Positions 1 to 64,000 of a DNA stretch of 64,000 bases are shown here, piece by piece. The translations under genes were made by a program, and so were the position numbers. The stretch is from Aeromicrobium sp. Root344 (GTDB lineage Bacteria; Actinomycetota; Actinomycetes; Propionibacteriales; Nocardioidaceae). Where the stretch lies: contig NZ_LMDH01000001.1 in NCBI RefSeq assembly GCF_001425755.1, positions 2,597,672 to 2,661,671 on the forward strand, written 5' to 3'. Position 1 is the stretch's first letter. Each line of letters opens with the position of its first letter. The notes below the pieces were generated by a model. That model made no database searches. It was not told the DNA's origin and worked only from the letters and a program-made list of their open reading frames with translations.

Positions 1-5
1 TCTGC

Positions 6-1346
6 ATGAAGGACTTCCGCATCCTGGTGCTGCCGTTCGCCGCGGTGGCTCTAGTCCTGCTCGCCCTCGTCGCCCCGTCGAGCTCGGAGTCGGCGCGTCC
101 CCCGTCTCGAGTGGTCGTCGGTGAGGCGTCGTACGCCTGCCCGGCCGGCTCGGTCATCACGGTGGCGTCCGGCCAGGTGCGCGCCGGCTCAGGTGCCAAG
201 GCCAACATCTTCCCGGGGCGTGCGCGTGACGCGGAGCTCGAGAAGCCGTCCGCATGGCGTACGTCCGTGGTCGACGGCTCCGGGGTGATGGTCCAGCAGA
301 CCGGCCGGGCATCTGGTCCGGTGGGATTCTTCGCCGGCACCGCCCCCAAGAAGGGCGGCGGCGGACTCGTGGTCGGTTCGTGCCCGGGCGTCGTCGACGA
401 CGCCTGGCTGCTGGGTCTCGGCTCGGGCGGCAAGCACTTCTCGACCCTGATCCTGACGAACCTCGCCGACACCCCGGCCGCCGTCGACCTGTCGCTGTGG
501 GGGCCCAAGGGCAAGATCGACGCCGTCGGGTCCGAAGGCATCGTGGTCGGTCCCTCGTCGGTGCGCCGCATCCGGCTCGATGAGCTGGCCGCAGGGGAGC
601 CCGAGCTGGCGATGCACGTGCACCGGCGCCGTGGCTCGCTCTCGGCGGTCGTCAACGACAGTGCCACGACGGTCTTCAGCGGCACCGAGCCGGTGTCCGC
701 GACGTTGTCGCCCCGTCGCACGCAGGTCATCGGTGGACTGGTCCAGGGCGCTGATGGCCGGACGCTGATGCTGCTCAATCCCGGCGCCGACACCGCACGG
801 GTCGCAGTCAAGGTCATCGGCGCGAAGAACACGTTCGCCCCGTCCGGCTTGGAGCAGATCAAGGTACGAGCCGGCGCGACCCGGTCGATCACGGTGCCCA
901 AGTCCGCCGGCGCCGGTGCCCAGGCGCTGCAGGTCACGTCGGACCAGCCGGTCTCCGCGACGGTTCGCATGGCGCCCAGCGCCAAGGACTACGCCTACGC
1001 CGAGGCTGTCCCGGCGCTGACCGGTCCGGCCGTCGTACCGATCGAGGTCGGTCCCAAGATCGGTGCGCCGCGACTGCTCCTGACCGCGCCGGGTGCGGCG
1101 GCGACGGTCGACGTGCAGGCCTACGACTCGTCGATGCGGCGCTTGGCGGCGACGACCGTCAAGATCAAGGCCGGCACCACGACCTGGACCAGGCTCGAGA
1201 CGCCGGAGGCGGCCTACTTCGTGGTGACGCCCCACGGCAAGGTCGTCGCGGCCGCGACGTACGTCAAGGGCGACGGCATCAGCTCGCTGGCGTTGACGGC
1301 GGCCCCGGTCACCGTGCTGAGCCCCCAGGTCCGCCCGGTCTCCTGA
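6..1346 (+). CDS. DUF5719 family secreted/membrane-anchored protein
   Basis: 446 residues. Residues about 5-24 form one hydrophobic segment that serves as a signal anchor or uncleaved signal peptide, and the rest is a Gly/Ala/Val-rich, probably beta-structured extracellular region. The product matches the DUF5719 family by its N-terminus and by position: in actinobacteria this gene sits just before the zincin-like gene, DUF3499 and manB, as here. The start ATG overlaps a TGA (ATGA), as if it followed an upstream gene in the same operon whose end lies outside the window. No catalytic motif is visible, and the function is unknown; a cell-surface role is inferred from the topology. Confidence 0.75.
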   Translation: MKDFRILVLPFAAVALVLLALVAPSSSESARPPSRVVVGEASYACPAGSVITVASGQVRAGSGAKANIFPGRARDAELEKPSAWRTSVVDGSGVMVQQTGRASGPVGFFAGTAPKKGGGGLVVGSCPGVVDDAWLLGLGSGGKHFSTLILTNLADTPAAVDLSLWGPKGKIDAVGSEGIVVGPSSVRRIRLDELAAGEPELAMHVHRRRGSLSAVVNDSATTVFSGTEPVSATLSPRRTQVIGGLVQGADGRTLMLLNPGADTARVAVKVIGAKNTFAPSGLEQIKVRAGATRSITVPKSAGAGAQALQVTSDQPVSATVRMAPSAKDYAYAEAVPALTGPAVVPIEVGPKIGAPRLLLTAPGAAATVDVQAYDSSMRRLAATTVKIKAGTTTWTRLETPEAAYFVVTPHGKVVAAATYVKGDGISSLALTAAPVTVLSPQVRPVS

Positions 1347-1357
1347 GAGCGGGCTAA

Positions 1358-1804
1358 CTAGCGCGGTCGCGGGTCGAGGTCGTCCGGCGACATGTGCCAG
1401 ACCTCGGCGAGCCGGTCGAGGACGACCGTCCAGACGAGGTCCTCGAGGTCCTCGTTGCCAGAGCACCGCTGGGCGATCGGGATGCGGAACAGCACGACGC
1501 GTGCGCCCTCGGGCCCGGGCGCGACGATGCTCAGCGGCACGTCATCGGTCCATTCCGGCGGCAGCATCGGCGCTTCCTCGACGACGACGTCGACGTGATC
1601 CGGCTCGACCGCGAAGTGCGGCTCGAGGGCCGCCAGCACGTCGCCGACCAGCAGGTCGAACGACGCCCTCGCGGGACGGTGCACCGGCACGCTGCGTGGC
1701 GACAGCGGCCCGGGCAGTGCCATCGGTCCGCGGGGCCCGCGGCCTCGTCGGTCACGCATCCGGCCGGGTCGGGGGCCGCTGACGGCACCGCCGAAGTGAT
1801 CCAT
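1358..1804 (-). CDS. zincin-like metallopeptidase-family protein (PF06262-like) without HExxH
   Basis: 148 residues. It belongs to the small zincin-like family found beside DUF3499 and manB in actinobacteria (the Rv3259 position in Mycobacterium). The conserved core is present (LPPEW, then RVVLFRIPI), but where metal-binding members have HExxH this protein reads VVLDRLAEVWHM, so the two zinc histidines and the catalytic Glu are not in place. The Arg/Pro-rich N-terminus of about 30 residues looks disordered. The ATG at 1804 is favoured because a TAGGCT -10 box ends 6 nt before it, predicting a leaderless message. It is divergent from DUF3499. Peptidase activity is doubtful; it may be a structural or regulatory relic. 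Confidence 0.7.
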   Translation of the reverse strand: MDHFGGAVSGPRPGRMRDRRGRGPRGPMALPGPLSPRSVPVHRPARASFDLLVGDVLAALEPHFAVEPDHVDVVVEEAPMLPPEWTDDVPLSIVAPGPEGARVVLFRIPIAQRCSGNEDLEDLVWTVVLDRLAEVWHMSPDDLDPRPR

Positions 1805-1810
1805 GCGGTG

Positions 1811-1816
1811 AGCCTA
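1811..1816 (-). promoter_or_regulatory. -10 box of a leaderless promoter (zincin-like gene)
   Basis: On the minus strand TAGGCT is followed by six bases (CACCGC) and then the ATG at 1804. With the usual 6-7 nt from -10 box to +1, transcription would begin at the A of the start codon. Confidence 0.55.
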
Positions 1817-1840
1817 ACGCGCGCGCCTCGGCGTCAGGGA

Positions 1841-1846
1841 TAACCT
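1841..1846 (+). promoter_or_regulatory. -10 box of a leaderless promoter (DUF3499 gene)
   Basis: TAACCT is followed by six bases and the GTG at 1853, the same geometry as the divergent promoter at 1811-1816. No Shine-Dalgarno sequence precedes the GTG. Confidence 0.5.
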
Positions 1847-1852
1847 CACCTC

Positions 1853-2182
1853 GTGGGTGCGGTGAGACGATGCACGCGATCTGCGTGCTCCCAGACGGCA
1901 GTGGCGACGCTGACCTATGTCTATGCGGACCAGACGGCGGTGCTGGGTCCCCTCGCGACCTACGCCGAGCCGCACACCTATGACCTGTGCGCCGAGCACT
2001 CGCAGCGCATGTCGGCGCCGCAGGGCTGGAACGTCCTGCGCCTCGCGCCCGACCCCGCGGCAGCCGAGCCCACGCGCGACGACCTGCTGGCCCTGGCCGA
2101 TGCCGTACGCGAAGCCGGTCGCCCGCCCGCTCCGCAACCCGATGGACCACCAGCCCTTCGACTCGTGAGGCCCGACTCTTGA
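1853..2182 (+). CDS. DUF3499 family protein
   Basis: 109 residues, matching the actinobacterial DUF3499 family (position of Rv3258c in Mycobacterium, next to manB). The conserved block AVATLTYVYADQTAVLGPLA is clear, followed by YAEPHTYDLC and an Ala/Pro-rich tail. Cysteines in the N-terminal RRCTRSAC stretch and in YDLC could bind a metal, though this is inference. The GTG at 1853 is chosen because of the -10 box six bases before it; the family N-terminus (RRC...) would also fit the in-frame GTG at 1862. The stop overlaps the TTG start of the next gene. Function unknown. Confidence 0.8.
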   Translation: MGAVRRCTRSACSQTAVATLTYVYADQTAVLGPLATYAEPHTYDLCAEHSQRMSAPQGWNVLRLAPDPAAAEPTRDDLLALADAVREAGRPPAPQPDGPPALRLVRPDS

Positions 2183-3537
2183 TCGACCCCCGTCTGGCGG
2201 AGGTGGTCAAGGCGTACGACGTACGCGGCCGCTCGCCCGAACAGCTCGACCCTGCCCTGACCCGTGCCCTCGGCGAGGCGTTCGCGCTCGAGACCGGTGT
2301 GGCCGGAGGCGGCACCGCCGTGATCGGCCACGACATGCGCGACACGTCGCCGCTGCTCGTCGAGGCGTTCTCAGATGGGGTACGCGCCCAGGGCGGCAAC
2401 ATCATCGGCATCGGCCTGGCGTCGACCGACCTGCTCTACTTCGCGTCCGGCGACCTCGACCTGCCCGGCGCCATGATCACGGCGAGCCACAACCCGGCGG
2501 AGTACAACGGCATCAAGCTGTGCCGCGCCGGGGCCAAGCCGATCGGCTACGACACCGGGCTCGCGGCGATCGCCGAGCAGGCCACCGAGCTCCTGGCCCG
2601 CACCGAGCTGCCGGAGCCGACGGGGACGTACGAGGAGCTCGACGCGCTCAGCCGCTATGCCGCCTATCTCCACGAGATCGTGCCGATCCCCGACCGGCGC
2701 CGCCTCGAGGTCGTGGCCGATGCCGGCAACGGCATGGCCGGGCACACCGTGCCGTCGGTCTTCGCGACGCTCAACGTCGAGCTGACGCCGATGTACTTCG
2801 ACCTCGACGGCACCTTCCCCAACCACGACGCCAACCCGCTCGACCACAGCACCCTGGTCGACCTGCAGGCCACGGTGCGCGAGACCGGCGCCGACATCGG
2901 CCTGGCGTTCGACGGCGACGCCGACCGCTGCTTCGTGGTCGACGAGCTCGGCGACGTCGTCTCGCCGTCGGCGATCACGGCGCTCATCGCCTCCCGCGCC
3001 CTGCTCACGACGCCCGGCGCGACGATCCTGCACAACGTCATCACGTCCCGGGCCGTGCCGGAGATCATCGCCGAGAACGGTGGCACCGCCGTGCGTACGC
3101 CCGTCGGGCACTCGTTGATCAAGGCGGAGATGGCGCGCACCGGCGCGGTGTTCGGCGGCGAGCACTCGGGGCACTTCTACTTCAAGGACTTCTTCCTCGC
3201 CGACTCCGGCATGATCGCCGCGCTGCACGTCATGGCGGCGCTCGCCGAGACCGACGGCACGGTGTCCGAGCTGATGGCGCAGTACGAGCGCTACGTCGCC
3301 TCCGGCGAGATCAACAGCACCGTCGACGACGGCCCGGCGATTCTCGAGGAGCTCTCCACGACGTACGCCGAGCTTCCACAGGACACGCTCGACGGCCTGA
3401 CGATCACGGGCGACCGGTGGTGGTTCAACGTGCGGGCCTCCAACACCGAGCCCCTGCTGCGGCTCAACGTCGAGGGTGACGACGACGAGACGATGGCGCG
3501 TGTCCGCGATGAAGTCCTCGCGGTGATACGTCGGTAG
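2179..3537 (+). CDS. manB: phosphomannomutase/phosphoglucomutase
   Basis: 452 residues, the usual length for alpha-D-phosphohexomutases. All four signature loops are present: the phosphoserine loop TASHNPAEYNG (Ser about residue 103), the Mg-binding DGDADR (about 245-250), the sugar-recognition GGEHSGH loop, and the C-terminal phosphate-binding RASNTEPLLRL loop. It interconverts mannose-6-P/mannose-1-P and probably glucose phosphates, feeding GDP-mannose for envelope glycans. The start is taken as the TTG at 2179, which overlaps the DUF3499 stop (TTGA) and has GAGG about 8 nt upstream; a longer reading back to 1987 would run through DUF3499 and lacks homologous sequence. Translational coupling with DUF3499 is likely. 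Confidence 0.92.
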   Translation: MIDPRLAEVVKAYDVRGRSPEQLDPALTRALGEAFALETGVAGGGTAVIGHDMRDTSPLLVEAFSDGVRAQGGNIIGIGLASTDLLYFASGDLDLPGAMITASHNPAEYNGIKLCRAGAKPIGYDTGLAAIAEQATELLARTELPEPTGTYEELDALSRYAAYLHEIVPIPDRRRLEVVADAGNGMAGHTVPSVFATLNVELTPMYFDLDGTFPNHDANPLDHSTLVDLQATVRETGADIGLAFDGDADRCFVVDELGDVVSPSAITALIASRALLTTPGATILHNVITSRAVPEIIAENGGTAVRTPVGHSLIKAEMARTGAVFGGEHSGHFYFKDFFLADSGMIAALHVMAALAETDGTVSELMAQYERYVASGEINSTVDDGPAILEELSTTYAELPQDTLDGLTITGDRWWFNVRASNTEPLLRLNVEGDDDETMARVRDEVLAVIRR

Positions 3538-3540
3538 GCT
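3535..3540 (+). promoter_or_regulatory. -10 box of a leaderless promoter (Trm112-like gene)
   Basis: TAGGCT, whose first three bases are the manB stop codon, lies exactly six bases before the ATG at 3547. It predicts a separate leaderless transcript for the Trm112/CDF genes. Confidence 0.45.
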
Positions 3541-3546
3541 GCTCGC

Positions 3547-3714
3547 ATGAATCTTGACCCCGCCCTGCTCGAGATCCTGGTCTGCCCGCAGTGCCGGGCC
3601 ACCCTGGCGGTCGACGACGAGGCCAGTGAGCTCGTCTGCACCGCCTGCGCCCTCGCCTATCCCGTCCGTCGCGACATCCCCGTGATGCTCGTCGACGAAG
3701 CGCGGAGCATCTGA
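3547..3714 (+). CDS. Trm112 family protein
   Basis: 55 residues beginning [16 protein letters not shown]. It carries a zinc-ribbon pattern: CPQC near residues 13-16 and CTAC near 31-34, ending in the typical [10 protein letters not shown] strand. Bacterial Trm112-like proteins (YcaR type) are small proteins of this length; in other lineages they activate methyltransferases, but the bacterial partner is usually unknown. It sits immediately after manB and 3 nt before the CDF gene, so it may be co-transcribed with either. Identification rests on the motif pattern and the conserved position after manB. Confidence 0.85.
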
Positions 3715-3717
3715 GCG

Positions 3718-4698
3718 ATGTCGACCGAAGGCGGCAACAAGGCGGTCATCGCTGCGCTCCTGGCCAACACCGGCATCGCCATCACGAAGTTCATCGCATT
3801 CCTGCTGACGGGATTCTCGTCGATGCTGGCCGAGTCGATCCACTCGCTGGCCGACTCCGGCAACCAGGTGCTGCTGCTGGTCGGCGGCAAGCGCTCGCAA
3901 CGCGAGGCCACCGAGGAGCACCCCTTCGGGTTCGGCCGGGAGCGCTACATCTACGCGTTCGTCGTCTCGATCGTGCTGTTCAGCGTCGGCGGCCTGTTCG
4001 CGCTCTACGAGGCGTACCACAAGTGGCACGAGATCCATGAGGGTCATGACGCCGGCCTCGACAGCACATGGCGCCTCGTCCCGCTCGTCGTGTTGGGCAT
4101 CGCGATCGTGCTCGAGTCATTGTCGTTCCGCACCGCGATCGTCGAGGGCAACAAGGTCCGTGGCGCGCAGAGCTGGTGGTCGTTCATCCGCCGCGCCAAG
4201 TCGCCGGAGCTGCCCGTCATCCTCCTCGAGGACTTCGCCGCGCTGATCGGCCTCGTCGCGGCGTTCCTCGCCGTGAGCCTGTCGCTGCTCACCGACAACG
4301 CCTACTTCGACGTCGTCGGCACCGGCTTCATCGGTGTGCTGCTGATCGTCGTCGCGATCGTCCTGGCCATCGAGGTCAAGAGCCTGCTGATCGGTGAGTC
4401 CGCGAGCAAGGACGCGATCGGCCGGATGCGCTCGGCGATCGAGTCCACGTCGGGCGTCACGCAGATCATCCACATGAAGACGCTGCACATCGCGCCCGAA
4501 GAGCTGCTCGTCGCGGTCAAGATCGGCATCGAGGCCGACGCGACCGGTGCCGGCATCGCCGAGGTCATCGACGCCGCCGAGCGCAACGTACGGGCGGCGG
4601 AGCCGATGGCACAGCAGGTCTACGTCGAGCCCGACGTCTATCGTGCCGACCACGTCCCCGACGCCCGCCCCACACCCCCGAGCGCCCCCAGCCACTAG
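3718..4698 (+). CDS. cation diffusion facilitator family transporter
   Basis: 326 residues with about six membrane segments and a C-terminal cytoplasmic domain. The TM2 motif HSLAD and the TM5 motif LLEDFAALIG are visible; having Glu rather than His in the TM5 site resembles the SLC30A9-like branch of the CDF family. It probably exports a divalent cation (zinc, manganese or another) in exchange for protons; the metal cannot be told from the sequence. The gene follows the Trm112 gene after 3 bases and ends convergent to the symporter operon, with a long hairpin between. Confidence 0.85.
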   Translation: MSTEGGNKAVIAALLANTGIAITKFIAFLLTGFSSMLAESIHSLADSGNQVLLLVGGKRSQREATEEHPFGFGRERYIYAFVVSIVLFSVGGLFALYEAYHKWHEIHEGHDAGLDSTWRLVPLVVLGIAIVLESLSFRTAIVEGNKVRGAQSWWSFIRRAKSPELPVILLEDFAALIGLVAAFLAVSLSLLTDNAYFDVVGTGFIGVLLIVVAIVLAIEVKSLLIGESASKDAIGRMRSAIESTSGVTQIIHMKTLHIAPEELLVAVKIGIEADATGAGIAEVIDAAERNVRAAEPMAQQVYVEPDVYRADHVPDARPTPPSAPSH

Positions 4699-4707
4699 CA
4701 GGACGCC

Positions 4708-4773
4708 CCGCGATGTGGCGGACAGACCACCACCGGGCAGGTGATCGGTGGTGGTCCGGCCGCCACATCGCGG
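4708..4773. terminator. long inverted repeat between convergent genes
   Basis: Arms 4708-4735 and 4746-4773 (28 nt each, 26 complementary) flank a 10-nt loop. It lies between the CDF stop and the end of the symporter gene, so it can terminate transcription from both sides. There is no T-tract, as is common for actinobacterial terminators. Confidence 0.75.
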
Positions 4774-4776
4774 TGA

Positions 4777-6447
4777 CTAGTCCACCGGTGGGGTCGACAG
4801 CGGGTCGAGGCGGTCGACGACCTCCGGGTCGCCGGCGTCGGCCAGGTAGTCCGTCGGGTGCGTGTCGTCCGTCCCGGCGTCGATGTCGAGCGCGCGGCAG
4901 ATGACGGTGCCGACGGCCGCGACGATCAGGTTGAGCACGAGCGCCGTCAGCCCGAAGTAGATCAGGTTGTCGCTCAGGTTGACCCCGAGCACCTCGAGCG
5001 GAGCGACGGAGCCGCCGAAATGCGACCCCGGGTCACCGACGACCGGCGTGTTGTAGGCCGCGACCGTGCCCCACACCATGCCGATCGCCCAACCGGCGAT
5101 CAAGGCGTAGCGGTGGAACCAGCGCGTGTAGAGGCCGATGACGATCGCCGGCAGCGTCTGCAGGATCCAGATGCCGCCCAGCAGCTGCAGGTTGATCGCG
5201 AAGTCCTTGGGCAGCGCCAGCACGAACAGCAGCGCGCCGAACTTCACCAGCAGGCTGGCGAGCTTGCTCTGCTTGGCCTCCTGCGCGTCCGTCGCGCCCG
5301 GGTTGAGGAACGCCTTGTAGATGTTGCGCGTCCACAGGTTGGCGGCGGCGATCGACATGATCGCGGCCGGCACGAACGCGCCGATGACGATCGCGGCGAA
5401 CGCGACCCCGGCGAACCAGGGCGAGAACTCCTGCTCGAACAGCTGCGGGATCGCCAGCTGCGGGTTCTTGACCTGGATCCCGGCAGCGACCGCGGCGATG
5501 CCGAGCAGGGCCAGGAGGCCGAGCAGGAACGAGTACGCCGGCAGCAGCGCCGCGTTGCGCCGGATGATGTTGCGGTTCTTGGTCGACAGCACCGCGGTCA
5601 CCGAGTGCGGATACATGAAGAGCGCAAGCGCCGAGCCGAGCGACAGCGTGGCGTACGCCCACTGGGAGACCCCCAGACCCGGGATCAGCCCCTTGGGCCT
5701 CGCCTCACCGGCCGCGATGGCGTCGGCGCTGTCCTTGTTGAACGAGTCGAAGGCCTTGCCGGCGGAGTCGAAGATGCCGCTCCAGCCGCCGAGCTGCGTC
5801 GGCAGGTAGATCACCGCGACGATGATGACGAGGTAGATCAGCGTGTCCTTGACGAACGCGATGAGCGCGGGCGCCCGCAGCCCCGAGGAGTAGGTGTAGG
5901 CCGCCAACAGGGCGAACGCGACGAACAGCGGGATGTCCTTGCGGAACCAGCTGGCGTCCTCGCCGCCGCCGAGCCCCATCACATCGAGCACCGCCTGGAT
6001 GCCGACGAGCTGCAGTGCGATGTAGGGCAGCGTCGCCAGGATGCCGGTGAACGCGATGGCCAGCGAGAGGCCGCGGGAGTCGAACCGGCCCTGCACGAAG
6101 TCGGCCGGTGTCACGTACGCCCGACGGTGCGAGACCGACCACAGTCGTGGCAGGAAGATGAAGATGATCGGGTAGAGGATGATCGTGTAGGGCACCGCGA
6201 AGAATCCCGTGGCGTTGCCGGCATAGAGCAGCGCAGGCACCGCGATGAACGTGTAGGCCGTGTAGATGTCGCCGCCGATGAGGAACCACGCGACGAACGT
6301 GCCGAAGCTGCGCCCGCCCAGCCCCCACTCGTCGAGGTTGTCGAGCGTCTCGGCCTTGCGCCACCGCGCGGCGAGGAAGCCGAGGACCGTGACGAGCAGG
6401 AAGAAGAACAGGAAGATGCTGAGCGAGACCGGGTCGACGTCGTTCAT
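4777..6447 (-). CDS. sodium:solute symporter, probably monocarboxylate uptake (MctP-like)
   Basis: 556 residues with about 13 hydrophobic segments, matching the SSS family (PF00474). The N-terminal segment WGLGGRSFGTFVAWFLIGGD resembles the MctP-like monocarboxylate permease group. It would take up short-chain acids such as acetate, propionate, lactate or pyruvate with Na+. The gene overlaps the stop of the upstream DUF3311 gene, the usual two-gene arrangement for this transporter type, where the small protein is thought to be an accessory subunit. The C-terminal tail of about 35 residues is acidic. Substrate assignment is by family only. Confidence 0.8.
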   Translation of the reverse strand: MNDVDPVSLSIFLFFFLLVTVLGFLAARWRKAETLDNLDEWGLGGRSFGTFVAWFLIGGDIYTAYTFIAVPALLYAGNATGFFAVPYTIILYPIIFIFLPRLWSVSHRRAYVTPADFVQGRFDSRGLSLAIAFTGILATLPYIALQLVGIQAVLDVMGLGGGEDASWFRKDIPLFVAFALLAAYTYSSGLRAPALIAFVKDTLIYLVIIVAVIYLPTQLGGWSGIFDSAGKAFDSFNKDSADAIAAGEARPKGLIPGLGVSQWAYATLSLGSALALFMYPHSVTAVLSTKNRNIIRRNAALLPAYSFLLGLLALLGIAAVAAGIQVKNPQLAIPQLFEQEFSPWFAGVAFAAIVIGAFVPAAIMSIAAANLWTRNIYKAFLNPGATDAQEAKQSKLASLLVKFGALLFVLALPKDFAINLQLLGGIWILQTLPAIVIGLYTRWFHRYALIAGWAIGMVWGTVAAYNTPVVGDPGSHFGGSVAPLEVLGVNLSDNLIYFGLTALVLNLIVAAVGTVICRALDIDAGTDDTHPTDYLADAGDPEVVDRLDPLSTPPVD

Positions 6448-6704
6448 CGCGCGTCCCCGTTCGTACGTCCTTCGGCGAGGCGTCGCTGCCGCTCATGGCC
6501 GATGACGAGTCGGTAGGCGAGCGACGTCAGGACGACGGACCCGATGACCAGCAGGAACTGGTACCAGAAGAAGAACGGGATGCCCCACAGCTCGGGATCG
6601 GCCTTGGCGTACGTCCAGACGAGCAGCGGGACGACGATGGCAACTGCCAGCGCCACCCCCGCCCCGATCAGTGGACCCTTGCCCGGCGGTGTGTGCTCTG
6701 GCAT
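6444..6704 (-). CDS. DUF3311 family small membrane protein
   Basis: 86 residues with two predicted membrane helices (about residues 12-33 and 45-67) joined by a loop containing DPELWGIPFFFWYQ, the recognisable DUF3311 core. It overlaps the symporter start by 4 nt, so the two are coupled; such pairs are common for acetate/monocarboxylate symporters. The ATG at 6704 has a G-rich Shine-Dalgarno (GGGGGG) 8 nt upstream, whereas the ATG at 6710 would be too close and a start at 6758 would add a polar extension. Confidence 0.75.
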   Translation of the reverse strand: MPEHTPPGKGPLIGAGVALAVAIVVPLLVWTYAKADPELWGIPFFFWYQFLLVIGSVVLTSLAYRLVIGHERQRRLAEGRTNGDAR

Positions 6705-6854
6705 CGACATGACCCCCCAGTCAGTCCGGCCGTGACCCCCGTCACAGTCCTCCGACACCGTACGCCCGACGCGTGGCGAGCGAAAGCCGGGGCCCGACGT
6801 TTGTCGGATCCCTCACATGTGCCCGCCGATTCGGTGGGGACGCCTACCCGCCGG

Positions 6855-6860
6855 TACGCT
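6855..6860 (+). promoter_or_regulatory. -10 box of a leaderless promoter (ahcY)
   Basis: TACGCT followed by seven bases and the ATG of ahcY at 6868. There is no room for an SAH riboswitch or Shine-Dalgarno in a transcript starting here. Confidence 0.5.
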
Positions 6861-6867
6861 GTCGACC

Positions 6868-8295
<1,428 letters not shown>

Positions 8296-8365
8296 GTCAC
8301 CGCACGACACATCGCTCCGGGCGCCAGGTGTTCGCATCTGGCGCCCGTCGCTGTCCCCGCCTCCG

Positions 8366-8371
8366 TATCAT
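8366..8371 (+). promoter_or_regulatory. -10 box upstream of mtrA
   Basis: TATCAT lies 8 nt before the mtrA ATG at 8380. The transcript would start at or within a base or two of the start codon. Confidence 0.45.
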
Positions 8372-8379
8372 GGGTTCCT

Positions 8380-9078
8380 ATGAGCTATCGACGTACGAAG
8401 CGTGATCGCGTGCTCGTCGTCGACGATGACGCCTCGCTCGCCGAGATGCTCACGATCGTCCTCGAGGGCGAGGGCCTGACCGCTGCGGTGTGCCGTTCCG
8501 GCGACCGGGTCATGGCGGCGTTCAGCCAGTTCAAGCCCGATGTCGTGCTACTCGACCTGATGCTGCCGGGCCTGGACGGCATGAGCGTGTGCCGGCAGAT
8601 CCGCGAGAAGTCGGCCGTGCCGATCATCATGCTGACCGCCAAGTCCGACACGCCCGACGTCGTCGCCGGGCTCGAGGCCGGAGCGGACGACTACATCACC
8701 AAGCCGTTCAAGAACACCGAGCTCGTCGCGCGCATCCGGGCCCGACTGCGCCGCTCGGACCAGCTCGCGGAGCCACTCGTGTTCGGCGACATCGTGCTCG
8801 ACCCGGCCGGTCACACCGTGACCCGCAAGGGCGAGCCGCTCGAGCTGACCCCGCTGGAGTTCGACCTGCTGGCCTGCCTGCTGAGCGATCCGGCCCAGGT
8901 CTTCACGCGCGAGACGCTGCTGCAGAAGGTCTGGGGCTACCACCACCCGGGCGACACCAAGCTCGTCAACGTCCACATGACGCGCCTCCGGTCCAAGATC
9001 GAGGACGACGCCGAGAACCCGCAGATCATCCGCACCGTCCGCGGAGTCGGCTACCAGGCGATCACGCCGCCCGCATGA
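8380..9078 (+). CDS. mtrA: response regulator MtrA
   Basis: 232 residues, OmpR/PhoB class. The receiver domain has the acidic pocket VVDDD, the phospho-acceptor Asp59 in VLLDLMLPG, and TKPFKN around the conserved Lys. The C-terminal winged helix carries LTPLEFDLLACL and VNVHMTRLRSKIE. MtrA is the actinobacterial regulator of cell-wall hydrolases, division and osmotic adaptation, phosphorylated by MtrB. Identity is secured by the order ahcY-mtrA-mtrB-lpqB. It is followed after 38 nt by mtrB. Confidence 0.96.
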   Translation: MSYRRTKRDRVLVVDDDASLAEMLTIVLEGEGLTAAVCRSGDRVMAAFSQFKPDVVLLDLMLPGLDGMSVCRQIREKSAVPIIMLTAKSDTPDVVAGLEAGADDYITKPFKNTELVARIRARLRRSDQLAEPLVFGDIVLDPAGHTVTRKGEPLELTPLEFDLLACLLSDPAQVFTRETLLQKVWGYHHPGDTKLVNVHMTRLRSKIEDDAENPQIIRTVRGVGYQAITPPA

Positions 9079-9116
9079 CGCGGCAACGCCCGTCCGGCGG
9101 GGCAGGGATGCCCTAG

Positions 9117-10646
9117 ATGCGCCGCGTGACCCGCCTGTGGCGCCGGTCGATCCAGGCCCGGGTCGTCACGAGCACGATCGTGCTCAGCGCGCTCGTGATC
9201 TCGCTGACCGGCTGGGCGCTGCTGCGCGACGTGGCCGGCGGGCTCGCCGACAGCCGCCGGGTCGCGGCGATCTCCGAGGCCAAGTCCGGATTCGACTACG
9301 CCCAGACCCAGCTCGACGCCTCGGTCGAGACCGAGCCGGCGACCCAGTCGCAGGCGCTGACCCAGATGGTCGACTCGCTCACGAGCTCGCGCGGCGCCAA
9401 GCGCACGTACGAGCTGGTGCTCGAGGGACCGCTGCTGACCGGCACGGGCGAGGTGCCCGTACGTTCCTCAGCCGCGATCGAGGCGGGTTCGCTGCCGGCC
9501 GACCTCGACAAGGCCGTCCGGTCCAGGCCCGGAACCTATTGGCGCTACTCCGACCTCGCACTGCTGGGCTCGTCGGACACGCATCCGTCGGTCGTGGTCG
9601 GCAGCCAGCTGCGCGCTCCGGGCACGGGCGACACGTACGCGCTGTTCTACCTGTTCTCGATGGAGGACCAGCAGGAGACCCTCGACCTCGTGCGTCGCGC
9701 CCTGCTGCTCGGTGGGCTGGCGATGGTGCTGATGGTGGGCGGTGTCGCCTGGCTGGTGTCGCGGCAGGTGCTCGATCCCGTACGCCTCGCGCGCCGCATC
9801 GCCGAGCGCTACGCCAGCGGCAACCTCGAGCAGCGCATGCACGTCAGCGGCGAGGACGACATCGCCCGCCTGAGCTCGTCGTTCAACCAGATGGCGGCGA
9901 GCCTGCAGAGTCAGATCCGTCGCCTCGAGAACCTCTCGCGCCTGCAGCAGCGCTTCGTCTCCGACGTGTCGCACGAGCTCCGCACCCCGCTCACGACGGT
10001 CCAGATGGCCAGCGAGGTGCTCTACGACGCCCGCGAGCGGTTCGACCCCCAGACGGCGCGGTCGGCCGAGCTGCTCAAGGGCGAGCTCGACCGCTTCGAG
10101 TCGCTGTTGTCCGACCTGCTCGACCTGAGCCGCTTCGACGCGGGCGCGGCCAAGCTCGAGCTCGACACGATCGACCTCAGCCAGGTCGCGCGCAGCGGCG
10201 CGGACGACCCGACGCTGGCTCGCAAGGGCATCGACGTCACGCTGATCGGCGTGGACGAGCCGGCGATCGTGGAGGCCGACATCCGGCGCATCGACCGCAT
10301 CGTGCGCAACCTGCTGACCAACGCCGCGAAGTACAGCGGATCTCCGCGCCTCGAGATCGAGGTCGCGCAGAACGACGGCTGTGTCTCGTTGGCGGTGCGC
10401 GACTTCGGGGTGGGCCTGTCCGGTGACGAGAACCTCCGGGTGTTCGACCGCTTCTGGCGTGCCGACCCTGCGCGTACGCAGGGCGGCACGGGCCTCGGCC
10501 TGGCGATCTCCCGCGAGGACGCCGCACTGCACGGCGGAACCCTGCAGGCGTGGGGCCGCCCGGGCGAGGGCAGTGAGTTCGTCCTGACGATCCCCAAGCC
10601 CGAGGGCACCGCCAAGTTCCCCGCCATCACCTCGGTGTTCGCATGA
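9117..10646 (+). CDS. mtrB: sensor histidine kinase MtrB
   Basis: 509 residues. Two membrane helices (about residues 17-37 and 198-220) frame an extracellular sensor region; then come a HAMP domain, a HisKA domain with phospho-acceptor His286 in DVSHELRTPL, and an HATPase domain with NLLTNAAKYS, DFGVGLS and GGTGLGLAIS. It phosphorylates MtrA and in actinobacteria is influenced by the lipoprotein LpqB, encoded directly downstream with a 4-nt overlap (ATGA). Length and order agree with the family. Confidence 0.96.
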   Translation: MRRVTRLWRRSIQARVVTSTIVLSALVISLTGWALLRDVAGGLADSRRVAAISEAKSGFDYAQTQLDASVETEPATQSQALTQMVDSLTSSRGAKRTYELVLEGPLLTGTGEVPVRSSAAIEAGSLPADLDKAVRSRPGTYWRYSDLALLGSSDTHPSVVVGSQLRAPGTGDTYALFYLFSMEDQQETLDLVRRALLLGGLAMVLMVGGVAWLVSRQVLDPVRLARRIAERYASGNLEQRMHVSGEDDIARLSSSFNQMAASLQSQIRRLENLSRLQQRFVSDVSHELRTPLTTVQMASEVLYDARERFDPQTARSAELLKGELDRFESLLSDLLDLSRFDAGAAKLELDTIDLSQVARSGADDPTLARKGIDVTLIGVDEPAIVEADIRRIDRIVRNLLTNAAKYSGSPRLEIEVAQNDGCVSLAVRDFGVGLSGDENLRVFDRFWRADPARTQGGTGLGLAISREDAALHGGTLQAWGRPGEGSEFVLTIPKPEGTAKFPAITSVFA

Positions 10647-12397
10647 ACCTCACCCCACGCCTGAGGGCGGCCGTCGCGGTGGGCGCGCTCCTGGCGGTCT
10701 CCGCGTGCGCCGGCATCCCGTCGTCCGGCCCGGTCACCAAGGTGGCCGATGACGGCGGGCTCGGCGAGAGCACCGTGCGCTACTCCCCGGCGCGCCCGGC
10801 CGAGGGGGCCTCGCCTCAGCAGATCGTCCGGGGCTACCTCGACGCGATGCTGGCCTATCCGGCCTCGTCCGGCATCGCGACGGCGTTCCTCACGCCCGCC
10901 GGAGCCAAACGGTGGAGCCCGTCGGCGAGCGTGCGCGTCTATTCGTCCGCCACGATCTCCGGGCCGACGCTCGCGGCGGGGGAGGACGGGGAGACGACCG
11001 ACAAGACCCGCAACCCGGTCGAGCTCAGCGCCCGCCTGTTCGAGGACGCCAGGCTTGACCAGCAGGGGCACTACACCCGGCGGGCGAGCCCGCTCGTGCT
11101 GTCCTACCGGTTGGAGCGGGTCGACGGCGAGTGGCGCATCGCCAATCCCCAGGTCGGCCTGCTCATCAGCCAGAAGTACTTCGACGACTACTTCCGCCCC
11201 TTCAACCTCTACAACTTCGACCGACCCGGCCGCCGGCTCGTGCCCGACCCGGTGCACCTCGTCGTCGGCGACCAGCTCGCCACCGGGCTGGTCACCAACC
11301 TCGCGCGGGGTCCGGCCGCATCGATTGCCGGTGTCGCCCGGACGTACGTCCCGCCCCTCGACGTGCTGCGGCCGTCGGTGCCGGTGTCGGACGACGGGGT
11401 GGCAGACGTGTCCTTCAGCGCCGACTTCTCGGTGCTCAGCGAGTCGGTCCAGGACCACCTCTCGGCGCAGATCGTGTGGACCCTTCGCCAGGTTCGCGGC
11501 ATCACCTCCGTCCGGCTGGCCGGCGAGGCCACGGTGCTGTCGAGCAACGGCGGCACGACCCAGGACATCGGGTCGTGGGGCGGCTACGGCCCGAGCATCG
11601 CGCGCGGCCGGGCGTACGCGATCAGTGACGACCACGTCGTGCAGATCGACGACGACGCCGTCAAGCGCCTCAGCGGGGCCTGGGGCAGCGATGCACGCGG
11701 CGCCGTGGCGATCGGTGTGTCGGACGACGGCGTCGCCGCGGTGCTGGCCGGACGCAACCTCGTGCGGATCACCAACCGCAAGGGGACCAACGCGCGTACG
11801 TTCGCCGGCTCCCGGCTCCTCACGCCCCAGTGGGACGGAGACGGCAACGTGTGGGTGGTCGACGACCAGGGTTCCGGCACCCGCGTACGCCTGGTGACCG
11901 GCACCCGCATCCGAACCCTTGCCACGGGCGGGCTCGCAGGGCTTGACGTGACGACCTTCGCGTTGTCGCCCGACGGCTCGCGCTACGCGGTCACGGCCCG
12001 CGGTGCTGCGGGGTCCTCGATCCAGGTCGGCGCGGTCCGGCGCGACGCCAAGGACCGGGTCCTCGGCCTCGGCACGCCTTCGGAGGTCTACACACCTGCG
12101 CCGTCCCCGCGATCGGTCTCCTGGTCATCCGGCACCGAGCTCAGCTATCTCGCCGAGAGCCAGTCCGGTCGCCAGGTCTACACCACGGCGATCGACGGGT
12201 CCTCGACGACGGGAGGGCTGTCCCGCGGCGGTGTCCTGCTCCCTGATGTCGGGGCGCGAGCCCTCGCTCTCGGGTCCGGCGGCAGCGCCAACCGCTACGC
12301 GACGGACGCGCGCAACCGGCTGTGGTTCCTCGCCCCCGGAGGGTCGTGGCGGCTCCTGCCGGGCATCAGGCTCACAGGCCTGACGTACGGCCGCTGA
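10643..12397 (+). CDS. lpqB: lipoprotein LpqB
   Basis: 584 residues. The N-terminus has a lipoprotein signal peptide with the lipobox LAVSAC, placing the protein on the outer face of the membrane. A GerMN domain (about residues 210-300) is followed by a beta-propeller-like C-terminal half, the standard LpqB layout. LpqB modulates MtrB and is needed for normal cell-wall homeostasis. The gene overlaps mtrB by 4 nt, so the three products are likely made together. Confidence 0.94.
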   Translation: MNLTPRLRAAVAVGALLAVSACAGIPSSGPVTKVADDGGLGESTVRYSPARPAEGASPQQIVRGYLDAMLAYPASSGIATAFLTPAGAKRWSPSASVRVYSSATISGPTLAAGEDGETTDKTRNPVELSARLFEDARLDQQGHYTRRASPLVLSYRLERVDGEWRIANPQVGLLISQKYFDDYFRPFNLYNFDRPGRRLVPDPVHLVVGDQLATGLVTNLARGPAASIAGVARTYVPPLDVLRPSVPVSDDGVADVSFSADFSVLSESVQDHLSAQIVWTLRQVRGITSVRLAGEATVLSSNGGTTQDIGSWGGYGPSIARGRAYAISDDHVVQIDDDAVKRLSGAWGSDARGAVAIGVSDDGVAAVLAGRNLVRITNRKGTNARTFAGSRLLTPQWDGDGNVWVVDDQGSGTRVRLVTGTRIRTLATGGLAGLDVTTFALSPDGSRYAVTARGAAGSSIQVGAVRRDAKDRVLGLGTPSEVYTPAPSPRSVSWSSGTELSYLAESQSGRQVYTTAIDGSSTTGGLSRGGVLLPDVGARALALGSGGSANRYATDARNRLWFLAPGGSWRLLPGIRLTGLTYGR

Positions 12398-12445
12398 CCG
12401 TCCACAGGGCACGCCCGACGTGACGCGGACGGCTGACGGGGACGC

Positions 12446-12451
12446 GATGCT
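12446..12451 (+). promoter_or_regulatory. weak -10 box before the comF-like gene
   Basis: GATGCT, matching only the A2 and T6 of TANNNT, stands six bases before the ATG at 12458. It may give a leaderless transcript separate from the mtrAB-lpqB message. Confidence 0.25.
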
Positions 12452-12457
12452 CGGTGG

Positions 12458-13156
12458 ATGCGCGAGCTGCTGATCCCCGCCGCCGACCTGTTGCTCGGCG
12501 CTCAGTGCGCCGGGTGCGGCCGGCCGGCCCTGACCCTGTGTCGTACGTGCGGCGTCGCGATCCGGCCCGCGCCCGACGTCGCGTGGCCGCAGCCGTGCCC
12601 CCCTGCGTTGCGCCGGCCCACCCGGGTGCCACCGGTCGCCGCCGGGGCCAACGCCGATGTCCTGCGGCGCGTCCTGGTGGCCTGGAAGGAGTCGGGCAAC
12701 ACGCGGCTGACCTCGGTGCTCGACCACCTGCTGGCGGCGTCGGTCGTCGAGCACGTCCAGCCGCGGTGGCCGATCGTCCTCGTCCCCGTGCCGACGTCCC
12801 GACGCAGCAGGCGCGAGCGCGGTTGCGACCTCGTCGACGAGCTCAGCCGGTCCACGGTCCGGCTCCTGCGACGGGTCGGGATCGACGCGCGGGTGTGCCA
12901 GGCGTTGACCCCGGCGCGGGAGACGGCCGACCAGGTGGGGCTCGACGCAGCAGCCCGGGCCCGCAACCTCCGTGGTGCGTTCCGGCTCCGCACGGACCGG
13001 TCGTTGGCGGGCCGCGACGTCATCGTCGTGGACGACATCCTGACGACCGGTGCCACCGTCTCGGAGGCTGTCAGGGTGCTGACGGCGGCCGGTCATCGGC
13101 CGGTCGGCATCGCCGTCGTGGCCGCGACCCCTCGCATTCCTGAGCATCGGGGATGA
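12458..13156 (+). CDS. ComF family phosphoribosyltransferase-like protein
   Basis: 232 residues. The N-terminal zinc ribbon is shown by CAGCGRPAL and CRTCG; the C-terminal phosphoribosyltransferase fold contains the PRPP-binding signature VIVVDDILTTGATV (about residues 186-200). ComF proteins in competent bacteria help DNA uptake across the membrane, but in actinobacteria the role is unproven. The position between lpqB and hpf is conserved (Rv3242c in Mycobacterium). Confidence 0.9.
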   Translation: MRELLIPAADLLLGAQCAGCGRPALTLCRTCGVAIRPAPDVAWPQPCPPALRRPTRVPPVAAGANADVLRRVLVAWKESGNTRLTSVLDHLLAASVVEHVQPRWPIVLVPVPTSRRSRRERGCDLVDELSRSTVRLLRRVGIDARVCQALTPARETADQVGLDAAARARNLRGAFRLRTDRSLAGRDVIVVDDILTTGATVSEAVRVLTAAGHRPVGIAVVAATPRIPEHRG

Positions 13157-13264
13157 ACTTCTCGGCTGCTCTGGTGATTCCTTGGAGGGCGGTCTAACGT
13201 CACAGGTATGGCATGAAGACTGCGCTGATGGTTTAGGGCGCGACACCGAGGCAAGGGAGTTCCC

Positions 13265-13891
13265 ATGGAAATTGTCGTCAACGGTCGCAACAGCGAGATC
13301 TCCGAGCGTTTCCGCGAGCACGTCGAGGAAAAACTTCACCGGCTCGAGAAGTACGACTCCCGCCAGAAGATCAGTCGCGTCGAGGTCGAGGTCACGCACG
13401 AGAAGAACCCCCGTCAGCAGGACACCGCCGCCAAGGTCGAGATGACCCTGCGCTCCCGGGGCCCGGCCGTACGCGCCGAGGCAGCCTCCACCGACCAGCA
13501 CTCCGCGCTCGACGCCGCGATCGACAAGCTCGAGTCCCGCCTGCGCCGCTCCGTCGACCGCAGCCGCATCCACCACGGGCGGCACGCGCCGACGTCGTTG
13601 TCCTCGGCCACCGCCGAGCTGCCGCTCGACGGTCTCCAGGCCGACGAGCCGGACGACGACGTGCCCACCAGCCAGGCCTCGCCGATCGACTCCGAGGGCG
13701 ACTGCCCGATCGTCGTGCGCGAGAAGACCCACCAGGCGTCACCCATGACGCTCGACCAGGCGATGTACGAGATGGAGCTCGTGGGGCACGACTTCTACCT
13801 GTTCCTCGAGAAGGACTCGATGCGCCCGAGCGTGGTCTACCTGCGCAAGGGATACGACTACGGAGTCATCCACCTCGACGTCTCCGAGTAG
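13265..13891 (+). CDS. hpf: long-form ribosome hibernation promoting factor
   Basis: 208 residues: an N-terminal S30AE/YfiA domain (about 1-105) that binds in the 30S decoding centre, a variable linker, and a C-terminal dimerisation domain (about 145-205, including MTLDQAMYEMELVGHDFYLF) that joins two ribosomes into 100S particles. This is the long HPF type of Gram-positives. A strong Shine-Dalgarno (AAGGGAG) lies 5 nt before the ATG, and the 108-nt upstream gap suggests its own promoter, consistent with stress or stationary-phase control. It lies between comF and an orphan response regulator, two genes before secA. Confidence 0.95.
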   Translation: MEIVVNGRNSEISERFREHVEEKLHRLEKYDSRQKISRVEVEVTHEKNPRQQDTAAKVEMTLRSRGPAVRAEAASTDQHSALDAAIDKLESRLRRSVDRSRIHHGRHAPTSLSSATAELPLDGLQADEPDDDVPTSQASPIDSEGDCPIVVREKTHQASPMTLDQAMYEMELVGHDFYLFLEKDSMRPSVVYLRKGYDYGVIHLDVSE

Positions 13892-13921
13892 TCATAGTGC
13901 GCCAGTTGGCTCGACACGTGG

Positions 13922-13927
13922 CATGAT
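13922..13927 (+). promoter_or_regulatory. -10 box of a leaderless promoter (orphan response regulator)
   Basis: CATGAT followed by six bases and the GTG at 13934. No Shine-Dalgarno sequence is present. Confidence 0.4.
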
Positions 13928-13933
13928 CGAGAT

Positions 13934-14596
13934 GTGAGTTCTCGGGGCGACAGCATTCGGGTGCTCCTGGTCGATGACCAGGAGCTCTTCCGACGCGGCG
14001 TCAAGATGGTGCTCAGCGCCGACGACGCGCTCGAGCTCGAAGAGGTCGACGACGGCGACAAGGCGCTCGAGATGGTCGCCGAGAACCCCTACGACATCGT
14101 CCTGCTCGACGTCCGCATGCCGGGTCGCAGCGGCGTCGAGGTGTGTGCCGCGATCAAGGAGATCTCGCCGACGACGGGCATCATCATGCTCACCGCGAGC
14201 GATGACGAGTCCGATCTCTACGAGTCGATCCGCAGCGGAGCCTCGGGCTATCTGCTCAAGGACGGATCGACCTACGAGCAGGTCGCCGAGGCCGTACGCC
14301 TCGTCGCCTCGGGCCAGTCGCTGATCAGCCCCAGCATGGCGACCAAGCTGCTCGACGAGTTCGTCCACATGTCCAAGAGCCCCGCGCCGACGACCAACCT
14401 CACGCCGCGCGAGCTCGGGGTGCTGCGCCACGTCGCGCGTGGCCGCAGCAACCGTGAGATCGCCGAAGAGCTGTTCATCAGCGAGAACACGGTCAAGAAC
14501 CACATCCGCAACATTCTCGAGAAGCTGCAGATGAAGTCCCGCATGGAAGCGGCGATGTACGCCGTGCGCAGCAAGCTCGTCGACGACATCCCTTAA
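13934..14596 (+). CDS. NarL/LuxR-family orphan response regulator
   Basis: 220 residues. The receiver domain has VLLVDDQELFR, phospho-acceptor Asp59 in VLLDVRMPG, and LLKDGS at the conserved Lys; the C-terminal LuxR-type helix-turn-helix reads LTPRELGVLRHVARGRSNRE followed by ENTVKNHIRNIL. No histidine kinase gene is adjacent, so it is an orphan at this locus; its kinase may lie elsewhere, or it may be controlled without phosphorylation. The start GTG is supported by a -10 box six bases upstream. Target genes are unknown. Confidence 0.9.
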   Translation: MSSRGDSIRVLLVDDQELFRRGVKMVLSADDALELEEVDDGDKALEMVAENPYDIVLLDVRMPGRSGVEVCAAIKEISPTTGIIMLTASDDESDLYESIRSGASGYLLKDGSTYEQVAEAVRLVASGQSLISPSMATKLLDEFVHMSKSPAPTTNLTPRELGVLRHVARGRSNREIAEELFISENTVKNHIRNILEKLQMKSRMEAAMYAVRSKLVDDIP

Positions 14597-14625
14597 TGTC
14601 ACACCGCTAGACGACGATCGGGTCC

Positions 14626-15837
14626 ATGCAGCTGACCACGACGCAGGCTCGTCGCATCGCTCTCGGCGCACAGGGCTTCACGCGTCCACGCCCCGGTCTC
14701 GGCGGCGAGGTCGCCTCGCGGCACCTCAATCGGGTCGTCGAGCGTCTCGGCTTCTTCCAGATCGACTCGGTCAACGTGCTGGTCCGCGCCCACTACATGC
14801 CGTTGTTCTCGCGCCTCGGTCCCTATGACCGTGAGCTCCTGCACCGGGCTGCGTCGCGCCGCCCGCGGCGCCTGTTCGAGTACTGGGCGCACGAGGCAGC
14901 GCTCGTCGACGTCAACCTGTGGCAGGCGTTCCAGTTCCGCATGGAGTCCGGGGCCCGCATGTGGGGCAACATGGCGCGGATCATCCGCGAGAAGCCCGAG
15001 TTCGTGGCCTGGGTGCTCGAGGAGGTGCGCGCCAAGGGCCCGTTGACGGCTCGCGAGATCGAGCACGACGCGCCGCGTGACAAGGACAACTGGGGCTGGA
15101 ACTGGTCCGAGGTCAAGATGGCGCTGGAGTACCTCTTCTACAAGGGACAGGTCACCGCCGCGCGGCGCAACTCCGCGTTCGAGCGGGTCTACGACCTGCC
15201 CGAGCGGGTCATCCCGCAGGCACAGCTCGACGCCGAGCCCCTCGACAGCCGGCAGGCCCATCGGCTGCTCGTCAGCCATGCCGCTCAGGCGTTGGGCGTC
15301 GGCACGGCGCAGTGCCTGCGCGACTACTTCCGCATGGCGCCCGAGCCGACCAAGGTGGCGATCGACGACCTGGTCGCGACCGGCGAGCTCGTGCCGGCCA
15401 CGATCGCGGGTTGGAAGCGCCCGGCCTACCTGCATCGCGACGCCGTGCGCCCCCGCAAGGTTGCGGCCCGGGCGCTGCTGAGTCCGTTCGATCCGCTCGT
15501 GTTCGAGCGCACCCGCACCGAGCAGCTGTTCGAGTTCCGCTATCGCATCGAGATCTACGTCCCCGCCGAGAAGCGGATGCACGGCTACTACGTCTTGCCG
15601 TTCCTGCTCGGCGACCGGCTCGTCGCTCGAGTCGACCTCAAGGCCGATCGGCAGGCGGGCGCGCTCGTGGTCCACGGGGCCTGGGCCGAGTCGCACGCAC
15701 CCGACGAGGCCGCCGACGAGCTGGCCGCGGAGCTGCGGCTCATGGCCGGCTGGCTCGGCCTCGCGACCGTCACACCTCCGGCCAAGGGCGATCTGGCCGG
15801 GGAACTCACGCGGTCGCTTGCTCGTCACCTAGACTGA
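14626..15837 (+). CDS. winged-helix YcaQ/AlkZ-like DNA glycosylase family protein
   Basis: 403 residues, the usual length of the HTH_42 (YcaQ/AlkZ) family, whose members unhook interstrand crosslinks or remove bulky alkyl adducts. The catalytic-site motif reads Q-I-D (Gln45-Asp47, in [10 protein letters not shown]), the QxD form of E. coli YcaQ rather than the QxQ form of AlkZ, suggesting interstrand-crosslink activity. Tandem winged helices are implied by the many Arg/Trp-rich stretches (YWAHEAALV). The gene stands alone between the orphan regulator and secA; no partner gene for a toxic product is visible. Confidence 0.8.
15831..15836 (+). promoter_or_regulatory. -10 box upstream of secA
   Basis: TAGACT, overlapping the end of the YcaQ-like gene. 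Transcription would start near 15843, giving a leader of about 30 nt with the Shine-Dalgarno AGGAAG before the GTG at 15873. Confidence 0.4.
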
Positions 15838-15872
15838 ACAGGCTCTCAACTCTTTCTGCAGGAAGTACATTC

Positions 15873-18593
<2,721 letters not shown>

Positions 18594-18595
18594 GT

Positions 18596-18665
18596 ACGCG
18601 CTGAGCCTGACGTTTCTGCACCGCCGCCGCGGCGTGTCGCTGCAGAAACGTCAGGCTCAGCGCGT
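18596..18665. terminator. perfect 25-bp inverted repeat after secA
   Basis: Arms 18596-18620 and 18641-18665 are perfectly complementary over 25 bp with a 20-nt GC-rich loop. It starts 2 nt after the secA stop and its right arm reaches the stop of the convergent DUF6459 gene at 18666, so it can terminate both. There is no T-tract. Confidence 0.8.
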
Positions 18666-19148
18666 TCAGGCCCACGTCAACGCTGTGCACTTCCAGACCT
18701 GGTCGCCGCGGTGGGTGGTCTGCAGCTCGAGGCGCACCGCGAGCGCCCTCGAGCGGCCGCGGTGCACCATGCGGCCGGCGATCTCGGCCGCGCCGTCGTG
18801 GACCATCGACACGTGGACCGAGGCGATACGGGCGCCGTGACCCGAACGGGCTCGCAAGGGCACCCGAGCGTGCGCTGACAGGCGGCTGGTCAGCTGGTCG
18901 TAGACGTCGGGCGCCATCCACGCAGCCATCTGCCGCGCGGCCCGCTCACCGGACAGGACCTCGACCAGCGCCTGCATGAACCGGGCGGCACGCTGGCGCA
19001 TCGGCGCGGCGTCGCCACGCTCGACTGGCACCGGCAGGACCGGGCTCAGGCCGGGGAAGGGCAGCGGGATCTGGCCCGGAGCCGGTTCGACCGGTCCGGC
19101 GAACGACGGTTGCAGTGAGGGGACGAGCAGGGCGGTCGCGGTCTTCAT
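18666..19148 (-). CDS. Rv3235-like DUF6459 family protein
   Basis: 160 residues. The N-terminal 40 residues are Pro-rich; the C-terminal half, from RQRAARFMQALVEVLSGERA to the end, matches the DUF6459 family typified by Rv3235, which is found near secA in actinobacteria. No catalytic motif is visible. The ATG at 19148 has AAGGA 7 nt upstream and overlaps the stop of the LysM gene (ATGA), so the two are translationally coupled. Function unknown; an envelope-related role is suggested only by the LysM partner. Confidence 0.7.
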   Translation of the reverse strand: MKTATALLVPSLQPSFAGPVEPAPGQIPLPFPGLSPVLPVPVERGDAAPMRQRAARFMQALVEVLSGERAARQMAAWMAPDVYDQLTSRLSAHARVPLRARSGHGARIASVHVSMVHDGAAEIAGRMVHRGRSRALAVRLELQTTHRGDQVWKCTALTWA

Positions 19149-19747
19149 GTGGGGTCCTTCCCGAGCGGCGGAACGAGGCGTTGCATGGGGAAGATCAGGT
19201 CGGGGTCGTCGCCGATGACGTCCCGGTTGGCGGCGTGCCACTGGGCGCAGGCTCGCGCGACCTCGGCGTCGGTGGGGTCGCCCGGCAACGAGCGGGCGGC
19301 GATCGCCCAGAGCGTGTCACCGGGACGTACGACGACGGGGGAGGAGCTCACCTGAGGAGCCGGGCGGTCGACCGTGGCCGTGCCGAGTGGCCGGTCCGGG
19401 AGCCGGAGGCCGGTGAGGTCGTGCTGGGGCCGGCTCGGTGCGCCGCCACGGTCGGCATGCACGGGTCCCAGCGCCAAGGCGCCGACGGTCCCGGCGAACA
19501 GGGCGCGGCGCAGCAGGCGAGGAGTGACCGCCCGCAGGAGAGGCGCCGGCGCCCGCACGAGCGACAGTGCCGCGACGAGCAGCACCCAGCTCGACAGTGC
19601 CAGCTGCACGACGCAGCCGAGGGCGAGCAGCGCCTCCGGAAAGCTGTCTCCGCGCAGGGCCCTGACGGTCGCGTCGGCGCCGGGCGCCAGCAGCCCCACG
19701 CTCGCGACGGCGAGCGTCGTGACCACCCACCCAGCCCGAGACAGCAT
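19145..19747 (-). CDS. LysM-domain membrane protein
   Basis: 200 residues. Two or three N-terminal hydrophobic segments (about residues 5-25, 38-62 and 80-95) anchor it in the membrane. A C-terminal LysM domain follows, recognised by PVVVRPGDTLWAIAARSL and ending about residue 190, which would bind peptidoglycan. The start MLSRAGWVVTT is chosen because upstream in-frame sequence is Arg/Ser-rich and overlaps the gene on the other strand. It forms a two-gene operon with DUF6459. Probably tethers the membrane to the cell wall; the precise role is unknown. Confidence 0.75.
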   Translation of the reverse strand: MLSRAGWVVTTLAVASVGLLAPGADATVRALRGDSFPEALLALGCVVQLALSSWVLLVAALSLVRAPAPLLRAVTPRLLRRALFAGTVGALALGPVHADRGGAPSRPQHDLTGLRLPDRPLGTATVDRPAPQVSSSPVVVRPGDTLWAIAARSLPGDPTDAEVARACAQWHAANRDVIGDDPDLIFPMQRLVPPLGKDPT

Positions 19748-19874
19748 CCGACCCCCCGATCGATGTGTTGGATGACGTTTGAGTACGTTTGAGTACAGAC
19801 AAGACCGTTTGGCAGCGACTGTCAACACCTGTGCGCAGGGGTGTGCACACTGTCGTGCGGGTGCACGGCTGGGA

Positions 19875-19880
19875 TAGCGT
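19875..19880 (+). promoter_or_regulatory. -10 box of a leaderless promoter (19887 gene)
   Basis: TAGCGT followed by exactly six bases (TCCGAC) and the ATG at 19887. Confidence 0.5.
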
Positions 19881-19886
19881 TCCGAC

Positions 19887-20390
19887 ATGCGGTGGGAGCG
19901 GCTGTTCGAGGATCTCGAGGCGCAAGCGCAGGAGCTCGAGCTCGACGAGCGCGATGCGCTGGTCGAGGAGCTCCGCGACGGTGACTGGGCCGAGACGTCG
20001 TGGCGGGACCTGGTCGGGGGGCGGGTCGTGCTCGCCGTACGCGGGGCCGACCGCGTCGAGGGTGAGGTGACGCTCGTCAACCCGCGGCTGGTGCACCTGC
20101 GCGGCGACGCGATGGATCACATCGTGAGCGCCGCCGCGGTGATGGCCGTGCACGAGACCGAGCGACGGGCCGACACCAGCACCGCAGTCGGGGAGGCCAT
20201 GGGCTGGGGCCACGTCTTCCGGGCTCTGCGCGAGGCAGGGGAGGACATCCGCGTACGACTGGTCGACGGGACCGTGCGCGACGGCTCGGTGGTCGTCGCG
20301 GGCCGCGACTTCGTGCGCCTGCGCGCCGGGTCAGGGCGCGATCAGGTGGTGCCGTTCGCCGCGATCGCGGTGGTCAGCGGTCGGACGTGA
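19887..20390 (+). CDS. conserved actinobacterial hypothetical protein
   Basis: 167 residues, starting MRWERLFEDLEAQAQELELD. The N-terminal part is an acidic, helical stretch rich in Glu and Leu, followed by a small beta-rich region with Val/Gly/Arg strands (GRVVLAVRGADRVEGEVTLV; VRLVDGTVRDGSVVVAGRDF) that could be two SH3- or Sm-like barrels. Similar actinobacterial proteins are often labelled Fis-family regulator with no real HTH support, and none is visible here. Its 3' end overlaps the BldC-like gene on the other strand by 17 nt. Function unknown. Confidence 0.7.
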   Translation: MRWERLFEDLEAQAQELELDERDALVEELRDGDWAETSWRDLVGGRVVLAVRGADRVEGEVTLVNPRLVHLRGDAMDHIVSAAAVMAVHETERRADTSTAVGEAMGWGHVFRALREAGEDIRVRLVDGTVRDGSVVVAGRDFVRLRAGSGRDQVVPFAAIAVVSGRT

Positions 20391-20616
20391 CGTCGTCTGT
20401 CGGCGCGTGGGCCTCGTCCGGGATCTCGGCGCGAGCGTACTGCCGGGCGATGTAGTCCTCGAGCTGGTCGTTCTCGATGCGCCACTGACCTCTGCCGCCG
20501 ATCTGGATGCCGCGCAGGTCGCCGGAGCGGACGAGCGCATAGACCTGGCGCACCGTGACGTTGAGGATCTCTGCGACGTCGGCCAGCGTGAGGAACCGCG
20601 GGCTGGTGGGTGGCAT
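20374..20616 (-). CDS. BldC-like MerR-type helix-turn-helix protein
   Basis: 80 residues. The N-terminal half is a winged helix-turn-helix of the excisionase/BldC type: RFLTLADVAEILNVTVRQVY then ALVRSGDLRGIQIGGRGQWR, followed by an acidic C-terminal tail. In Streptomyces BldC binds direct repeats cooperatively and delays differentiation; this protein shares the fold and size but its targets are unknown. The ATG at 20616 begins the conserved region. The neighbour to the right is a divergent SAF-domain gene, which it may control. No integrase is nearby, so a phage excisionase role is unlikely. Confidence 0.8.
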   Translation of the reverse strand: MPPTSPRFLTLADVAEILNVTVRQVYALVRSGDLRGIQIGGRGQWRIENDQLEDYIARQYARAEIPDEAHAPTDDVTSDR

Positions 20617-20713
20617 GGCTTCAGTTTCCCACGACGCGGTGTCAGAGTCGCCTTGGCCCACGTGCCGCTGTGGACAACTCGACCCCGGTATGGACGAATG
20701 CAGGCGGAGTCTG

Positions 20714-20719
20714 TACAAC
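20714..20719 (+). promoter_or_regulatory. possible -10 box before the SAF-domain gene
   Basis: TACAAC (last base non-consensus) is six bases before the ATG at 20726, the same leaderless geometry as other genes in the window. Confidence 0.3.
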
Positions 20720-20725
20720 CGAGGC

Positions 20726-21388
20726 ATGACGAACTGGCGGGGGCCTGGGGAATCAGGCAGGACGGCGGCGCAACGACTGCACATCCGAGCGTGGCGGGAC
20801 CCACGGCTCCTCCTCGGGCTGTTGCTCGTGCTCGGAGCGACGATCCTCGGCGCTCGTCTGGCTGCCGCCAGCGACGACACGGTGGAGTACTGGTCCGTCA
20901 GGGCTGCCGTCGCGCCGGGCGACGCGGTGAGTCCAGACGCGCTCCAGGCCACGCGCGTACGCCTGTCGTCCGCGACCAAGGGCAACTACCTGCGCACGGA
21001 CGAGGAGTTCGCCGCTCCGCTCGAGGAGCTCGTCTGGGCCCACGGAGTGCCGGCGGGATCCTTGGTCGACAAGAGCTCACTCGTACGCCGGTCGGCCACG
21101 TCGCGCAGCCAGCTGCCGCTCAGCGTCGCCGAAGGAGCAGCTCCGGCCGACCTCGACCGCGGTGACCTGGTCGACGTGTGGGTCGGTCCGGGCCCCGGCG
21201 ACGAGCCGGCCGGCAAGGCCAGGCTGGTGCTCGAGTCCGTGCGCGTCATCGAGTCGGGCGACGATGCGGCGGCGCGGGCCGGCTCGCTGGCACAGACGGT
21301 GCTGGTGGACGTCGACAAGACGCAGCTGCGCGGATCAATCGTCAGCACCGTGGCGGCGGGGCACGTGACGCTCGTCAGGGTCTCCTGA
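20726..21388 (+). CDS. SAF-domain protein, CpaB/RcpC-like
   Basis: 220 residues. A membrane helix at about residues 28-47 is followed by a SAF domain (VRAAVAPGDAVSPDALQATR; LVWAHGVPAGSLVDKSSL) and a C-terminal beta region (GDLVDVWVGPGPGD...). The layout resembles CpaB/RcpC, the Flp pilus assembly component, or the SAF proteins of actinobacteria paired with a CpaE-like ATPase. The stop overlaps the next gene's ATG by one base (TGATG). The Tad genes themselves are 18 kb away at 40-44.5 kb, so its link to the pilus is inferred. Confidence 0.75.
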   Translation: MTNWRGPGESGRTAAQRLHIRAWRDPRLLLGLLLVLGATILGARLAAASDDTVEYWSVRAAVAPGDAVSPDALQATRVRLSSATKGNYLRTDEEFAAPLEELVWAHGVPAGSLVDKSSLVRRSATSRSQLPLSVAEGAAPADLDRGDLVDVWVGPGPGDEPAGKARLVLESVRVIESGDDAAARAGSLAQTVLVDVDKTQLRGSIVSTVAAGHVTLVRVS

Positions 21389-22536
21389 TGGACGTCGTCC
21401 TCGCTGCGGGCGGTGCTCCGTGGGAGGCGGCGGCGATCCGGGAGATCGAGGGCTCGCCCGCCCTCCGCCTCGTACGCCGTTGCGTCGACGTCGCCGACCT
21501 GCTGGCCGTCGCCGACACCGACCTGGCCGTCGCCGCGCTGGTCACGGCGGACCTGCAGGGCCTCGACGCGGACGCGGTCTATCGGCTCGAGCACGCCGGC
21601 ATACGCGTCGCGGCGGTCGAGGCCGACGAGGGCCGGTGCCGGGCGCTGGGCATCGAGCGTCTGGTCCGGCTCGGCTCGCTGGACGTCGTGGCGCGCGACG
21701 CCCCAGCCCCTCGGCACGCACCCCAGGACCGACGTGCCCCGATGATCGCGGTCTGGGGCCCGGCCGGCGCGCCGGGCCGCAGCACGGTGGCGCTGGGGCT
21801 CGCGTCGGCAGCGGCCGCACAAGGCGTCGACACGGCGCTGGTCGACGCCGACACCTATGGCGGCTCGCTGGGGCAGATGCTCTCGGTGCTCGACGACGTG
21901 AGCGGCCTCGTGGCCGCGTGCCGCGCGGCCAACACCGGCCGGGCGACCGAGGTGGCCGACCACCTCCTGGAGGTCGACGACCGCCTCCGCCTGCTCACGG
22001 GTCTCCCGCGAGCCGACATGTGGCCGCAGGTGCGCACGGGAGCGTTCGAGCTCGTCCTGTCCCGGCTGCGGTCGGTCGCCGACCTGCTGGTCGTCGACTG
22101 CGGGTTCTCCCTCGAGCCGGGCACCGGGCCGTCGGCCAACCGCAACCAGTCGACCCTGCAGGTCCTCGACCAGGCCGAGGTGATCGTGGCGGTCGGCCGG
22201 CCTGATCCCGTGGGACTGGCCCGGCTCGTGCGTGGGCTCCACGACCTCGCCGAGGCCGTCCCGGGCCGGGTGCCGACGCTGGTCGTCAACATGACGCGTA
22301 CGTCATTGGGCTGGCGGGAGCGCGAGGTCGACGCGACGTTGCGACGCCTCACCGGGATCGTGCCGGCGGCCTACCTGCCGTTCGACCAGTCGGGTCTCGA
22401 CCTCGCTGCGGTCAGCGGGCGAACGCCGCGCGAGGTGGCGCCGTCGTCGCCGTTCGTGACCCGGATCGAGGTGCTGGCCCGCACGCTCGTGTCACAGGTC
22501 GGAACACCCGCCCGCCTCGCGCCTGCGATCCCATGA
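21388..22536 (+). CDS. CpaE-like MinD/ParA-family P-loop protein
   Basis: 382 residues. An N-terminal domain of about 120 residues resembles a degenerate receiver; the C-terminal MinD/ParA-like ATPase domain has a deviant Walker A in WGPAGAPGRSTVALGLASAA, the switch region DADTYGGSLGQ and Walker B-like VADLLVVDCGF. CpaE proteins localise the Flp pilus machinery at a pole or site on the membrane. Start and stop codons overlap with the SAF gene, so the two are coupled. Assigned by domain order and the SAF neighbour; a general MinD-like role is the alternative. Confidence 0.78.
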   Translation: MDVVLAAGGAPWEAAAIREIEGSPALRLVRRCVDVADLLAVADTDLAVAALVTADLQGLDADAVYRLEHAGIRVAAVEADEGRCRALGIERLVRLGSLDVVARDAPAPRHAPQDRRAPMIAVWGPAGAPGRSTVALGLASAAAAQGVDTALVDADTYGGSLGQMLSVLDDVSGLVAACRAANTGRATEVADHLLEVDDRLRLLTGLPRADMWPQVRTGAFELVLSRLRSVADLLVVDCGFSLEPGTGPSANRNQSTLQVLDQAEVIVAVGRPDPVGLARLVRGLHDLAEAVPGRVPTLVVNMTRTSLGWREREVDATLRRLTGIVPAAYLPFDQSGLDLAAVSGRTPREVAPSSPFVTRIEVLARTLVSQVGTPARLAPAIP

Positions 22537-22543
22537 CCCGGTG

Positions 22544-22549
22544 GTAACT
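22544..22549 (+). promoter_or_regulatory. -10 box upstream of the WS/DGAT-like gene
   Basis: TAACTT 28 nt before the ATG at 22578. The resulting short leader carries the Shine-Dalgarno GAGGAG 5 nt before the start, so this gene appears to have an ordinary leader. Confidence 0.35.
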
Positions 22550-22577
22550 TCTCTGCAGGACGTCCCTGAGGAGAGTC

Positions 22578-23981
22578 ATGCAACGGTTGAGCCCGCTGGA
22601 TGCGATGTTCCTGCAGCAGGACAGCCCGACGGTGCCCCGCCAGATCGCGTCGCTGGCGATCCTGGAACCCGGTGAGCACCCCCTCGACTACGACCGCCTG
22701 ATCCACGTCATCAACGAGCGCATCGACCTCGTACCGCGCTACCGCCAGGTCCCGCGCACCGTCCCGGCGTCGCTGGGCACGCCGGTGTGGCTCGACGACG
22801 AGAACTTCGACATCTCGTTGCACGTACGCCGCTCGGCGCTGCCCCGACCCGGCACCGCCGCCGCGCTGCACGAGCTCGTCGGACGCCTCATCGCCAGGCG
22901 GCTCGACCTCGACCGTCCGCTGTGGGAGCTCTACCTCATCGAAGGGCTGTCCGAAGGCCGCGTCGCGCTGCTGTTCAAGGCCCACCAAGCCCTGGTCGAC
23001 GGCTCCGAGACGGTCGACCTCGCGCAGGTCCTGCTGGAGGAGACCGCGCACGACCGTGACATCCCCTACGAGGAGTGGAACCCGCGGCCGGAGCCCAACG
23101 CCGCCGAGCTCGTCGTCGGCACGCTCAACCGCAACCTCCGCCACCCCGGCGAGGCCTTGCGGGTCGCTGAGCTCAACCTCGGCCGGATCGCCCGGCGGCT
23201 CCCGGTCGTCGGCGTCGACGGCCAGCCGCCCCACAGCGTCCTGTCGACCGAGCTCTCGCGACATCGGCGATTCGCCTCGCTGGCCGCCAAGCTCGACGAC
23301 TTCCGGCGCGTACGCGAGGAGCACGGCGGCACGGTCAACGACGTCATCCTCGCGGTGATCGCCGGTGGCATCCGCGGCTGGATGCTGACCAGAGCCGAGC
23401 CCGTGACGGCCAAGACCAGCTTCCGCGCGATGGTGCCGATGTCGGTCGTCGCCGAGGACGGTCTGCCTACCTCGCTGGGCTCCAAGGTGCGCGGGCACCT
23501 GCTGTCGCTGCCGGTCGGCGAGTCCAACCCCGTCGTGCGCCTGCACCAGGTGTCGTACGCGCTCAAGGACCACCGCGAGACCGGATCCGCAGTCGCGGCC
23601 AACAAGCTGGCCAACCTGCCGGGCTTCGCCACGTCGACGTTCCACGCTGTCGGCGCTCGGGTCGCGGACGCCGAAGCGGGCCGCGGGCACCAGATCGTCA
23701 TCACCAACGTGCCCGGCCCGCAGGATCCCGTCTACATGGCGGGGGAGGCGGTCAGCGAGGTCTATCCCTGCATCCCGCTGAGCGGTCGCCGGGCGGTCTC
23801 GATCGGGGTGACGTCCTACAACAGCAAGGTGTTCTTCGGCATCGTCGCCGATCGCGAGGCCGTGCCGGACGTCGACGTGCTGGCGCAGTGCATCGAGGAC
23901 GCGCTGCTCGAGCTCGTCGAGTCCGTCGAGGGACGGCGGACCCGGGCACCTCGCGGACGCCAGCGGCCGGCCAAGTCATGA
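22578..23981 (+). CDS. WS/DGAT-family acyltransferase-like protein with altered active site
   Basis: 467 residues, the usual length for bacterial wax ester synthase/diacylglycerol acyltransferases. The start (MQRLSPLDAMFL), the TNVPGPQDPVY C-terminal motif and overall length all fit. The catalytic HHxxxDG signature is H136-Q137-A-L-V-D-G: the second His, the general base in CAT-like acyltransferases, is Gln. The protein may therefore use a different chemistry or be a non-catalytic lipid-binding relative. It overlaps the DUF6912 gene by 4 nt (ATGA). A Shine-Dalgarno GAGGAG precedes the ATG. Confidence 0.8.
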   Translation: MQRLSPLDAMFLQQDSPTVPRQIASLAILEPGEHPLDYDRLIHVINERIDLVPRYRQVPRTVPASLGTPVWLDDENFDISLHVRRSALPRPGTAAALHELVGRLIARRLDLDRPLWELYLIEGLSEGRVALLFKAHQALVDGSETVDLAQVLLEETAHDRDIPYEEWNPRPEPNAAELVVGTLNRNLRHPGEALRVAELNLGRIARRLPVVGVDGQPPHSVLSTELSRHRRFASLAAKLDDFRRVREEHGGTVNDVILAVIAGGIRGWMLTRAEPVTAKTSFRAMVPMSVVAEDGLPTSLGSKVRGHLLSLPVGESNPVVRLHQVSYALKDHRETGSAVAANKLANLPGFATSTFHAVGARVADAEAGRGHQIVITNVPGPQDPVYMAGEAVSEVYPCIPLSGRRAVSIGVTSYNSKVFFGIVADREAVPDVDVLAQCIEDALLELVESVEGRRTRAPRGRQRPAKS

Positions 23982-24286
23982 GGGTCTATCTCGCGGTCGG
24001 ACCCGACGACCTGAACGCCCTGGCCGGCGGCGCGTCGATCAGCGCGCCGGCGTTCCTCGCTGCCTCGGAGGACGAAGAGGACGAGCTCGCCGCACTCGAG
24101 GAAGCGGCGGAGAACGGCGCTGCGGTCGCCGCAGCCGAGCTCGACGACCCCGACGGCCCGGTCACGCTCGACGACGTGGTGTCGTTCCACCTCGATGTGG
24201 ACGGCACGGGCGACCTCGCGTGGTACGCCACCCAAGAGATCGACGCCGTGCTCAGCACCCTCGCGGGGCCGGACACGGCGTCGTAG
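23978..24286 (+). CDS. DUF6912 family protein
   Basis: 102 residues starting MRVYLAVGPDDLNALAGG, the typical opening of actinobacterial DUF6912 proteins. The middle is strongly acidic (EDEEDELAALEEAAENG) and the C-terminus carries a short alpha/beta pattern with WYATQEIDAVLS. No catalytic motif is visible. It is translationally coupled to the WS/DGAT-like gene through an ATGA overlap. Function unknown. It ends convergent to the DUF2505 gene with only 9 nt between them. Confidence 0.7.
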   Translation: MRVYLAVGPDDLNALAGGASISAPAFLAASEDEEDELAALEEAAENGAAVAAAELDDPDGPVTLDDVVSFHLDVDGTGDLAWYATQEIDAVLSTLAGPDTAS

Positions 24287-24295
24287 CGACCTCTC

Positions 24296-24781
24296 CTAGA
24301 GCTTGGTCTGCCCGTACTCGACCTCTTCGCGCAGCGAGGACCGGATCGCCTTGGCGACCTCGGGCTCGATCTTCTTGCCGATGAACGGGATCGACACCTT
24401 GACGTCGCCGTCGAGGCTGAAGGAGGTGGCGGAGCCGTCGGCGACGAGCTTGGCCTTGCCGGTCATCTCGGCGGGCTGTCCGATAATGCTGACCTTGACG
24501 TCGGCGGTGCGGTTGCCGCTCGCATCGGGGCCACTCCAGACCTCGGTCTGCTTGACCTTGACGGTGCTGCCGGTCAGCTTCTTGACGAAGTCGGGCAGGT
24601 CGGCGTCCTGCGTACGGATGACCGTGACGGTCGCGCCGTCGCCGGACTCCTCGACCGTGACCTCGTACTCGTGGGCGCCCTGGTTGGCGCACGACTCGGT
24701 GCGGAAGGCCTGGTCCGTGATCAGTCCGTAGACCGTCGCCACGTCAGCGCCCTCGTAGCTGAAGGACTCGGTGAGCTTCAT
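24296..24781 (-). CDS. DUF2505 family (SRPBCC-like) protein
   Basis: 161 residues with the DUF2505 opening MKLTESFSYEGADVATVYGL and alternating strands (EYEVTVEESGDGATVTVIRT) ending in a C-terminal helix. The fold is START/SRPBCC-like, suggesting a hydrophobic ligand or lipid pocket. The ATG overlaps the stop of the pspA gene by 4 nt (ATGA on the minus strand), so it is co-translated with PspA. A link to membrane-stress repair is inferred from this partner only. Confidence 0.8.
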   Translation of the reverse strand: MKLTESFSYEGADVATVYGLITDQAFRTESCANQGAHEYEVTVEESGDGATVTVIRTQDADLPDFVKKLTGSTVKVKQTEVWSGPDASGNRTADVKVSIIGQPAEMTGKAKLVADGSATSFSLDGDVKVSIPFIGKKIEPEVAKAIRSSLREEVEYGQTKL

Positions 24782-25518
24782 TCGGTCACCGCCTGGGGGG
24801 CGCCGGTGCCGATGCCCTTGAGCTCGGCCAGCCGGGCCTCGACCTCGGCGTCGGTCGAGGACGCTTCGAGCTCGTCCCACGGGTCGGCGGTCGCGGCGTT
24901 GAGCTCAGCCTGTCCGGCGACCTGGGCCTCGGAGCGGCGCACCTTGTCCTCGAACCGGCCCAGCTCGCTGGTGGGGTCGAGCACGTCGATCGACTTGACT
25001 GCGTCCTGGACCTTGGCCTGAGCCTCGGCGGTCTTGGCGCGGGCGACGAGCTGGTCGCGCTTGGTCTGGAGCTCGCCCAGCTTGGCCTTCATGCCGATGA
25101 GCCCGGTCTTGAGCTTCTCGACGGTCTCGTTCTGCGAGGCGATCATCGGTGCGGCCTGCTTGGCCTCGGTCTCGAACCCGATCTGCTTGGACAGTGCGAT
25201 CTTGGCGAGCTGGTCGAACTTGTCGGCCTCGGCCGCCTGCCCGGACGCTCGCAGGGAATCGGCCTTCTGCGACGCTGCGAGTGCCTTCTGGCCCCACTCC
25301 TTGACCGCCGCGACGTCCTCGGCGTGGTCAGCCTCGGCGAGCCGCAGGTTGCCGATCGTCTGCGCCACGGCGTCCTCGGCCTCGGCGATCGAGTTGGTGT
25401 AGTCACGCACGAGCTGGTCCAACATCTTCTCCGGGTCCTCGGCCTTGTCGAGGAGGGCGTTGATGTTGGCGCGCGTCAGCTGGCCGATGCGCCCCAGGAT
25501 GGTCTGTTTCTGAGCCAT
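24778..25518 (-). CDS. pspA: PspA/IM30 family membrane-stress protein
   Basis: 246 residues, long coiled-coil PspA/IM30 type. From about residue 10 to 210 it is almost wholly helical (LDKAEDPEKMLDQLVRDYTN; then AKLGELQTKRDQLVARAKTA), as in proteins that form rings or scaffolds on stressed membranes. The N-terminal segment QKQTILGRIGQLTRANINAL is the usual membrane-binding helix. The ATG at 25518 has an AGAGAG element 9 nt upstream; the ATG at 25524 is an alternative. It is in a two-gene operon with DUF2505; no PspB/C-type regulators are seen. Confidence 0.88.
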   Translation of the reverse strand: MAQKQTILGRIGQLTRANINALLDKAEDPEKMLDQLVRDYTNSIAEAEDAVAQTIGNLRLAEADHAEDVAAVKEWGQKALAASQKADSLRASGQAAEADKFDQLAKIALSKQIGFETEAKQAAPMIASQNETVEKLKTGLIGMKAKLGELQTKRDQLVARAKTAEAQAKVQDAVKSIDVLDPTSELGRFEDKVRRSEAQVAGQAELNAATADPWDELEASSTDAEVEARLAELKGIGTGAPQAVTE

Positions 25519-25618
25519 GGTCATCACTCTCTGTCAGATGCTGCCTGTGGGGTGCGACGATCGGGCACAGGGTTGCCGCACACGTTGATCTTGCTGCATC
25601 GAGGTGGTCGAGACAACC

Positions 25619-25637
25619 GGATCAGGCGCCAGGCGCC
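25619..25637 (-). terminator. short palindrome after the GT2 gene
   Basis: The palindrome GGCGCCAGGCGCC lies just downstream of the stop of the GT2/GtrA gene and may be the terminator of the minus-strand glycosyltransferase operon. There is no T-tract. Confidence 0.4.
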
Positions 25638-25639
25638 GC

Positions 25640-26863
25640 TCAGACCGCGGTTCCGGGCTCTCGCCGTGTGCCGCGGAAGATCCACAGCCGCATGAGCACG
25701 AAGCGCATCACGGTCACGAACAGGTTGGCCCCGGTCAGCAGGACGACCTCGACGAGCGGATGCCCGTCGCCCCGCACGGCACGCATGGTCCACAGCGCTC
25801 CGCTCGTGACGCCGAGGCCGCACGCGAAGACCAGCAGCCCTTGGAGCTGGTGCCGGAGTGCGCCTTCGGGGCCCCGGAAGCCGAACGTGAAACGCCGGTT
25901 CGCCGCGGTGTTGGCGACCGCGGTGGCGGCCAGCGCGAGGGCGTTCGCCTCCTGAGCGCCGAGCCGGCCGCGCAGCGCGACGTACAGCACCCCGTACGCG
26001 AGGGTCGACAGGATCCCGACCAGGGCGAACACGACCATCTGGGCGCTCAGGCGGCCGCCAGCGCTGCGTGCGGTCGTACGCCCGAGGGCGCCGGCGACGT
26101 CTGCCAGCGGTACGCGTCCGCGCAGGAGCGCCCAGCCGAGCCGGCCCATGCCTCGCAGGTCGGCTGCGGCGGTGCGGACGATGTCGACGCGGCTGTCGGG
26201 GTCGTCGATCCAGTCGACCGGCACCTCGTGGATCCGCAGGCCGGCCCGCTCGGCCACGATCAGCAGCTCGGTGTCGAAGAACCACTCGTCGTCCTCGATC
26301 AGAGGCAGCAGGTGCTCGGCCACGTCGCGTCGGATCGCCTTGAACCCGCACTGCGCGTCGGAGAACCGCGCTCGCAACGCCCCGCGGAGCATCACGTTGT
26401 ACGTCCGCGAGATCAGCTCGCGCTTGGGTCCCCGGGTCGTCCGCGCGGTGCGGGCCAGCCGGGAGCCGATCGCGAGGTCGGAGTGTCCCGACAGCAGGGG
26501 CGCGACGAGCGGCAGCAGGGCGTTGAGGTCGGTCGACAGGTCGACGTCCATGTAGACCAGCACGGCGGCATCCGACTGCGACCAGGCGTGCTTGAGGGCG
26601 CGCCCGCGTCCCTTCTGCGCCAGCGACAGCACCGCAACGTCCGGGTGGCGGTGCGCGAGCTGATGGGCCAGCAGGCCCGTCGCGTCGGTGCTCGCGTTGT
26701 CGGCGATCGTCACCCTCGACGCGTACGGCAACGTCTGCAGGTGCTTGCGGATGGTCTCGACCGACTGCACCAACGTCCGCTCCTCGTTGTGGACGGGAAT
26801 CACGATGTCGAGGACGGTCGTGCCGACCGGTGTGTGCTCGGCGTACGTCGTTGCGGCGGTCAT
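25640..26863 (-). CDS. GT2 glycosyltransferase fused to a GtrA-like membrane domain
   Basis: 407 residues. The N-terminal GT2 domain (about 15-245) has the polyprenyl-phosphate sugar synthase pattern: VIPVHNEERTLVQSVETI, YMDVDLSTD as the metal-binding DxD region, and DAQCGFKAIRRDVAEHLLPL. The C-terminal third (about 270-400) has four hydrophobic helices of the GtrA type. Such fusions resemble B. subtilis YkcC-type or DPM-like enzymes, transferring a sugar to a polyprenyl phosphate and flipping it. Start ATG shares one base with the upstream stop (TGATG), so it is coupled to the GT39 gene, a YkcB/YkcC-like pair. Sugar unknown. Confidence 0.85.
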   Translation of the reverse strand: MTAATTYAEHTPVGTTVLDIVIPVHNEERTLVQSVETIRKHLQTLPYASRVTIADNASTDATGLLAHQLAHRHPDVAVLSLAQKGRGRALKHAWSQSDAAVLVYMDVDLSTDLNALLPLVAPLLSGHSDLAIGSRLARTARTTRGPKRELISRTYNVMLRGALRARFSDAQCGFKAIRRDVAEHLLPLIEDDEWFFDTELLIVAERAGLRIHEVPVDWIDDPDSRVDIVRTAAADLRGMGRLGWALLRGRVPLADVAGALGRTTARSAGGRLSAQMVVFALVGILSTLAYGVLYVALRGRLGAQEANALALAATAVANTAANRRFTFGFRGPEGALRHQLQGLLVFACGLGVTSGALWTMRAVRGDGHPLVEVVLLTGANLFVTVMRFVLMRLWIFRGTRREPGTAV

Positions 26864-28884
26864 CACTGGATGCCTGCCGAGAGGTCGTAGATCGTGACAC
26901 CGTCGACAGTCTTGGCGGTGAAGTTCTCCGACACCCAGCTCGTGATCTCCGAGCTGGAGCTGCCGCCGGCGTTCATCCCGCCGCCGCCGCTGGCGATGAA
27001 GTAGTGGATCTCGCCGTCCGCGACGTACTGCTTGAACCGTGCGAGCGTCGGGCTCGGGTCCGAGCCGTTGAACCCGCCGACCGCCATGACCGGCAGCTCG
27101 GTCGCCAGCTGGTAGCCCGATGCGGTGTTGGAGCCGATTGCCGCGGCGACCCAGGTGTAGGAGCTGGCGTCGGTCGCCAGCAGGGCGTTGATCGCGGTGG
27201 TCGACGTCGAGCCGTTGAGCAGACCACCGGCGCCGCCTCCGGCCCGGCCCGTGGTGCCGCCGGGGGCCTGCCGGGTGCCGTTCTGGGTCGGGGGCCGGCC
27301 CAGCTGACCGCCGCGGCCGCCTCCGGGTCCGCCGCCCATGCCGCCGCCGGTGCTCGGGCCCGCAGACGGGATCGAGCCGGTGTGCGGCGTGGACGCGGTG
27401 TCGACCGCGTACGCGGCAGGTCCGGCGAGCATCGTGATGACCGCGGCTGCACCGACGGCGAGCATGATCCGGCTGGACAGCAGCCGGTGGAGCACGATCA
27501 TGAGCGCGGCGCCGACTCCGACGACCACCACGGCGTACTTGAGCCACGGTACGAATCCACCAGCCCGGCCGAGCAGGACGAAGCTCATCGAGGCGGTCAG
27601 CGCGAGGATGAACGCGGCGCCGAGGGCCGCGACGATCGACTCGCGGTGCTCCCACAGGATGCTGGCGCCGATGCCGAGGAGCGCGGCGATCGCGGGTGCC
27701 AGCGCCACGGTGTAATAGGCGTGGAAGATGCCGGCCATGAGGCTGAACGTCAGCCCGGTCACGAGCAGCCAGCCACCCCACACGATGAGTCCGCTGACCT
27801 GGCGGTCCGTACGCCCGGCCTTGCGACGGAACCACACGCCGAGCGCCAGGCTCGCGAGCGCTGCGGGGAGCAGCCAGGCGATCTGCCCGCCGATCTCGGA
27901 GTTGAACAGCCGGAACACTCCGGTCGCGCCCCAGTTGCCACCGCCGGCGTTGCCGCCACCGCCACCGACTGAGCCGACCTCGTTGCCGTTGAGCCGGCCG
28001 AAGCCGTTGTAGCCGAGCGTCAGCTCGAGGATCGAGTTGTTCTGCGAGCCGCCGATGTAGGGCCGGCTCGATGCGGGCCACAGCTCGACGATCGCGATCC
28101 ACCACCCGGCAGCGACGATCATCGACCCGAACGCGATCAGCAGGTGGCCGAGGCGCTTGCCGATCGACGGCTTCGCGGCGATGAGGTAGACGGCCGCCAG
28201 CGGAGGCAGGACCAGGAACGCCTGCAGCATCTTGGTGAGGAAGGCGAAGCCGACCAGGGTGCCGCCCAGCACGAGCCAGCGGACGGCACGTTCAGGCGAC
28301 TCGATCGCGCGGATCGTGGCGTGGACCGCAGCGATGAGGAGCAGCGTCAGCAGAGCGTCGGGATTGTTGAACCGGAACATCAGCACGGCGACCGGTGTCA
28401 GCGCGAGCGCCGCGCCGGCGAGCAGCCCGGCCCAGGCGTTGTGGGTCGTACGCCTGACCGTCGCGTACAGGAGGCCGACCGAGCCGACGCCCATCAGCGC
28501 CTGCGGGACGAGCATGCTCCACGACGACAGCCCGAAGATGCGGACCGACAGCGACATCGGCCAGAGCGACATCGGGGTCTTGTCGACCGTGATCGAGTTC
28601 GAGGCGTCGGAGGACCCGAAGAAGAATGCCTTCCACGACGCCGAGCCGGCCTGTACGGCGGCGGAGTAGAAGGAGTTCGCCCACCCGGACGCGCCGAGTC
28701 CCCACAGGTAGAGGAGCGCGGTCGCGAGCAGCAGACCCAGCAGCGCCGGGCGTACGAACGGCGAGTCGTCGGGCTTGCCACGCCAGAGGCGGGTCGTCCA
28801 GCGCGGGGCGGCGGGCGTTCGGTCAGGGGCGGGCGCCACGATGCGGCGCTCGGCCGCCGGCGGGATGAGGGTCGTCTGGTTCAT
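26863..28884 (-). CDS. ArnT/YkcB-like GT39 glycosyltransferase (multi-pass membrane)
   Basis: 673 residues with about 12 membrane helices. The first extracellular loop carries the GT39/ArnT acidic signature KTPMSLW region, and the mid-protein RFNNPDALLTLLLIAAVH matches the PMT_2 superfamily. A long Gly-rich loop (about residues 505-560, with GGGMGGGPGGGRGG) lies before a C-terminal soluble domain (about 570-673). It would transfer a sugar from a polyprenyl phosphate, supplied by the GT2/GtrA partner, onto a surface acceptor. The Gly-rich motif also occurs in the small membrane protein at 31.4 kb. Confidence 0.82.
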   Translation of the reverse strand: MNQTTLIPPAAERRIVAPAPDRTPAAPRWTTRLWRGKPDDSPFVRPALLGLLLATALLYLWGLGASGWANSFYSAAVQAGSASWKAFFFGSSDASNSITVDKTPMSLWPMSLSVRIFGLSSWSMLVPQALMGVGSVGLLYATVRRTTHNAWAGLLAGAALALTPVAVLMFRFNNPDALLTLLLIAAVHATIRAIESPERAVRWLVLGGTLVGFAFLTKMLQAFLVLPPLAAVYLIAAKPSIGKRLGHLLIAFGSMIVAAGWWIAIVELWPASSRPYIGGSQNNSILELTLGYNGFGRLNGNEVGSVGGGGGNAGGGNWGATGVFRLFNSEIGGQIAWLLPAALASLALGVWFRRKAGRTDRQVSGLIVWGGWLLVTGLTFSLMAGIFHAYYTVALAPAIAALLGIGASILWEHRESIVAALGAAFILALTASMSFVLLGRAGGFVPWLKYAVVVVGVGAALMIVLHRLLSSRIMLAVGAAAVITMLAGPAAYAVDTASTPHTGSIPSAGPSTGGGMGGGPGGGRGGQLGRPPTQNGTRQAPGGTTGRAGGGAGGLLNGSTSTTAINALLATDASSYTWVAAAIGSNTASGYQLATELPVMAVGGFNGSDPSPTLARFKQYVADGEIHYFIASGGGGMNAGGSSSSEITSWVSENFTAKTVDGVTIYDLSAGIQ

Positions 28885-28952
28885 GCCACCACGGTGCGAG
28901 ACCCGACTGGCACGACCGTGTGGTCAGTCTGTGCCGGCTCTGTGAGGCGTTG

Positions 28953-29066
28953 GCGGTTTACCAAGAGGTCAGGGCAGACAGCCACTCCGCAGGGCGCGTG
29001 CGCCGTGAGGAGTGGCAGGTTGCCGTGAGGAGTGGTGAAGCTTGCCCTGACCTCTTGGTAAACCGC
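28953..29066. terminator. perfect 24-bp inverted repeat with nested repeats
   Basis: Arms 28953-28976 and 29043-29066 pair perfectly over 24 bp. The 66-nt interior holds a smaller hairpin (GCCACTCC at 28981-28988 with GGAGTGGC at 29009-29016) and two copies of CCGTGAGGAGTGG. It lies after the histidine kinase gene on the minus strand and before the GT39 gene, so it is a likely terminator of the two-component operon. Confidence 0.65.
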
Positions 29067-29074
29067 GGCAGCCG

Positions 29075-30490
29075 TCAGTCGCGGGGCAGGGTGAGGGTGA
29101 ACGTCGTGTCGCCCGGTGTGCTCTCGACCGTTGCGGTGCCGTGGTGAGCGTGCATGATCGCCCGTACGAGCGACATGCCGAGGCCGGCGCCGCCCGAGGC
29201 CCGGGTGCGGGACGAGTCGCCGCGCACGAAGCGCTCGAAGATCGTCGGTGCGAGTGACGGGTCGATGCCCGGGCCGTCGTCGTGCACCTCGACCAGCACG
29301 GCGCCGTCGACCCGCAGGCGTACGTCCACGGTCGTCCTCGGCGGGGTGTGGCGGCTGGCGTTGGTCAGCAGGTTCGTGACGGCCTGGTGGAGTCGTTGCT
29401 CGTCCCCGGTCACCGTGACGGGTTCGTCCGGCACGTCGAACGTCCACTGCCGCTCGGGGTCGACGACGCGTGCGTCATCGACTGCCTCGACAACGAGCCG
29501 GGTCAGGTCGACCGGGCGGCGGTCGACCTCGCGCCCGGCGTCGAGGCGAGCCAGCAGCAGCATGTCCTCGACGAGTGTCGACATACGGCCGGCCTCCGAC
29601 TCGACCTTGGCCAGGATCTGGTCGGGGTCGTCGCGGCCCGTGCGCCGGCTCAGCTCGGCATAGCCCTTGATCGTCGACAGGGGAGTGCGGAGCTCGTGGG
29701 ACGCGTCGGCAAGGAACTGGCGCACCTGCTGCTCGCTTTCGTGCCGGGCGTCCAGCGCCTCCTCGACGTGGCCCAGCAGCTGGTTGAGTGCGCCGCCGAC
29801 CTGCCCGACCTCGGTGTCCGGGTCGGTGAGCTCGGCCGGCACGCGCACGGTCTCGCCGATCTCGCCCGACGACAGCGGCATCGCGATGACCTCGTGTGCC
29901 GTGGCGGCGACCTCGCGGAGCGGCCGGAGCTGCCGGCGTACGATCACGCGGCCAGCGACGCCCGCGGCGGCGATCGCACCAAGTGCCAGCAGCGCCTCCC
30001 ACCGGATCAGGCTGGCGATGGTCTCCTCGACGTCTTCACGGGGCAGCCCGACGACGTACGTGGACCCGTCCGGCCCCTGCTGGGCGAGGACGCGGTACGA
30101 GCCGTACTTCGGCAGGTGGACGTTGTGCGCCTCGTCGTCGGGAGCGACGCCTGCCAGGAGGTCGCGTGCGGCGGTCGAGATCTGGGGCAGCCCGCCGCTG
30201 GCGGTGATGATCGATCCCGGTTTGCCGGGAATCACGATGATGAGCCCGACGTCCTGGCCTCGGCCGGCGTCAGGACGGCGATCGTCGGGATCGCCGTCGG
30301 CGCGCGGCAGGTTGGGGGCGTGCTGCGCCCGACCCATGGAGTCCTTCAGCTTCTCGTCCAGACGATCGGTGAGGTAGCGGTTCATCACCACGGTGACCGC
30401 GCCGGCGACCAGGAGGCTCGCGACAGCGACGAGGGCGACCACCGTCACGACGAGGCGGCCGGTCAGCGAGGAGGGGAGAAGCTTGCGCAC
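29075..30490 (-). CDS. sensor histidine kinase
   Basis: 471 residues. Two membrane helices (about residues 12-33 and 165-185) frame an extracellular sensor of about 130 residues. A HAMP domain, HisKA with His265 in DASHELRTPLST, and HATPase (NLLTNASRH, DDGPGIDPSL, GAGLGMSLV) follow. The paired response regulator gene ends 5 nt upstream. The system belongs to the TrcS/CutS-like type; the signal is unknown. Downstream glycosyltransferases and the nearby small Gly-rich membrane protein are plausible targets. Confidence 0.88.
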   Translation of the reverse strand: MRKLLPSSLTGRLVVTVVALVAVASLLVAGAVTVVMNRYLTDRLDEKLKDSMGRAQHAPNLPRADGDPDDRRPDAGRGQDVGLIIVIPGKPGSIITASGGLPQISTAARDLLAGVAPDDEAHNVHLPKYGSYRVLAQQGPDGSTYVVGLPREDVEETIASLIRWEALLALGAIAAAGVAGRVIVRRQLRPLREVAATAHEVIAMPLSSGEIGETVRVPAELTDPDTEVGQVGGALNQLLGHVEEALDARHESEQQVRQFLADASHELRTPLSTIKGYAELSRRTGRDDPDQILAKVESEAGRMSTLVEDMLLLARLDAGREVDRRPVDLTRLVVEAVDDARVVDPERQWTFDVPDEPVTVTGDEQRLHQAVTNLLTNASRHTPPRTTVDVRLRVDGAVLVEVHDDGPGIDPSLAPTIFERFVRGDSSRTRASGGAGLGMSLVRAIMHAHHGTATVESTPGDTTFTLTLPRD

Positions 30491-30495
30491 GGGAC

Positions 30496-31212
30496 CTACT
30501 CTGCAGGCTTCAGGACGTAGCCGGCGCCGCGCTTGGTGTGGATCATCGGCTCGTGGCCGGCGTCGACCTTCTTGCGCAGGTACGAGATGTAGAGCTCGAC
30601 GACGTTGGCCTGGCCGCCGAAGTCGTAGTCCCAGACGCGATCCAGGATCTGGGCCTTGGACAGGACACGGCGTGGGTTGCGCATCAGGAACCGCAGCAGC
30701 TCGAACTCCGTCGCGGTCAGCTCGATCTCGCGATCGCCGCGCACGACGTCGCGGCTGTCCTCGTCGAGGCTGAGGTCGCCGACCGTGATGACCGAGTTGG
30801 GGCGCGCGTCCATCGCACCGGCGCGCCGCATCAGCCCGCGCAGGCGCGCGACGACCTCCTCGAGACTGAACGGCTTGGTGACGTAGTCGTCGCCTCCGGC
30901 GGTGAGCCCGGCGACCCGGTCCTCGACTGAGTCGCGCGCGGTCAGGAAGAGCACCGGGATGTCGGGGGACTGGGCCCGTACCTTGCGCAGGACCTCCATG
31001 CCGTCGTAGTCGGGCAGCATCATGTCGAGCACGATCGCGTCAGGGACGAACTCCTTGGCGGCGGCCACCGCCTTGCGCCCGGTGTGCGCCATCTGGATGT
31101 CCCAGCCCTCGTAGCGGAGGGCCATCTGCAGCAGCTCGGCGATGTTGATCTCGTCATCGACCACGAGGACGCGCAGGGGTGTCCCATCAGCCCGGGTCAG
31201 TGTGGAAGCCAT
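30496..31212 (-). CDS. OmpR-family response regulator
   Basis: 238 residues. The receiver domain has VLVVDDEINIAE, Asp63 in IVLDMMLPD, and TKPFSLEEVV; the C-terminal winged helix contains LTATEFELLRFLM and VVELYISYLRKKVD. The ATG at 31212 (MASTLTRADG) gives the normal N-terminus; upstream in-frame codons add an unlikely tail. CACACT lies six bases before the ATG, consistent with a leaderless start. It is the first gene of a two-gene operon with the kinase, convergently placed toward the GT genes. Confidence 0.9.
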   Translation of the reverse strand: MASTLTRADGTPLRVLVVDDEINIAELLQMALRYEGWDIQMAHTGRKAVAAAKEFVPDAIVLDMMLPDYDGMEVLRKVRAQSPDIPVLFLTARDSVEDRVAGLTAGGDDYVTKPFSLEEVVARLRGLMRRAGAMDARPNSVITVGDLSLDEDSRDVVRGDREIELTATEFELLRFLMRNPRRVLSKAQILDRVWDYDFGGQANVVELYISYLRKKVDAGHEPMIHTKRGAGYVLKPAE

Positions 31213-31348
31213 GAGCTCAGTGTGGATCGCCCAGGCCCGGAGCGCGTGAGAACAGCCTGTGAGCAACCTGTGAGTGGCGTGGCCGCGATTGCACCCAGCC
31301 GGTGATGGGCGGGCACACAGGGTCGTGACAGGTCAGCCGCGCATCGTC

Positions 31349-31609
31349 ATGGTCATGAACGACACCGCTGACGACAGCTCTGCCCAGCCCACCTCGTGGT
31401 CGACCCGTACGCTCGTGGCCGCCGCGATCAGCGCAGTCGTGCTCGGCCTGGGCGCGGGCGCCGCGCTCGGCGCCGCCGGCAGCGCCTCCGATGGTGGCAT
31501 GGGAGGTGGCCCAGGAGGCCGTCCCGGGATGCAGCGCGGCCAGGTGCCGCCCGGGGGTGGACCAGGAATGCCGCCACCCGCCACGCAGGGCAACGCCACC
31601 AACTCCTGA
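31349..31609 (+). CDS. small Gly/Pro-rich membrane protein
   Basis: 86 residues (84 if the second ATG at 31355 is used). One membrane helix (about residues 22-45) is followed by a Gly/Pro/Met-rich tail with SDGGMGGGPGGRPGMQ and PPGGGPGMPPP. The same GMGGGPGG motif occurs in the GT39 protein of the opposite operon. It is divergent from the two-component genes, which may regulate it. Gly/Met-rich tails can bind metals or interact with envelope glycans, but no function can be assigned. Confidence 0.55.
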   Translation: MVMNDTADDSSAQPTSWSTRTLVAAAISAVVLGLGAGAALGAAGSASDGGMGGGPGGRPGMQRGQVPPGGGPGMPPPATQGNATNS

Positions 31610-31619
31610 CGGCGGTCAC

Positions 31620-31625
31620 TACGCT
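31620..31625 (+). promoter_or_regulatory. -10 box of a leaderless promoter (TetR gene)
   Basis: TACGCT followed by exactly six bases and the ATG at 31632. It identifies the TetR start and argues against the longer frame reading from 31491. Confidence 0.5.
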
Positions 31626-31631
31626 GTGCCC

Positions 31632-32216
31632 ATGACGCGGCTGACCCGATCGCAGGTGCAGGACCGCAATCGCGAGACCGTGCTCGAGGTCGCCCGCGGC
31701 GCGTTCCTCAGGGACGGCTACGTCGCGACGTCGCTGGCGTCCGTCGCCAAGGAGGCCGGCTTCACGACCGGCATCGTCTACTCCAGCTTCGGCAGCAAGG
31801 CCGACCTCGCGCTGAGCGTGCTCGAACGCCTGCAGGCCGAGCAGATCGGCGCCCTCGGCGACCAGGTCGGTGGGGCGTCCGGTGACGTCCTCGACCGCGT
31901 GCGGCAGTGGGCCGCCGAGGCGATGTCGTCCGGATGGGTGCGGCTCGAGCTCGAGCTGCTCCTCGACACCATGAACGATCCACGGCTGGCGGCCGCCCAG
32001 ACGAGGCGGCAGACGGCGTCGATCCAGCAGGCTGTGGCCGTCGTACGCTCGCTCGTGCCACCGGACTCGATGGACGACGAGACCATCGAGGTGCTCGCCG
32101 AGGCAGCGGTCGACTATGCCATCGGCCTGGCGATGCGGCAGTCGGTCAACCCCGACGCGACGCCCGACCGCTTCCTGCGGCTCATCGAGCCGCTGGTCGC
32201 GGCCATCACGCCCTAG
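31632..32216 (+). CDS. TetR/AcrR-family transcriptional regulator
   Basis: 194 residues. The N-terminal TetR helix-turn-helix is clear: RNRETVLEVARGAFLRDGYV then ATSLASVAKEAGFTTGIVYS and SFGSKADLALSVLERL. The C-terminal domain is an unclassified ligand-binding region, with WVRLELELLLDTMNDPRLAA. A -10 box six bases upstream supports the ATG at 31632. The stop codon lies within a shared CTAG with the convergent lipoprotein gene. No obvious target operon is adjacent; it may regulate itself or distant genes. Confidence 0.85.
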   Translation: MTRLTRSQVQDRNRETVLEVARGAFLRDGYVATSLASVAKEAGFTTGIVYSSFGSKADLALSVLERLQAEQIGALGDQVGGASGDVLDRVRQWAAEAMSSGWVRLELELLLDTMNDPRLAAAQTRRQTASIQQAVAVVRSLVPPDSMDDETIEVLAEAAVDYAIGLAMRQSVNPDATPDRFLRLIEPLVAAITP

Positions 32217-32785
32217 GGATAGTGGCGGGTCTTGCCGTCGGCAGTTCCGCACTCGCCACCGGCCACCCCGGCGGGGAAGTCGTACTTCTCGAGCACTGCG
32301 CAGTCGGGCAGCGTCTGCCCGCCCCACACCTCGCGCCACCCGCCGGCGACCTTGGCCCAGAGCGCGGCATTGCCGCCGCACTGCGGGATGAAGATGCCGC
32401 CGGCCGCCCAGCCCCGGGTGTCGACCTTGCCGACGTGGATCTCCGCCTTCTCGGTGCAGACCTTGTCCTTCGTGGCCTGCTGGCGCTGCAGGTCCGCGGC
32501 GATGAACGCCTTGAAGTCCTCGGGTGCACCGGTCAGCTTCGCCACGTCACCAGCGCGTGCCACCGTGATCTCGTCGTCGCCGTAGTCGATCAGCGTCGAG
32601 GCCTTCGTGGGTTGCGTCGGCGTCGGGGTGGTGGTCGGAGCCGGCGTCGGGGTGGCCGTCGTGGTCGGTTCGGTGGTCGGCGCGGACGACGTCGTGGGAT
32701 CGTCCGCGCCCTGGGGCTCGTCGGAGCCACCGCACCCCGCGGTGAGCAACAGGATCGCGATGGCCGCCGGCAGAGTCCGTCTCAT
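32213..32785 (-). CDS. putative lipoprotein with Thr/Pro-rich linker
   Basis: 190 residues. The N-terminus has a lipoprotein signal with lipobox LLTAGC (Cys18), followed by a Thr/Pro-rich linker (about residues 30-60, TTTATPTPAPTTTPTPTQPT), typical for spanning cell wall. The C-terminal globular domain (about 65-190) has several Cys and Trp residues, including VCTEKAEIHVGK and GGWREVWGGQ, and no recognised fold. The gene begins 12 nt after the acylase stop on the same strand, so they may be co-transcribed. Function unknown. Confidence 0.65.
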   Translation of the reverse strand: MRRTLPAAIAILLLTAGCGGSDEPQGADDPTTSSAPTTEPTTTATPTPAPTTTPTPTQPTKASTLIDYGDDEITVARAGDVAKLTGAPEDFKAFIAADLQRQQATKDKVCTEKAEIHVGKVDTRGWAAGGIFIPQCGGNAALWAKVAGGWREVWGGQTLPDCAVLEKYDFPAGVAGGECGTADGKTRHYP

Positions 32786-32796
32786 GCCGACCAGTA

Positions 32797-35553
32797 TCAC
32801 CGAGCCCGATGCGTCCGGTAGTCAACGACTTGCTGGAACGTGGGACGGTTCTGCCAGTCGATCGGCCGGACCTCCACGACGCCTCCGGTGGTCGGCCGGA
32901 TGTAGTCGAGCGACTTGTCGTACGTCAGCTGGCTCGGGCTGGTGACCCCCTGCGCCGACTCGGCCCGCTGGACGGCGTTGAGCAACGACGTCCGCAACGT
33001 CGTCCGGCACGTCGTGAGCGAGCCGCAGAGCCGGTAGGCGTACGGGCTCTGGACCGTCGAACCGGCCAGCTGGCGCAGCTCCTTGTCGAGGTAGCCGTAC
33101 CAGGGTGAGCCGAGCCACGACGAGCCCTGTCCCGTACGCGGGTGGTCGTCGAGTGGCTGGGGGAGTGATTTGGCGAGCACCGAGCCGAGGCCCGGCGTGG
33201 CGAAGTCGTACGCGAGGGACTTGTCGCCGTCCTCCCACCAGGTGTCGAAGATCCGGATCGCGGCCTGGTGGGCGTACGTGCCGTCGCGGTCGTAGTCGAC
33301 CCGGTGCGCGCCGGCGGCCAGCCACGCTGACAGGAGCTTGCGCGCCTCCGCGGTCCTGGGATCGTCGCCGAGCACCTTGAGCAGCCCGGGCAGCAGCGAC
33401 TTGGCCCGTACGTCCTCGGTCGCGGCATCCTCGACGATGCCGGCCAGCTGGGCTCGGCTGACCTTGCCTGCGGCGATCGCGGCGGAGGCCCGCCGGCTGA
33501 GCGCCTCGGAGCGGTGCACCGAGCCATCGGACCACTTGTCGTCGGCCGCCGCGAAGTCACGCGCCGGCTTGTTGTTCCAGCTCGCGAGGTAGCCGGTCGA
33601 CGGGTTGATCTGCTGGGGATGCTTCGCGGCGCTGAGCCAGCCTGTCGGGTCGTATGCCTTGCCGGCCCACCGCGGCAGGTCGGTGTCGGTGCCTGCTGCA
33701 CGTACGGGCAGGCGGCCGGACGAGAAGTAGGCGATGTCGCGGTTGTCGGCATAGAACCAGTTGAACGTGTAATCGATGCCGTTGGCTGCCTTCTTGAAGG
33801 TCGTGGCGTCCTTGACGTAGTCGGGGTTGTTGAACCGCGAGAAGCCCAGGATCGACGCAGCCTCCCGGCCGTACGTGCTGCGCTCGAGCACGACGGCGAC
33901 CGGCACGCCCTTGACCGTCGTGCGGGTCTGCACGATGCCGTGGTTGGTGCGCCAGACCTGCATCTTGAGGGTCTTGGGCGCCGTGGGCGCCGAGATGTTG
34001 GGGATCACCGTCTCCTTGTGCTCGTCGTACTGCATCGGCACGCATGCGCCGCCGTCCTTGCGGTACGACGTCGAGCTGACCGTCGGCGCGCTGCCGTCTG
34101 CGTTGCAGAGCTTCTCGATCACGGTGTCGATGTTGTCGCTGCCCGAGCTGGTCGCCGACCAGGCGTAGTCGAGGCCGTGGCCGAGCTCGACGACGAGGTT
34201 GGTGCCGGCGAACGACACCCCGCGCGCGAACACGCCGGGACCCATCAGCACCTGCTCGTTGAGCAGCTGTGGGTTGTAGTAGCCGGTCTGTGGTCCGAAG
34301 ACCACGAGCGGGTGCCCGGTCTTGGTCTTGTTGGCGCCGACGAGCAGCGCGTTGCTCATGCCGTTGGCGGCGAACAGGCTGCTGAGGTCGATCGTCCCCG
34401 ACGGTGTCTCCATCTGGTTGGGCACGCCGGTCAGCCCGAGCTTGAGCGCGTCGAGCAGCGTCTCGATGGGACTGGTGCTGCCGGCGTCATCGCCGGACCC
34501 GGTGCCGTGGGCGCCGGTGAGATCGGGGATCGCCACGCCGGCCTGGTGGGGATTGAACGCCTTGTTGTCGTAGGGGAACGACAGCGTCGAGGTCGTCGGC
34601 GCCTCCTTGTCGTTCTTCTCGCGCAGGCTGGCGAACATCTTGTCGGCCTTGGTCGTGCCGAACTTCTCGACCAGCTCGCCGTAGTAGATGCTGTTGGCGT
34701 ACTCCTGACCGCCGCCCTTGCCGAAGATGCCGCCGACGAGCGAGGCGACGTATGTCAGGTCGGCCCGGGTCCACGGCGTCGGCTTCTTCTGCAGGGCGAG
34801 GTATTCGGCCGGGCAGTTGAGCCCGGTCGGCAGGCCGAGAGGGCACATCTGGTTCTGGGCTGCGTTGATGCCGGCGAGGTAGGCATCGGCGCCGTCGAGC
34901 AGCCGCTGACCCTCGGCGCCGTTCTCGTCGGCGATGACCTGGAGCTGGTCCTGTGCTTCCTTGGGCGTGTAGTACGCCGAACGGACCTGCGCCCGGTCCA
35001 TCGCGATGTTGCCCGGCGTGCCGCCGACGAACTCCGCGCCGCGGCCGGCGCCGAGGTGCCGCAGCGCGTCCATGAGGAACATCCGGTCCTGCGTGCCGGC
35101 GAACCCGGCGCCGAACATCGTGTCGGTGTAGGTCTTGCCGGTGATGTAGGGGACGCCGTACGCGTCACGCACGATCGTCACGCCCGCCTTGGGGGTCTCG
35201 GTGCTGACGACCTTCTCGGGGACGAAGCCGGCCTTCTTGTAGTCCTTGTCGATGACGGTGTCGGTGATCTGGGCCGGTGTGTGCTTCGCCAGGTCGTCGT
35301 ACATCTCGAGCTGGTCGGCGTAGTTCTTCGGTGCGTTCTTGCCGTCGATGGCGGTCAGGCTCCCGCCGAGCAGCACCTGTGCGAGCTGGAGCGCGTTGAC
35401 CGACCCGCGCTGGCCTGCAGGCACGATGTTGCGCACTGTGCCGTACGAGTCGGCGGTCGCGGGCGAGGGCGTTGAGGTCGCAGCGGAGGCGGGAATCGTC
35501 GCGGCTGCGCCGACGGCCAGGACGCTGAGGACGGTGACGGCAAGACGACGCAC
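32797..35553 (-). CDS. penicillin acylase family Ntn-hydrolase
   Basis: 918 residues. A Sec signal peptide covers the first 25 or so residues (RRLAVTVLSVLAVGAAATIP, then ASA). The alpha subunit, spacer and beta subunit follow; the nucleophile is Ser400 in NGMSNALLVGANKT, exposed after autoproteolysis. The family hydrolyses amides such as penicillins, acyl-homoserine lactones or fatty-acyl amides, but the substrate cannot be told here. The start is the GTG at 35553, preceded by AGAGGAG at 7 nt; the longer frame from 35622 lacks signal-peptide character. Confidence 0.85.
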   Translation of the reverse strand: MRRLAVTVLSVLAVGAAATIPASAATSTPSPATADSYGTVRNIVPAGQRGSVNALQLAQVLLGGSLTAIDGKNAPKNYADQLEMYDDLAKHTPAQITDTVIDKDYKKAGFVPEKVVSTETPKAGVTIVRDAYGVPYITGKTYTDTMFGAGFAGTQDRMFLMDALRHLGAGRGAEFVGGTPGNIAMDRAQVRSAYYTPKEAQDQLQVIADENGAEGQRLLDGADAYLAGINAAQNQMCPLGLPTGLNCPAEYLALQKKPTPWTRADLTYVASLVGGIFGKGGGQEYANSIYYGELVEKFGTTKADKMFASLREKNDKEAPTTSTLSFPYDNKAFNPHQAGVAIPDLTGAHGTGSGDDAGSTSPIETLLDALKLGLTGVPNQMETPSGTIDLSSLFAANGMSNALLVGANKTKTGHPLVVFGPQTGYYNPQLLNEQVLMGPGVFARGVSFAGTNLVVELGHGLDYAWSATSSGSDNIDTVIEKLCNADGSAPTVSSTSYRKDGGACVPMQYDEHKETVIPNISAPTAPKTLKMQVWRTNHGIVQTRTTVKGVPVAVVLERSTYGREAASILGFSRFNNPDYVKDATTFKKAANGIDYTFNWFYADNRDIAYFSSGRLPVRAAGTDTDLPRWAGKAYDPTGWLSAAKHPQQINPSTGYLASWNNKPARDFAAADDKWSDGSVHRSEALSRRASAAIAAGKVSRAQLAGIVEDAATEDVRAKSLLPGLLKVLGDDPRTAEARKLLSAWLAAGAHRVDYDRDGTYAHQAAIRIFDTWWEDGDKSLAYDFATPGLGSVLAKSLPQPLDDHPRTGQGSSWLGSPWYGYLDKELRQLAGSTVQSPYAYRLCGSLTTCRTTLRTSLLNAVQRAESAQGVTSPSQLTYDKSLDYIRPTTGGVVEVRPIDWQNRPTFQQVVDYRTHRAR

Positions 35554-35661
35554 GTAGGTGCTCCTCTGACTCAGAAAAGTGTTGCAGGTCACAACGATCG
35601 AAGGTGACATGGAGTTACACATTCGCCCGTGAGCGCCCGCGCGCCCGCGCTGTCGCGAGCT

Positions 35662-36942
35662 CTAGGGTCGCCAGCGGTGGTTGCGGCGCCAGACGTCTCG
35701 GGGTTTGCGGATCTCGATGATGCCGTCGGGGGCTTGGCGGAATTGCCAGTGTTCGTCGTGGGCTTGGTGGTGGTGTCGGGAGCACATGAGTGCCCCGTCG
35801 TTGATGTTGGTGGTGGCGCCGTGGGCCCAGTCGCCTTGCCAGTGGTGGCCTTCGCACCATCCGGGTGGTGCTTCGCATCCGGGGGTGATGCAGCCGAGGT
35901 CGCGGTTGGCGATCGCGATGCGTTGGGCGGGGGTGAACAGCCTCTTGGCGCGGCCCATGTCCAACGGCAACGCTTGGCCGTCGAAGACCATGGGCAGGAT
36001 GGCGTGGTTGCAGGCCAGCCGTCGTAGTTCGCTGGAGCTGATCCTGGTGCCGGTGGTCAACGTGGCGGCGCCGACCTTGTTCTTCAGGTCGGCCAGGTCG
36101 ATGTTGACCGTGATCACTGCTGGGGTTCCGCCGGTGGTGGGGACCTTGTCGGTGGGCAACCTCTCGATGAGGTGCGCGAACGCGCGACCCATCCGCTGCG
36201 AATACGTCAGATCGTCCTGGTCGCGTTGTTGTTCGGGGGTGAGGTGGCGACGGCGGGGTGCGGCGATCGCGTCGAGCGCGGATTTGAGCATCTCGCCGTG
36301 CAGCGCTGGGAGGCGTCCGCCGAATCGCCAGGTGCCGTCCTTGTCGTCGACCAACCACGCCTCGGTCCGTGCCCACGCCTTCTTCTCCCGCAACCTCAGC
36401 GCTTCGTCCTCATCAACTTTGGCGTCTGCCGGTGCTCTGAACGCGTCACTGATGCGCAGCGCGCGTTGGCGCAGGTCCTTGATCGGAAACCGTTTCGCAT
36501 CAGCAATCAGCGACTTCTCACACGCCGCCCGCTGATCTGCGGTCACGTCGTCGGGGAGGTCGGCCATCGTCCCGGCGATGACGGCGGCCTGGGTCTCGGC
36601 CAGCTCACCAGCCGCAAGCGCGTCCTCGGTCCGGGGCGCCGCCGACAGGGCTTTGGCGACCCGGACGGATCGGTCGGCTTCCCACTTGTCACGCCCGAAC
36701 CCGCGCGCCAGGACTTCGCCGGTGCGGGTCTTGTCACCCAGCCCGGCATCCAGAGCGCGTACGGCTGCGAGCTCCTGGGCGGTGATGCGGGCTTTGAGCC
36801 GTCGCAACCGCTCGACCGCGTGACGTCGCATCGCCGGGTCAAGTGAGGCGTATGCCTCGACCGGCATGTCATCCAAGATGGCATCGAGCGCGTCCAGGCA
36901 GCCCACCAGCGGTGGCGGTGCTGGGACGAGCTCGGCGACCAT
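35662..36942 (-). CDS. DUF222 / HNH endonuclease (13E12-repeat family)
   Basis: 426 residues. The N-terminal DUF222 region (about 1-330) precedes an HNH nuclease domain: CITPGCEAPPGWCEGHHW..., then NINDGALMCSRHHHQAHDEH. This layout is the 13E12 repeat family of actinobacteria, often present in several copies. A Shine-Dalgarno GGGGGA precedes the ATG. A near-perfect LexA-like box lies 14 nt upstream at 36957-36972, suggesting DNA-damage induction as for REP13E12 genes in Mycobacterium. The biological target of the nuclease is unknown. Confidence 0.85.
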   Translation of the reverse strand: MVAELVPAPPPLVGCLDALDAILDDMPVEAYASLDPAMRRHAVERLRRLKARITAQELAAVRALDAGLGDKTRTGEVLARGFGRDKWEADRSVRVAKALSAAPRTEDALAAGELAETQAAVIAGTMADLPDDVTADQRAACEKSLIADAKRFPIKDLRQRALRISDAFRAPADAKVDEDEALRLREKKAWARTEAWLVDDKDGTWRFGGRLPALHGEMLKSALDAIAAPRRRHLTPEQQRDQDDLTYSQRMGRAFAHLIERLPTDKVPTTGGTPAVITVNIDLADLKNKVGAATLTTGTRISSSELRRLACNHAILPMVFDGQALPLDMGRAKRLFTPAQRIAIANRDLGCITPGCEAPPGWCEGHHWQGDWAHGATTNINDGALMCSRHHHQAHDEHWQFRQAPDGIIEIRKPRDVWRRNHRWRP

Positions 36943-36956
36943 GATCCCCCGATCAG

Positions 36957-36972
36957 TAGAACGTATGTTCGA
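36957..36972. promoter_or_regulatory. LexA (SOS) box-like operator
   Basis: TAGAACGTATGTTCGA. Its reverse complement reads TCGAAC-ATAC-GTTCTA, which differs from the mycobacterial SOS consensus TCGAAC-N4-GTTCGA at one of the 12 fixed positions. It lies 14 nt before the DUF222/HNH start. Confidence 0.65.
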
Positions 36973-37041
36973 CTGATTCCAATCTAGACCACGGCTCGGA
37001 CACTGTCCATGGCCGCCGAAAGGGCTGTGGGCAACCGGCGC

Positions 37042-37560
37042 TCAGCGGCTGGTCACGCCGTCGATCGCCTCGCGAATCAGGTCGGCGTGGCCGTTGTGCC
37101 GGGCATACTCCTGGATCATGTGGATGTAGAGCATGCGCAGCGACATGTCCTCGCCGTGGCTGTCGAACGTCACGTCGAAGTCGAGCGCCTTGGCCGCCTC
37201 GTCCGCCTCGCGCTGCTCGTTGAGCAGCTCCGCCACGGCACGCTCGGCATCAGCAGGGTCGATGACCTTGAAGTCGGTGTCGTCGCGGGCCTCGAAGTTG
37301 TGCAGGTGCTCGATGTCCTGCTGTGCGAGTCGCTTGCGGAACCAGATGCGCTCGACCTTGGCCATGTGACGTACGAGCCCCAGCAACGTGATGCTCGTCG
37401 ACGGGATGGGCCGCGACGCGAGCTGCTCGGCGGTCAGCCCGGCGCAGATGTTGAGCAGCGTGACGCGATGGTGCGCCAGCATCTCCTCGAGCAGCGGCCG
37501 GTCGGGACCGGTCATGGGGCCCTCGGGTGCGGGAGTCGGGGTCGGCACGGTCCAGGTCAT
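37042..37560 (-). CDS. DinB-like DUF664 protein
   Basis: 172 residues, DinB/DUF664 four-helix-bundle family (related to mycothiol-dependent or YfiT-like enzymes). The core reads PLLEEMLAHHRVTLLNICAG, LLGLVRHMAKVERIWFRKRL and MIQEYARHNGHADLIREAID; His residues in the second and last helices fit the usual metal triad. CACGAT stands seven bases before the ATG and could be a weak leaderless promoter. In actinobacteria such proteins may act on small thiols or DNA damage, but the substrate is unknown. Its end faces the Ig-repeat gene. Confidence 0.82.
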   Translation of the reverse strand: MTWTVPTPTPAPEGPMTGPDRPLLEEMLAHHRVTLLNICAGLTAEQLASRPIPSTSITLLGLVRHMAKVERIWFRKRLAQQDIEHLHNFEARDDTDFKVIDPADAERAVAELLNEQREADEAAKALDFDVTFDSHGEDMSLRMLYIHMIQEYARHNGHADLIREAIDGVTSR

Positions 37561-37587
37561 ACGAGCGATCGTGCCATGCGCCGTGGC

Positions 37588-39846
37588 CTAGGGGATGGCC
37601 AGTGGCGCACTCGTCGCGGCTGTGGGCGCGTAGTTGGTCTTCGTCGCCGTGACCGTGACGGTGATCGACGTCCCCGCGTCGGCGGCCGTGAGCACGTACC
37701 GGTTCGTGGTGGCGCTGGAGATCGGCACGCCGTTCCGGTTCCACTGGTACGCCTTGGTGACGGACGGGCTCCAGCTGCCTGCCGAGGATGACAACGTCCG
37801 CCCGACCGCCGGGGTCCCGCTGATCCTGGGCAGAGCCGTGTTCGTGATGGTGTTGAGGGCGATCTCCGCGGTCGGATCGGTCGTCACGACCAAGGTCGTG
37901 TAGTTGGCCTTCGTCACCGTGAGGGTCACCGTCAGGTGCGAACCGACGTCGGCCGTCGTGGCTCTGTACGTCCGCGCGGTCGCACCGGTGATCGGGGTCC
38001 CGTCACGGTTCCACTGGTACGTCCTGCTGACCGTGCTGGGGTTGAAGGTTCCGGTCGACGTCGTCAGCGCGCTGCCGGCGGTCGGCGTACCGGTGATGGC
38101 CGGTGGTGCCGTCGTCGTGATGAGGTTCTCGGGTATCGCCGGCGTCGGTGCGCTCTCGACCGTGAGGGGAGCGAGGCCGGTCCTGGCCGCCGTGACCTTG
38201 ACCGTGAGGGTGGAGCCGACATCTGCGGCCGTCACCCGGTAGGTCCGGGCCGTGGCCGCCGCAATCTCCTCGTCCCCGCGCATCCACTGATAGGTCCGGG
38301 TGACAGGGGACGGGGTGAACGTGCCGGTCGACGACGTGAGCATGCTGCCGACGGTCGGCGTGCCCGAGATCGTGGGCGGCACGGTGTTGGTGATCTTGGC
38401 CGCGATGACCGAAGCTGTGGGGTCGCTGGTTGCCGCGGCGGGCGTGAATCCGTCAGCGCCGGCCGTGACGACCACCGTGATCTGGTGGCCGCTGTCGGCG
38501 TCCGTGAGGTCGTACGTGTCGGCGGTTGCGCCGGTGATGGTCGTCCCGTCGCGCTTCCAGCGATAGCTCCGCCTGACGTCGCCGGCGGACCAGGTGTCGC
38601 CGGCAGCGGTGAGGCGTCCACCATTCGCCGCGAGTCCGCTGATGCTCGGCCTCGTCTGGTTGACCAGCACGGGCGCCTTGATCTGGACCAGCTGGCTCGA
38701 CGACTGATAGCCGTTGTTGCCCACGAGGTCGAACACCTCGGGGAGGTAGGCGACTCGACGGCCGCCCGGCTCGGTCGAGTCGATCGTGATCGTCGCCTCG
38801 TACACGCCGTCGTACTGGTCCCCGCTGATGAGCTCAGGAACGGTGAAGTCGATGTCAGGGCCGCCGCCGTAGGAGAACGACGTCAGGCGGAAGCTGGGGT
38901 CGACACCGGAGGGGTCGGAGATCCTCAAGCGGGAGGTGAGGGTGACCGGGCCCGTGCTGGCATCGACGATCGAGGGGGTCAAGGGATCCCACGACACGAC
39001 GGGTCCGGACAGGTCGGGTTCGTCCGTGCCGTTGGTGACGATGAACGGCATGTTCTTGCCGTACGAGAGGTTGCCGAGGACGTCGCGAAGATTGCCGATG
39101 CTCACGCTCCATTGGCCCGAACGTGCCCCTTCGGGGATCGTGATGGTCCCTTGGTAGGTGCCGTCGTGTGCGTCGCCTGAGATCCGCTGGACGTCAGAGG
39201 TCCCGGCACTCTGGCCCGATGCCTGCTCGTAGGCGCCGAAGCCGTAGAACCCCGGGAAGCCGGCTCGGTCCTTGATCCGGACGGTCACCGTAATGTCGGC
39301 CGGCCCGTCGGACACGTCGACAGGGTTCGGCGTGACGCTGGCTGAGACGACTTCGGGGATGTCCGCGTCGGGATCCTCGTTGAGGACGTCGAAGCTGCGC
39401 GTCTGGCTCCTGCTGTTGCCGGCCGCGTCGTGGGGATTGACCAGGGCGTACCAGGGCCCGCCGATGGAGAGGGCCGGCAGCGTGACGGTGTACTCGTAGT
39501 CGCCCGACTGCGCGTCCCCGCTGACCCGCACCATCTCGCCGGAGGAGTACGTGGGGAAGGCGCCCAAGGTGTTCTGCTCGGACTGCTTGCTGGCCAGGAA
39601 CACCTGCACCGTCTCCACGCCGACCTCGTCGGTGACGTGCGCCTTCACGGTCACCTCGACGGGGCCTTCGTCGAGGTTGACGGGATTGGGCGTGACGCTC
39701 ATCGAGGTCACATCAGGGGCGGTCTCGTCCCCGCCCTCGCAGAAGCCGGGGCAGAACCCGGCGTTGGCCGGCTGACCGCCCAGGAAGAGGAGGACCATGG
39801 CGCAGGTGACTGCCGCGGCGAGGATCTTGCGTGGACGCTGGTTCAT
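37588..39846 (-). CDS. secreted Ig-like repeat protein
   Basis: 752 residues. A Sec signal peptide (about 1-29, LLFLGGQPANA) is followed by three related modules starting TPNPV, then about four tandem Ig-like repeats (about residues 395-752) of 85-90 residues each, with core ISGTPxVGxxLTxSTGTF and YQWxRxGxxIxxATxxTY. There is no C-terminal LPXTG or membrane anchor, so it is released or held by wall interaction. The gene is divergent from the Tad locus across 246 nt. An adhesive or surface role is inferred from repeats and location; it could also be unrelated to the pilus. Confidence 0.78.
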   Translation of the reverse strand: MNQRPRKILAAAVTCAMVLLFLGGQPANAGFCPGFCEGGDETAPDVTSMSVTPNPVNLDEGPVEVTVKAHVTDEVGVETVQVFLASKQSEQNTLGAFPTYSSGEMVRVSGDAQSGDYEYTVTLPALSIGGPWYALVNPHDAAGNSRSQTRSFDVLNEDPDADIPEVVSASVTPNPVDVSDGPADITVTVRIKDRAGFPGFYGFGAYEQASGQSAGTSDVQRISGDAHDGTYQGTITIPEGARSGQWSVSIGNLRDVLGNLSYGKNMPFIVTNGTDEPDLSGPVVSWDPLTPSIVDASTGPVTLTSRLRISDPSGVDPSFRLTSFSYGGGPDIDFTVPELISGDQYDGVYEATITIDSTEPGGRRVAYLPEVFDLVGNNGYQSSSQLVQIKAPVLVNQTRPSISGLAANGGRLTAAGDTWSAGDVRRSYRWKRDGTTITGATADTYDLTDADSGHQITVVVTAGADGFTPAAATSDPTASVIAAKITNTVPPTISGTPTVGSMLTSSTGTFTPSPVTRTYQWMRGDEEIAAATARTYRVTAADVGSTLTVKVTAARTGLAPLTVESAPTPAIPENLITTTAPPAITGTPTAGSALTTSTGTFNPSTVSRTYQWNRDGTPITGATARTYRATTADVGSHLTVTLTVTKANYTTLVVTTDPTAEIALNTITNTALPRISGTPAVGRTLSSSAGSWSPSVTKAYQWNRNGVPISSATTNRYVLTAADAGTSITVTVTATKTNYAPTAATSAPLAIP

Positions 39847-40052
39847 GCGGGCATGTCCTTCTCGCGTTCCTCTCCCTGCCCTCGACCGTACGCACGAGTG
39901 CGGCTCGTGACGATGGTCGAGGAGCGAAATGGCCACGACGAGAGGCCGAAACCATCCCGATGAGCCACGGCGTCCGGGCCTCGTGCGGTCGATCTCCATC
40001 CACAACTCACCGCGACAGGCTCTTCCCAAACCGGCCGGGACTCGGGCACTAT

Positions 40053-40083
40053 CTCTTCCCAAGTCACTTCTTCGGGGGAAGAG
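40053..40083 (+). promoter_or_regulatory. stem-loop candidate in the cpaF upstream region
   Basis: CTCTTCCC (40053-40060) pairs with GGGAAGAG (40076-40083) over a 15-nt loop, and the second arm contains the cpaF ribosome-binding region. A nearby copy of CTCTTCCC (40019-40026) could compete for it. Weak evidence. Confidence 0.2.
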
Positions 40084-40092
40084 GTTCTGGGA

Positions 40093-41331
40093 GTGGAATC
40101 GTCGACGTCGGCACTGTCCGACCGCGTGCGCGACCTCGTGCGTCAGCGCCGCATCGACCCGCGCACCGACGCGGTGTCCGTACGCCAGGCAGCCCTCGAC
40201 GTCATCGCCGAGCATGAGTCCCGCAGCCTGACCGGCGCCGTACGCTCGCTCGACGAACCCGAGCTCGTGATCGGCCAGATCGTCGCCGACGTGTCCGGCT
40301 TCGGCCCGCTGCAACAGTTCCTCGACGACGACACGGTGGAGGAGATCTGGATCAACGACCCGTCTCGCGTGTTCATTGCGCGGGGCGGGCGCCACGAGCT
40401 GACCTCCTTGATCCTCAGCGCCGAGCAGGTCAGAGAGCTGGTCGAGCGCATGCTGAGCTCGTCGGGCCGGCGGCTCGACATCAGCCAGCCGTTCGTCGAC
40501 GCGATGCTCCCCGGTGGACACCGCCTGCACGTCGTACTCGACGGCATCTCGCGAGGCTTCGCCGCCGTCAACATCCGCAAGTTCGTCGCCCGCGCCCACT
40601 CGCTGTCAGACCTCGTCGCGCTCGGCACGCTCGACGAGCAGAGTGCGACGTTCCTCGACGCGAGCGTCGCAGCCGGGCTCAACATCGTGGTGTCCGGTGG
40701 CACGCAAGCCGGCAAGACGACGCTGCTCAACTGCCTGGCCGCCTCGATCCCGGGCTCCCAGCGCCTCGTCTCGGTCGAGGAGGTCTTCGAGCTGCAGTGC
40801 GGCCATCCCGACTGGGTCGCGATGCAGACGCGGCAAGCCGGACTCGAGGGCACCGGCGAGATCTCGTTGCGGGTGCTCGTCAAGGAGGCGTTGCGCATGC
40901 GCCCGTCCCGCATCATCGTCGGCGAGGTCAGGGCGGCCGAGTGCCTCGACCTGCTGCTTGCCCTCAACGCCGGGCTTCCCGGCATGGCCAGCATCCACGC
41001 CAACTCCGCCCGGCAGGCCCTGGTCAAGATGTGCACACTGCCGTTGCTCGCGGGCGACAACATCGGGTCGAGGTTCGTGGTGCCGACCGTCGCCTCGTCC
41101 GTCGACCTCGTCGTCCACACCGGCATCGACCCCGACGGGAGCCGTGCTGTGCGCGAGATCGTTGCGGTGACTGGCCGCGTCGAGAACGACCTGATCGAGT
41201 CCGAACCGGTGTTCGTACGTCGTGCGGGCCGGCTCGAGCGGGGTCACGGCGTGCCGTTGCGCCGCGACGCGTACGAGCAGGCCGGCGTCGACCTCGACGA
41301 CGTGCTGGGAGTTGGCCGATGGGCGCCGTGA
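40093..41331 (+). CDS. cpaF: Tad/Flp pilus assembly ATPase CpaF (TadA)
   Basis: 412 residues, the typical length of CpaF/TadA secretion ATPases. A flexible N-terminal region precedes the RecA-like core, which has Walker A GGTQAGKTT (about residues 202-210), a Walker B/Asp-box region around RIIVGEVRAAECLDLLLALN, and SIHANSARQAL. It powers assembly, and possibly retraction, of Flp pili. The GTG at 40093 is preceded by a purine-rich GGGGGAAGAGG region. It is the first gene of the Tad operon, followed by tadB after a short overlap. Confidence 0.92.
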   Translation: MESSTSALSDRVRDLVRQRRIDPRTDAVSVRQAALDVIAEHESRSLTGAVRSLDEPELVIGQIVADVSGFGPLQQFLDDDTVEEIWINDPSRVFIARGGRHELTSLILSAEQVRELVERMLSSSGRRLDISQPFVDAMLPGGHRLHVVLDGISRGFAAVNIRKFVARAHSLSDLVALGTLDEQSATFLDASVAAGLNIVVSGGTQAGKTTLLNCLAASIPGSQRLVSVEEVFELQCGHPDWVAMQTRQAGLEGTGEISLRVLVKEALRMRPSRIIVGEVRAAECLDLLLALNAGLPGMASIHANSARQALVKMCTLPLLAGDNIGSRFVVPTVASSVDLVVHTGIDPDGSRAVREIVAVTGRVENDLIESEPVFVRRAGRLERGHGVPLRRDAYEQAGVDLDDVLGVGRWAP

Positions 41332-42179
41332 CGGGCCTGATGGCCGGCGTCGGCCTGCTGCTGATCGGCTGGACGTTCGCCGATCCGGGGTGGCGCCCCG
41401 CGCGGCGCAGCATCCGTGGCAAGGGCCGGCTCGCGGATCTCCTGGCCCGCGCCGGGGTCGAAGGCATCTCGCCGGCGCAGATCGCCGGCCTGTGCGTCGT
41501 CGCGTTCCTCCTCGCGGCCATGGTCGTGACGGCGGCGTCGGGCGTACCAGCGATCGGTGCGATCTTCGGGCTCATGGCGGGTGCCGTGCCGACATCCGTC
41601 CTGCGTGGGCGAGCGGCGCGGCGGGCCCGTGAGCACGCCGCGCTGTGGCCCGATGCCGTCGACAACCTCTCGTCCGCCGTACGTGCGGGGCTCTCCTTGC
41701 CGGAGGCGCTCATGCAGCTGGGTGAGCGAGGACCGGAGGGCCTGCGGGTGCCGTTCGCGCAGTTCGGCCGCGACTACCAGGCGTCCGGCCGATTCCACGA
41801 CTCGCTCGACCTGCTCAAGGCGCGACTCGCCGACCCCGTCGGTGACCGGGTGATCGAGGCGTTGCGCATCGCGCGCGAGGTCGGCGGCGGCGACCTGGGC
41901 CGCATGTTGCGGTCGCTCTCGGGCTTCCTGCGCGACGACCTTCGCACGCGTGGCGAGCTCGAGTCGCGGCAGTCCTGGACCGTCAACGGCGCTCGTCTCG
42001 CGGTCGGCGCGCCCTGGGCGGTGCTGCTCTTCATGTGCCTGCAGCAGGACGTGGTCGAGCGGTTCGCGACGACTGCTGGCCTGGTCGTCCTCGCGAGCGG
42101 AGCGGTCCTCTGCGTGGTGGCCTACCGCCTCATGCTCTGGATCGGCCGCCTGCCCACCGAGAAGCGGATCCTCGCGTGA
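41319..42179 (+). CDS. tadB: Tad pilus inner-membrane platform protein TadB-like
   Basis: 286 residues. Membrane helices near the N-terminus (about 5-22 and 45-68) and C-terminus (about 225-275) surround the cytoplasmic GSPF/T2SSF-type core: EHAALWPDAVDNLSSAVRAG, then LSLPEALMQLGERGPEGLRV. It forms the membrane platform with TadC. The ATG at 41319 has GGGAG about 6 nt upstream; a GTG at 41328 overlapping the cpaF stop is the alternative start. Confidence 0.85.
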   Translation: MGAVTGLMAGVGLLLIGWTFADPGWRPARRSIRGKGRLADLLARAGVEGISPAQIAGLCVVAFLLAAMVVTAASGVPAIGAIFGLMAGAVPTSVLRGRAARRAREHAALWPDAVDNLSSAVRAGLSLPEALMQLGERGPEGLRVPFAQFGRDYQASGRFHDSLDLLKARLADPVGDRVIEALRIAREVGGGDLGRMLRSLSGFLRDDLRTRGELESRQSWTVNGARLAVGAPWAVLLFMCLQQDVVERFATTAGLVVLASGAVLCVVAYRLMLWIGRLPTEKRILA

Positions 42180-43090
42180 CCGGGGCGATGATCGGGCTCC
42201 TGCTGTCCAGCGGTCTGCTGCTGGTCGCCTCGGGCTGGGCGCGCACGCGACGGCCGTCGCTCGAGCAACGGCTGGCTCCCTATCTCCGCGACGTTCATCC
42301 GTACGCCGTGGTGCCCGGCTGCTCGCGCGGTGTCGTCGAGGCGGTCTTCGGCCCCTCGATCCGCAGGGCAGGTCAGGTGGTGGGCGACCTCGTCGGCGGC
42401 TCCGCGAGCGTGTCCCGGCGCCTGGTCCGGCTGGGCTCGACCATGACGGTCGAGGAGTTCCGCATCCGCCAGGTGTTGTGGGGCGCGGTTGGACTGGCCG
42501 GGACGATCGGTGTCTCCGCGTTCCTGTGGTCCGAGCGAGGCACGGGCGTCCCGGTGCTGCTGGTCATCTGCGTCGTCGGCTTCGTGAGCGGCGTCCTGAT
42601 GTGCGACAACAACTTGTCGAGCAGGGTGAAGGCGCACGAGCAGGAGCTGCAGGCAGAGTTCCCCGTGGTCGCCGACCTCCTCGCCCTCGCGGTTGCCGCA
42701 GGCGAGAGCCCGGTGGCCAGCCTCGAGCGGATCATGAAGGTCTGCCACGGAGCGCTGTCCGACGACCTCGCACGTGTCGTCGCCGACATCCGCACCGGAA
42801 CACCGATGGCGCACGCGTTCGACGGGCTCGCCGCACGGACGGGTGTCACGAGCATCGCGCGGTTCGCCGAAGGACTGGCGATTGCGGTCGAGCGTGGCAC
42901 GCCGCTGGTCGATGTGCTGCACGCCCAGGCCGCCGATGTTCGTGAAGCCGGGCGACGCGAGCTGATGGAGGCAGGCGGCCGCAAGGAGATCGCGATGATG
43001 GTCCCCGTCGTGTTCCTGATCCTTCCTGTGACCGTCGTGTTCGCCTTCTTCCCCGGCTACATCGGGCTTCATCTGACCTCAGGTATGTAG
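42176..43090 (+). CDS. tadC: Tad pilus inner-membrane platform protein TadC-like
   Basis: 304 residues, GSPF/T2SSF family. An N-terminal membrane helix is followed by two mid-protein helices (about 95-140), the cytoplasmic core with EFPVVADLLALAVAAGESPV and RFAEGLAIAVERGTPLVDVL, and C-terminal helices. The GTG start overlaps the tadB stop (GTGA), a tight operon arrangement. With TadB it forms the heteromeric platform driven by CpaF. Confidence 0.85.
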   Translation: MTGAMIGLLLSSGLLLVASGWARTRRPSLEQRLAPYLRDVHPYAVVPGCSRGVVEAVFGPSIRRAGQVVGDLVGGSASVSRRLVRLGSTMTVEEFRIRQVLWGAVGLAGTIGVSAFLWSERGTGVPVLLVICVVGFVSGVLMCDNNLSSRVKAHEQELQAEFPVVADLLALAVAAGESPVASLERIMKVCHGALSDDLARVVADIRTGTPMAHAFDGLAARTGVTSIARFAEGLAIAVERGTPLVDVLHAQAADVREAGRRELMEAGGRKEIAMMVPVVFLILPVTVVFAFFPGYIGLHLTSGM

Positions 43091-43102
43091 GAAGGAACTC
43101 AC

Positions 43103-43264
43103 ATGTGGCAATTCCGATCTCGTCGCCATGACGAACGCGGCGACGTTCCCGGCTGGGTCATGATCACGGTCATGAGCGCGGGAATCGTGGCAGTGCTGTC
43201 GGCGGTCGCCGGGCCCCAGCTGCGGTCGATGCTGACCCAGGCACTGTCGGCGGTCGGCGGCTGA
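43103..43264 (+). CDS. small pilin-like protein, candidate Flp pilin
   Basis: 53 residues, too short for the usual ORF cutoffs. The protein begins MWQFRSRRHDERGDVPGW, followed by one hydrophobic helix (about residues 18-37) and a short C-terminal tail. A Gly-Asp (13-14) preceding the helix is a possible prepilin cleavage site, but the Glu at position +5 of mature Flp pilins is absent. A strong Shine-Dalgarno GGAAGGA lies 8 nt before the ATG. Position between tadC and tadE supports an identity as the major or minor pilin of this locus. Confidence 0.7.
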   Translation: MWQFRSRRHDERGDVPGWVMITVMSAGIVAVLSAVAGPQLRSMLTQALSAVGG

Positions 43265-43267
43265 GCC

Positions 43268-43657
43268 GTGGGGCTGCCGGGGCGGCGCGAGCGCGGGGCG
43301 GCGGTCGTCGACTTCGTGTTAATCATGGTCTTGCTGGTCCCCCTGGTGCTCGGGGTGGCCCAAGTGGCCCTCGTGCTCCACGTACGCAACACCGCAGCGG
43401 CCGCGGCGTCCGAAGGCGCCCGCGCCGCGGCACCCTTGGGAGCCACCCCTGCCGACGGAGTGGCACGTACGCGCTCCATGATCCGCGCCGCACTGGCCGA
43501 CCGCTATGCCGACGACGTGACCGCGACCCGTACGTCGATCGGCGGCTTGCCCGCCACGGAGGTGGTCGTACGCGCTCGGGTCCCGGCCCTCGGCCTGTTC
43601 GGGCCCTCCGTCCCGATCACCGTACGAGGGCACGCCGTCAGCGATGTCGAACCATGA
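43268..43657 (+). CDS. tadE: TadE-family pseudopilin
   Basis: 129 residues. A short Arg-rich start (RRERGAAVVDFVLIMVLLVP) leads straight into a hydrophobic helix, the prepilin/TadE signature, and a small C-terminal extracellular domain follows. It begins three bases after the pilin stop with a GTG. TadE proteins act as minor pilins needed for assembly. Its stop overlaps the next tadE gene by 4 nt (ATGA). Confidence 0.82.
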   Translation: MGLPGRRERGAAVVDFVLIMVLLVPLVLGVAQVALVLHVRNTAAAAASEGARAAAPLGATPADGVARTRSMIRAALADRYADDVTATRTSIGGLPATEVVVRARVPALGLFGPSVPITVRGHAVSDVEP

Positions 43658-44079
43658 ACCGCGACGAGGGCACTGCCACGGTCGAGTTCGTCTGGCTCTC
43701 GATCCTCCTCCTCGTGCCGTTCGTCTACATCCTCGTCGCGGTGTTCGACGCCCAGCGCGCGTCCTACGGGGTGTCGACCGCGAGCCGCTCGGCCGCCCGG
43801 GCCTTTCTTCAGGCCCCCGACGTCGCTTCGGGGGAGCAGCGCGCCAGACTGGCCGCGCGCGTGGCGCTCGACGACCAGGGCCTGCCCGCCGCCAGCGTCC
43901 AGATCACCTGCCTGCCCTCGCCGGCAGACTGCCTGCAGCCGGGGTCTTCGGTCCGGGTCGTCGTCCGTACGACCCAGCAGCTGCCACTCACCCCCAACGC
44001 GCTGGGCTCGCAGCTGGGCGGCATCACGGTCGACAGCACGCACACGCAGCCCTACGGCACCTTCCGGAGGGCGCGGTGA
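43654..44079 (+). CDS. TadE-like minor pilin
   Basis: 141 residues. It starts MNRDEGTATVEFVWLSILLL: the prepilin-type N-terminus with Glu in EF at the expected place, followed by a membrane helix and an extracellular domain with two Cys that could form a disulfide (CLPSPADC). The ATG overlaps the upstream stop. It is the second TadE-type protein of the locus; the pair may form a heterodimer at the pilus tip or base. Confidence 0.8.
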   Translation: MNRDEGTATVEFVWLSILLLVPFVYILVAVFDAQRASYGVSTASRSAARAFLQAPDVASGEQRARLAARVALDDQGLPAASVQITCLPSPADCLQPGSSVRVVVRTTQQLPLTPNALGSQLGGITVDSTHTQPYGTFRRAR

Positions 44080-44474
44080 GGCGCGAGGACGGCCAGATCA
44101 CCGTCATGACGATCGGGTTCTTCGTGTTCCTCGGCCTGCTGGCGGTCGTGGTCGTCAACTCCTCGGCGGCGTTCCTGCAGCGCCAGCAGCTCGACAACGT
44201 CGCCGACGGCGCGGCCCTTGCCGCGGCCGACGGACTGAGCCGGGCCGACTTCTACCGGCACGGTGAGGTCACGCTCGACGACGCCGAGGCCCGCCGACTG
44301 ATCGGGGAGTACGTCGCGGGCGACGACATCCGGGTCGTCGCGGTGCGCACCGACGGCGACCAGGTTCACGTACGCCTGGAGCGCACCGTGAGCCTGACGA
44401 TCGCACCGCCGGGCTGGACCTCGCGAACCACGATCGCGTCCGAGGCGACGTCCCAGCTCCGACTGGGCGACTAA
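44076..44474 (+). CDS. TadG-like / Tad-associated helical protein
   Basis: 132 residues. The N-terminal REDGQITVMTIGFFVFLGLL region is a prepilin-like or membrane segment typical of the putative Flp pilus-assembly TadE/G-like family (PF13400). The remainder is a soluble extracellular region with QQLDNVADGAALAAADGLS, the hallmark of this family. Translation starts at a GTG overlapping the previous stop (GTGA). It is the last gene of the Tad operon and ends with stop codons overlapping the convergent PPOX gene by 4 nt. Confidence 0.78.
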   Translation: MRREDGQITVMTIGFFVFLGLLAVVVVNSSAAFLQRQQLDNVADGAALAAADGLSRADFYRHGEVTLDDAEARRLIGEYVAGDDIRVVAVRTDGDQVHVRLERTVSLTIAPPGWTSRTTIASEATSQLRLGD

Positions 44475-44857
44475 CCGTTCCGCCCAGAGATCTGACGAGT
44501 CGGCTCGATCAGGGCGACGACCCGCTCGGCGTCTCGCCCGTACGGCTGGCCGATGTACTTCCGGGCGATCCGATCCACGACTTCCCACGCGGCGTCGCCC
44601 TCGAGCCACTCGACGACCCGACCCCGGATGAGGACCGGATGGAACGGGTTGTCGACCGGAGTCAGCGACAGGGCCACGCGTGGGTCGCGTCGCAGGTTGC
44701 GGGCCTTGAGGGTCTGCGGGCCGGTGAGGATCGCGACGCGCTCGCCCTCGGTGCCGACCCAGACCGGCACCGAGTGCGGAGCGCCGTCGGGCAGGATCGT
44801 CGCGAGGTGGGCCGTCGAGGTGCCGTCGAGGATCTCGCGGACCTCGGGGTCGATCAT
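44471..44857 (-). CDS. PPOX-class / F420-dependent oxidoreductase family protein
   Basis: 128 residues with the split-barrel PNPOx-like fold: an opening helix, STAHLATILPDGAPHSVPVW, then VGTEGERVAILTGP, KARNLRRDPRVALSLTPVDN and a C-terminal strand. TIGR03618-type members bind F420 or flavin; the exact cofactor cannot be told. Its ATG overlaps the stop of the RibD/DHFR-like gene by 4 nt (ATGA), so both are co-translated. It may detoxify or reduce a small molecule. Ends convergent with the Tad operon. Confidence 0.82.
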   Translation of the reverse strand: MIDPEVREILDGTSTAHLATILPDGAPHSVPVWVGTEGERVAILTGPQTLKARNLRRDPRVALSLTPVDNPFHPVLIRGRVVEWLEGDAAWEVVDRIARKYIGQPYGRDAERVVALIEPTRQISGRNG

Positions 44858-45450
44858 CGCTGCACCTCGTAGTGCAGGTGGGTCACACCAGGAGCCGGCA
44901 CGGCCGCGATCAGGCGCAGCTGGATGTGCGCTGGCAGCTCTTGGAAGAACGGACGACCGGCACCGAGCAGGATGGGTACCTGGTTGAGGACCAGCTCGTC
45001 GACCAGACCGGCCTTGAGGGCCTCGGTCACGATGCCGCCGCCCATCAGCGCGACGTCCTTGTCGCCGGCAGCCTCCTTGGCAGCGGCGATCGCCTCCTCG
45101 ATCCCGGTGGTGACGAGGGTCTGGCGGGCGCCCATCTCGGGAGCTGGGCGGTGGCTCAGGACGAACAGGGGAGCGGTGGGGTGTGGTGCGCCGTCGTTGC
45201 CGAACTGCTCGGAGTCGTCGTACGTCTTGCGTCCGGCCAGAGACGCGCCGACACGCTGCGCCAAGGTGTCGAACAGCGGAGCGCTGGCAGCGCTGAGCGT
45301 GAAGCCGTCGAACACGTGGCTGGGGACATCCCCGGTGAAGAACCAGTCGAAGAGTGCGCCGCCGTCGCCGAGCCCATGGCCGGGGCGGGCGTCGCGTCCG
45401 GTGACGAAGCCGTCGACCGAGACCGACATGGCGGTGAAGACCTTGCTCAT
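44854..45450 (-). CDS. RibD C-terminal / dihydrofolate reductase-family protein
   Basis: 198 residues. The fold is the RibD_C/DHFR-like domain: MSKVFTAMSVSVDGFVTGRD at the N-terminus, GRKTYDD, VLSHRPAP, and ALMGGGIVTEALKAGLVDEL with VPILLGAGRPFF. Such stand-alone proteins are NAD(P)H-binding reductases of unknown substrate. The ATG at 45450 has AAAGGAA 7 nt upstream. It is divergent from an HxlR-type regulator and overlaps the downstream PPOX gene, a small regulated reductase operon. Confidence 0.85.
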   Translation of the reverse strand: MSKVFTAMSVSVDGFVTGRDARPGHGLGDGGALFDWFFTGDVPSHVFDGFTLSAASAPLFDTLAQRVGASLAGRKTYDDSEQFGNDGAPHPTAPLFVLSHRPAPEMGARQTLVTTGIEEAIAAAKEAAGDKDVALMGGGIVTEALKAGLVDELVLNQVPILLGAGRPFFQELPAHIQLRLIAAVPAPGVTHLHYEVQR

Positions 45451-45502
45451 GTGTCGTTCCTTTCGAGTTCCGTGAAGAGACTCTGGCACCGTAGCATCCA
45501 AA

Positions 45503-45517
45503 GTTTCTTGAGGGAAC
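45503..45517. promoter_or_regulatory. possible HxlR operator
   Basis: GTTTCTTGAGGGAAC, an imperfect palindrome (GTTnC...GnAAC) in the 89-nt gap between the divergent reductase and HxlR genes. It is near the -35 region of the HxlR promoter. No experimental consensus is matched. Confidence 0.25.
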
Positions 45518-45527
45518 CCCAATGGAG

Positions 45528-45533
45528 TAGGAT
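45528..45533 (+). promoter_or_regulatory. -10 box of a leaderless promoter (HxlR gene)
   Basis: TAGGAT is followed by exactly six bases and the ATG at 45540. Confidence 0.5.
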
Positions 45534-45539
45534 GAGCCC

Positions 45540-45992
45540 ATGCAACGTACGGACTTCGGCGCCATGGCCTGCTCGATCGCCCGCACCCTCGACGTCATCG
45601 GCGAGCCGTGGTCGCCGCTGATCCTGCGCGATGTGTGGGTCGGGATGACCCGTTTCGAGCAGCTCCAGGCCGACCTCGGGATCTCCCGCAAGGTGCTCAC
45701 GGAACGGCTCAACCACCTGGTCGAGCACGGCGTGCTGGAGCGCCGGCCGTACGACAACCGGCCGCGTCACGAGTACCACCTCACGGACAAGGGCGCCGAG
45801 CTCGTCGACGTCCTGATGGTCATGGTGCGGTGGGGCGACACGTGGCTTGCCGGCAAGGCAGGGCCGCCCGTCCTCTATCGCCATCACGCGTGCGGCGAGG
45901 TCAGCCGCGTCGACCTGCACTGCTCGGGCTGCGGTGAGCCGATGCACGCAGGCGACGTCGACGTGCTGGCCGGTCCCGGCGCGGCGGCCTAG
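45540..45992 (+). CDS. HxlR-family winged-helix regulator
   Basis: 150 residues. The HxlR core is seen in CSIARTLDVIGEPWSPLILR, RFEQLQADLGISRKVLTERL and ERRPYDNRPRHEYHLTDKG. A C-terminal extension carries four Cys (CGE, CSGCG pattern) and may be a zinc ribbon, giving it metal- or redox-sensing potential. The start is set by a -10 box six bases upstream. It is divergent from the reductase operon and probably represses it and itself. Confidence 0.9.
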   Translation: MQRTDFGAMACSIARTLDVIGEPWSPLILRDVWVGMTRFEQLQADLGISRKVLTERLNHLVEHGVLERRPYDNRPRHEYHLTDKGAELVDVLMVMVRWGDTWLAGKAGPPVLYRHHACGEVSRVDLHCSGCGEPMHAGDVDVLAGPGAAA

Positions 45993-46405
45993 TCGTCGAG
46001 CGCAGCGCGGAGCTTGGCGGCGTACTCCTCGGCCTCGCGGTCGGCATACTTGGTGCGCGGCCAGAAGAAGCCACGCAGACCGTCACCCTTGGTGCGCGGG
46101 ACGACGTGTACGTGCAGGTGCGCGACGCTCTGCGAGACGACGTTGTTCATCGCGACGAACGTGCCCTGCGCGCCGAGCCCCGACGTGACGGCGTCGGCGA
46201 CCCGCTGCGCGGTGCCGAACAGCGGCACGATCAGCGGCTCGGGCAGGTCCGACAGCGTCACGACGTGCTCGCGCGGCACGAGCAGCGTGTGCCCCTTGAA
46301 CACGGGCCGTACGTCGAGGAACCCGACCACGTCGTCGGTCTCCAGGACCATCGTCGCCGGAGTGGTCCCGGCGATGATCCCGCAGAACAGGCACTCAGAA
46401 GTCAT
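45989..46405 (-). CDS. HIT-family nucleotide-binding protein
   Basis: 138 residues. The histidine triad is in SVAHLHVHVVPRTKGD, and the opening MTSECLFCGIIAGTTPAT carries the typical Cys pair. HIT proteins hydrolyse or transfer nucleoside phosphoramidates and dinucleotides. The start is the ATG at 46405 with GGAGGTGA 4-7 nt upstream; this ribosome-binding site is inside a 13-bp inverted repeat (46405-46417 with 46437-46449) that could hide it. Longer in-frame sequence is non-conserved. It ends 4 nt into the HxlR gene. Confidence 0.9.
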   Translation of the reverse strand: MTSECLFCGIIAGTTPATMVLETDDVVGFLDVRPVFKGHTLLVPREHVVTLSDLPEPLIVPLFGTAQRVADAVTSGLGAQGTFVAMNNVVSQSVAHLHVHVVPRTKGDGLRGFFWPRTKYADREAEEYAAKLRAALDD

Positions 46406-46449
46406 GCCGTCACCTCCACCAAGAACCCCACCATACGGAGGTGACGGCA
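46405..46449 (-). promoter_or_regulatory. stem-loop over the HIT ribosome-binding site
   Basis: Arms 46405-46417 and 46437-46449 are perfect 13-bp complements with a 19-nt loop. On the minus strand the proximal arm contains GGAGGTGA and runs to the first base of the start codon, so folding would occlude initiation. Confidence 0.5.
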
Positions 46450-46510
46450 CGAGTCCTTTCGTTTCCCTCGCTGGCGCTCGGTCATGGTCCGATCCCACCA
46501 CAACTAGGCA

Positions 46511-46516
46511 TAGGGT
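46511..46516 (+). promoter_or_regulatory. -10 box of a leaderless promoter (DUF5302 gene)
   Basis: TAGGGT is followed by six bases (GGAGGC) and the ATG at 46523. The GGAGG is too close to the ATG to be a working Shine-Dalgarno, favouring a leaderless start. Confidence 0.4.
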
Positions 46517-46522
46517 GGAGGC

Positions 46523-46705
46523 ATGGCTGAATCAGAAGGCACCGACAACAAGTCCGACATGAAGGCCAAGTTCCGCGAGGCGCTGGAGAAGAAGAAGGGC
46601 AAGCACCACGCGACTGCCGAGGGTGCCGAGCACGACGGCAGCGAGAAGTCGCACGGAGCCAACGGTCCCACGCAGTCGCCGGAGTTCCGCCGCAAGAGCA
46701 TCTGA
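46523..46705 (+). CDS. DUF5302 small charged protein
   Basis: 60 residues. The sequence is highly charged and low-complexity (KAKFREALEKKKGKHHATAE...), matching the DUF5302 family often found near prfB or HIT genes in actinobacteria. It has no hydrophobic segment and probably adopts a helical or disordered state. Function unknown. It ends 22 nt before prfB. Confidence 0.7.
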   Translation: MAESEGTDNKSDMKAKFREALEKKKGKHHATAEGAEHDGSEKSHGANGPTQSPEFRRKSI

Positions 46706-46715
46706 CCTCTCCCTG

Positions 46716-46721
46716 TAACCT
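46716..46721 (+). promoter_or_regulatory. -10 box of a leaderless promoter (prfB)
   Basis: TAACCT is followed by exactly six bases and the GTG start of prfB at 46728. Confidence 0.5.
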
Positions 46722-46727
46722 CGTCGG

Positions 46728-47834
46728 GTGGCGACACCGGATTTTGCAGAGCAGACCAAGGCCCTCGACGCGACCCTGACGTCGATCGAGAAGGTCCTCG
46801 ATCTCGACTCGATTCGCGCGGAGATCGCGACGCTCCAGGAGGAGGTCGGCGATCCCGGGCTGTGGGACGACCAGGCCAACGCGCAGCGCGTCACGAGCCG
46901 ACTGTCCGCGCTCCAGGCCGAGGTCGAGCGGGTCACCGGTCTGCGAGGACGGCTCGACGACCTCGAGATCATGCACGAGATGGCGCTCGAGGAGGAAGAC
47001 GATTCCGCTTCGGCTGAAGTCGCCTCCGAACTGGTGCGCATCCAGAAGGCCATCGACTCCCTCGAGATCCGCACGCTGCTGTCGGGGGAGTACGACGAGC
47101 GCGACGCCCTCGTCTCGATCCGCTCCGGCGCGGGTGGCGTCGACGCAGCCGACTTCGCGCTGATGCTCCAGCGCATGTACATCCGCTGGGCCGAGCGCCA
47201 CGGCTACAGCGTCGAGGTCTACGACACGTCGTACGCCGAAGAAGCCGGCATCAAGTCGACGACCTTCGCGGTCAAGGCGCCCTACGCGTACGGGACGCTG
47301 TCGGTCGAAGCCGGCACGCACCGCCTCGTCCGCATCTCGCCGTTCGACAACCAGGGCCGGCGCCAGACGTCGTTCGCCGCGGTCGAGGTCGTGCCGGTGC
47401 TCGAGGAGACCGACGAGATCGACATCCCCGAAGAGGACATCCGCGTCGACGTGTTCCGCTCGTCCGGCCCGGGTGGCCAGAGCGTCAACACGACGGACTC
47501 GGCCGTACGCCTGACACACATCCCGACCGGCACGGTCGTCAGCTGCCAGAACGAGAAGAGCCAGCTGCAGAACAAGGCCAGCGCGATGGTGATCCTGAAG
47601 GCCAAGCTGCTGGCACTCAAGAAGGCCGAGGAGCGGGCGCAGCTCGACGAGCTGCGCGGGGACGTGCAGGCGTCGTGGGGTGACCAGATGCGCAACTACG
47701 TCCTCAACCCGTACCAGATGGTCAAGGACCTGCGCACCGAGTTCGAGACCGGCAACACGCAAGCCGTGCTCGACGGTGAGATCGACGACTTCATCGAGGC
47801 CGGGATCCGCTGGCGCCGAGGCCAGTCCGCCTAG
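46728..47834 (+). CDS. prfB: peptide chain release factor 2
   Basis: 368 residues, the usual RF2 length. RF2 reads UAA/UGA stop codons and triggers peptide release. The tripeptide anticodon-like SPF is at residues 204-206 and the catalytic GGQ at 249-251 ([12 protein letters not shown]). The start region reads through without an in-frame UGA, so the programmed frameshift of E. coli prfB is absent, as usual for high-GC actinobacteria. Start GTG is set by a -10 box six bases upstream. Normally followed by ftsE; here a sugar operon intervenes. Confidence 0.96.
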
Positions 47835-47839
47835 GACCC

Positions 47840-48002
47840 GTCACCGCTGCGTGCGGGGCGGTGCGTCAGGTCGAACCGGCAGGTGTTGGGTTCGATCAGG
47901 GTCACCGCTGCGTGGCCCGGGTTCGACCGGGGTCACCGCTGCGTGTGGGGCGGTGGGTCTGGTCGAACCAGGAGGTGCTGGGTTCGACCAGGGTCACCGC
48001 TC
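47840..48002. repeat. tandem 61-nt / 31-nt repeats between convergent genes
   Basis: Units start with GTCACCGCTGCGTG at 47840, 47901 and 47932, with a partial fourth (GTCACCGCT) at 47993. The first and third units are both exactly 61 nt (47840-47900 and 47932-47992) with about seven differences; the middle one (47901-47931) is 31 nt. Each long unit contains GGTCGAACC facing GGTTCGA(T/C), giving a hairpin. The array fills the space between prfB and the convergent isomerase gene and may act as a bidirectional terminator. Confidence 0.75.
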
Positions 48003-48007
48003 GCGGG

Positions 48008-49015
48008 TCAGTCGGACGATGAGAACGCGGCGTCGAAGGCTGCGGTGGGGGCGTCGAACAGGTTGGCCTTGACGAACGCCAGGGCCTCGGGCGCACCCAG
48101 CAGGCGATCCATGCCGGCGTCCTCCCACTCGATCGAGATGGGTCCGTCGTAGCCGATCGTGTTGAGCATCCGGAAGCATGCCTCCCACGGCACGTCGCCG
48201 CGCCCCGTCGACACGAAGTCCCAACCACGCCGAGGATCAGCCCAGGGCAGGTGCGATCCGAGCCGGCCGTTGCGACCGTTGCCGACCTGCTTCTTCGCGT
48301 CCTTGCAGTCGACGTGGTAGATCCGGTCCTTGAAGTCCCAGAGGAAACCGAGTGGATCGAGGTCCTGCCAGACGAAGTGCGACGGGTCCCAGTTGAGCCC
48401 GAACGCCTCGCGGTGACCGATCGCGTCGAGGGCGGCGTGCGTCGTCCAGTAGTCGTACGCGATCTCGCTGGGGTGCACCTCGTGGGCGAACCGCACGCCC
48501 TCCTCGTCGAACACGTCGAGGATGGGATTCCAGCGGTCGGCGAAGTCGCGGTAGCCAGCGGCGACCATCTCCTCGGAGGCCGGCGGGAACATCGCGACGT
48601 ACTTCCAGATCGACGAGCCCGTGAAGCCGATGACGGTGTCGACGCCGAGCAGCTTGGCGGCGCGCGCCGTGTTCTTGAGCTCCTCGGCCGCCCGCTGGCG
48701 TACGCCTTCAGGATCGCCGTCGCCCCAGATGCGCGATGACAGGATGCCTTGGTGCCGGGCGTCGATCGGGTCGTCGCAGACGGCCTGGCCGGTCAGGTGG
48801 TTGGAGATCGCGTAGACCTTGAGTCCGTTCTTCTCCAGGATGTCGTGGCGGCTCTGGACGTACGAGGGATCCTCCACAGCGGCCCAAGGATCGAAGTGGT
48901 CGCCCCAGCAGGCGATCTCGAGGCCGTCGTAGCCCCACTCGCCGGCGAGTCGTGCCACCTCTTCGAACGGCAGGTCGGCCCACTGGCCGGTGAACAGCGT
49001 GATGGGTCGAGTCAT
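48008..49015 (-). CDS. sugar phosphate isomerase/epimerase (AP endonuclease 2 TIM-barrel family)
   Basis: 335 residues. TIM-barrel metal-binding features are visible: [20 protein letters not shown] near the N-terminus, [29 protein letters not shown] and the C-terminal [13 protein letters not shown]. Members isomerise or epimerise sugars or inosose-like compounds. It is the last gene of the sugar operon, overlapping the Gfo/Idh gene by 4 nt (ATGA). Substrate is inferred only from the operon: a ring or open-chain polyol taken up by the adjacent ABC transporter. Confidence 0.85.
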
Positions 49016-50199
49016 GAGACAGCTCCTGTCGTGTGGGTGGTGCCGTCGGCGGCGCTGGCCTCGACGGCGGCCAGCACGCGCTGGACGGCCAGGCCGTCGG
49101 CGAACGAGGGGACCGGGTCGGCGCCCTTGGCGATGTCGGTGACGAGGTCGACGACCTGGTGCGTGAAGCCGTGCTCATAGCCGAGACCGTGGCCGGGCGG
49201 CCACCACGCCGCGATGTACGGATGGCTTGCCTCGGTGACCATGATGCGGCGGAAGCCGGCGACGGCGGGGTCCTCGGTCGCGTCGAACAGCTCGAGCACG
49301 TTCATGTCCTCGAAGTCGAACGCGATCGAGCCGCGCGTGCCGTTGATCTCGAGCCGCAGCGCGTTCTTGCGGCCGGTTGCGAAGCGGGTCGCCTCGAAGA
49401 CACCGATGGCGCCGTCGGCGAAACGGGCGGTGAAGGCGGCCGCGTCGTCGACGGTCACCGGTCCGCGCTCCGCATCGGCACTGGAGGTGCCGCCGAGCGT
49501 CGCGCTGTCGCCCGCGATCGGGCGGGTCTTGACGAACGTCTCCATGAGCCCGCTCACCGAGGTGATCGACGAGCCGGTGACGTACTGCGCCATGTCGATG
49601 ATGTGGGCGCCGATGTCGCCCAGGGCGCCGGACCCGGCCAGCGACTTGTCGAGGCGCCAGCTCAGGGGCGCGTTCTCGTCGGCCAGCCAGTCCTGGAGGT
49701 ACTGCCCGCGCACGTGGCGGATCGACCCGATCCGACCCGACGCGACGAGCTGCCGCGCGAAGGCGACCGCGGGCGTACGCCGATAGGTGAAGCCGACCAT
49801 CGCGCGTACGTCGTGCTTGGCGGCCTCGGTCGCGGCGGCGGCCATCGCCTCGGCCTCCTCGACGGTGTTGGCGAGGGGCTTCTCGCAGAGCACGTGCTTG
49901 CCGGCCCCGAGGGCGGCGATCGCGATCTCGGCATGCGTGTTGCCCGGCGTGCAGATGTCGATGACGTCGATGTCGTCGCGGGTCAGCAGTGCCCGCCAGT
50001 CGGTCTCGACCGACTCCCAGCCGAACCGGCGGGCGACGTCTCCGGCGGCGTCCTCGTTGCGGCCGCAGATGGCCGTGAGCCGTGGGCGGAGCGGGAGGTC
50101 GAAGAATGCGGGGGCGGTGCGCCAGGCCTGGGAGTGGGCGGCGCCCATGAAGGCGTAGCCGACCATGCCGATCCCGAGCTCGGTACGTGTGTCGGTCAT
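49012..50199 (-). CDS. Gfo/Idh/MocA family oxidoreductase
   Basis: 395 residues. The N-terminal Rossmann fold begins [20 protein letters not shown]; the signature [14 protein letters not shown] is the Gfo/Idh/MocA catalytic Lys region, and the C-terminal substrate-binding domain has [15 protein letters not shown]. It would oxidise the imported sugar or polyol with NAD(P)+. It overlaps the isomerase gene and follows the SBP gene across a strong hairpin. Inositol-type dehydrogenases share the family and are a good candidate. Confidence 0.9.
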
Positions 50200-50242
50200 G
50201 TCCCTGCTCTCGTGTGAGGTGGTCTCAGTGTGGCGTGGTGGT

Positions 50243-50272
50243 GGGGGCCCGCGGCGGCGGCCGCGGGCCCCC
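50243..50272 (-). terminator. hairpin downstream of the substrate-binding protein gene
   Basis: GGGGGCCCGCGGC (50243-50255) pairs perfectly with GCCGCGGGCCCCC (50260-50272) over 13 bp with a 4-nt loop, 6 nt after the SBP stop on the minus strand. In binding-protein operons such hairpins raise SBP mRNA over downstream genes by protecting the 3' end or partly terminating. Confidence 0.65.
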
Positions 50273-50278
50273 GTCCGA

Positions 50279-51325
50279 TCAGGACCGGAACGCGGACGGC
50301 AGGTACGTGTCGACGTTGTCCTTGGTGACGACCGGCGCGGCCAGCTTGAGCTGACGCGGCACCTCGATCTCCGAGAGGTCCGACATCGACTTGCCCTGGA
50401 CCAGCAGCCGGGCGAGCTTGATGCCGTCGGCGGCCTGGGTCGACGGGTAGACGACCGTCGCCTTGAGCACCGAGTTGCCGGCCTTGATGGCCTCCATGAC
50501 GTCGGCCGAGCCGGCGCCGCCGATCATCGTGAACTCGTCACGGTTGGCGTTCTTGATCGCCGCGAGGACGCCAACACCCTGGTCGTCGTCGTGGTTCCAG
50601 AGGTAGTCGATCTTCGGAGCGGCCTGCAGCAGGTTGGATGCCGCCTTCTCACCCGACTCGACCGTGAACTCGGCCGCGACGCGGTTGTTGACCTTGAGGC
50701 CGCACTTCTTGAGCGCGTCCGCGAAGCCTCGCGACCGGTCCTGCGTCAGGGGCAGCGAGTCGATGCCGGCGATCTCGGCGACGATCTTGCCCTTGTCTCC
50801 CTTGGCGTCGTCGCAGACGTAGGTGCCGGCGGAGACGCCCATGCCGTAGTTGTCACCCAGCACGGTGCTGCGGGCGGCGAACGGTGAGTCGAACTCGCGG
50901 TCGACGTTGATCACGACGATGCCGGCGTCCATGGCCTTGCGGGCCACCGACGTCATCGCGGCACCATCGAACGGCAGCAGGACGATCGCGTCGACCTTGT
51001 CGTTGATGAACGTCTCCACCTGTGAGATCTGCAGGTTGACGTCGTTGGTGCCCTCGGCGACCTTGAGCGTGATGTCCTTGTACTCCTTGGCCTGGGCGAC
51101 CGCGTTCTTGGTGATCGCGCCCATCCAGCCGTGATCGGCCGCCGGGGCCGAGAACCCGATGACGACCTTCTTGCCGGTCTTGTCGTTGTCGGTGTTGCTC
51201 TTGCTGACGTTGGAGTTCGAGTCGCCGTCGGAGCTGTTGCCGCACGCGCCGAGCACGAGCGTGGCTGCTGCGAAGGCACCGACGATCGCGAGACCGCGAC
51301 GCCGACGATGATGGAAAACGGACAT
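50279..51325 (-). CDS. sugar ABC transporter substrate-binding lipoprotein (RbsB-like)
   Basis: 348 residues. A lipoprotein signal has the lipobox LVLGAC (Cys27), then a Ser/Asp/Asn-rich linker and a type I periplasmic-binding-protein fold with IGFSAPAADHGWMGAITKNA, KVDAIVLLPFDGAAMTSVAR and LWNHDDDQGVGVLAAI. It belongs to the ribose/galactose/inositol type cluster (Peripla_BP_4). GGAG precedes the ATG. It is the first component after the permease and ATPase genes on the minus strand, and captures the sugar for import. Confidence 0.9.
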   Translation of the reverse strand: MSVFHHRRRRGLAIVGAFAAATLVLGACGNSSDGDSNSNVSKSNTDNDKTGKKVVIGFSAPAADHGWMGAITKNAVAQAKEYKDITLKVAEGTNDVNLQISQVETFINDKVDAIVLLPFDGAAMTSVARKAMDAGIVVINVDREFDSPFAARSTVLGDNYGMGVSAGTYVCDDAKGDKGKIVAEIAGIDSLPLTQDRSRGFADALKKCGLKVNNRVAAEFTVESGEKAASNLLQAAPKIDYLWNHDDDQGVGVLAAIKNANRDEFTMIGGAGSADVMEAIKAGNSVLKATVVYPSTQAADGIKLARLLVQGKSMSDLSEIEVPRQLKLAAPVVTKDNVDTYLPSAFRS

Positions 51326-51368
51326 GGTGTGGACTCCTGTTGTGGTGGGGGCGGACGGACTGGAGAAG

Positions 51369-52382
51369 TCAGGTCTTGCGGTTCGCGATCTGCTGCTGGA
51401 GCAGCACGGCGATCACGATGATCACGCCGTTGGCGACGGCCTGGGTCGACGTCGACAGGTTGTTGAGCGTGAACACGTTGGTGAGCGTCGTGAAGATCAC
51501 GACGCCGAGCAGGGTGCCGGTCACGGTGCCGCGTCCGCCGCTCAGCAGGGTGCCGCCGATCACGACGGCCGCGATGGTCTGCAGCTCGAGCCCCGTGCCG
51601 TGGGTCGACGACCCCGTGGTCGTACGGGACATCAGCATCACGGCGGCGATGCCGCAGGTCAGGCCCGACAGGGCGTACAGGTAGACGGTGTGGCGCTGCA
51701 CCTTGATGCCCGCCAGGCGGGCGGCCTCGGGGTTGCCGCCGACCGCGAACGTCCGGCGGCCGAACGTCGTGCGGTTGAGCAGGAACCACCCGGCGGCCGT
51801 GACCACGGCGAAGATGATCACGATGACGGGTATGCCGGCCGGCTCGGCACCGAAGAAGTCGGTGAAGCCCTGGTTGCGGATGATCTGGGTCTTGCGGTCG
51901 GCGATGACCTCGGCGAGACCGCGGGCCGACGCCAGCATGGCGAGCGTGGCGATGAACGGCACGACCTTGCCGTACGCGATCAGCACACCGTTGATGACCC
52001 CGGCACACGTGCCGACCAGGAGCGCGCTGAACACCATCGCGATCCAGCCGATGCTGTCGGCCATGTCCTGCGTGCCGGTCGTGGTGGCCCACACGGAGGC
52101 GAGAGCCAGGATGGCGCCGACGGAGAGGTCGATGCCGCCACCGGTGATCACGAACGTCATGCCGACCGCGACCACGCCGGTGACCGCCGCGAGCCGGAGG
52201 ATCGTGACGACGTTGTCGGTGCTGGCGAAACGGTCGCCGGCGGTGATGATGCCGACGACGCACAGGATGACGAGGGCGATGACGAGACCGAGGTTGCGGA
52301 CCGGACCGAGGCTGCCCCCGCGACTCTCCTTGGCGGGTGCTGGCACCGCCAGCGAGGGGTCGTTCTGAAGGGAGGCGCTCAC
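51369..52382 (-). CDS. sugar ABC transporter permease (RbsC-like)
   Basis: 337 residues with about ten hydrophobic segments, BPD_transp_2 family. Conserved elements are VGMTFVITGGGIDLSVGAIL and GGTLLSGGRGTVTGTLLGV, as in RbsC/XylH permeases. It forms the membrane channel with the ATPase encoded just upstream (4-nt overlap at 52379-52382). The N-terminal 30 residues are a polar extension. Confidence 0.92.
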   Translation of the reverse strand: MSASLQNDPSLAVPAPAKESRGGSLGPVRNLGLVIALVILCVVGIITAGDRFASTDNVVTILRLAAVTGVVAVGMTFVITGGGIDLSVGAILALASVWATTTGTQDMADSIGWIAMVFSALLVGTCAGVINGVLIAYGKVVPFIATLAMLASARGLAEVIADRKTQIIRNQGFTDFFGAEPAGIPVIVIIFAVVTAAGWFLLNRTTFGRRTFAVGGNPEAARLAGIKVQRHTVYLYALSGLTCGIAAVMLMSRTTTGSSTHGTGLELQTIAAVVIGGTLLSGGRGTVTGTLLGVVIFTTLTNVFTLNNLSTSTQAVANGVIIVIAVLLQQQIANRKT

Positions 52383-53911
52383 GCGATGTCTTCTTCCTGG
52401 ATCGGGGTCGAGTCGTGCTCGGCGAGGATGCGGTCGAGGACGCCGGAGGCGTCGATGGCGTCGCTGGGGCCGTCGTGGACGACCCGGCCGTCAGCGACGA
52501 CGAGGACCCGGTCGGACAGGCCGAGCACCTCGTCGATGTCGCTGGAGACGATCACCAGGGCGACGCCGGAGTCGGCGAGCTCACGGATCAGCGCGTAGAT
52601 CTCGGCGCGGGCACCGACGTCGACGCCACGGGTCGGCTCGTCGAGCAGCAGCACCTTGCACGACCGCAGCAGCCAACGGGCCAGGACGACCTTCTGCTGG
52701 TTGCCGCCCGAGAGCGTGCGGATGATGCGGTTGGGATCGTCGGGGCGCACGTCGACCGAGCGCGCCGCCTCGTGAGCGGCTCGGCGCTCGGCGCCCTCGC
52801 GCGAGATGCCGTACTGCGCGAACCGGTCGAGGCTGGCCAGCGAGATGTTGCGGTAGACCGCGTCGTCGAGCACGAGGCCCTGGGACTTGCGCTCCTCGGG
52901 GCACAGGCCGAGGCCGGCGGAGACCGCGGCGGACACCGATCCGTTGTGCAGGGGCCGTCCGGCGACGGTGACCGAGCCCGACGCCGCACGGCGGGCGCCG
53001 TAGACGGTCTCGATGATCTCGCTGCGCCCGGCGCCGACCAGTCCGGCGATGCCGACGATCTCGCCAGGACGTACGTCGAACGAGACATCGGCGAACTCGC
53101 CGGGACGGGTGAGCGCATCGACGCTGAGCAGGGGAGCGCCTTCGGGCAGCGTGGTCGTACGCCGGGGGAACACCGACGACACGGTCCGGCCCGTCATCAG
53201 CGTGACGAGCTCGGCGGTCGGGGTCTCGCGGGCCGGTAGGTCGGTGGCGACCGTACGGCCGTCCTTGAGCACCGTGAGCCGGTCGCCGATGCGACGGATC
53301 TCCTCGAGGCGGTGCGAGATGTAGATGATCGCGGCGCCCGAGGACCGGAGATCCTCGACGACGCGGAACAGCCCGTCGACCTCGTCGGGGTCGAGGACGG
53401 CCGACGGCTCGTCCATCACGATGACCTGGGCGCTGCGGGACAGCGCGCGAGCCATCGACACGATCTGCTTGCCGGCGGCGGAGAGGCTCCCGACCTCACG
53501 GGTCGGCCGGATCTCGGGGTGGCCGAGCCGGCGCAGCAGCTCGCGCGCCGAGCGGTTCATGTCGCGGTCGCGGGTGACGCCGCCGCGCGCCTTCTCATGG
53601 CCGAGGTAGATGTTGTCGGCGACGCTGAGCCCGTCGATGAGGTCGAGCTCCTGGTAGATCGTCGCGATGCCGGTTGCCAGCGCGGCCTGCGGGTCCGCGA
53701 AGCTGACCGGGTCGCCGTTCCACAGGATCGTGCCCTCGTCGACGTCATGGGCGCCCGACAGGATCTTGATCAGCGTCGACTTGCCGGCACCGTTCTGGCC
53801 GAGCAGGCAGTGCACCTCGCCGGCGCGCACCACGAGATCGACACCGTCCAGGGCGCGCACGCCGGGGAACTCCTTGACGATGCCGCGCATCTCGAGCAGG
53901 GGCTGTGGCAT
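52379..53911 (-). CDS. sugar ABC transporter ATP-binding protein (RbsA-like, two domains)
   Basis: 510 residues with two ATPase domains. The first has Walker A GQNGAGKST and VIVMDEPSAVLDPDEVDGLF; its signature reads SLSAAGKQIVSMARAL. The second has a degenerate Walker A (GLVGAGRSE), signature LSGGNQQKVVLARWL and Walker B VLLLDEPTRGVDVG, the classic RbsA/MglA layout. The start is the ATG at 53911, since a -10 box TAGCAT ends seven bases upstream; the in-frame GTG at 53929 lies within that promoter. It is the first gene of the operon, divergent from the ROK regulator. Confidence 0.93.
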   Translation of the reverse strand: MPQPLLEMRGIVKEFPGVRALDGVDLVVRAGEVHCLLGQNGAGKSTLIKILSGAHDVDEGTILWNGDPVSFADPQAALATGIATIYQELDLIDGLSVADNIYLGHEKARGGVTRDRDMNRSARELLRRLGHPEIRPTREVGSLSAAGKQIVSMARALSRSAQVIVMDEPSAVLDPDEVDGLFRVVEDLRSSGAAIIYISHRLEEIRRIGDRLTVLKDGRTVATDLPARETPTAELVTLMTGRTVSSVFPRRTTTLPEGAPLLSVDALTRPGEFADVSFDVRPGEIVGIAGLVGAGRSEIIETVYGARRAASGSVTVAGRPLHNGSVSAAVSAGLGLCPEERKSQGLVLDDAVYRNISLASLDRFAQYGISREGAERRAAHEAARSVDVRPDDPNRIIRTLSGGNQQKVVLARWLLRSCKVLLLDEPTRGVDVGARAEIYALIRELADSGVALVIVSSDIDEVLGLSDRVLVVADGRVVHDGPSDAIDASGVLDRILAEHDSTPIQEEDIA

Positions 53912-53918
53912 GGCGGTG

Positions 53919-53924
53919 ATGCTA
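53919..53924 (-). promoter_or_regulatory. -10 box of a leaderless promoter (sugar ABC operon)
   Basis: On the minus strand TAGCAT is followed by seven bases and the ATG at 53911. Confidence 0.45.
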
Positions 53925-53952
53925 GTCACACGTTTTGCCGTTCGTCAAGCAA

Positions 53953-53977
53953 AAGTATGATGTCGAGCGACATACTT
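53953..53977. promoter_or_regulatory. imperfect palindrome, candidate ROK operator
   Basis: AAGTATGATGTCG facing CGACATACTT around a central AG, with one extra base in the left half. It lies between the divergent ABC operon and ROK gene and about 30-60 nt from both starts, a fitting position for a repressor site relieved by the sugar. Confidence 0.45.
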
Positions 53978-54014
53978 GGTTCACAATCGTCATGAAAGGG
54001 TGCATGGTTTACTC

Positions 54015-55229
54015 ATGGCCATGACCGTGCCCACCGCGCTGCCGCCGACCCTCGCCGGCACCGGGGAGCTCTTCCAGTTGCTGCGCGACGGCACGCCCCG
54101 CACCCGTGCCGAGCTCGCACAGCTGTCATCGCTGGCGAGGTCGACCGTGACCGCGCGGGTCGATGCCCTGCTGGCGTCGGGATTGCTCGCGCCCGTCGGT
54201 GAAGCCGCGTCGACCGGTGGCCGACCGCCGACACGCTTTGCCCTCAACCGCGACAACCGCGTGGTGCTGGCGATCGACCTGGGCGCCTCGCACGCCAGCG
54301 TCGCCGTGACCGACCTGTCGGGCCAGGTGCTCGATGAGAAGACCGTCGACAGCGACATCGCTGACGGTCCGGAAAAGGTTCTCGACCGGGTCGCGGCGAT
54401 CGGTCGTACGCTGCTGACCGCCATCGACCGGCCGCTGAGCGACGTCGCCGGTGTCGGCATCGGCGTGCCGGGACCGGTCGAGCACGCCACCGGCCGGCCG
54501 GCGAACCCACCGATCATGCCGGGCTGGCACGACTTCGACATCCCGGCGCACCTCGGCACGACGTTCGTCGGCCCGGTGCTCGTCGACAACGACGTCAACC
54601 TCATGGCGCTCGGCGAGTACGCCACGTCGTGGCAGGCCGCGCCCCACCTGCTGCTCGTCAAGGTCGCCACCGGCATCGGCGCCGGCATCGTGTCGGACGG
54701 CCGGCTGATGCGCGGCGCGCTCGGCTCGGCCGGCGACCTCGGACACGTACAGGTCGCCGGGGCCCGCGACGATGTCGTCTGCCGGTGCGGCAACACCGGC
54801 TGCCTCGAGGCCGTGGCCGCCGGTCCGGCGATCGCCGCCAAGCTGCGTGAGCGCGGACTCGACGTCGAGGGCTCCCAGGACATCGTGGACGCCGTCGTCG
54901 CCGGCGAGATCGCCGCGCTCCAGGCCGTGCGCGAGGCCGGGCGTGACCTGGGCACGGTGCTCGCGACCTGCGTCAACCTGCTCAACCCGTCGGTCATCGT
55001 GATCGGCGGCAAGCTCTCGGAGGCAGGGGAGTACCTCCTGGCGGGCGTACGCGAGGTGGTCTACCAACGGTCGCTGCCGCTGGCGACGCACGACCTGCGG
55101 ATCGTCAGCACGTCAGCTGCGAGCAGGGGCGGGATCCTCGGGGCGAGCGCCATGGTCGTCGACGCGGTGCTGGCGCCGCGGGCCGTCGACGAGTACGTCG
55201 CGAGACAGACTGCAGCGCAAACGGCCTAG
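54015..55229 (+). CDS. ROK-family transcriptional regulator
   Basis: 404 residues. An N-terminal winged helix (about 20-75, [20 protein letters not shown]) is followed by the sugar-kinase-like ROK domain: [48 protein letters not shown], and the zinc-type Cys motif [15 protein letters not shown]. Such proteins repress sugar transport and catabolic operons and sense a sugar or sugar phosphate. Start is uncertain among in-frame ATGs at 54015 and 54021; ATG54015 is used. Divergent from the ABC operon with a palindrome between. Confidence 0.88.
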
Positions 55230-55264
55230 GCAACCGGGTCCGACGTGAGGTGGGGTCGCCCACC

Positions 55265-55270
55265 TACACT
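55265..55270 (+). promoter_or_regulatory. -10 box of a leaderless promoter (ftsE)
   Basis: TACACT followed by exactly six bases and the GTG at 55277, identifying the ftsE start. Confidence 0.5.
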
Positions 55271-55276
55271 CGACGG

Positions 55277-55966
55277 GTGATTCGATTCGACAAGGTCACC
55301 AAGACCTATCCCGGCCAGAAGCGCGCTGCGCTCGACGCCGTCGACCTGGAGATCGAGAAGGGCGAGTTCGTCTTCCTCGTCGGCTCCTCCGGCTCGGGCA
55401 AGTCGACGTTCCTGCGCCTGATCCTTCGCGAGGCCCGGCCGACGACCGGTCGTGTCTACGTCGCCGGCAAGGAGATCAACAAGCTCTCGAGCTGGAAGGT
55501 GCCCAAGCTGCGCCGCCAGGTCGGCACGGTGTTCCAGGACTTCCGGCTGCTCCCCAACAAGACCGTGACCGAGAACGTCGCCTTCGCGCTGCAGGTCATC
55601 GGCAAGTCGCGCAGCGAGATCAACAAGGTCGTCCCGGAGACGCTGGAGATGGTGGGGCTCGAGGGCAAGGGCCACCGCATGCCCGACGAGCTCTCGGGCG
55701 GTGAGCAGCAGCGCGTCGCCGTGGCGCGTGCGTTCGTCAACCGGCCCATGATCCTCATCGCCGACGAGCCCACCGGAAACCTCGATCCCGCGACGAGCGT
55801 CGGCATCATGAAGCTGCTCGACCGGATCAACCGCACTGACACCACCGTGGTCATGGCGACGCACGACTCGTCGATCGTCGACCAGATGCGCAAGCGGGTC
55901 ATCGAGCTCGACAACGGACTCGTCGTCCGTGACGAGGCCCGCGGCATCTACGGCTACCAGAACTAG
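55277..55966 (+). CDS. ftsE: cell-division ATP-binding protein FtsE
   Basis: 229 residues, the standard FtsE length. It starts [20 protein letters not shown]; the nine-residue extension back to 55250 is outside the family and lies across the -10 box. Walker A is GSSGSGKST, the Q-loop and VFQDFRLL follow, the signature is LSGGEQQR and Walker B is [13 protein letters not shown]. With FtsX it forms an ABC-type complex that activates cell-wall hydrolases at the septum. It precedes ftsX by 9 nt. Confidence 0.96.
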
Positions 55967-55975
55967 GAGACGTCG

Positions 55976-56890
55976 ATGCGAAGCACCTTGAGTGAGCTGC
56001 GTCAAAGCCTGTCCCGCAACAAGTCCATGACGATCTCGTTGGTCGTCACCATGACGGTCTCCCTGCTGCTCGTCGCCCTCGGTCTGCTGATCCAGAGCCA
56101 GGCCGACCGGACCGAGAAGTACTTCGGCTCCAAGCTCCAGCTGCAGGTCAACCTGTGCACCAAGAACTCGCCGAGCTCCAACTGCATCGGCGGGGTCGCG
56201 ACGGACGACCAGAAGACGGCCGTGCAGCAGGCGTTGCGCGAGAACCCCGAGGTCAAGTCGTTCGACGTCCGCACGCCGAGTGACAACTACGAGCGGGCGC
56301 GTGCACTCCTCGGGCAGTCCGACTCCGGCCGCAAGCAGCTCGAGACCCTCAGCCCCGACTCGTTCCCCGAGTCGTACTTCGTGACGTTGAAGGACGCCGA
56401 AAAGTATGACGGCGTGGTCAGCCAGGTCTCGGGCATGGACGGCGTGGGCAACGTCAACTCGCTCAAGAAGCTGCTGAGTCCGCTGTTCGACTTCCTCACG
56501 AACATGAAGGTCGGTGCCTGGGCGGTTGCGCTGCTCCTGATCATCGCGGCGATCCTGCAGGTCTCCAACACGATCCGCATGACGGCGTACGCCCGGCGGC
56601 GGGAGATCGGCATCATGCGACTCGTCGGCGCCTCCAGCTGGCACATCCAGCTGCCGTTCGTCCTCGAGTCGCTGATCGCCGCGCTGCTGTCGGCGGCCTT
56701 CGCCGCTGGTGGCCTGGCTGCGTTCATGTACTTGGTGGTCTACCGCTACCTCCGGCACACGCTGGGCCAGCTGACGACGTGGGTGGGCTGGCATGAAGCC
56801 CTGATCGTCATGGGTGGGACGACGTTGCTCGCCCTGGTGCTCGCACTCGTACCCACGCTCGTCATGACGCGGAAGTACCTCGACGTCTAG
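55976..56890 (+). CDS. ftsX: cell-division membrane protein FtsX
   Basis: 304 residues. Four membrane helices are visible: one near the N-terminus (about 20-42) and three in the C-terminal third (about 180-290), with an extracellular loop of about 130 residues carrying a Cys pair (LCTKNSPSSNC). The C-terminal motif AYARRREIGIMRLVGAS is characteristic. The Shine-Dalgarno AGGAGA sits 5 nt before the ATG. FtsX relays FtsE ATPase state to a periplasmic hydrolase, here probably the next gene product. Confidence 0.95.
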   Translation: MRSTLSELRQSLSRNKSMTISLVVTMTVSLLLVALGLLIQSQADRTEKYFGSKLQLQVNLCTKNSPSSNCIGGVATDDQKTAVQQALRENPEVKSFDVRTPSDNYERARALLGQSDSGRKQLETLSPDSFPESYFVTLKDAEKYDGVVSQVSGMDGVGNVNSLKKLLSPLFDFLTNMKVGAWAVALLLIIAAILQVSNTIRMTAYARRREIGIMRLVGASSWHIQLPFVLESLIAALLSAAFAAGGLAAFMYLVVYRYLRHTLGQLTTWVGWHEALIVMGGTTLLALVLALVPTLVMTRKYLDV

Positions 56891-56912
56891 CCACTCCCGA
56901 CGCGGGAAATGC

Positions 56913-56941
56913 TTCACGGTGTGACTCATGTGACGTAAGGT
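56913..56941 (+). promoter_or_regulatory. sigma-70-type promoter before the M23 peptidase gene
   Basis: TTCACG (56913-56918), a 17-bp spacer and TAAGGT (56936-56941). It would give a leader of about 55 nt containing a small CCTCC/GGAGG hairpin before the ATG at 57002. Confidence 0.4.
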
Positions 56942-57001
56942 GCGGGAGAGGCAACCGACACGTCTTCCCTCCGGGGAGGATCTTCCCCCGAGGTCGAGGT
57001 C

Positions 57002-58249
57002 ATGTTTTCCACCACCCGCAGAGCATCGCTGGCGGTGCTGCTGGTCGCGGCGCTGATCGCTGCGCTGACGACCCCGTCGTTCGCCGACAAGCGTGACGAC
57101 CTCGAGAAGCAGAAGAAGGGCGTCAGCGGCAAGATCGGTGACGCGAAGAAGGATCTCGAGCAGTCGACGCAGAAGTACGCCAACGCGGTGGCCGCGCTCA
57201 AGAAGGCCCAGGGCAAGCTCAACGCGGCCCAGTCCAAGCTCAGCAACACCCGCGGGGCCCTCGCCACCGCGAAGGCTCAGGACGCCCAGATGCAGGCCAA
57301 GCTGGTCTCGACCCAGGCCGAGCTCGACGCCGCCGTGGCGCGCCTCAGCCAGGGCAAGTCGGAGCTGCGCAGCTCCGAGGCCAAGGTCGAGCAGTTCGCG
57401 GTCCAGAACATCGAGCAGGGCGACCCGGGGATGCGTGCGTTCAGCGAGCTCCTGCAGGGCGAGGACCCCAGCGCGTTCACGGAGCAGATGAGCCTCAACG
57501 ACGCGGTCAGCGACGATCAGCTCGCGACGATGCAAGGTCTCGCCGCCACCCGGGTGCTGCTCGAGGTCAACCGCAAGCGGGTGACGAAGCTGCGCGACCA
57601 GGTCAAGGTGCAGCGCGAGGCCGCCGCCGCCAACCTCGTCCGCAAGCAGCAGCTCGAAGCCGCAGCCGAGGATCAGAGGGCCCAGGTCGCCGAGCTCGTC
57701 GTCGCGCGCAAGGGTGCGCGCAAGACCGCGGCACGACTCCGTGAGGCCGACAAGAAGCAGCTGGCCTCGCTCGAGTCCGACCGCCGCAGCCTCGAGGCCA
57801 AGATCCGGGCGCTCACGCCCAAGCAGGTCAACAATGCCGGTGGCGACGGCGGGGGCACGCTTTCGTACCCGGTCAGCGGCTACCCGATCACCTCGCCGTA
57901 CGGCATGCGGTTCCACCCCGTGCTGCACGTCTGGAAGCTGCACGACGGCACGGACTTCGGCGCGCCGTGCGGCACGCCGGTCCACGCCGCTGCGGGGGGC
58001 ACGGTCCTGCAGACGTACTACAACGGCGGCTACGGCAACCGGATCATCCTCAACAACGGGCGGATGCGCGGCAAGGGGATCGTCACGACGTACAACCACC
58101 TGACGCGCTGGACCGTGCACCCGGGCGAGCGGGTCAAGCGCGGCGAGACGATCGGCTACTCCGGCACGACCGGGTACTCGACCGGCTGCCACCTGCACTT
58201 CATGGTCCTGGTCAACGGCGCGACCGTGAACCCGATGGGCTGGCTGTAG
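57002..58249 (+). CDS. secreted M23 peptidase with coiled coil (FtsEX-associated hydrolase)
   Basis: 415 residues. A Sec signal peptide (about 1-28) is followed by a long coiled coil (about 30-270, Lys/Glu/Ala-rich) and a C-terminal LytM/M23 endopeptidase domain. The zinc ligands appear in KLHDGTDFG (HxxxD) and CHLHFMV (HxH). The layout resembles EnvC/PcsB-type hydrolases activated by FtsEX, with coiled coil acting as the switch; here the active-site residues are intact. It lies between ftsX and smpB. Confidence 0.9.
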   Translation: MFSTTRRASLAVLLVAALIAALTTPSFADKRDDLEKQKKGVSGKIGDAKKDLEQSTQKYANAVAALKKAQGKLNAAQSKLSNTRGALATAKAQDAQMQAKLVSTQAELDAAVARLSQGKSELRSSEAKVEQFAVQNIEQGDPGMRAFSELLQGEDPSAFTEQMSLNDAVSDDQLATMQGLAATRVLLEVNRKRVTKLRDQVKVQREAAAANLVRKQQLEAAAEDQRAQVAELVVARKGARKTAARLREADKKQLASLESDRRSLEAKIRALTPKQVNNAGGDGGGTLSYPVSGYPITSPYGMRFHPVLHVWKLHDGTDFGAPCGTPVHAAAGGTVLQTYYNGGYGNRIILNNGRMRGKGIVTTYNHLTRWTVHPGERVKRGETIGYSGTTGYSTGCHLHFMVLVNGATVNPMGWL

Positions 58250-58255
58250 GGAAGC

Positions 58256-58732
58256 GTGCCGGTCGTCGAGTCGAGCGTGATCCTCGGGGTCGATCCCGCG
58301 ACGGCGTTCGCGGTCTCGCAGACCACCGGCGAGACCAGGCTGCGGTGGGACCCGTTCATCCACGAGCAGCACCTGTTGGACGGCGCGACGACGCCCGCCA
58401 AGGGCGTACGGACCGCCACGCGACACCGGCTCAAGGTCCTGCGCATGACGAGTGAGTACGTGTCGTTCAACCCGCCGACCAACGTCGGGATGAAGATGCT
58501 CGACGGTCCGTGGTTCTTCGAGTCGTTCGCCGGTGGCTGGCGGTTCGCTGCTGAACCGGGCGGCGGCACGCGCGCGACCTGGCGCTACAACTTCCGCTGC
58601 CGTCCCCGCTGGCTGGCACCGGTCATCGAGTGGATCGGAGCCCGCGTGCTCCAGCGGGACATCGACCGGCGGATCGCGGGATTCGCCCGCGGGTGCGCCG
58701 ACCCGGTGGTCCTGGCGGCCGTACGCCGCTGA
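58256..58732 (+). CDS. SRPBCC family protein (polyketide cyclase/START-like)
   Basis: 158 residues beginning VPVVESSVILGVDPATAFAV from a GTG, with a START/SRPBCC fold: strand-helix-strand core, RLRWDPFIHEQHLLDGA, and a C-terminal helix RDIDRRIAGFARGC. It probably binds a hydrophobic ligand; no catalytic residues are clear. It begins 6 nt after the M23 stop and precedes smpB in the same orientation. Confidence 0.8.
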   Translation: MPVVESSVILGVDPATAFAVSQTTGETRLRWDPFIHEQHLLDGATTPAKGVRTATRHRLKVLRMTSEYVSFNPPTNVGMKMLDGPWFFESFAGGWRFAAEPGGGTRATWRYNFRCRPRWLAPVIEWIGARVLQRDIDRRIAGFARGCADPVVLAAVRR

Positions 58733-58761
58733 GTGTCGGCCCGACATGAGAACATGGAGGC

Positions 58762-59235
58762 GTGGCCAAGGAAACCGGGCGCAAGCTCGTTGCGCAGAAC
58801 AAGAAGGCGCGCCACGACTTCCACATCGAAGACACGTTTGAGGCCGGACTGGTCCTCACCGGCACCGAGGTGAAGTCGTTGCGTGCAGGTCGCGCATCCC
58901 TCGTCGACGGATTCGGTGAGATCGAGCGCGGCGAGGCGTGGCTGCTGCACGTCCACATCCCGGAGTACACCCAGGGCACGTGGACCAACCACGAGACCCG
59001 CCGGCGCCGCAAGATGCTGCTCAACCGCCAGGAGATCGACCGGATCGAGCGGCGTACGTCCGAGAAGGGCCTGACGATCGTCCCGCTCTCGCTCTACTTC
59101 AAGGACGGCCGCGCCAAGGTCGAGATCGCGCTCGCCAAGGGCAAGAAGACGTACGACAAGCGGCATGCGATCGCCGAGCGCGATGCGACCCGCGAGGCAG
59201 AACGCGACCTCGGACGCCGGCTCAAGGGCATGTAG
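58762..59235 (+). CDS. smpB: SsrA-binding protein SmpB
   Basis: 157 residues. Features of SmpB are present: [55 protein letters not shown], and the basic C-terminal tail [20 protein letters not shown]. It binds the tRNA-like domain of tmRNA and delivers it to stalled ribosomes. The partner tmRNA gene is 2.4 kb downstream. Start is a GTG with GGAGG immediately upstream. Confidence 0.96.
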
Positions 59236-59237
59236 CG

Positions 59238-60113
59238 GTGGCCCTGCAGGACGCCGACCTCCCGGCATGGACCGAGAAGCTCGGCATCCCGGGCATCGTC
59301 GACGTCCACACGCATTTCATGCCCCCGGCGATCCTCGCCAAGGTCTGGGCCTACTTCGACTCGGCGGGCCCGCTGCTCGGCCGCCCCTGGCCGGTGACCT
59401 ATCGGGGGAGTGACGAGGAGCGCGTCGCACAGCTGCGCGCGATGGGGGTCAAGCGGTTCTCGGCGCTCTCCTACGCCCACAAGCCCGGCGTCGCCGAGTT
59501 CATGAATGCCTGGACCGGGGAGTTCGCGGCGAGCACGCCCGACGCGTTGCACTCGGCGACGTTCTATCCCGAGCCGGAGGCGGCGACGTACGTGCCGAAG
59601 CTCATCGCCGACGGGGTCGAGGTCTTCAAGGCGCACGTGCAGGTCGGGGACTTCGCCCCGAACGACCCGCTGCTCGAACCCGTCTGGGCCGCCCTCGCGG
59701 AGAGCGGCACGCCGATCGTCCTGCATGCCGGCTCCGGCCCCGCGCCCGGGACGCACACGGGCCCCGCCGGAGTCGCCGATGTGCTGTCGCGGCATCCGAA
59801 CCTCGCGCTGATCATCGCGCACCTCGGGATGCCCGAGATCTCGGAATTCCTCGAGCTCGCTGAGACTTATGCCCACGTGCGGCTCGACACCACGATGGCG
59901 TTCGTCGACTTCTGGGGACTGCCGGTCCCCGATGGCGTGGTGCCGCGCCTGGCCGCGTTGCAGGACAAGATCCTGTTCGGCACCGACTTCCCCAACATCC
60001 CCTATGCGTACGCGCACCAGGTCGAGGTGCTCGAACGCCTCGACCTCGGCGACGAGTGGCTGCGCTCGGTGCTGTGGCACAACGGCGCCGAGCTGTTCGG
60101 GGTCGCGCCATGA
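59238..60113 (+). CDS. amidohydrolase-family protein (metal-dependent, TIM-barrel)
   Basis: 291 residues, Amidohydro_2 family. The metal motif HxH is in GIVDVHTHFMPPAIL; later elements are VFKAHVQVGDFAPNDP, LHAGSGPAPGTHTG, LIIAHLGMPE and FGTDFPN with the catalytic Asp. Related enzymes include ACMSD-like decarboxylases and lactonases. The start is taken as the GTG two bases after the smpB stop; the longer frame reading from 58938 is within smpB. Its stop overlaps the MFS gene (ATGA). Substrate unknown. Confidence 0.85.
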   Translation: MALQDADLPAWTEKLGIPGIVDVHTHFMPPAILAKVWAYFDSAGPLLGRPWPVTYRGSDEERVAQLRAMGVKRFSALSYAHKPGVAEFMNAWTGEFAASTPDALHSATFYPEPEAATYVPKLIADGVEVFKAHVQVGDFAPNDPLLEPVWAALAESGTPIVLHAGSGPAPGTHTGPAGVADVLSRHPNLALIIAHLGMPEISEFLELAETYAHVRLDTTMAFVDFWGLPVPDGVVPRLAALQDKILFGTDFPNIPYAYAHQVEVLERLDLGDEWLRSVLWHNGAELFGVAP

Positions 60114-61501
60114 GTGGAGACGGCATGAGACTCGCGAGCGCGCAGGGCAAGTGGCTGCTGGCCGCGATGATCCTCGGCTCCGGCATGGCGTTCCTCGACG
60201 GCTCGGTCGTCGGGCTCGCGCTGCCGGCCATCACGCGTGATCTCGGTGGCGGACTGCCGGGGCAGCAGTGGACCGTCAACGCCTACACGCTCACGCTCGC
60301 GGCGCTGATCCTGGTCGGCGGCTCGTTGGGCGACCGGCTCGGTCGCCGCCGGGTCTTCGTGGTCGGCGTCGTGTGGTTCGCCGCGGCATCGGTGGCCTGC
60401 GCCTTGGCGCCGACGATCGAGGTGCTGGTGGCGGCCCGTGGCCTGCAAGGCGTCGGCGCCGCACTCCTGACACCCGGCAGCCTGGCCATCATCTCGGCGT
60501 CGTTCGTGCCCGAGGACCGCGGCCCGGCGATCGGGGTCTGGTCGGGCCTCGCCGGGGTCACGACGGCCATCGGGCCCTTGGTCGGCGGCTGGCTGGTCGA
60601 CTCCGTCGGCTGGCGCTCGATCTTCTGGATCAACGTGCCGCTCGCCGCGGCCGTGGTCTACCTGTCGGTCAAGCGCGTGCCCGAGACGACCGGCGAGCAG
60701 AAGAAGCTCGATCTCGGCGGCGCGGCTCTGACGGCGGCCGGACTGGCCTTCCTGACGTACGGGCTGGTCGAGAAGTCGTGGATGTGGTCGATCGGTGGCG
60801 TTCTCGTCCTGGTGGCGTTCGTCGTGCACCAGAAGGTCACGCCGCACGCGCTGGTGCCGCTCGAGCTGTTCGCCAACCGCGTGTTCACGGCGGCCAACAT
60901 CTGCACGTTCGCGATCTATGGCGCGCTCGCTGCGTCGGGCTTCCTGCTGGTGCTGCAGCTCCAGTACGTCGCTGGGTTCTCGCCGCTCGAGGCGGGGCTC
61001 TCGACGATCCCGGCGACGATCCTGATGCTGCTGTTCTCCGCCAAGGCCGGCGCGCTCGCGACCCGCATCGGCCCTCGCTGGCCCATGACGTTCGGCCCGT
61101 TGGTGGCGGCCGGTGGCCTGCTGTGGTGGCTCATGATCGACGAGGACGCCACCTTCTGGATCGACGTGCTGCCCGGGTCGGTCATCTTCGGCGTCGGCCT
61201 GGTGCTGTTGGTCGCGCCGCTCACGACGGCGGTGCTGGCTGCGGCTCCCGACATGCAGACCGGGATCGCGTCAGGCATCAACAATGCGGTCGCGCGCACG
61301 GCGTCGCTGCTCGCGGTCGCCGCGATCCCGCCGATCGCCGGGATCGCCGGCTCGGACTTCGCCGACCCGGACGTGTTCGCGCCGGGCTTCCGCATGGGCA
61401 CCCTGATCTGTGTCGGCATGCTGGTCGTCGCCGGAGCGTGCGCAGCCGCGCTGATCCACGGCCGTGCTGTCAGCCCCGAAGCCCTGCTCGCCGACGACTG
61501 A
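60110..61501 (+). CDS. MFS transporter, EmrB/QacA (DHA2) type
   Basis: 463 residues with about 14 hydrophobic segments. Motif A-like LVGGSLGDRLGRRRVFVVG and motif C-like LLTPGSLAIISASFVPEDRGPAI are present, and SGMAFLDGSVVGLALPAI fits the DHA2 family TM1 region. It probably exports drugs or lipophilic compounds by proton antiport. Start ATG overlaps the amidohydrolase stop; an alternative is the ATG at 60125. Possibly co-transcribed with the amidohydrolase. Confidence 0.88.
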   Translation: MSGDGMRLASAQGKWLLAAMILGSGMAFLDGSVVGLALPAITRDLGGGLPGQQWTVNAYTLTLAALILVGGSLGDRLGRRRVFVVGVVWFAAASVACALAPTIEVLVAARGLQGVGAALLTPGSLAIISASFVPEDRGPAIGVWSGLAGVTTAIGPLVGGWLVDSVGWRSIFWINVPLAAAVVYLSVKRVPETTGEQKKLDLGGAALTAAGLAFLTYGLVEKSWMWSIGGVLVLVAFVVHQKVTPHALVPLELFANRVFTAANICTFAIYGALAASGFLLVLQLQYVAGFSPLEAGLSTIPATILMLLFSAKAGALATRIGPRWPMTFGPLVAAGGLLWWLMIDEDATFWIDVLPGSVIFGVGLVLLVAPLTTAVLAAAPDMQTGIASGINNAVARTASLLAVAAIPPIAGIAGSDFADPDVFAPGFRMGTLICVGMLVVAGACAAALIHGRAVSPEALLADD

Positions 61502-61560
61502 TCGGAAGCCGTACGACCCGCTGCTGGAATTCCTGAGGCGGCCCGGAGGTTGTACAGGAG

Positions 61561-61566
61561 TAGGAT
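61561..61566 (+). promoter_or_regulatory. -10 box upstream of tmRNA
   Basis: TAGGAT 37 nt before the mature tmRNA 5' end. The primary transcript would start near 61574 and be trimmed by RNase P. No convincing -35 element is seen. Confidence 0.35.
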
Positions 61567-61602
61567 GGAAGCGTTGCCTCGGCAGCGTTTGAAAACTCAA
61601 GA

Positions 61603-61968
61603 GGGGCTGATCGGTTTCGACTAAGGTCGTTCGATTCAGGTGAAGCGGGTAGAGGATCCAGGGTTATCTCTTAAACGATCTCTGGAAACCAACAAGTGCC
61701 GATTCAAAGCGCACTGACTTCGCCCTCGCTGCTTAAGCGATAGGTGAAGGGCTGGCCCGGGGGCGTTCCCGCTCCGGATCGCCAGTCTCATTTAGGGGAC
61801 TTGCTGATCACACGGCGTCGCAGCGTGTGATCGGGACTTTTCTGCGACTGGGCCTGTCGGCGACGCGTTCGTCCGAGCGTCGGGGCCGAAAAAAGCGATA
61901 GACGAACTGCACCCGGAGAAGCCCTGACTCAGCGCCATAGGACCGGGGTTCGATTCCCCGCAGCTCCA
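61603..61968 (+). ncRNA. ssrA: transfer-messenger RNA (tmRNA)
   Basis: 366 nt. The 5' end GGGGCTGA and the 3' end CAGCTCC+A form the acceptor stem (7 bp), and the T-arm reads GGGGTTCGATTCCCCG at about 61944-61959. The tag ORF starts GCC at 61698 and ends TAA at 61734-61736: ADSKRTDFALAA, with the degradation signal ALAA. The tRNA-like domain, tag region and GC-rich pseudoknot stems are all in the expected order. The 3' CCA is not encoded (CGA follows the discriminator). It acts with SmpB to rescue stalled ribosomes. Confidence 0.95.
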
Positions 61969-61970
61969 CG

Positions 61971-62027
61971 AATGAGAAGTGCCCCCTGCCGACCCCGTTC
62001 TTGGGTCGGCAGGGGGCACTTCTCATT
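61971..62027. terminator. perfect 25-bp inverted repeat after tmRNA
   Basis: Arms 61971-61995 and 62003-62027 are perfect 25-bp complements with a 7-nt loop (CGTTCTT), starting 3 nt beyond the mature tmRNA end. It is the probable tmRNA terminator, again without a T-tract. Confidence 0.85.
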
Positions 62028-62035
62028 CATGAACC

Positions 62036-62181
62036 CAGCAGAGTGAATCGAGTGGGCCCCTGACACGCGGCGCCTCAGTGCGGCGAAGCCGCCAGTCCAG
62101 CGTCGCCGGACAAGGGATCCCGGCAGCTCGCTCCTCGTGAATAGGATCCCGGCAGCTCGTGAAAGCAGCGGAGTGAATCGA
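62036..62181. repeat. short direct repeats between tmRNA and the anti-sigma gene
   Basis: GAGTGAATCGAG occurs at about 62040-62052 and 62170-62182, and GGATCCCGGCAGCTCG at 62115-62130 and 62144-62159. The repeats lie in a 165-nt gap with no gene. They could mark a past insertion at the tmRNA 3' end or convergent terminator material; nothing else coding is seen. Confidence 0.5.
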
Positions 62182-62192
62182 GAGCGGTGCTT

Positions 62193-62861
62193 CTACAGCT
62201 CCGTCTCGGTCAACGGCTCGGGCGACCCCGCGACCCGGATCTCGACACGGGCGATCGAGCCCTTCGGCACGGCGCTCGAGGTCGACAAGGACGTCGCCTT
62301 GGGGCTCGTCGCGACCCACGACGCCGCGATCGTCTCGCGGCCGGACGTGTCGATGACGACGAGCTCGTACACGCGCTTGGCGCTGTAGCCGCTGGTGGCG
62401 AGGTAGTGGCAGTTCCAGTCGAGCCGCGTGCCCCATGACTTCTTCTCGACCCGCAGGCTGGCGGTGATGATGCCCGGCTGCACCTCGCTCATCGCGGCGA
62501 ACTGGCCAGACGGTGCGTCATCCGCCGACCCCACGGCGTACCCGGCGACGCCGAGGCCCAGGGCCGCAGCGACTCCCGCACCAGCGATCGCGAGGCGTAC
62601 GCGACGCCGGCGACGCACGGCCGCCGTGGCCAGCCGGGTCACGAGGCCGTCGGACTCAGGCACCTCGACCGGCTCGAGCAGTGCGATCGCCTCGTCCTTG
62701 CCCAGAGTCGCGAGGATGCCGGGCATGCCGGCGAGCTCGGCGACAGCGGCCGAGCAGGACGTGCACGTGGCCAGGTGCTCCTCGTACGCTCGTCGGTCGT
62801 CGGGCCCGAGCTGGCCGAGGACGTACGCGGCGTCCCAGTCGTGGAACGGATCGTCGTTCAT
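62193..62861 (-). CDS. anti-sigma factor with zinc ZAS motif
   Basis: 222 residues. The N-terminal zinc anti-sigma motif is His29-x3-Cys33-x2-Cys36 (EEHLATCTSC). One membrane helix (about 100-120) separates it from an extracellular C-terminal domain of about 100 residues. It would hold the ECF sigma factor inactive until a signal from outside, or redox change at the zinc site, releases it. The ATG overlaps the sigma stop (ATGA), so the pair is co-translated. Similar to RslA/RskA types in Mycobacterium. Confidence 0.88.
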   Translation of the reverse strand: MNDDPFHDWDAAYVLGQLGPDDRRAYEEHLATCTSCSAAVAELAGMPGILATLGKDEAIALLEPVEVPESDGLVTRLATAAVRRRRRVRLAIAGAGVAAALGLGVAGYAVGSADDAPSGQFAAMSEVQPGIITASLRVEKKSWGTRLDWNCHYLATSGYSAKRVYELVVIDTSGRETIAASWVATSPKATSLSTSSAVPKGSIARVEIRVAGSPEPLTETEL

Positions 62862-63364
62862 CGCGTGACACCTCTTTCCTGCATCGCGAGCCTGAGGGCA
62901 CGGAGTGCGTAGTGCATGCGTGAGCGGACCGTCCCTTCGGGAATGCCCTCCTCGCGCGCGACCTCGGCGGCGGACCGGCCGAGGTAGTAGGCGTTGACGA
63001 CCGTCTGACGGTGCTCGGCGGACAGCGACCTGAGGGCGTCGGCCACCAGCCAGCGGTCGAGTGTGGCGTCGGTGCCGTCGCCGCGCAACGTCTCGGGCAG
63101 TCGCTCGCTCGTCACCTCGTGCAGATGGCGGGCGCTGCGCCGGTCGTCGATGACCAGGTTGCGGGCGACGGTGAACAGCCAGGCGCGCGATGCTGCATCG
63201 CCCTGCTCGAGGATGGCTGGGCGTCTCCACGCGCGGAACAGCGCCTCCTGCACCACGTCCTGGGCCAACGCCGGGTCGTACGTCAGCCGGGTGACGTAGC
63301 GCAGGAGGGCAGGCGCGTGCGCATCGTGCAGTGCACGCAACAGCTCGTCCTGGTCCTCGGGCAT
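62858..63364 (-). CDS. ECF-type RNA polymerase sigma factor
   Basis: 168 residues. Region 2 has LLRYVTRLTYDPALAQDVVQ, EALFRAWRRPAIL and AWLFTVARNLVIDDRR; region 4 has LSAEHRQTVVNAYYLGRSAA, EVAREEGIPEGTVRSRMHYA and LRALRLAM. The group is SigL/SigK-like. The ATG at 63364 has GGAGGA 4-5 nt upstream and lies just after an ECF promoter at 63383-63407; a start at 63409 would lie before that promoter. It is autoregulated by that promoter and controlled by the coupled anti-sigma factor. Confidence 0.88.
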   Translation of the reverse strand: MPEDQDELLRALHDAHAPALLRYVTRLTYDPALAQDVVQEALFRAWRRPAILEQGDAASRAWLFTVARNLVIDDRRSARHLHEVTSERLPETLRGDGTDATLDRWLVADALRSLSAEHRQTVVNAYYLGRSAAEVAREEGIPEGTVRSRMHYALRALRLAMQERGVTR

Positions 63365-63382
63365 CGGTCCTCCAGCCCCTAC

Positions 63383-63407
63383 AACGGGAAGCGCGGCCAT
63401 TTCGTTC
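63383..63407 (-). promoter_or_regulatory. ECF sigma promoter of the sigma/anti-sigma operon
   Basis: On the minus strand GAAC (63407-63404), a 17-nt spacer and CGTT (63386-63383), extended as TGAACG and CCGTT. It lies 19 nt before the sigma start codon. It matches the ECF GAAC-N16/17-CGTY type and the promoter on the other strand. Confidence 0.55.
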
Positions 63408-63423
63408 ACCTTCTCCGTTCATT

Positions 63424-63448
63424 GAACGCCTCAGGCGTCCATCTCGTC
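63424..63448 (+). promoter_or_regulatory. ECF sigma promoter of the lipoprotein gene
   Basis: GAAC (63424-63427), a 17-nt spacer and CGTC (63445-63448), with the same TGAACG and CGTY context as the promoter on the minus strand. It precedes the lipoprotein start at 63501 by 52 nt. Confidence 0.55.
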
Positions 63449-63500
63449 CTCACAACAGGGGCGTGTCCGCGCCCCGCGAGATCGAGAACAGGTGATCGCC

Positions 63501-63986
63501 ATGAACAGCAGGCTCACACTGGCCGTGGCAGGCGGTTCGCTCGCCCTGCTCAGCCTGACGGCATGCGGAGGCTCCGACTCGGCCGGCGCGGTGCCGCCGA
63601 AGGGCTCGGTCATCGGTACGTCCGACAGCTCGCTCGGCACGATCGTCGTCGACGGCAAGGGCATGACCGCGTACGTGTTCGACAAGGACTCGCCGGGCTC
63701 AGGCAAGAGCGCGTGCACGGGGGAGTGCGTCGAGGAGTGGCCCGCGATCACGTCCTCGTCCGACCAGCCCAAGGTCGACGGGGTGACCGGCAAGGTCGGC
63801 ACGATCACGGGCAACGGTGGAGCCAAGCAGGTCACGCTCGACGGCAGGCCCTTGTACACGTACCACGACGACGGTGAGCCCGGCGACACCGAGGGCCAGG
63901 GCGCGGAGGGAGGCACGTGGTGGGTCGTGTCGCCCGCCGGGAAGAAGGTCACCGAGACGTCCGGCACCGGCGGCGGGGGCTACTGA
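63501..63986 (+). CDS. secreted-repeat lipoprotein (PF03640-like)
   Basis: 161 residues. A lipoprotein signal has the lipobox LSLTAC (Cys22). Two related repeats follow: AYVFDKDSPGSGKSACTGEC and LYTYHDDGEPGDTEGQGAEG, each with the Y-x4-D pattern of PF03640 (COG4315), ending in a Gly-rich tail. The Cys pair in the first repeat may bind haem or a metal, but this is unproven. The ATG at 63501 follows AGGTGAT. An ECF promoter upstream suggests control by the adjacent sigma factor. Confidence 0.85.
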   Translation: MNSRLTLAVAGGSLALLSLTACGGSDSAGAVPPKGSVIGTSDSSLGTIVVDGKGMTAYVFDKDSPGSGKSACTGECVEEWPAITSSSDQPKVDGVTGKVGTITGNGGAKQVTLDGRPLYTYHDDGEPGDTEGQGAEGGTWWVVSPAGKKVTETSGTGGGGY

Positions 63987-64000
63987 GCGCTGGGGAGCCG

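Follow-up and report, generated by a model that had tools for sequence, protein, structure and literature searches.

Two genes in the window (the 64,000-nt stretch of Aeromicrobium sp. Root344 DNA that we analysed) diverge from a short intergenic region, one for an ECF sigma factor and one for a secreted-repeat lipoprotein. The locus raises the question of whether this sigma factor reads the promoters of both genes. A preliminary description had proposed an autoregulated switch that also controls the lipoprotein, and the proposal is supported, at the level of sequence, by intact promoters in four of four genomes, a preference for a 17-nt gap, nine of nine divergent gene pairs, seven of eight non-adjacent lipoprotein genes and co-variation of a promoter base with sigma residue 147. 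We put at roughly 88% the probability that the locus is a SigL/RslA-type autoregulated switch with both sites as its promoters and an exoplasmic electron-transfer output that includes the lipoprotein. SigL/RslA autoregulation is already known; the regulon is the new part.

The sigma factor, the anti-sigma factor and the lipoprotein

The sigma factor has the Pfam domains Sigma70_r2 and Sigma70_r4 (regions 2 and 4), and it scored 208.6 bits against NCBIfam PRK09645 (cut-off 202) when scanned from a longer start at 63409. Its top PDB sequence match was M. tuberculosis SigL (6dv9_F, E=1e-48), and the next non-SigL protein followed at E=4.6e-11. The anti-sigma gene lies directly downstream, and its first 4 nt are shared with the end of the sigma gene (Table 1). 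Its product matched zf-HC2 of Pfam (E=2e-6), had RslA as its top PDB sequence match (3hug_B, E=4.5e-15) and contains a single hydrophobic segment, as judged by eye from the translation.

The most probable start of the sigma gene is the ATG at 63364, which follows a GGAGG at 63373-63369, rather than the in-frame GTG at 63409 of the open reading frame list. The GTG overlaps the minus-strand -35, and in G021 an indel shifts the upstream NTG out of frame. The minus-strand promoter had been described as lying before the sigma gene, and it does so once the start is set at the ATG; the promoter then precedes the gene, and the leader is predicted to be very short, about 8-10 nt.

In a tree of sigma factors, the window clade (support 100/99) grouped with sigmas of Microbacteriaceae, with L099 and with two Mycolicibacterium sequences, and the remaining sigmas from its own family fell separately; the enclosing forks had support of 97/76 and 99/73, under the usual mark. 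This placement, together with the distribution of the sigma over 4 of 49 genomes of the genus, suggests that it may have been acquired by transfer between families. A plasmid search returned 47 records, every one below 60% identity.

The lipoprotein matched PF03640 (Lipoprotein_15) with two repeats at E=6e-27 and 93.3 bits, against a gathering score of 24.4. A lipobox, LTAC, was found by eye, the ATG start is conserved across four genomes, and Cys72-x3-Cys76 was invariant in an alignment of 22 sequences. The CxxxC is compatible with a redox role, which we infer for the lipoprotein, and proves nothing. The NCBIfam model SCO0930_lipo (NF040526) gave 114.9 bits, below its cut-off of 275, with the match confined to the C-terminal part of the model (positions 195-310 of 311). 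Comparison with PDB sequences produced two matches, both weak (E=0.26 and E=0.61). The AlphaFold2 model of the lipoprotein had a mean pLDDT of 81.1, and Foldseek found no PDB match to it at E<=0.001 (best 2.3), so the predicted fold gives no functional hint.

Table 1. Coordinates of the features of the sigma/lipoprotein locus and of the remote site.
Feature	Position	Strand	Basis or context
Minus-strand promoter site TGAACGAAATGGCCGCGCTTCCCGTTGTA	GAAC 63407-63404, 17 nt, CGTT 63386-63383	-	upstream of ECF sigma gene
Plus-strand promoter site TGAACGCCTCAGGCGTCCATCTCGTCCTC	GAAC 63424-63427, 17 nt, CGTC 63445-63448	+	upstream of PF03640 lipoprotein gene
-35 TGAAC of sigma promoter, then G (63403)	63404..63408	-	sequence and genus conservation
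-10 CGTT of sigma promoter, conserved CGTTGTAG	63383..63386	-	sequence and genus conservation
-35 TGAAC of lipoprotein promoter, then G (63428)	63423..63427	+	sequence and genus conservation
-10 CGTC of lipoprotein promoter, conserved TCTCGTCCTCAC	63445..63448	+	sequence and genus conservation
Ribosome-binding site GGAGG of sigma gene	63369..63373	-	sequence; conserved in genus comparison
ECF sigma factor gene, SigL-like, 168 aa, ATG at 63364	62858..63364	-	Pfam, NCBIfam, PDB sequence matches
Zinc-finger anti-sigma factor, RslA-like, 222 aa, probably membrane-anchored	62193..62861	-	zf-HC2, PDB match
HxxxCxxC (ZAS) motif HLATCTSC of anti-sigma factor	62754..62777	-	read from translation
PF03640 secreted-repeat lipoprotein gene, 161 aa from conserved ATG	63501..63986	+	Pfam
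Remote site, FMN operon (L149)	G000:C1:1713880		CGTT end 49 nt upstream of lipoprotein gene

A matched pair of predicted promoters in the intergenic region

The preliminary description had placed GAAC -35 elements and 17-nt spacers on both strands, and its coordinates proved exact to the base. A single match to GAAC-N17-CGTY is of little weight since the pattern occurs 13 times in the window, against a mean of 6.5 in shuffled sequence (13 was reached in none of 100 shuffles). The longer pattern TGAACG-N16-CGTY picked out just these two sites in the window (shuffle mean 0.43; two or more in 4 of 100 shuffles), and across the 3.87-Mb genome it had 36 copies, compared to nine for the reversed pattern. 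Such single-sequence statistics make a modest case for the pair and, as far as sequence evidence goes, the comparison across genomes is decisive.

ECF promoters have about 33 nt between GAAC and +1. By this rule, transcripts are predicted to start near 63374 on the minus strand, which gives the short leader mentioned above, and near 63457 on the plus strand, with a leader of about 44 nt; we infer these start sites, and the dependence of both promoters on the sigma factor, from the DNA. The -10 elements of the pair (CGTTGT and CGTCCT) do not fit the M. tuberculosis SigL consensus (CG)TGN(C/A), having no G at '-11', and we therefore use the name 'SigL-type' rather than 'SigL'. The -10 was CGTT in 27 of 55 related sigma promoters, CGTG in 21, CGTA in six and CGTC in one.

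The region also holds a third TGAACG, on the minus strand at 63421-63416, that forms a 13-bp palindrome, CGTTCATTGAACG (63416-63428), and a second palindrome, ACGCCTCAGGCGT (63426-63438), overlaps the plus-strand -35. In an alignment of four genomes, this middle TGAACG copy was not conserved in G035 and G024 and neither palindrome was kept.

Conservation within the genus

We compared 49 genomes of the genus, including that of the window. A close sigma (92-100% identity) was present in four of them (G000, G021, G035 and G024), a close lipoprotein (75-100% identity) in the same four, and both promoters were intact with a gap of 17 in each. The longest difference-free runs of the four-way alignment were the sigma gene's ribosome-binding site (GTCCTCCAG), the -10 and -35 of the minus-strand promoter (CTACAACG and TCGTTCA in plus-strand reading) and the plus-strand -35 and -10 (CATTGAACGC and TCTCGTCCTCAC); the spacers varied. 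Three more genomes (G013, G022 and G043) encode a SigL homologue at 51-55% identity and gave no PF03640 match.

A fifth PF03640 gene of the genus was seen in G046 (L066 1459-3251). Its product has 41% identity. The divergent neighbour of the gene is another ECF sigma gene, with a gene for an HxxxCxxC-motif protein (no Pfam family) behind it, and the locus is without this promoter pair.

The 17-nt gap in relatives of the sigma factor

From a contig scan for relatives of the sigma, 80 of 562 confirmed relatives were taken as named loci. GAAC-N17-CGT was found on the gene strand in the 120 nt that precede the sigma gene at 44 of these 80 listed loci, and each of the other gaps between 8 and 26 at 0 to 5 of them; base shuffles gave gap 17 at 0.4 loci on average and never at more than 3 in 500. 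On the opposite strand, gap 17 occurred at 15 of the 80. A PF03640 gene is immediately divergent at nine of the 80 listed loci (Rhodoglobus L067; Cellulomonas L078, L079, L083, L087, L089, L100 and L111; the uncultured actinobacterium L099), and all nine carry the site on both strands, with any other gap reaching at most one of nine on the gene strand and two of nine on the opposite strand. At 36 listed loci the 120-nt stretch held no site; Curtobacterium, Lentzea, Kribbella and Promicromonosporaceae are among them. Kribbella-type relatives from a separate set (L005-L020) showed no comparable upstream site and have a different upstream context. In the same 120 nt, read on the opposite strand (L067-L146), GAAC-N23-CGT appeared at nine of the 80 listed loci, a count second only to that of gap 17 and an excess that perhaps comes from related sequences.

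Where a PF03640 gene is near the sigma but not adjacent to it, seven of eight loci (all except L095) have a separate GAAC-N17-CGT for the lipoprotein gene, no more than 250 nt away. The divergent slot itself is filled by other genes elsewhere. A Rieske lipoprotein is divergent under GAAC-N17-CGT at L030, L080, L082, L088 and L098 (two of the five proteins called by Pfam, the others by a tblastn match to those), and a DUF2231-like membrane protein at L076 and L123. The L123 protein matched DUF2231 at 23.6 bits (cut-off 26.4), and the L076 protein aligns with that of L123, although Pfam gave no match for it. In Lacisediminihabitans (L072), FMN/ApbE-type genes similar to those of the remote operon described below are divergent from the sigma. 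Within 3 kb on either side of the sigma, the 80 listed loci contained PF03640 at 16, Rieske at eight, DUF2231-like at four, FMN/ApbE at one and none of these at 59; the counts cover relatives of the window's sigma only. The Rieske, DUF2231-like and FMN-binding occupants suggest that the divergent position is an output slot.

We also searched from the lipoprotein side, in 396 genomes of the phylum, of which 101 had a match, and took the best 30 loci (29 besides that of the window). Gap 17 was found at 12 of the best 29 other loci, gap 18 at five and any other gap between 10 and 24 at no more than two; three of the 12 sites are more than 100 nt upstream or have no preceding T, and two of the 29 loci had less than 70 nt of upstream sequence. 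A homologue of the window's sigma (30-56% identity, and perhaps not SigL-type in every case) was encoded in the fetched flanks of 14 of these best 29 loci. The gap-17 site was present at 8 of the 14, compared to 4 of the 15 without such a homologue.

Co-variation of the base after GAAC with sigma residue 147

The co-variation set consisted of 55 of 110 loci, those whose site lies no more than 130 nt from the sigma. Of all alignment columns, sigma residue 147, in the region-4.2 motif GTV(K/R)SR, showed the strongest association with the base that follows GAAC. G followed GAAC in 8/8 promoters of sigmas with R147 and in 4/47 of those with K147 (Fisher p=4e-7, with kinship ignored); L102, one of the four K147 cases with G, has two sites, of which the upstream one was scored. 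The promoters of immediately divergent lipoprotein genes gave the same pairing, with G after GAAC in four of four genomes of the window clade (R147) and C in nine of nine others (K147). Four more sigmas with R147 (L094, L122, L127 and L145) had no site in the 130-nt stretch. For the base after CGT ('-11'), no clear position emerged in the region-2 specificity loop of the sigma. The co-variation at residue 147 may reflect one or two descent events, and it offers a concrete hypothesis for how ECF region 4.2 reads the base after GAAC.

Genome-wide copies and a remote FMN operon

The preliminary description had suggested a genome-wide scan for the element. Run with TGAACG-N16-CGTY, the scan placed one copy before an FMN operon. 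Of the 34 sites other than the window's pair (inspected as 33 stretches), 27 overlap open frames that are 80 or more codons long and have a third-position G+C of at least 0.85. The seven sites outside such coding-like frames are L147, L149 (the FMN operon), L150, L151, L152, L153 and L155. L147 and L151 have the least coding-like surroundings of the seven, and further targets may exist among the remaining sites, these two for example. The variant TGAACC has 30 sites in the same genome.

One of the 27, L148 (G000:C1:1037900-1038900), carries a palindromic TGAACGCCGTTCACC that is identical in all four genomes, and the TGAACG-N16-CGTY pattern there overlaps the palindrome TGAACGCCGTTCA. Its neighbours are presumably a BioY-like and a TetR-like gene, one on each side, and the palindrome looks like a TetR-type operator.

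The remote operon begins with a lipoprotein that resembles FMN_bind (PF04205, 21.3 bits, slightly below the cut-off of 22). Next come ApbE (E=2e-37) and a reductase fusion of 519 aa, in which a membrane part precedes FAD- and NAD-binding reductase domains (Pfam). We read the membrane part as NqrB/RnfD-like; Pfam gave no NqrB/RnfD match on the fusion. The site recurs, with a different spacer, in G021 and G035, and it is also present in G024. The FMN-binding lipoprotein is encoded in 46 of the 49 genus genomes, and at the 30 loci examined (L190-L219) TGAAC-N17-CGT preceded the operon in 4/4 sigma-bearing genomes, in 1/3 genomes with a distant SigL (G022) and in 0/23 others. Farther upstream, GGAAC-N17-CGTT was found in all four sigma genomes and in 20/23 without a SigL homologue, and TTGAACSTTCA, which contains the -35, in 4/4 sigma genomes and in 10/23 without a SigL homologue. 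The presence of these two elements in genomes without SigL makes the remote site less certain, and suggests that this operon may be served by another ECF sigma and may carry a conserved operator.

The four genus genomes are sister species, and a test in other sigL-bearing genomes is stronger. We picked 29 genomes of the 80 listed loci for variety; 16 have the first gene of the operon, with ApbE and the reductase gene adjoining it in 16/16. TGAAC-N17-CGT was present within 250 nt of the operon in nine of these 16 genomes, and TGAAC at 14 other gaps amounted to one locus in total. In seven of the nine, GAAC and CGT are each followed by the same base at the FMN promoter as at the sigL promoter of that genome (L068, L069, L070 and L073 of the Herbiconiux group, GAACG/CGTT; L131 and L141 of Microbacterium, GAACC/CGTG; L074, GAACC/CGTT), and at L126 and L113 the two promoters differ. 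The site was missing in seven of the 16, namely the five Cellulomonas (all those tested), L123 and Rhodoglobus L067, the last being among the nearest relatives of the window's sigma. The FMN operon is thus not a universal target.

A proposed switch and its alternatives

In the switch that we propose, the RslA-like zinc-finger anti-sigma factor would keep the SigL-like sigma inactive at the membrane until a signal, probably redox or envelope stress, frees it. The freed sigma, with RNA polymerase, would act at the minus-strand promoter to yield more sigma and anti-sigma, a positive feedback with a built-in reset, and at the plus-strand promoter to express the PF03640 lipoprotein. It probably also drives the unlinked operon for the FMN-binding lipoprotein, ApbE and the NqrB/RnfD-like reductase, and the output would be a set of exoplasmic electron-transfer proteins.

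The two promoters might instead belong to another ECF sigma of overlapping specificity, with the SigL-like protein serving other targets. ECF promoters look alike in general, and the finding of GGAAC-N17-CGTT before the FMN operon in 20/23 genus genomes without a SigL homologue means that another ECF sigma probably reads similar elements. However, at both the sigma and the lipoprotein promoters the base that follows GAAC changes together with residue 147 of the sigma next to it, and the remote FMN promoter agrees with the genome's own sigL promoter in seven of nine other genomes, which makes a foreign sigma unlikely. That TGAACG is instead the half-site of a DNA-binding regulator, its three copies and the palindrome CGTTCATTGAACG forming an operator, is a still weaker contender that we hold to be very improbable: the palindrome, the second one (ACGCCTCAGGCGT) over the plus-strand -35 and the overlap of the same pattern with TGAACGCCGTTCA at L148 would all suit an operator, but the preferred 17-nt gap to CGT is unexpected for one, and the -35/-10 pairs are conserved in the four genomes whereas the palindromes are not. 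We rejected the operator reading of the TGAACG copies on this lack of conservation. Chance matching in GC-rich DNA is hardly credible. The pattern has 36 copies in the genome and its single-sequence expectation is not negligible, but conservation in four of four genomes and the peak at gap 17 over 80 of 562 relatives contradict this explanation.

A further alternative concerns the lipoprotein and is compatible with the promoter reading. The main role of the lipoprotein could be to sense for, or modulate, the anti-sigma factor, as a feedback input rather than a surface redox effector. PF03640 genes often adjoin the sigma/anti-sigma pair, and the one in G046 is likewise divergent from an ECF sigma that is followed by an HxxxCxxC protein. 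The filling of the divergent slot by Rieske, DUF2231-like or FMN-binding proteins at other loci speaks against a sensor, as do the own promoter sites of seven of eight non-adjacent lipoprotein genes, and we consider the sensor role possible but doubtful.

If the SigL/RslA-type switch is the correct reading, its promoter signature is strict enough for the regulon to be read across families. The signature ties PF03640, a family of unknown function, and an exoplasmic flavin operon to a sigma whose M. tuberculosis relative has a solved structure and a redox-sensitive inhibitor. PF03640 would gain a testable role from this link, which also suggests a purpose for SigL-type sigmas outside mycobacteria. 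A broader proposal is that in many Actinomycetota the SigL-type switches, each gated by a redox-sensitive RslA-type inhibitor, serve specifically to regulate outer-face electron transfer (the flavinylated NQR/RNF-like operon, Rieske and DUF2231-like proteins), with PF03640 as an unrecognised redox partner; we see the odds for and against it as even. A literature search, which covered few subscription journals, found no report that connects a SigL-type sigma with PF03640 or with ApbE operons.

Comparison with known systems

SigL-RslA of M. tuberculosis is the closest pair with solved structures to the sigma and anti-sigma factors of the window. According to the available portions of the sources, RslA blocks the binding of SigL to promoter and polymerase and has a redox-sensitive zinc motif (PMC2877774), and release of the sigma by oxidation or by proteolysis of the anti-sigma factor has been described (PMC2877774, PMC10449499). 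The M. tuberculosis sigL promoter is itself SigL-dependent and its targets relate to the envelope or to modification of secreted proteins, as given in the accessible text of PMC2877774 and PMC6372665. The -10 of M. tuberculosis SigL prefers CG before T, with G at '-11' preferred most strongly, in the part of PMC6372665 at hand. The window system resembles this one, as far as those texts describe it, in its ZAS inhibitor with a probable membrane-spanning part and in a -10 with CG before T. It differs in having T or C rather than G at '-11', by that same partial account a variant rather than a strict copy, and in having R147 with a -35 of TGAACG where M. tuberculosis SigL has K in region 4.2. 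The available portions of PMC2877774 and PMC6372665 do not mention a PF03640 lipoprotein or an FMN operon as targets of M. tuberculosis SigL.

The SigU regulon of Streptomyces coelicolor includes SCO0930, according to the accessible part of PMC6295645. It is a precedent for an ECF sigma that controls a related lipoprotein, with the match to SCO0930_lipo far below its cut-off; the sigma is a different one and the SCO0930 family model is longer, at 311 positions. NQR/RNF-like flavinylation clusters were reported from 127 genomes, mostly of Actinobacteria and the candidate phyla radiation, and presumably pass electrons from NAD(P)H to an FMN domain on the exoplasmic side (PMC8238504, available portions). 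The remote operon is like the clusters described there in having an FMN-binding domain, ApbE and an NqrB/RnfD-like membrane part with a NAD-binding domain; unlike those clusters, for which the word 'sigma' does not occur in the main text of PMC8238504, it bears SigL-type promoter sites.

The tmRNA region beside the anti-sigma gene

The far side of the anti-sigma gene carries a tmRNA gene (61603-61969, plus strand) with the tag ADSKRTDFALAA; the gene at 58762-59235, upstream of it, we take to be smpB. Between the tmRNA and the 3' end of the anti-sigma gene, at 61967-62031, lies a 29-nt inverted repeat (97% complementary, 7-nt loop) that is probably a two-way terminator. Direct repeats of GGATCCCGGCAGCTCG are found near the inverted repeat, at 62115 and 62144.
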